Part shown: one piece after another, positions 1 through 11,969 of the stretch | How positions within the stretch are numbered: position 1 is the first letter of the stretch | How the letters are laid out: every line of letters begins with the position of its first letter | Assembly (NCBI GenBank): GCA_026981635.1 | Contig: JALSIF010000258.1 | Coordinates: forward strand, 1 to 11,969 | Source of the DNA: a bacterium | GTDB lineage: Bacteria > 4484-113 > JALSIF01 | Reading direction: 5' to 3' | DNA: 11,969 bases | Position numbers and translations under genes: made by a program | The notes under the pieces: generated by a model | Seen by the model: only the letters and a program-made list of their open reading frames with translations | Databases searched by the model: none | What the model was told of the DNA's origin: nothing

Positions 1-1148
1 AGCCGGTGGAGAAGGGAGACCTTTCCATCCTGGTACAGGCAACCGGCACGGTTGAACCCATTGACCTGGTCAAGGTGAAGGCGGAGGCCTCCGGCAAGAT
101 CGTGGAGATGAACGTGGAGGAGGGCCAGTTCATTGAAGCGGGGACGGTGATTGCCCGCCTTGACCAGACCGACCAGCGCATCGCCCGCGACCGGGCCAAG
201 GTAGCGGTGGAGCTGGCCAGAAAGGAGCTTGAACGCATCCGCCAGGGGCAGAACCCGGCCAACCTGCGCGCGCTGGAGAATGCGGTGGAGACCGCCCGCC
301 TCAACCTGAAGAACGCCCGCGACAGCTATGAGCGGATAAGAGAGCTCCACGAGCAGGGTTACGCCAGCGACCAGGAACTTGACAATGCCAAGCACCAGCT
401 ATCCCTCGCCGAGGAGCAGCTTAAGAAGACAGAAGAGGACCTGCGCCAGGCCCAAAGCTTTGACCTCAGGCAGGCGGAGAGGCTGGCTGAACTAAGGCTC
501 AAGGACGCCCTACTGGCCCTGGATCAGGCTGAACGCCAGCTGGGCAAGTCAACCGTCATCGCCCCCATCTCGGGGACCATACTCAAGAAGTTCGTCAGCG
601 AAGGAGACACCGTGCAGTCCTCCCTCTCCAGTTTCACCGAGGGAACCACCATCGTCACCATGGCAGACCTAACCGCCATCCAGGTGAGGGCCGATGTGGA
701 TGAGGTGGACATCGGGAGGGTAAAGCCCGGCCAGCGGGTGGAGGTCTCAAGCGACGCCTACCCAGGAGAGGTCTTCCCCGGCAAGGTCAAGCGGGTGCTC
801 CCCCAAGGGAAAAACATCCAGGGGCTGGTGAGCTTTGAGGTGATCATTGAGCTTGAAAATCCCGAACTTAAGCTCATGCCGGGAATGACGGTTGACTGCG
901 ACATCTACGCCGAGGAGCTGAAGGACGTACTGCTGGTTCCCTTTGAGGCAGTGAGGGCTGACGAGGACGACAACCCCATCGTCTATGTGTGGAGCGACGA
1001 GGGCAAGGAACCGGAGAAGCGCAGGGTGGAACTCGGCGCAACCGACTACGAAAAGATCCAGATCATCAGCGGAGTGAAGGAGGGGGAGCTGGTCCAGGTG
1101 GAGCACCTGCCCGAAACCCTCACCCTGAGCTTCACCGCCGGGGGCTAG
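1..1148 (+). CDS. Periplasmic adaptor of a MacA/HlyD-type export system, 5'-partial
   Basis: Membrane-fusion adaptor that would link an inner-membrane ABC permease to an outer partner or to the envelope. The visible part (numbered from the GTG at base 6) has a lipoyl-like half at about 25-55, a long Glu/Lys/Arg/Gln-rich alpha-helical hairpin at about 56-180, the second lipoyl half with the APISGTI motif (186-192), then beta-barrel and membrane-proximal regions ending in VPFEAVR and SGVKEGELV. This order is typical of MacA/HlyD adaptors. The reading frame is open to the window edge, and the first residues (GDLSILVQATGTVEP) match the stretch that normally follows the N-terminal membrane anchor. 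The GTG at base 6 is therefore probably internal, and the signal/anchor lies upstream of the window. The stop is TAG. It is followed after 34 bp by two permease genes, which supports a MacAB-like system. The substrate cannot be told. Confidence 0.9.
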   Translation, partial: PVEKGDLSILVQATGTVEPIDLVKVKAEASGKIVEMNVEEGQFIEAGTVIARLDQTDQRIARDRAKVAVELARKELERIRQGQNPANLRALENAVETARLNLKNARDSYERIRELHEQGYASDQELDNAKHQLSLAEEQLKKTEEDLRQAQSFDLRQAERLAELRLKDALLALDQAERQLGKSTVIAPISGTILKKFVSEGDTVQSSLSSFTEGTTIVTMADLTAIQVRADVDEVDIGRVKPGQRVEVSSDAYPGEVFPGKVKRVLPQGKNIQGLVSFEVIIELENPELKLMPGMTVDCDIYAEELKDVLLVPFEAVRADEDDNPIVYVWSDEGKEPEKRRVELGATDYEKIQIISGVKEGELVQVEHLPETLTLSFTAGG

Positions 1149-1182
1149 CGGTGAAACGAGTGGTGCCTGTCTCAGATGGAAC

Positions 1183-2517
1183 ATGAAGAGAGCGAAGCCA
1201 ACCGGTCCAACCGCTGGCCTCCTAGGTCTTCTTATCAGGAGCCTGGCGGTGGGCAGGTTCACCCTCACCATCGCCGCCCGCAACCTCACCGCCAACCCCA
1301 TGCGTAGCCTGCTCACCTCCCTCGGGCTTCTCATCGGGGTCTCCGGGGTGATCGCCATCGTGGCGGTGGGCGAAGGGGTCAAGGCCTACTTCCGCAGAGA
1401 GCTCAGTCAGCTAGGAAGCAATTTAATGTTTATAATACCCCAAGCAGAAATGGAAGAAGGAAGACTGCTCCAAGTGGCAAAAAAATTTAAGAATGAAGAT
1501 ATTAATTTTTTAAATTTAAACTCAACCACAACTCTAATTGTCTATGGAGCTAGCCAAACTGAGGTACTGGTAAGAGCTAAAGGAAGAAGTCGAAATGTAG
1601 ATATAACTGGTGGAAATCCAGTTAGTGCCGAAGTACTTGATCTTAAATTTTCTCATGGTAGGATGTTTAACCACAGCGAACACCGCAACCGGGCTAAAGT
1701 AGCCGTTTTAGGGAACAAAGTTAAGCAGTGGCTCTTTCCTGGGGTTAGAGACCCAGTGGGTGAGACGATAAGAATCAAGGGGGTCAATTTCAAGGTTATC
1801 GGGGTGGTAAAGCCCCGCGGTCGCATCGGGGGTTCTCCGGATTGGGACAGAATCATATTTATCCCTCTGCCCACCTTTCAGGCCTACATCTCGGGCAAGG
1901 ACGAGGTGGAGTGGATTACTGCGGCGACCAAAACTCCCGAGGAGCTGGGGGTTTCCTCCAACCGGGAAGCCATCAAACTGGCCGAGGCAGAGCTGACCCG
2001 TCTGCTCAGGGTTAAGCGAAAGATTAAGAACCCCTCCAAGGATGACTTTCTCATCCTCACTCCGACCGATTTCCTGGAGTTTGGCGACACCTTCTTCAAC
2101 ATCCTCATCATAGTCTTCGGGGTGGTGGCCATGGTGGCGCTGGTAGTGGGCAGCATCGGGATCATGAACATGATGCTGGTCTCGGTGAGTGAGCGCACCC
2201 GCGAGATCGGGCTGCGCAAGGCGCTGGGGGCTACCCGGCGAAGCATAGTCCTCCAGTTCCTGCTGGAGACCTCCTTCCTTACCCTGACCGGCGGCCTGCT
2301 GGGTCTGCTGGTTGGCTACGCCGCCGGCGAGCTGCTCTCCCTGTGGCTCTCCAGCACCGGCATCTTCTCCGGTGAAGACATCTTCCACGCCGCCATCCCC
2401 CTGCCCTACATCCTCATCACCCTGGGGGTCTCGGTGAGCGTAGGCATCGGGGCAGGCATCTGGCCAGCCATCAAGGCGGCCACCTTGGACCCCATTGAGG
2501 CGCTGAGGTACGAATAG
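1183..2517 (+). CDS. MacB/FtsX-type ABC transporter permease (first of a tandem pair)
   Basis: Inner-membrane permease of 444 aa without an ATP-binding domain; full MacB has an N-terminal ATPase and is about 650 aa. One membrane helix lies at about 44-66. A large extracytoplasmic MacB_PCD-like domain spans about 67-300. Three C-terminal helices lie at about 304-335, 353-388 and 407-430. The cytoplasmic loop ERTREIGLRKALGA (337-350) and the end PAIKAATLDPIEALRYE are family hallmarks. The ATG at 1183 is the first usable start in frame, with only a weak purine stretch upstream. The next gene is a paralogue 7 bp downstream. Bases about 1421-1680 (residues about 80-166) are far more AT-rich than the rest and use rare-looking codons (TTA, ATA, AAT, AGA), although the frame is intact. 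An ATPase partner must be encoded upstream of the window or elsewhere. Confidence 0.92.
   Translation: MKRAKPTGPTAGLLGLLIRSLAVGRFTLTIAARNLTANPMRSLLTSLGLLIGVSGVIAIVAVGEGVKAYFRRELSQLGSNLMFIIPQAEMEEGRLLQVAKKFKNEDINFLNLNSTTTLIVYGASQTEVLVRAKGRSRNVDITGGNPVSAEVLDLKFSHGRMFNHSEHRNRAKVAVLGNKVKQWLFPGVRDPVGETIRIKGVNFKVIGVVKPRGRIGGSPDWDRIIFIPLPTFQAYISGKDEVEWITAATKTPEELGVSSNREAIKLAEAELTRLLRVKRKIKNPSKDDFLILTPTDFLEFGDTFFNILIIVFGVVAMVALVVGSIGIMNMMLVSVSERTREIGLRKALGATRRSIVLQFLLETSFLTLTGGLLGLLVGYAAGELLSLWLSSTGIFSGEDIFHAAIPLPYILITLGVSVSVGIGAGIWPAIKAATLDPIEALRYE
1421..1680. other. AT-rich mosaic block inside the first permease gene
   Basis: By hand count, GC is about 36% over 1441-1680 (86 of 240 bases). It is about 70% at 1321-1380 and about 62% at 2101-2160. 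The left edge is sharp (about 1415-1425). The right side climbs through about 50% (1681-1800) before returning to normal by about 1801. The block stays in frame and encodes residues about 80-166 of the extracytoplasmic domain. Codon choice changes with it (ATA, TTA, AAA, AAT, AGA, GTA). This is what an intragenic recombination with a low-GC homologue would look like, but relaxed selection on a variable domain cannot be excluded. Confidence 0.75.
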
Positions 2518-2524
2518 CTAGCCA

Positions 2525-3874
2525 ATGGGCGGGAAAAAGCGGCAGCGGGAAAGCACTGACTCCCCGCCGGGGGGTGGATCGGGCCGCCGGTTGGGCACCC
2601 TATTTGCCACCCAAGCCATCCTCATAGACAACCTGCGCATCTCCCTGGAAAGTCTCTTTCGCAATCGCCTGAGGAGCTTTCTCACCCTGCTTGGACTCTT
2701 TATCGGGATCGGGGCGGTGGTTACCATCATGAGCGCCGGCGAAGGACTTAAAAACTACTTCCGCAGCTACACCGAAAAGATCGGTGAAAACACCCTCTAC
2801 GCCATCCCTGCCCGCATCTCCCTGAGTGGCCGGATCAACCGGGAGGCCAAGGCCTTCAAGCTGAGGGATGTGGCCTTCCTGAAAAACAACGCCACCACCC
2901 TGAAGCAGGTGGAGGGCCTGGCCATGGGTCAGACCACCGTCAAGTTCCACAATAGGACCCGCCTCTACCCAGTCTTTGGCGTTGAATCAAGCTTCTGGGA
3001 CTTTGAACAGATTGATATCGTCAGGGGGAGAAACTTCAACCCCGGCGAGATGAAGAGTGCTGCCCGGGTGGTCATCCTGGGCAGCAAGGTGCCCGAAGAC
3101 CTCTTCCCCGAGAACCTTGACCCCGTAGGTGCCTCCATCAAGATCGGCGGCGAGGACTACCTCGTGGTGGGCCTGCTGGAAGAGGTAGGACAGCGGGGCT
3201 CCTTCAACGTGGACAAGAGCCTCTACCTTCCCCTCTCCACCGTCCAGCAGAGGATTCTGGGCAGCGACGAGATAGTCACCATCTACCTCAAGACCAAGTC
3301 CCCCGAGCAGCTGGGGGTCTCAACCTCCAAGCAGGCGGTGGAGCTGGCCAAGGCAGAGGTGACCCGCTTGCTGCGCATCTCACGACGCATCAGAGACCCC
3401 TCCAAGGACGACTTCATCGTCATGGACATCGCCGCCTTCGTTGACTTCGCAACTCAGTTTGTCAGCGTATTAGTAATCGTTTTCGGGGTCATCGCACTCA
3501 TTGCTTTGATTGTGGGGGGGGTGGGAGTCATGAACGTGATGCTGGTATCAGTAACCGAACGGGCGCGAGAAATCGGCCTGCGCAAGGCCATCGGCGCCCA
3601 CCCGCTGGTCATCATGACCCAGTTTCTGCTGGAGGCGGGCATCCTCTCCCTGGGCGGAGGGCTGGGGGGAATCATCCTGGGCTATCTGGGGGGTTGGGGG
3701 CTGGCCGCCTTCCTCAGCAACCTGCCCGGGGTGACCGAGCAGATCGTTCCCGCCATTCCTCTGGATCAGGCCCTGCTTGCCACCGGGATTGCGGTGGCGG
3801 TGGGCATCATCTTTGGCACCTGGCCAGCGGTAAGGGCCGCCCGGCTTGACCCGGTAGTAGCGCTGAGAAACTAG
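2525..3874 (+). CDS. MacB/FtsX-type ABC transporter permease (second of a tandem pair)
   Basis: Inner-membrane permease of 449 aa, clearly paralogous to the gene just upstream and again lacking an ATPase domain. A polar Lys/Arg/Gly-rich N-terminus (1-24) precedes the first helix (about 52-73). The extracytoplasmic domain spans about 75-308, and helices lie at about 311-342, 364-398 and 414-434. The signature loop ERAREIGLRKAIGA is at 345-358 and the end is AVRAARLDPVVALRN. A stretch at 259-297 (SPEQLGV...DPSKDDF) is nearly the same as residues 251-289 of the first permease, although the rest of the extracytoplasmic domain has diverged. The two may act as a heterodimer. A GAGGTA about 14 bases upstream is a possible but distant ribosome binding site; a TTG at codon 23 is an alternative start. 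Its TAG stop overlaps the stop of the convergent hydrolase gene. Confidence 0.92.
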   Translation: MGGKKRQRESTDSPPGGGSGRRLGTLFATQAILIDNLRISLESLFRNRLRSFLTLLGLFIGIGAVVTIMSAGEGLKNYFRSYTEKIGENTLYAIPARISLSGRINREAKAFKLRDVAFLKNNATTLKQVEGLAMGQTTVKFHNRTRLYPVFGVESSFWDFEQIDIVRGRNFNPGEMKSAARVVILGSKVPEDLFPENLDPVGASIKIGGEDYLVVGLLEEVGQRGSFNVDKSLYLPLSTVQQRILGSDEIVTIYLKTKSPEQLGVSTSKQAVELAKAEVTRLLRISRRIRDPSKDDFIVMDIAAFVDFATQFVSVLVIVFGVIALIALIVGGVGVMNVMLVSVTERAREIGLRKAIGAHPLVIMTQFLLEAGILSLGGGLGGIILGYLGGWGLAAFLSNLPGVTEQIVPAIPLDQALLATGIAVAVGIIFGTWPAVRAARLDPVVALRN

Positions 3875-4716
3875 TCTTCTTGGGTAGTCTCAGCCAGAAA
3901 GTCAACCACCGGTCCCAGGGCGGCTGCCAGCACCGCCTCATGGTCCAGGCGGTCAAATAGCCTGAGGGATACTACCGCCCCAGCTTCCTCCAGAAGCTCG
4001 GCAAGCCTCACCGCCTCCCCGGGAGGGACAATGCGATCTTCCCCTCCGGCCAAGATGAGCACCCTCACCCCAGGGGTGGCCAGCTTGCCGCTGAAGCTTC
4101 GCTGCCGGTAGAGCTTGGGGCACTCCTCCACATCACAGCCCAGCATCTCTCCCAGCCAGCGGCGGCGAAAGTCCTCCCGGGAAAGCCTGGCAACCGAGCT
4201 CAGGTCCCAGGGAGGTGCGATGACCGCCGCTCCCCCAATCCCCGGCAGCCTCTCCATGATTTTTAGGGCCACCAGGGCACCCCGCGAGTAGCCAACCAAA
4301 TAGAGGGGACGCTCCCTTCTCCCTCCTACCAGCCTGCTTATGAGTCGCAAAACATCTTCAACCTCACCCCCGCCCAGCTCCGATCTTCCCCTTCGCTCCC
4401 CCCGAAACTCCGGTGCCGCCACCAGAAAGCCGATTCCCGCCAGCCGCCTGGCAAGGTGAAGGTCCAGCCTTCTCAGTCCCACGAAGTCACCGTGGAGGTA
4501 GATGAGCAGCGGGAGGGTGGCAGGGTCCCTATCCTTGGGCCAGGCTAAAAAGAGCCTGAGTTTCTCGCCGGAGAGACTCCGGTAGCTTCTAAGTTCACCC
4601 CGCACCCCGGCTCCCACTCCCAGCGGTCCTCCCCGGGCAACCGGGGACCATGACAGGGCAAGGCTAAAAGCCAGCGCGGCCACCAAGAGCCCATTTATCC
4701 TCCCGGCCGCTCCCAT
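3871..4716 (-). CDS. Exported alpha/beta hydrolase (dienelactone hydrolase / prolyl oligopeptidase-like)
   Basis: Probable serine hydrolase of 281 aa acting outside the cytoplasm. An N-terminal signal peptide or anchor is visible: a short charged start, a hydrophobic core at about 8-24, then SPVARGG as a possible cleavage region near 27-31. The fold's landmarks occur in order: YLHGD (73-77, oxyanion region), the nucleophile elbow GYSRG with Ser144, the acid Asp227 in GGEDRIVPP, and His259 in LDHE. Two cysteines (C194, C199) could form a disulfide, which fits export. The start lies one base after the recJ stop, so translation is probably coupled to recJ and it is the last gene of the secD-secF-recJ operon. 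Its TAG stop shares a CTAG palindrome with the stop of the convergent permease. The substrate is unknown; a peptidase, esterase or lipase role are all possible. Confidence 0.85.
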   Translation of the reverse strand: MGAAGRINGLLVAALAFSLALSWSPVARGGPLGVGAGVRGELRSYRSLSGEKLRLFLAWPKDRDPATLPLLIYLHGDFVGLRRLDLHLARRLAGIGFLVAAPEFRGERRGRSELGGGEVEDVLRLISRLVGGRRERPLYLVGYSRGALVALKIMERLPGIGGAAVIAPPWDLSSVARLSREDFRRRWLGEMLGCDVEECPKLYRQRSFSGKLATPGVRVLILAGGEDRIVPPGEAVRLAELLEEAGAVVSLRLFDRLDHEAVLAAALGPVVDFLAETTQED

Positions 4717-4717
4717 C

Positions 4718-6451
4718 CTAGGCAGGTCTGAGGTCCCTCAGCTCTAGCCGAGGGCGGAGTTCACTTCTGAACTCATCCACCCCCAGACGAACCAGCAGAT
4801 CAAAGGCCCCGTCCACTGCCCCGATGCTGTCGGCCAAGTGGGACAGGCGAAAGCCGATCAGCTCAAGCTCCTCCCCTTCCCAGCTCACCTTCAGTCTCAG
4901 GTGGGTTTTGTCGCTCCCCACCAGGGAGTGACCCACCACCCGGGCAGTGGGGATGATCAGGTGGGGTTCGGGGAACCCTTCCCCAAAGGGATGAAGCTTC
5001 TCAAAGCCGGTGAGAAGATCGGCCGGGCCGTCCTGGGGAGTGAGGTAGCCATCCACCCTGACCTCTTGCTGGTCAACCCGGGTGGATGCTGCCCTGGCCC
5101 GCTGACAGGCCTCCACCAGATGGCCCAGGTTCTGCCGGGGAACGGTAAGCCCGCAGGCGTCGGGATGTCCCCCCCAGCGGATAAGTCCCGCCTCCCCGGC
5201 CACCTCATCCAGCAGCGCCTTGAGATCTACCCCGCCAAAGCTGCGCCCGCTGCCGTGGAGGGTCCCTGGCCGGGCAGCATGGGCAGTTAGCAGCAGGGTG
5301 GGCCGACGAACCCGGTTGGCGATGTGGGCGGCCACTATCCCCACTACCCCACAGTGCCATTCCTCACCTGCCAGCACCACCACTTCCGGGGGACCATCCG
5401 GATAGTGTTCCCTGAGGAGCAGCAGCGCCTCTCGCTCCACCCTCTCCTGGATGGAGCGGCGGGACTGGTTGCACTGTTCCAGGCTCTCAACCAGACTGCC
5501 CGCCCGATGGGGATCGCTCTCCCAGAGCGCCCGAAAAACCAGGTTGGCGTCCGCCATCCTTCCCGGCGCATTGAGCCGGGGGACGATGCGCATGGCCACA
5601 TCCCAGGCGGTAATCACTCTTTTGCCGGCTAGCCTGGCCTTCTCCAACAAAGCTCGCATGCCAAGCGGCAGCCAATCAGGTCCTGCCGCCAAACGCTCCA
5701 GCGAGAGCTTGGCCAGATGACGGTTGAATCCCACCAAGGGGACCACATCCCCCACCGTGGCCAGGCCCGCCAGGACGAGCATCCCCTCAAGCTTTTCGTC
5801 CCACTCCCTCCCCGCCTGCCGATAGAGCTCCATCGCCAGAAGCAGGGCAAGCCCCGCTGAACAGGGGAGAAACTGCTCATCCCCAAGCAGAACAGGGTTT
5901 GCCAAGGTGCACTGGGGTAGCTCCACTCCCGGGCGGTGGTGGTCAACCACATAGACCTCAAGTCCCGCCTCCCTGGCCTCGGCCACCACTCCAGGGTCGC
6001 TGGTACCCACGTCCAGGGCCAGGATGTGGCGATAGCCCCTACGGTGAGCAGTAAGCAGGGGCTCCAGATGGAGGCCATAGCCCTGACGCTGGCGGTCAGG
6101 GATAAAGATGTTTACCGGCACCCCCAGCTCATAGAGGGTGTACATGGAGATGAAGCCCGCCACCACCCCGTCGGCATCGTAATCGGAATAGACCAGTACT
6201 GGCTGCCGCTCCCTTCCCGCCTCCAGCAACCCCGCTGCGATCTTCTCAAGTTCAGGCAACCTGTCCAAACCCCGCTTAATGTCAGCCAGAGTTGGACTGA
6301 TGAACTGGGAGAGGGGCTGGCACTCCTCCACTTCCCGCGCAAGGATCAGCTGTTGCCAGAGAGGGGAGAGACCAAACTCCACCTGCCACTCGGGCCTCGG
6401 GCAGGTATCCCTTAGCCGGGGTTCCTGCCACTCATACTTGGGTATGCGCAT
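4718..6451 (-). CDS. recJ: Single-stranded-DNA-specific 5'-3' exonuclease RecJ
   Basis: Cytoplasmic DHH-family nuclease that degrades single-stranded DNA from the 5' end in recombination and repair; 577 aa, a normal full length. Metal-binding motifs are intact: YSDYDADG (Asp90, 92, 94), ALDVGTSD (Asp147), VVDHH (170-172) and TVGDVVPL (Asp235). RLNAPGRM (292-299) follows. The DHHA1 part shows WHCGVVGIVAAHIANR (365-380), GSGRSFGGVDL and RWGGHPDACGLTV (425-437). The C-terminal about 110 residues match the OB-fold region. It lies 53 bp downstream of secF and 1 bp before the hydrolase, in the same direction. No Shine-Dalgarno sequence precedes the ATG; instead a TATTTT hexamer lies 14 bases upstream, so the gene may have its own short-leader transcript as well as operon readthrough. 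Confidence 0.97.
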   Translation of the reverse strand: MRIPKYEWQEPRLRDTCPRPEWQVEFGLSPLWQQLILAREVEECQPLSQFISPTLADIKRGLDRLPELEKIAAGLLEAGRERQPVLVYSDYDADGVVAGFISMYTLYELGVPVNIFIPDRQRQGYGLHLEPLLTAHRRGYRHILALDVGTSDPGVVAEAREAGLEVYVVDHHRPGVELPQCTLANPVLLGDEQFLPCSAGLALLLAMELYRQAGREWDEKLEGMLVLAGLATVGDVVPLVGFNRHLAKLSLERLAAGPDWLPLGMRALLEKARLAGKRVITAWDVAMRIVPRLNAPGRMADANLVFRALWESDPHRAGSLVESLEQCNQSRRSIQERVEREALLLLREHYPDGPPEVVVLAGEEWHCGVVGIVAAHIANRVRRPTLLLTAHAARPGTLHGSGRSFGGVDLKALLDEVAGEAGLIRWGGHPDACGLTVPRQNLGHLVEACQRARAASTRVDQQEVRVDGYLTPQDGPADLLTGFEKLHPFGEGFPEPHLIIPTARVVGHSLVGSDKTHLRLKVSWEGEELELIGFRLSHLADSIGAVDGAFDLLVRLGVDEFRSELRPRLELRDLRPA

Positions 6452-6465
6452 GGGTGGTTGCTTAG

Positions 6466-6471
6466 AAAATA
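6466..6471 (-). promoter_or_regulatory. Possible -10 element (TATTTT) before recJ
   Basis: On the minus strand TATTTT lies 14 bases before the recJ start in the 53-bp secF-recJ gap, and no Shine-Dalgarno sequence is present. This would give a leader of only about 7 bases. No convincing -35 box was found, so this is tentative. Confidence 0.25.
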
Positions 6472-6504
6472 GCGCACCGCGGGCAGGCTGTCACCTGGAA
6501 AAGG

Positions 6505-7677
6505 CTAGCCGCTGGGACTGTCCTCTTCTTCCTCTCCTCCGGGCGCTGAGCCGGTCTCCTCAGTCACCCGCTTAACCTCCAGCAACTTTCGCTCCTCCTC
6601 TCTCCGCTTGGCCTTCTTCTTGGCCTTCTTCCTGGCCTCCCGCCTGCTCTCCTCGGGACGGGCCTTCCTTTCTGGCTTCTTCGCCTTCTGGGCGCGAGTG
6701 GCCATCCGTTCAGCCAGCTCGGCTAGGGTGAGGGTACGCTCCTCATCTTCTCCCCGCATGGCATAGACAAAGGGGGAGGCGATAAAGATGGAGGAGTAGG
6801 TTCCCGCAAGAATGCCTACCATAAGCGCTGCCACGAAGTCACGAATAGTATGGCCACCGAAGACAAATAGAGCTAACAGTACTGCCAGGGTGGTACCGCT
6901 GGTGTTTAGGGACCTGACCAGGGTCTGGGTAAGGCTGAGGTCTATCACATCCCTCAGCCTAAGGGTGGGGAAGTTTCGCATGTTCTCCCGGATACGGTCA
7001 AAGATGATGATGCTATCGTTGATGGAGTATCCGATGATGGTGAGAATGACGGCGATGAAGGCACCGTTTATCTCTATTCTGGCCAGGGCCGACACCCCCA
7101 GGGTGATCAACACATCGTGAAGCAGAGCCACGATCGCCCCGAAGGCAAACACCAGCGAGGTGAAGCGGGCAAAGATGTAGATGAGGATGACAAAGCTTCC
7201 CACCACCAAGGCAATGATGGCCTTGCGGATGAGCTCGGTACTCACCGTGGGACCAACCGTCTCTTCGGAGAGGACTCTGTTTTCTCCCAGCGAGATGGTT
7301 AGGTCCTCCTTGAGCTGCTCCATCTTTTCGGCGTGCTGGGCGTTCTGTTCCTCGGGGGAGAGCTCCGGATCCACCGGCACCTTGATCCTGATCTGGTAGG
7401 TGTTCTCCTCCCCCACCACCCTCTGCACCAGGGGGTCACGGGTGGAGTACTTGGCGGCAATCTCGGCGATCTCCTTGGAGGAGACCTGCTCGTCAAAGCG
7501 AACCTCCAGCATGGTTCCGCCCAGGAAGTCAATCCCCAGCCGGAAGGGCTCTCCGATGGAGCGTTGGTTGTAGAACATGCCTGCAAATCCAGCCAGAATG
7601 ACCAGGATGGAGATGACTATCCAAAGGCGGCTCCACCTGAGGTAGGGGAAGGGCCTTGCCTCTTTAAGCCACTCCAT
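6505..7677 (-). CDS. secF: Protein-export membrane protein SecF with long charged C-terminal tail
   Basis: Subunit of the SecDF membrane complex, which uses the proton-motive force to assist SecYEG-dependent export. 390 aa. Helix 1 is at about 18-36 and a periplasmic domain follows with the LGIDFLGGT motif (47-55). After GPTVSTELIRKA (142-153) come five helices. Signature motifs are IIGYSINDSIIIFDRIREN (214-232) and RSLNTSGTTLAVLLAL (255-270). The membrane part ends near residue 308. The tail (309-390) is long: strongly basic at about 328-370 (runs of Lys, Arg and Glu), then acidic (EEEED at 382-386). AGGGGGA ends 6 bases before the ATG and is a good ribosome binding site. secD lies 59 bp upstream and recJ follows, consistent with one operon. 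Confidence 0.96.
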   Translation of the reverse strand: MEWLKEARPFPYLRWSRLWIVISILVILAGFAGMFYNQRSIGEPFRLGIDFLGGTMLEVRFDEQVSSKEIAEIAAKYSTRDPLVQRVVGEENTYQIRIKVPVDPELSPEEQNAQHAEKMEQLKEDLTISLGENRVLSEETVGPTVSTELIRKAIIALVVGSFVILIYIFARFTSLVFAFGAIVALLHDVLITLGVSALARIEINGAFIAVILTIIGYSINDSIIIFDRIRENMRNFPTLRLRDVIDLSLTQTLVRSLNTSGTTLAVLLALFVFGGHTIRDFVAALMVGILAGTYSSIFIASPFVYAMRGEDEERTLTLAELAERMATRAQKAKKPERKARPEESRREARKKAKKKAKRREEERKLLEVKRVTEETGSAPGGEEEEDSPSG

Positions 7678-7683
7678 CTTGCG

Positions 7684-7690
7684 TCCCCCT
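7684..7690 (-). promoter_or_regulatory. Ribosome binding site of secF (AGGGGGA)
   Basis: On the minus strand AGGGGGA stands 6 bases before the secF ATG at 7677. It supports this start and contrasts with the secD, recJ and OsmC starts, which lack such a site. Confidence 0.6.
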
Positions 7691-7736
7691 GACTGTGCCT
7701 GCCTGAAAACCTGATGCCCTCATGCGCTCTTTTCCT

Positions 7737-9044
7737 CTAGACATATAGCCTCTCCGCCTTGACCCCCTGGGAGATGAGCAGGTCCAGCAGGAAGCGGGTG
7801 ATGTAGATTGCCGAAAAGAAGGAGGCCAGGATGCCCAAGGTGAGAGTAATGGCAAATCCCCTCACCGGCCCACTGCCCAGCCACATGAGCATCAGGGCCA
7901 TGAGTATGGTGGTCACATTGCCGTCAATGATGGCCACCAACGCCCTGTTAAAACCTGCCTCAACGGCCGCCGCCACCGGTTTGCCCCACCTCACCTCCTC
8001 CCGGATGCGTTCAAAGATGATCACATTGGCATCCACCGCCATACCGAAGGAGAGGATGAGGCCAGCGATTCCAGGTAGGGTGAGGGTGATGCCAAAGAGG
8101 CTGATGAAGCCCAGGGTGATCACCCCGTAGAGGAGCAGGGCAAGATCGGCCACCAGGCCGGGCAGGCGATAAAACAGGATCATGTAGGAAAGGACCAGGA
8201 TCAGCCCCCACATCCCTGCCTGAATGGAGGCGCTGAGGCTCTCTTGACCCAGGGTAGGACCTACCACCCGGTCCTGGATGATACGCAGAGGGACCGGCAG
8301 TCGGCCAGCGTTGATCTGGCGGGCGAGGATCAGGGGCTCGTCGGGGCGGGTCCAGGCATCGTTCTCTATGAATCCAGCCCCCTGGGTGATGGGCGAGTTG
8401 ATGCGGGGACAGGAAAGCACCTTCTTGTCCAGCAGAATGCACATCGGTCGGCCCACATTGCGGCTGGTGAACTGGGCAAAGCGGCGAACCGCTTCTCCCT
8501 TCAGCTCAAAGTGAACCACAAACAAACCAGGCCGGTTTGGGTGTGGATCGGCCGAAGCGCTCTTCACATCATCACCGCTTACGATCACCTTGAAGTTGCG
8601 ACCGGACAGGTCCTCCCCCTCAGGGAAGTACTGGCCCCTCGTATCTACAACCTCTAGCACCGCCGTCTGGCCGATGAGCTTCTTGATCTCGTCCAGAGTC
8701 AGGTCGTCGGGCTTCTCCTTCTTGGGCTTGACTCCGGGAACCTGGAGCTGGATCCGGTCATTGCCCACCTGAGTAACCACGATCTCGCGGGTGCCTTGGG
8801 GGTCAACCCGGTTCCTGATAACCTCAATTGCCGCCTCCATGTCATCGGGGGTGAGGGTGTAGTCGGGGGGCGGTACCGCTTCCAGCAGGATGTCTGCCCC
8901 ACCCCTGAGGTCAAGCCCGAGGATGAAGAGATCAGAAACCGACTGGATACCCCCCGGCCGGGTCACCTTGTAAAGTGGGTTCCACAGGGCCAAGGCGACC
9001 ACCACCAGGATGACCAGCAATCTGGTTAGGTTTTTCGTCCCCAT
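7737..9044 (-). CDS. secD: Protein-export membrane protein SecD
   Basis: Partner of SecF in the accessory protein-export complex; 435 aa from the chosen start. A hydrophobic helix at about 8-22 is followed by a periplasmic region with LGLDLRGG (43-49) and NRVDPQGTRE (78-87). The head domain has LLDKKVLSCPRINSPIT, ending in INAGRLPVPL. Five helices begin near 276, with the signature GMAVDANVIIFERIREE (334-350) and GNVTTILMALMLM (375-387). The length fits the short SecD of non-proteobacteria. The frame stays open 55 codons further upstream, but that extension would overlap the start of the divergent OsmC gene and place a polar stretch before helix 1. The ATG giving MGTKNLTRLL was therefore chosen. 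It has no Shine-Dalgarno sequence; TAAAAT lies 10 bases upstream. Two cysteines in the head domain (C202, C212) are unusual and might pair. Confidence 0.95.
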   Translation of the reverse strand: MGTKNLTRLLVILVVVALALWNPLYKVTRPGGIQSVSDLFILGLDLRGGADILLEAVPPPDYTLTPDDMEAAIEVIRNRVDPQGTREIVVTQVGNDRIQLQVPGVKPKKEKPDDLTLDEIKKLIGQTAVLEVVDTRGQYFPEGEDLSGRNFKVIVSGDDVKSASADPHPNRPGLFVVHFELKGEAVRRFAQFTSRNVGRPMCILLDKKVLSCPRINSPITQGAGFIENDAWTRPDEPLILARQINAGRLPVPLRIIQDRVVGPTLGQESLSASIQAGMWGLILVLSYMILFYRLPGLVADLALLLYGVITLGFISLFGITLTLPGIAGLILSFGMAVDANVIIFERIREEVRWGKPVAAAVEAGFNRALVAIIDGNVTTILMALMLMWLGSGPVRGFAITLTLGILASFFSAIYITRFLLDLLISQGVKAERLYV

Positions 9045-9054
9045 GAGAGCGGCT

Positions 9055-9060
9055 ATTTTA
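9055..9060 (-). promoter_or_regulatory. Possible -10 element (TAAAAT) of the secD-secF-recJ operon
   Basis: TAAAAT on the minus strand lies 10 bases before the secD ATG, in the 144-bp gap shared with the divergent OsmC gene. It would give an almost leaderless transcript. The -35 region at a 17-base spacing reads TTCGGG, a poor match. Confidence 0.35.
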
Positions 9061-9107
9061 GAACCAAGACCAGCTTGCCCGAAAAAGGCGAGCAATGCTA
9101 GCACACC

Positions 9108-9128
9108 AGGAGCAAGCGTTTGGCTCCT
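9108..9128. repeat. Short inverted repeat in the secD/OsmC intergenic region
   Basis: AGGAGC and GCTCCT (6-base arms, 9-base loop) sit near the middle of the 144-bp divergent gap. There is no adjacent T-run on either strand, so it is not a standard terminator. It could be a regulator site or chance. Confidence 0.3.
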
Positions 9129-9175
9129 CTCAGATGGACAGGATCCTCCTAGCCTCCCAACTTTTGGATATCGGC

Positions 9176-9181
9176 TAGTAT
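9176..9181 (+). promoter_or_regulatory. Possible -10 element (TAGTAT) of a leaderless OsmC-family transcript
   Basis: TAGTAT lies exactly 7 bases before the ATG of the OsmC-like gene and no Shine-Dalgarno sequence is present. This spacing is what leaderless mRNAs show in lineages that use them. No clear -35 box is seen. Confidence 0.4.
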
Positions 9182-9188
9182 TTCGTCC

Positions 9189-9647
9189 ATGATCGCCCAG
9201 GAAATTCACCAGGTCCTCTGCCAGTGGGATGGAGGCCCCGAGGGCAAGGGGAAGGTGACCATCCTAAGATCCGGCCAAAGCCTCACCTTCGGGCTGGCAG
9301 AGACCTTCGGAGGCGGCGGGGTGGGGGAGGCCACCCCGGAAGAGATGTTGGGCATGGCCCTAAGCTCCTGCTACGTCCTCACCCTCGCCGCCCTGGCCAA
9401 GCTCGCCCGACTGGAGATCGCCTCCATCGAGGTGAGCACCCAGAGCCAGGTGGAGAGGGATCGGGTAAACCGTGGCTACCGCATAACCAGCATCCTGCGC
9501 CGGGTAAGCCTCAGGATCAAGCGGCAGGATCAGGCCGAGTTGGCTGAGGAGCTTCTCCACAAGGCCGATCAGTTCTGCGTCATAAGCCGAGCAGTGAGGG
9601 ACAAAAGCAAGCTAGAGCTTGAGGGAGAGGTTGAGGTAGCTAGCTAG
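9189..9647 (+). CDS. OsmC/Ohr-family peroxiredoxin-like protein
   Basis: Small cytoplasmic thiol peroxidase-fold protein of 152 aa, the usual OsmC size. Members reduce organic or inorganic hydroperoxides with a reactive Cys and a second resolving Cys. Both are present: Cys61 in the motif TPEEMLGMALSSCY at the start of the central helix, and Cys130 in KADQFCVISRAV near the C-terminus. The N-terminal half has the beta-strand region GKGKVTILRSGQSLTF. It could be OsmC, Ohr or a YhfA-like branch; I cannot assign the subfamily. It is divergent from secD and ends 12 bp from the 3' end of a convergent tRNA gene, so it appears to be a single-gene transcript. The ATG is the first codon after a TAGTAT hexamer. 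Confidence 0.9.
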   Translation: MIAQEIHQVLCQWDGGPEGKGKVTILRSGQSLTFGLAETFGGGGVGEATPEEMLGMALSSCYVLTLAALAKLARLEIASIEVSTQSQVERDRVNRGYRITSILRRVSLRIKRQDQAELAEELLHKADQFCVISRAVRDKSKLELEGEVEVAS

Positions 9648-9659
9648 GCAATGGAAAAG

Positions 9660-9734
9660 TCGGGGAGGCGGGATTCGAACCCGCGACCTCCAGCACCCCA
9701 TGCTGGCGCGCTAACCTGGCTGCGCCACTCCCCG
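9660..9734 (-). tRNA. tRNA-Pro (anticodon GGG)
   Basis: On the minus strand the 75-base sequence folds as a full cloverleaf. The acceptor stem is CGGGGAG/CTCCCCG. The D stem is GCGC/GCGC. The anticodon stem CCAGC/GCTGG holds the loop ATGGGGT, giving anticodon GGG (reads CCC/CCU). The T arm is GCGGG-TTCGAAT-CCCGC. The discriminator is A. The 3' CCA is not encoded (the next bases are CTT), so a CCA-adding enzyme is needed. It lies downstream of panB and converges on the OsmC-like gene. Confidence 0.97.
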
Positions 9735-9744
9735 ACGCACCCTA

Positions 9745-9773
9745 ATTTTATACCACCGTCCCGGCCCTTTCCA
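9745..9773 (-). promoter_or_regulatory. Probable promoter of tRNA-Pro
   Basis: On the minus strand TGGAAA (9768-9773) and TAAAAT (9745-9750, within TATAAAAT) are separated by 17 bases. Transcription would start a few bases before the tRNA 5' end. The position in the 65-bp gap after panB fits a dedicated tRNA promoter, though readthrough from panB is also possible. Confidence 0.5.
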
Positions 9774-9799
9774 CCCCAATGGACCCGCCACTTGCCAAA

Positions 9800-10648
9800 T
9801 CACTTGCCGGCCGCCGGCTCGGTCTCCCTCGGCTTTCCAAGGGCCTTGCCATCTCCCTGGGTCATTGCCGGTGGGTAGCTTCCCTGGCGCACATCCTCAC
9901 CCCAGCGGCGGGTGGCCTCCCTGCCCACCTCAAGGAGTTCGGCATACTTCACCACAAAGCTCGGCACCTTGCCGGGAAGCATGCCCAAAAGATCGTGGAT
10001 AACCAGGATCTGCCCGGCACAGCCCGGCCCCGCGCCAATGCCAATGGTGGGAACGGGGAGGCTTCGGGTAATGCGGGCGGCAAGCTCGAGATCAACCATC
10101 TCCAGCACCACGGCGAAGCAGCCCGCCTCGGCCAGCGCCTGGGCCTCCCACATGATGCGCTCCGCCTCGTCCTCGCTTCTTCCCTGCCGGCGGTAGCCCC
10201 CCAGCACCCGGACCATCTGGGGCTGAAGCCCCACGTGGCCCATCACCGGCACCCCCGCCTCCACCAGCCGGCTGATGGCGGTTAGGTTCACCTCGGAGGC
10301 CCCCTCTAGCTTGATCCCGTCCGCTCCGCTCTGCTGGAAGAGCCGGGCGCCGTTTCTGACCGTATCCTCCACGGTGAGCTTGAAGGTGCCAAAGGGCATG
10401 TCCACCACCACAAAGCGCTCCGGAAGAGCGCGCTTTACGATCCTCCCGTGGTAGGCCATCTGCTCAATGGTTACCGGGGTGGTGGTGACCTCCCCCTGGA
10501 CCACGTTGGCCAGGCTGTCCCCCACCAGCACCAGGTCGGGATCGCATGCCTCGGCAAGATGGGCGGTAAAGAGGTCGTAGGCGGTGATACAGACCAGCCG
10601 CTCACCGGCGGCAAACTTGGCGCGCCATTTCCTGAGGTGGAAGCTCAT
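9800..10648 (-). CDS. panB: 3-methyl-2-oxobutanoate hydroxymethyltransferase (pantothenate synthesis)
   Basis: Makes ketopantoate from 2-oxoisovalerate and methylene-tetrahydrofolate, the first step of pantothenate/CoA synthesis in the cytoplasm. It is 282 aa, slightly longer than the usual 260-280. The TIM-barrel motifs are complete: VGDSLANVVQG (Asp44, metal), MAYHGRIVKRA, VVDMPFGTF (Asp83, metal), GADGIKLEG (Lys113, Glu115), GHVGLQPQ, GYRRQGR, Glu183 in VLEMV, and IGIGAGPGC. Oddly, the usual Asp of the following DGQ is Ala211 here (AGQILVIHD). The last about 25 residues are polar and family-unlike. An AAGGAGGGGG ribosome binding site precedes the ATG. No panC or panD is nearby. This is the only complete gene in the window ending in TGA rather than TAG. 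Confidence 0.96.
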   Translation of the reverse strand: MSFHLRKWRAKFAAGERLVCITAYDLFTAHLAEACDPDLVLVGDSLANVVQGEVTTTPVTIEQMAYHGRIVKRALPERFVVVDMPFGTFKLTVEDTVRNGARLFQQSGADGIKLEGASEVNLTAISRLVEAGVPVMGHVGLQPQMVRVLGGYRRQGRSEDEAERIMWEAQALAEAGCFAVVLEMVDLELAARITRSLPVPTIGIGAGPGCAGQILVIHDLLGMLPGKVPSFVVKYAELLEVGREATRRWGEDVRQGSYPPAMTQGDGKALGKPRETEPAAGK

Positions 10649-10657
10649 CTCGAGTCT

Positions 10658-10681
10658 CCCCCTCCTTGTCTGGATTTACTA
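10658..10681 (-). promoter_or_regulatory. panB ribosome binding site and possible -10 element
   Basis: On the minus strand AAGGAGGGGG (10658-10667) ends 9 bases before the panB ATG, a strong Shine-Dalgarno match. TAGTAA (10676-10681) just upstream could be a -10 box giving a leader of about 20 bases; no -35 box is evident, so that part is weak. Confidence 0.5.
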
Positions 10682-10698
10682 GCGGATAGGCTCTGGTC

Positions 10699-10717
10699 GG
10701 GAGCCCTTAGGCTTCCC
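10699..10717. repeat. Small hairpin in the DUF362-panB gap
   Basis: GGG-AGCC and GGCT-CCC pair around a 4-base loop with one bulged base. It lies in the 88-bp gap between the DUF362 gene and panB. No T-run follows in the direction of transcription, so it is at best a weak terminator or processing site. Confidence 0.25.
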
Positions 10718-10736
10718 GCCACCTTCCATCATAGCG

Positions 10737-11969
10737 CTACCCGGCAGGGCTGGCGAATCTTTCCAGCTCCACCCTCCCCTTCCATCCCGGGGGAGGCTCA
10801 AAGGGGATGGCCAGATTCTCCTCCACCCAACTCAGGCTCCGTACCGCCCCATCCACCAACACCTCAATCTGGTCCCGGCAGCTCCCCTCCGGAACCAGCG
10901 CAAGCTCAGCGGGAATGGGGTGCCAGGCTTCCCTGAGCAGGGCAATCTTTCGCCAGTCAAGCCCCATCAGGGCGGCTGCCAGGTGGTCCACCGCCACCGG
11001 GTTGAAACCGGCCAGCAAGACACCACAACGGCGGGCGGTGGGATGGAGGGGGCCGTTGCCCTCTCCCCCTATAACCCCGTCAACCAGGCTGATCTCCGTC
11101 CGGCATAGCCCATCGGTCATCTCTCCCTCCGGACTTGCGTAGCAGAGGAGCTTGTTGAGATCGTGCACCATCCGCCAGCAGGTGTCATTTCCCCACCAGC
11201 TCCCGTCATAGTTGAGGTGGGGATCGTGGAGCCTGACCAGGCGGTCTATCGCCGCCATCAGATAGCGAAGCAGGCGCTGAAGGGTGGGACGGTCAGCAAA
11301 TAGGTCAAACCGCTCCATAAGGAAGTTTCTAAGTTCCTTTAGCCGGCTCCGCCTCTCATACTGGTCACCGTGGCCGCTCTCCGCATCCCCCGCCCGGTGG
11401 TGGGCGAGGTAGTCCTTGCGGCAGTTAATACCCACCAGGTTCTTTAGCGCGCAGGTTATGCCCGCCTTGCGGTGACACTTGAGCTTGGGCAGGTTGACCA
11501 CCAGCTTAGCGGCCAGAAAGTCACGGTGGACGAAGTAAAGGTTTCGCTCCGGGTTGTGGTTTTGGGGCACCACCCGGGGGTCGTAGTTGGTCACCCGGAA
11601 GCGCCGGTAGTCCTGGATGATGGGCATGAGGCTTGACTTCTGGCCCAGGTCCACCAGCACATACTCAACCTCAGGCCGAAACTCTCTCCTCAGCACCACA
11701 TTGTGCTCATCCCTCAATGTCACCTCATAGCGGAAGTCCTTGAGCTCAAACTGGACCTCCGCCGGCAGGCGGCAGGCAAACCGCTCCACCATCTCCACGG
11801 TGCCAAACAGCCCCAGCAGCCTCTCCCACTGGCAGCGCTGGATGGGGGCATCCCCCAGCACCATCCTTCCTCCGCCGCGCCTCACCAGTGCAATCAGGGC
11901 ATAGTCAAGCAGCGGACGGATTACCGAGGGATGGGTAATGAGGGCGGGCAGATTCTCCTCTTCCCGCGG
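10737..11969 (-). CDS. DUF362 domain protein, 5'-partial
   Basis: Member of the DUF362 family, whose biochemical role I do not know. 410 residues are visible; the frame is open to the window edge, so the N-terminus is missing. The first visible stretch (NLPALITHPSVIRPLLDYAL, then GGGRMVLGDAP) matches the family's typical THPSVV...GDSP region. Later come NLPKLKCHRKAGITCALKNLVG (about 159-180), LVDGVIGGEGNGP (about 295-307) and GVLLAGFNPVAVDHLAAALMGLD (about 316-338), all family hallmarks. A Cys/His-rich part (CH, C, C, HH) lies at about 165-195. No 4Fe-4S ferredoxin motif (CxxCxxC) is seen, unlike the ferredoxin-fused members. A GTG at 11885 is in frame but is internal to the conserved region. 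panB follows after 88 bp in the same direction; a functional link is not evident. Confidence 0.85.
   Translation of the reverse strand, partial: PREEENLPALITHPSVIRPLLDYALIALVRRGGGRMVLGDAPIQRCQWERLLGLFGTVEMVERFACRLPAEVQFELKDFRYEVTLRDEHNVVLRREFRPEVEYVLVDLGQKSSLMPIIQDYRRFRVTNYDPRVVPQNHNPERNLYFVHRDFLAAKLVVNLPKLKCHRKAGITCALKNLVGINCRKDYLAHHRAGDAESGHGDQYERRSRLKELRNFLMERFDLFADRPTLQRLLRYLMAAIDRLVRLHDPHLNYDGSWWGNDTCWRMVHDLNKLLCYASPEGEMTDGLCRTEISLVDGVIGGEGNGPLHPTARRCGVLLAGFNPVAVDHLAAALMGLDWRKIALLREAWHPIPAELALVPEGSCRDQIEVLVDGAVRSLSWVEENLAIPFEPPPGWKGRVELERFASPAG

What the first reader, a model, noticed from the sequence alone, without database searches (positions are those of the whole stretch)
1421..1680. 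AT-rich in-frame block inside a GC-rich permease gene
Seen: GC drops abruptly from about 70% to about 36% and codon choice switches (ATA, TTA, AAA, AGA), yet the reading frame is unbroken and family motifs on both sides are intact. The block encodes part of the extracytoplasmic domain (residues about 80-166), the part most likely to touch substrate or the adaptor. The neighbouring paralogue has no such block. Inference: a domain-sized recombination from a low-GC homologue, which could change specificity.
Basis: partly seen in the sequence, partly recalled or inferred. Interest (0 to 1): 0.6.

Follow-up and report, generated by a model that had tools for sequence, protein, structure and literature searches.

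The report
AT-rich mosaic patch in MacB-type permease
One 255-base stretch in the middle of a GC-rich bacterial transporter gene is written in AT-rich synonymous codons with sharp edges, most likely a small patch copied from an AT-rich version of the same gene; it is real and striking but of a known, ordinary kind, and it has not visibly changed the protein.

Summary
Confirmed: W1 (1183-2517), a MacB-type ABC permease in a metagenome-assembled genome (MAG) of about 63% GC, holds an in-frame AT-rich block. Third-codon-position GC (GC3) is 0.93 before it, 0.19 inside (codons 75-159, nt 1405-1659), 0.67, then 0.89. Both edges are sharp to a few codons. None of the other 125 aligned homologues, including the tandem paralogue and all nine class relatives, has it; it is the strongest intragenic GC3 drop among 399 genes scanned.

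The shift is mostly synonymous: amino-acid composition is ordinary. The block protein is typical of its class, its best hits among 385 genomes are class relatives and its own paralogue, and its tree matches the rest of the gene (weakly; 84 columns). So a foreign, specificity-changing domain is not supported. The block is not a domain: it covers the first Porter beta-alpha-beta unit and only the first third of the Sabre subdomain.

Best reading: a roughly 255-bp replacement from an AT-rich allele of the same gene lineage. In-situ shift and chimeric assembly remain open; no donor and no reads were available. Five other genes here carry internal AT-rich stretches (6/491 genes, against 1/246 in a GC-matched control). 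Ordinary mosaicism.

The parts
1183..2517 (+). W1: MacB-type (type VII) ABC transporter permease, 444 aa
   Evidence: Pfam MacB_PCD 3.5e-37 and FtsX 1.1e-20; phmmer 5nik_J MacB 4.6e-47; model matches 5xu1_M Z 28.9, rmsd 5.7 over 385 residues
1405..1659 (+). AT-rich in-frame block, codons 75-159, GC3 0.19; end of stalk helix, first Porter beta-alpha-beta unit and first third of Sabre subdomain
   Evidence: change-point fit; GC3 contrast with homologues; model secondary structure; MacB mapping
1570..1659 (+). most extreme part of the block, codons 130-159, GC3 0.03, directly before the right edge
   Evidence: six-segment change-point fit
1660..2082 (+). intermediate stretch, codons 160-300, GC3 0.67
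   Evidence: change-point fit
2525..3874 (+). W2: tandem paralogue of W1 (about 43% identical), GC-rich throughout
   Evidence: Pfam; alignment; GC3 0.71-0.89 in all segments
3..1148 (+). HlyD/MacA-like membrane fusion (adaptor) protein, cut off by the contig start
   Evidence: Pfam HlyD_D23 6.9e-28

Best explanation
W1 is an intact-looking MacB-type permease whose codons 75-159 (about 255 bp) were replaced by homologous recombination with an AT-rich allele of the same gene lineage, from an unsampled relative; the frame and the protein family features were kept, so the visible effect is at silent sites. Shown: the AT-rich block, its sharp edges, its uniqueness among homologues, its mostly synonymous nature, its class-typical protein. 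Inferred: that it arrived by recombination, and that the donor was a relative with AT-rich genes. The codons after it (160-300, GC3 0.67) may be a second, older or partly overwritten tract (inference).
For: Edges sharp to a few codons on both sides, with GC3 0.03 directly before the right edge. Third-position make-up of the block (A 0.43, T 0.34) matches whole AT-rich genes elsewhere in the same genome that look acquired, and A and T both rise, against a one-strand deamination process. 125 homologues have no such contrast. Block protein hits same-class genomes and the paralogue first and its tree agrees with the rest of the gene, as expected of a donor from the same lineage. Both edges keep frame and homologous position. 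Five other genes of this genome hold internal AT-rich segments.
Against: No donor is known: no same-class homologue examined is AT-rich (GC3 about 0.6-0.9), and no DNA match exists in plasmids or phages. Some other AT-rich segments in this genome slope gently rather than having sharp edges, which recombination explains less well. A GC-matched control replicon also has one such gene, so no special process is needed. The phylogenetic signal of 84 columns is weak.
Confidence: 0.55

Rival explanations
1. The block arose in place: silent sites of an inherited segment drifted to A and T through local mutation bias, relaxed or altered codon selection, or lack of GC-biased conversion, without any donor.
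For: Protein is class-typical and its tree agrees with the rest; amino-acid composition ordinary; several other genes show gently sloping GC3 valleys; one such gene in the control replicon.
Against: Edges are sharp to a few codons and the lowest GC3 (0.03) lies right at the right edge; neither the paralogue nor any of the other homologues shows a comparable dip at the same place.
Confidence: 0.2
2. Chimeric assembly: the contig of this MAG joins reads of a GC-rich and an AT-rich organism.
For: The genome is a fragmented MAG (317 contigs, 85% complete) and the window is one whole contig; no reads were available.
Against: A random join would not preserve frame and homologous position at both edges, over only 255 bp; no repeats lie in or beside the block; six unrelated genes show internal AT-rich segments; sequences this different in codon use offer no long identical stretch for a mis-join (inference).
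Confidence: 0.13
3. One reading: a domain from a distant low-GC homologue was swapped in and changes substrate or adaptor specificity.
For: The segment lies in the extracytoplasmic domain, which contacts the adaptor in MacB (PMC5985334); AU tests do not exclude placing the W1 block with outside sequences (p 0.12-0.18).
Against: Best hits are same-class; block tree joins W1 to W2 at 92/74; the block stops inside the Sabre subdomain; this region is the least conserved one in nearly every homologue compared.
Confidence: 0.08

Closest known systems
psbA of Synechococcus myoviruses: patchy GC through intragenic recombination (PMC3900582, citing Zeidner 2005 and a PLoS Biology 2006 paper)
   Same: One gene with internal patches of different GC; in psbA most of the GC difference lies at third codon positions
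   Different: There donors and recipients are sampled and phages carry the gene; here no donor is known and no phage copy was found
Within-gene lateral transfer in E. coli-Shigella: 678 of 5282 gene sets (12.8%) with internal breakpoints (PMC3212841)
   Same: Recombination tracts that end inside genes
   Different: Detected by tree conflict within a species; here by base composition, without tree conflict
MacB (E. coli 5NIK, A. actinomycetemcomitans 5LIL), type VII ABC transporter permease
   Same: Fold, membrane layout, Porter and Sabre subdomains
   Different: W1 has no fused ATPase domain and sits in a tandem pair of permeases after an adaptor gene; class relatives also have two or three permeases in a row

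Membership tests
MacB-type (type VII) ABC permease | MacB_PCD and FtsX domains | tested here: met
   Pfam 129.1 and 74.3 bits, above cut-offs
MacB-type (type VII) ABC permease | large extracytoplasmic Porter/Sabre domain between first and second membrane helix, then further helices | tested here: met
   model elements; 3ftj Z 22.3, rmsd 2.4 over 210 residues; 5gko_A Z 21.8, rmsd 5.6 over 399
MacB-type (type VII) ABC permease | partner ATPase and adaptor | tested here: inconclusive
   adaptor-like gene upstream; no ATPase gene recognised in the window, but the contig starts inside the adaptor gene
Intragenic recombinant (mosaic) gene | abrupt compositional breakpoints inside one gene | tested here: met
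   change-point fit
Intragenic recombinant (mosaic) gene | conflicting phylogeny of block and flanks | tested here: inconclusive
   no conflict seen: W1 is sister to W2 in both trees; but power is weak, and conflict is not expected if the donor is from the same lineage
Intragenic recombinant (mosaic) gene | an identified donor or an unreplaced sister allele | tested here: inconclusive
   no donor in 385 genomes by protein, plasmids, phages or viral contigs; no genus or family relative held

The most novel reading that the evidence does not exclude
This lineage has a process that repeatedly turns short internal stretches of genes AT-rich (W1, a ClC channel, a sodium/calcium exchanger, a NosD-like protein and others) while the protein is kept, through frequent short-tract exchange with an unsampled AT-rich sister lineage or a local silent-site mutation process.
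Probability: 0.07. Interest if true: 0.5.

Novelty: new member of a known kind. Interest (0 to 1): 0.2.

Why it matters
It is a clean example of a sub-gene mosaic patch visible by codon choice alone, with edges that can be placed to a few codons. It also warns against reading a GC island inside a gene as a foreign, function-changing domain: here the protein is typical of its own class and only the silent sites look foreign. If the other internal AT-rich stretches in this genome share the cause, they would point to an unsampled AT-rich relative that exchanges short DNA tracts with it.

Tried and rejected
Contigs under 3 kb of the MAG read as N and were left out. The genome-contig scan gave only distant MacB relatives, mostly Alphaproteobacteria and Rickettsiales MAGs, no close one. 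A shift in amino-acid make-up (sign of a long AT-rich ancestry) was sought and not found: FYMINK 0.29 against 0.265 +/- 0.043, GARP 0.22 against 0.285 +/- 0.039. Strand-specific deamination was considered: A3 and T3 both rise. Tract flanked by repeats or an insertion remnant: no repeats in 1300-1900. Hidden RNA gene: Rfam finds only a tRNA at 9660-9734. Copy of the block elsewhere in the genome: none. Identities by segment first hinted that the block leans to family f2 and the flanks to f4; the trees did not bear this out, and AU tests are indecisive with 84 columns. Viral contigs and plasmids gave no relative of the block.

Full report
What is there. The window is one whole contig (C258) of a metagenome-assembled genome of 1.75 Mb in 317 contigs, 85% complete; the stretches read here have about 63% GC. 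Genes 3-1148, 1183-2517 and 2525-3874 on the + strand are a HlyD/MacA-like adaptor and two tandem MacB-type permeases, W1 and W2. Relatives of the same class carry two or three such permeases in a row.

W1 has an in-frame stretch of AT-rich codons. A change-point fit on GC3 gives 0.93 (codons 18-74), 0.19 (75-159), 0.67 (160-300), 0.89 (301-444). Codons 130-159 have GC3 0.03. Shuffling synonymous codons within the gene 20,000 times never gave an 80-codon minimum below 0.44, against 0.175 observed. The slow rise of total GC after 1660 is not a blurred edge but a separate stretch of intermediate GC3.

It is local and unique. In an alignment of 126 homologues the GC3 difference between this block and the rest is -0.61 in W1 and -0.007 +/- 0.056 in the others, none below -0.15; this includes W2 and all nine class relatives. 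Among 399 genes of the same genome it is the largest drop.

It is mostly a silent change. Amino-acid composition of the block is within the range of homologues. Lys, Glu and Gln codons end in A in 13 of 15 cases inside against 8 of 40 outside; two-fold pyrimidine codons end in T in 16 of 19 against 9 of 42. A and T both rise (0.43 and 0.34), as in whole AT-rich genes of the same genome such as a DpnII-type restriction enzyme and a class II glutamine amidotransferase.

The protein is not foreign to its class. A search with the block alone over 385 genomes returned class relatives (E 8e-7 to 4e-5) and the own paralogue W2 (3e-6) ahead of any outsider (2.6e-4). It carries a short-loop signature (P..PMEPGR, then K.FKN.DI) shared with one permease group of class family f2. 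The tree of the rest of the gene pairs W1 with W2 (95/89), next to that f2 group; the tree of the block does the same (92/74). With 84 columns other placements are not excluded (AU p 0.12-0.24), so this is agreement, not proof.

Where it lies in the protein. An AlphaFold2 model (mean pLDDT 80.7, about 90 for most of the block) shows membrane and stalk helix 39-77, then strand 81-86, short strands 89-97, helix 104-113, strands 117-132 and 135-144, and strand 156-159 at the right edge. By alignment to A. actinomycetemcomitans MacB (a 20-residue offset between sequence and entry numbering is inferred from these two calls) the block corresponds to about residues 301-384. Published limits are Porter 306-346 and 466-503, Sabre 347-465 (PMC5985334). 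So it starts at the Porter boundary but stops inside the Sabre: not a domain. In MacB this domain does contact the adaptor (same paper), so an effect is possible, but this is the least conserved segment in nearly every homologue compared (12-29% identity to W1) and nothing marks W1 out.

It is not alone in the genome. With one penalised segmentation applied to all genes of 200 codons or more, 6 of 491 genes (735 kb) have an internal low-GC3 segment: W1, a ClC channel, a sodium/calcium exchanger, a NosD-like protein and two more (names). The same method found 1 of 246 in 400 kb of Sinorhizobium meliloti pSymB (62% GC). Numbers are too small to claim an excess. The exchanger and ClC blocks keep normal similarity to class orthologues. 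Their GC3 valleys are gentler than W1's.

Explanation. A short replacement by recombination from an AT-rich allele of the same gene lineage accounts for the sharp edges, the kept frame, the class-typical protein and the foreign-looking silent sites. The donor is unseen: no AT-rich member of the class was found among those examined, and no DNA or protein match was found in plasmids, phages or viral contigs. In-place drift of silent sites and chimeric assembly are the main rivals; the edges speak against the first, the kept frame at both edges against the second. Patchy GC through intragenic recombination is known, for example in cyanophage psbA (PMC3900582), and breakpoints inside genes are common (12.8% of gene sets in E. 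coli-Shigella, PMC3212841).

Verdict. Observation confirmed; interpretation partly supported; a new example of a known kind; low interest.

Noticed in passing
L210:6696-8525 (contig C244): ClC channel with CBS domains has an internal low-GC3 stretch (codons 162-372, 0.36; neighbours 0.97 and 0.87), in frame, protein still class-typical.
   Followed up: partly
L172:8022-9176 (contig C291): Sodium/calcium exchanger gene with GC3 0.79, 0.36 (codons 69-278), 0.82, sloping edges.
   Followed up: partly
L230:3-1850, L239:986-3982, L143:3307-4746: Three more genes with internal low-GC3 segments; L143 is NosD-like, the L230 one is short (29 codons, 0.24).
   Followed up: no
L157:1113-2479 (contig C275): AT-rich tract covers the second half of a DNA methylase gene and a whole DpnII-type restriction enzyme gene, ending near the latter's stop codon.
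   Followed up: no
L114:6079-7170 (contig C1): AT-rich (GC3 0.26) gene at a contig end without a Pfam match; looks CRISPR-associated by eye only.
   Followed up: no
L230:4967-5749 (contig C15): Whole AT-rich gene for a class II glutamine amidotransferase (GC3 0.32) in the GC-rich genome.
   Followed up: no
window 9659-9734, - strand: tRNA-Pro (GGG anticodon).
   Followed up: no
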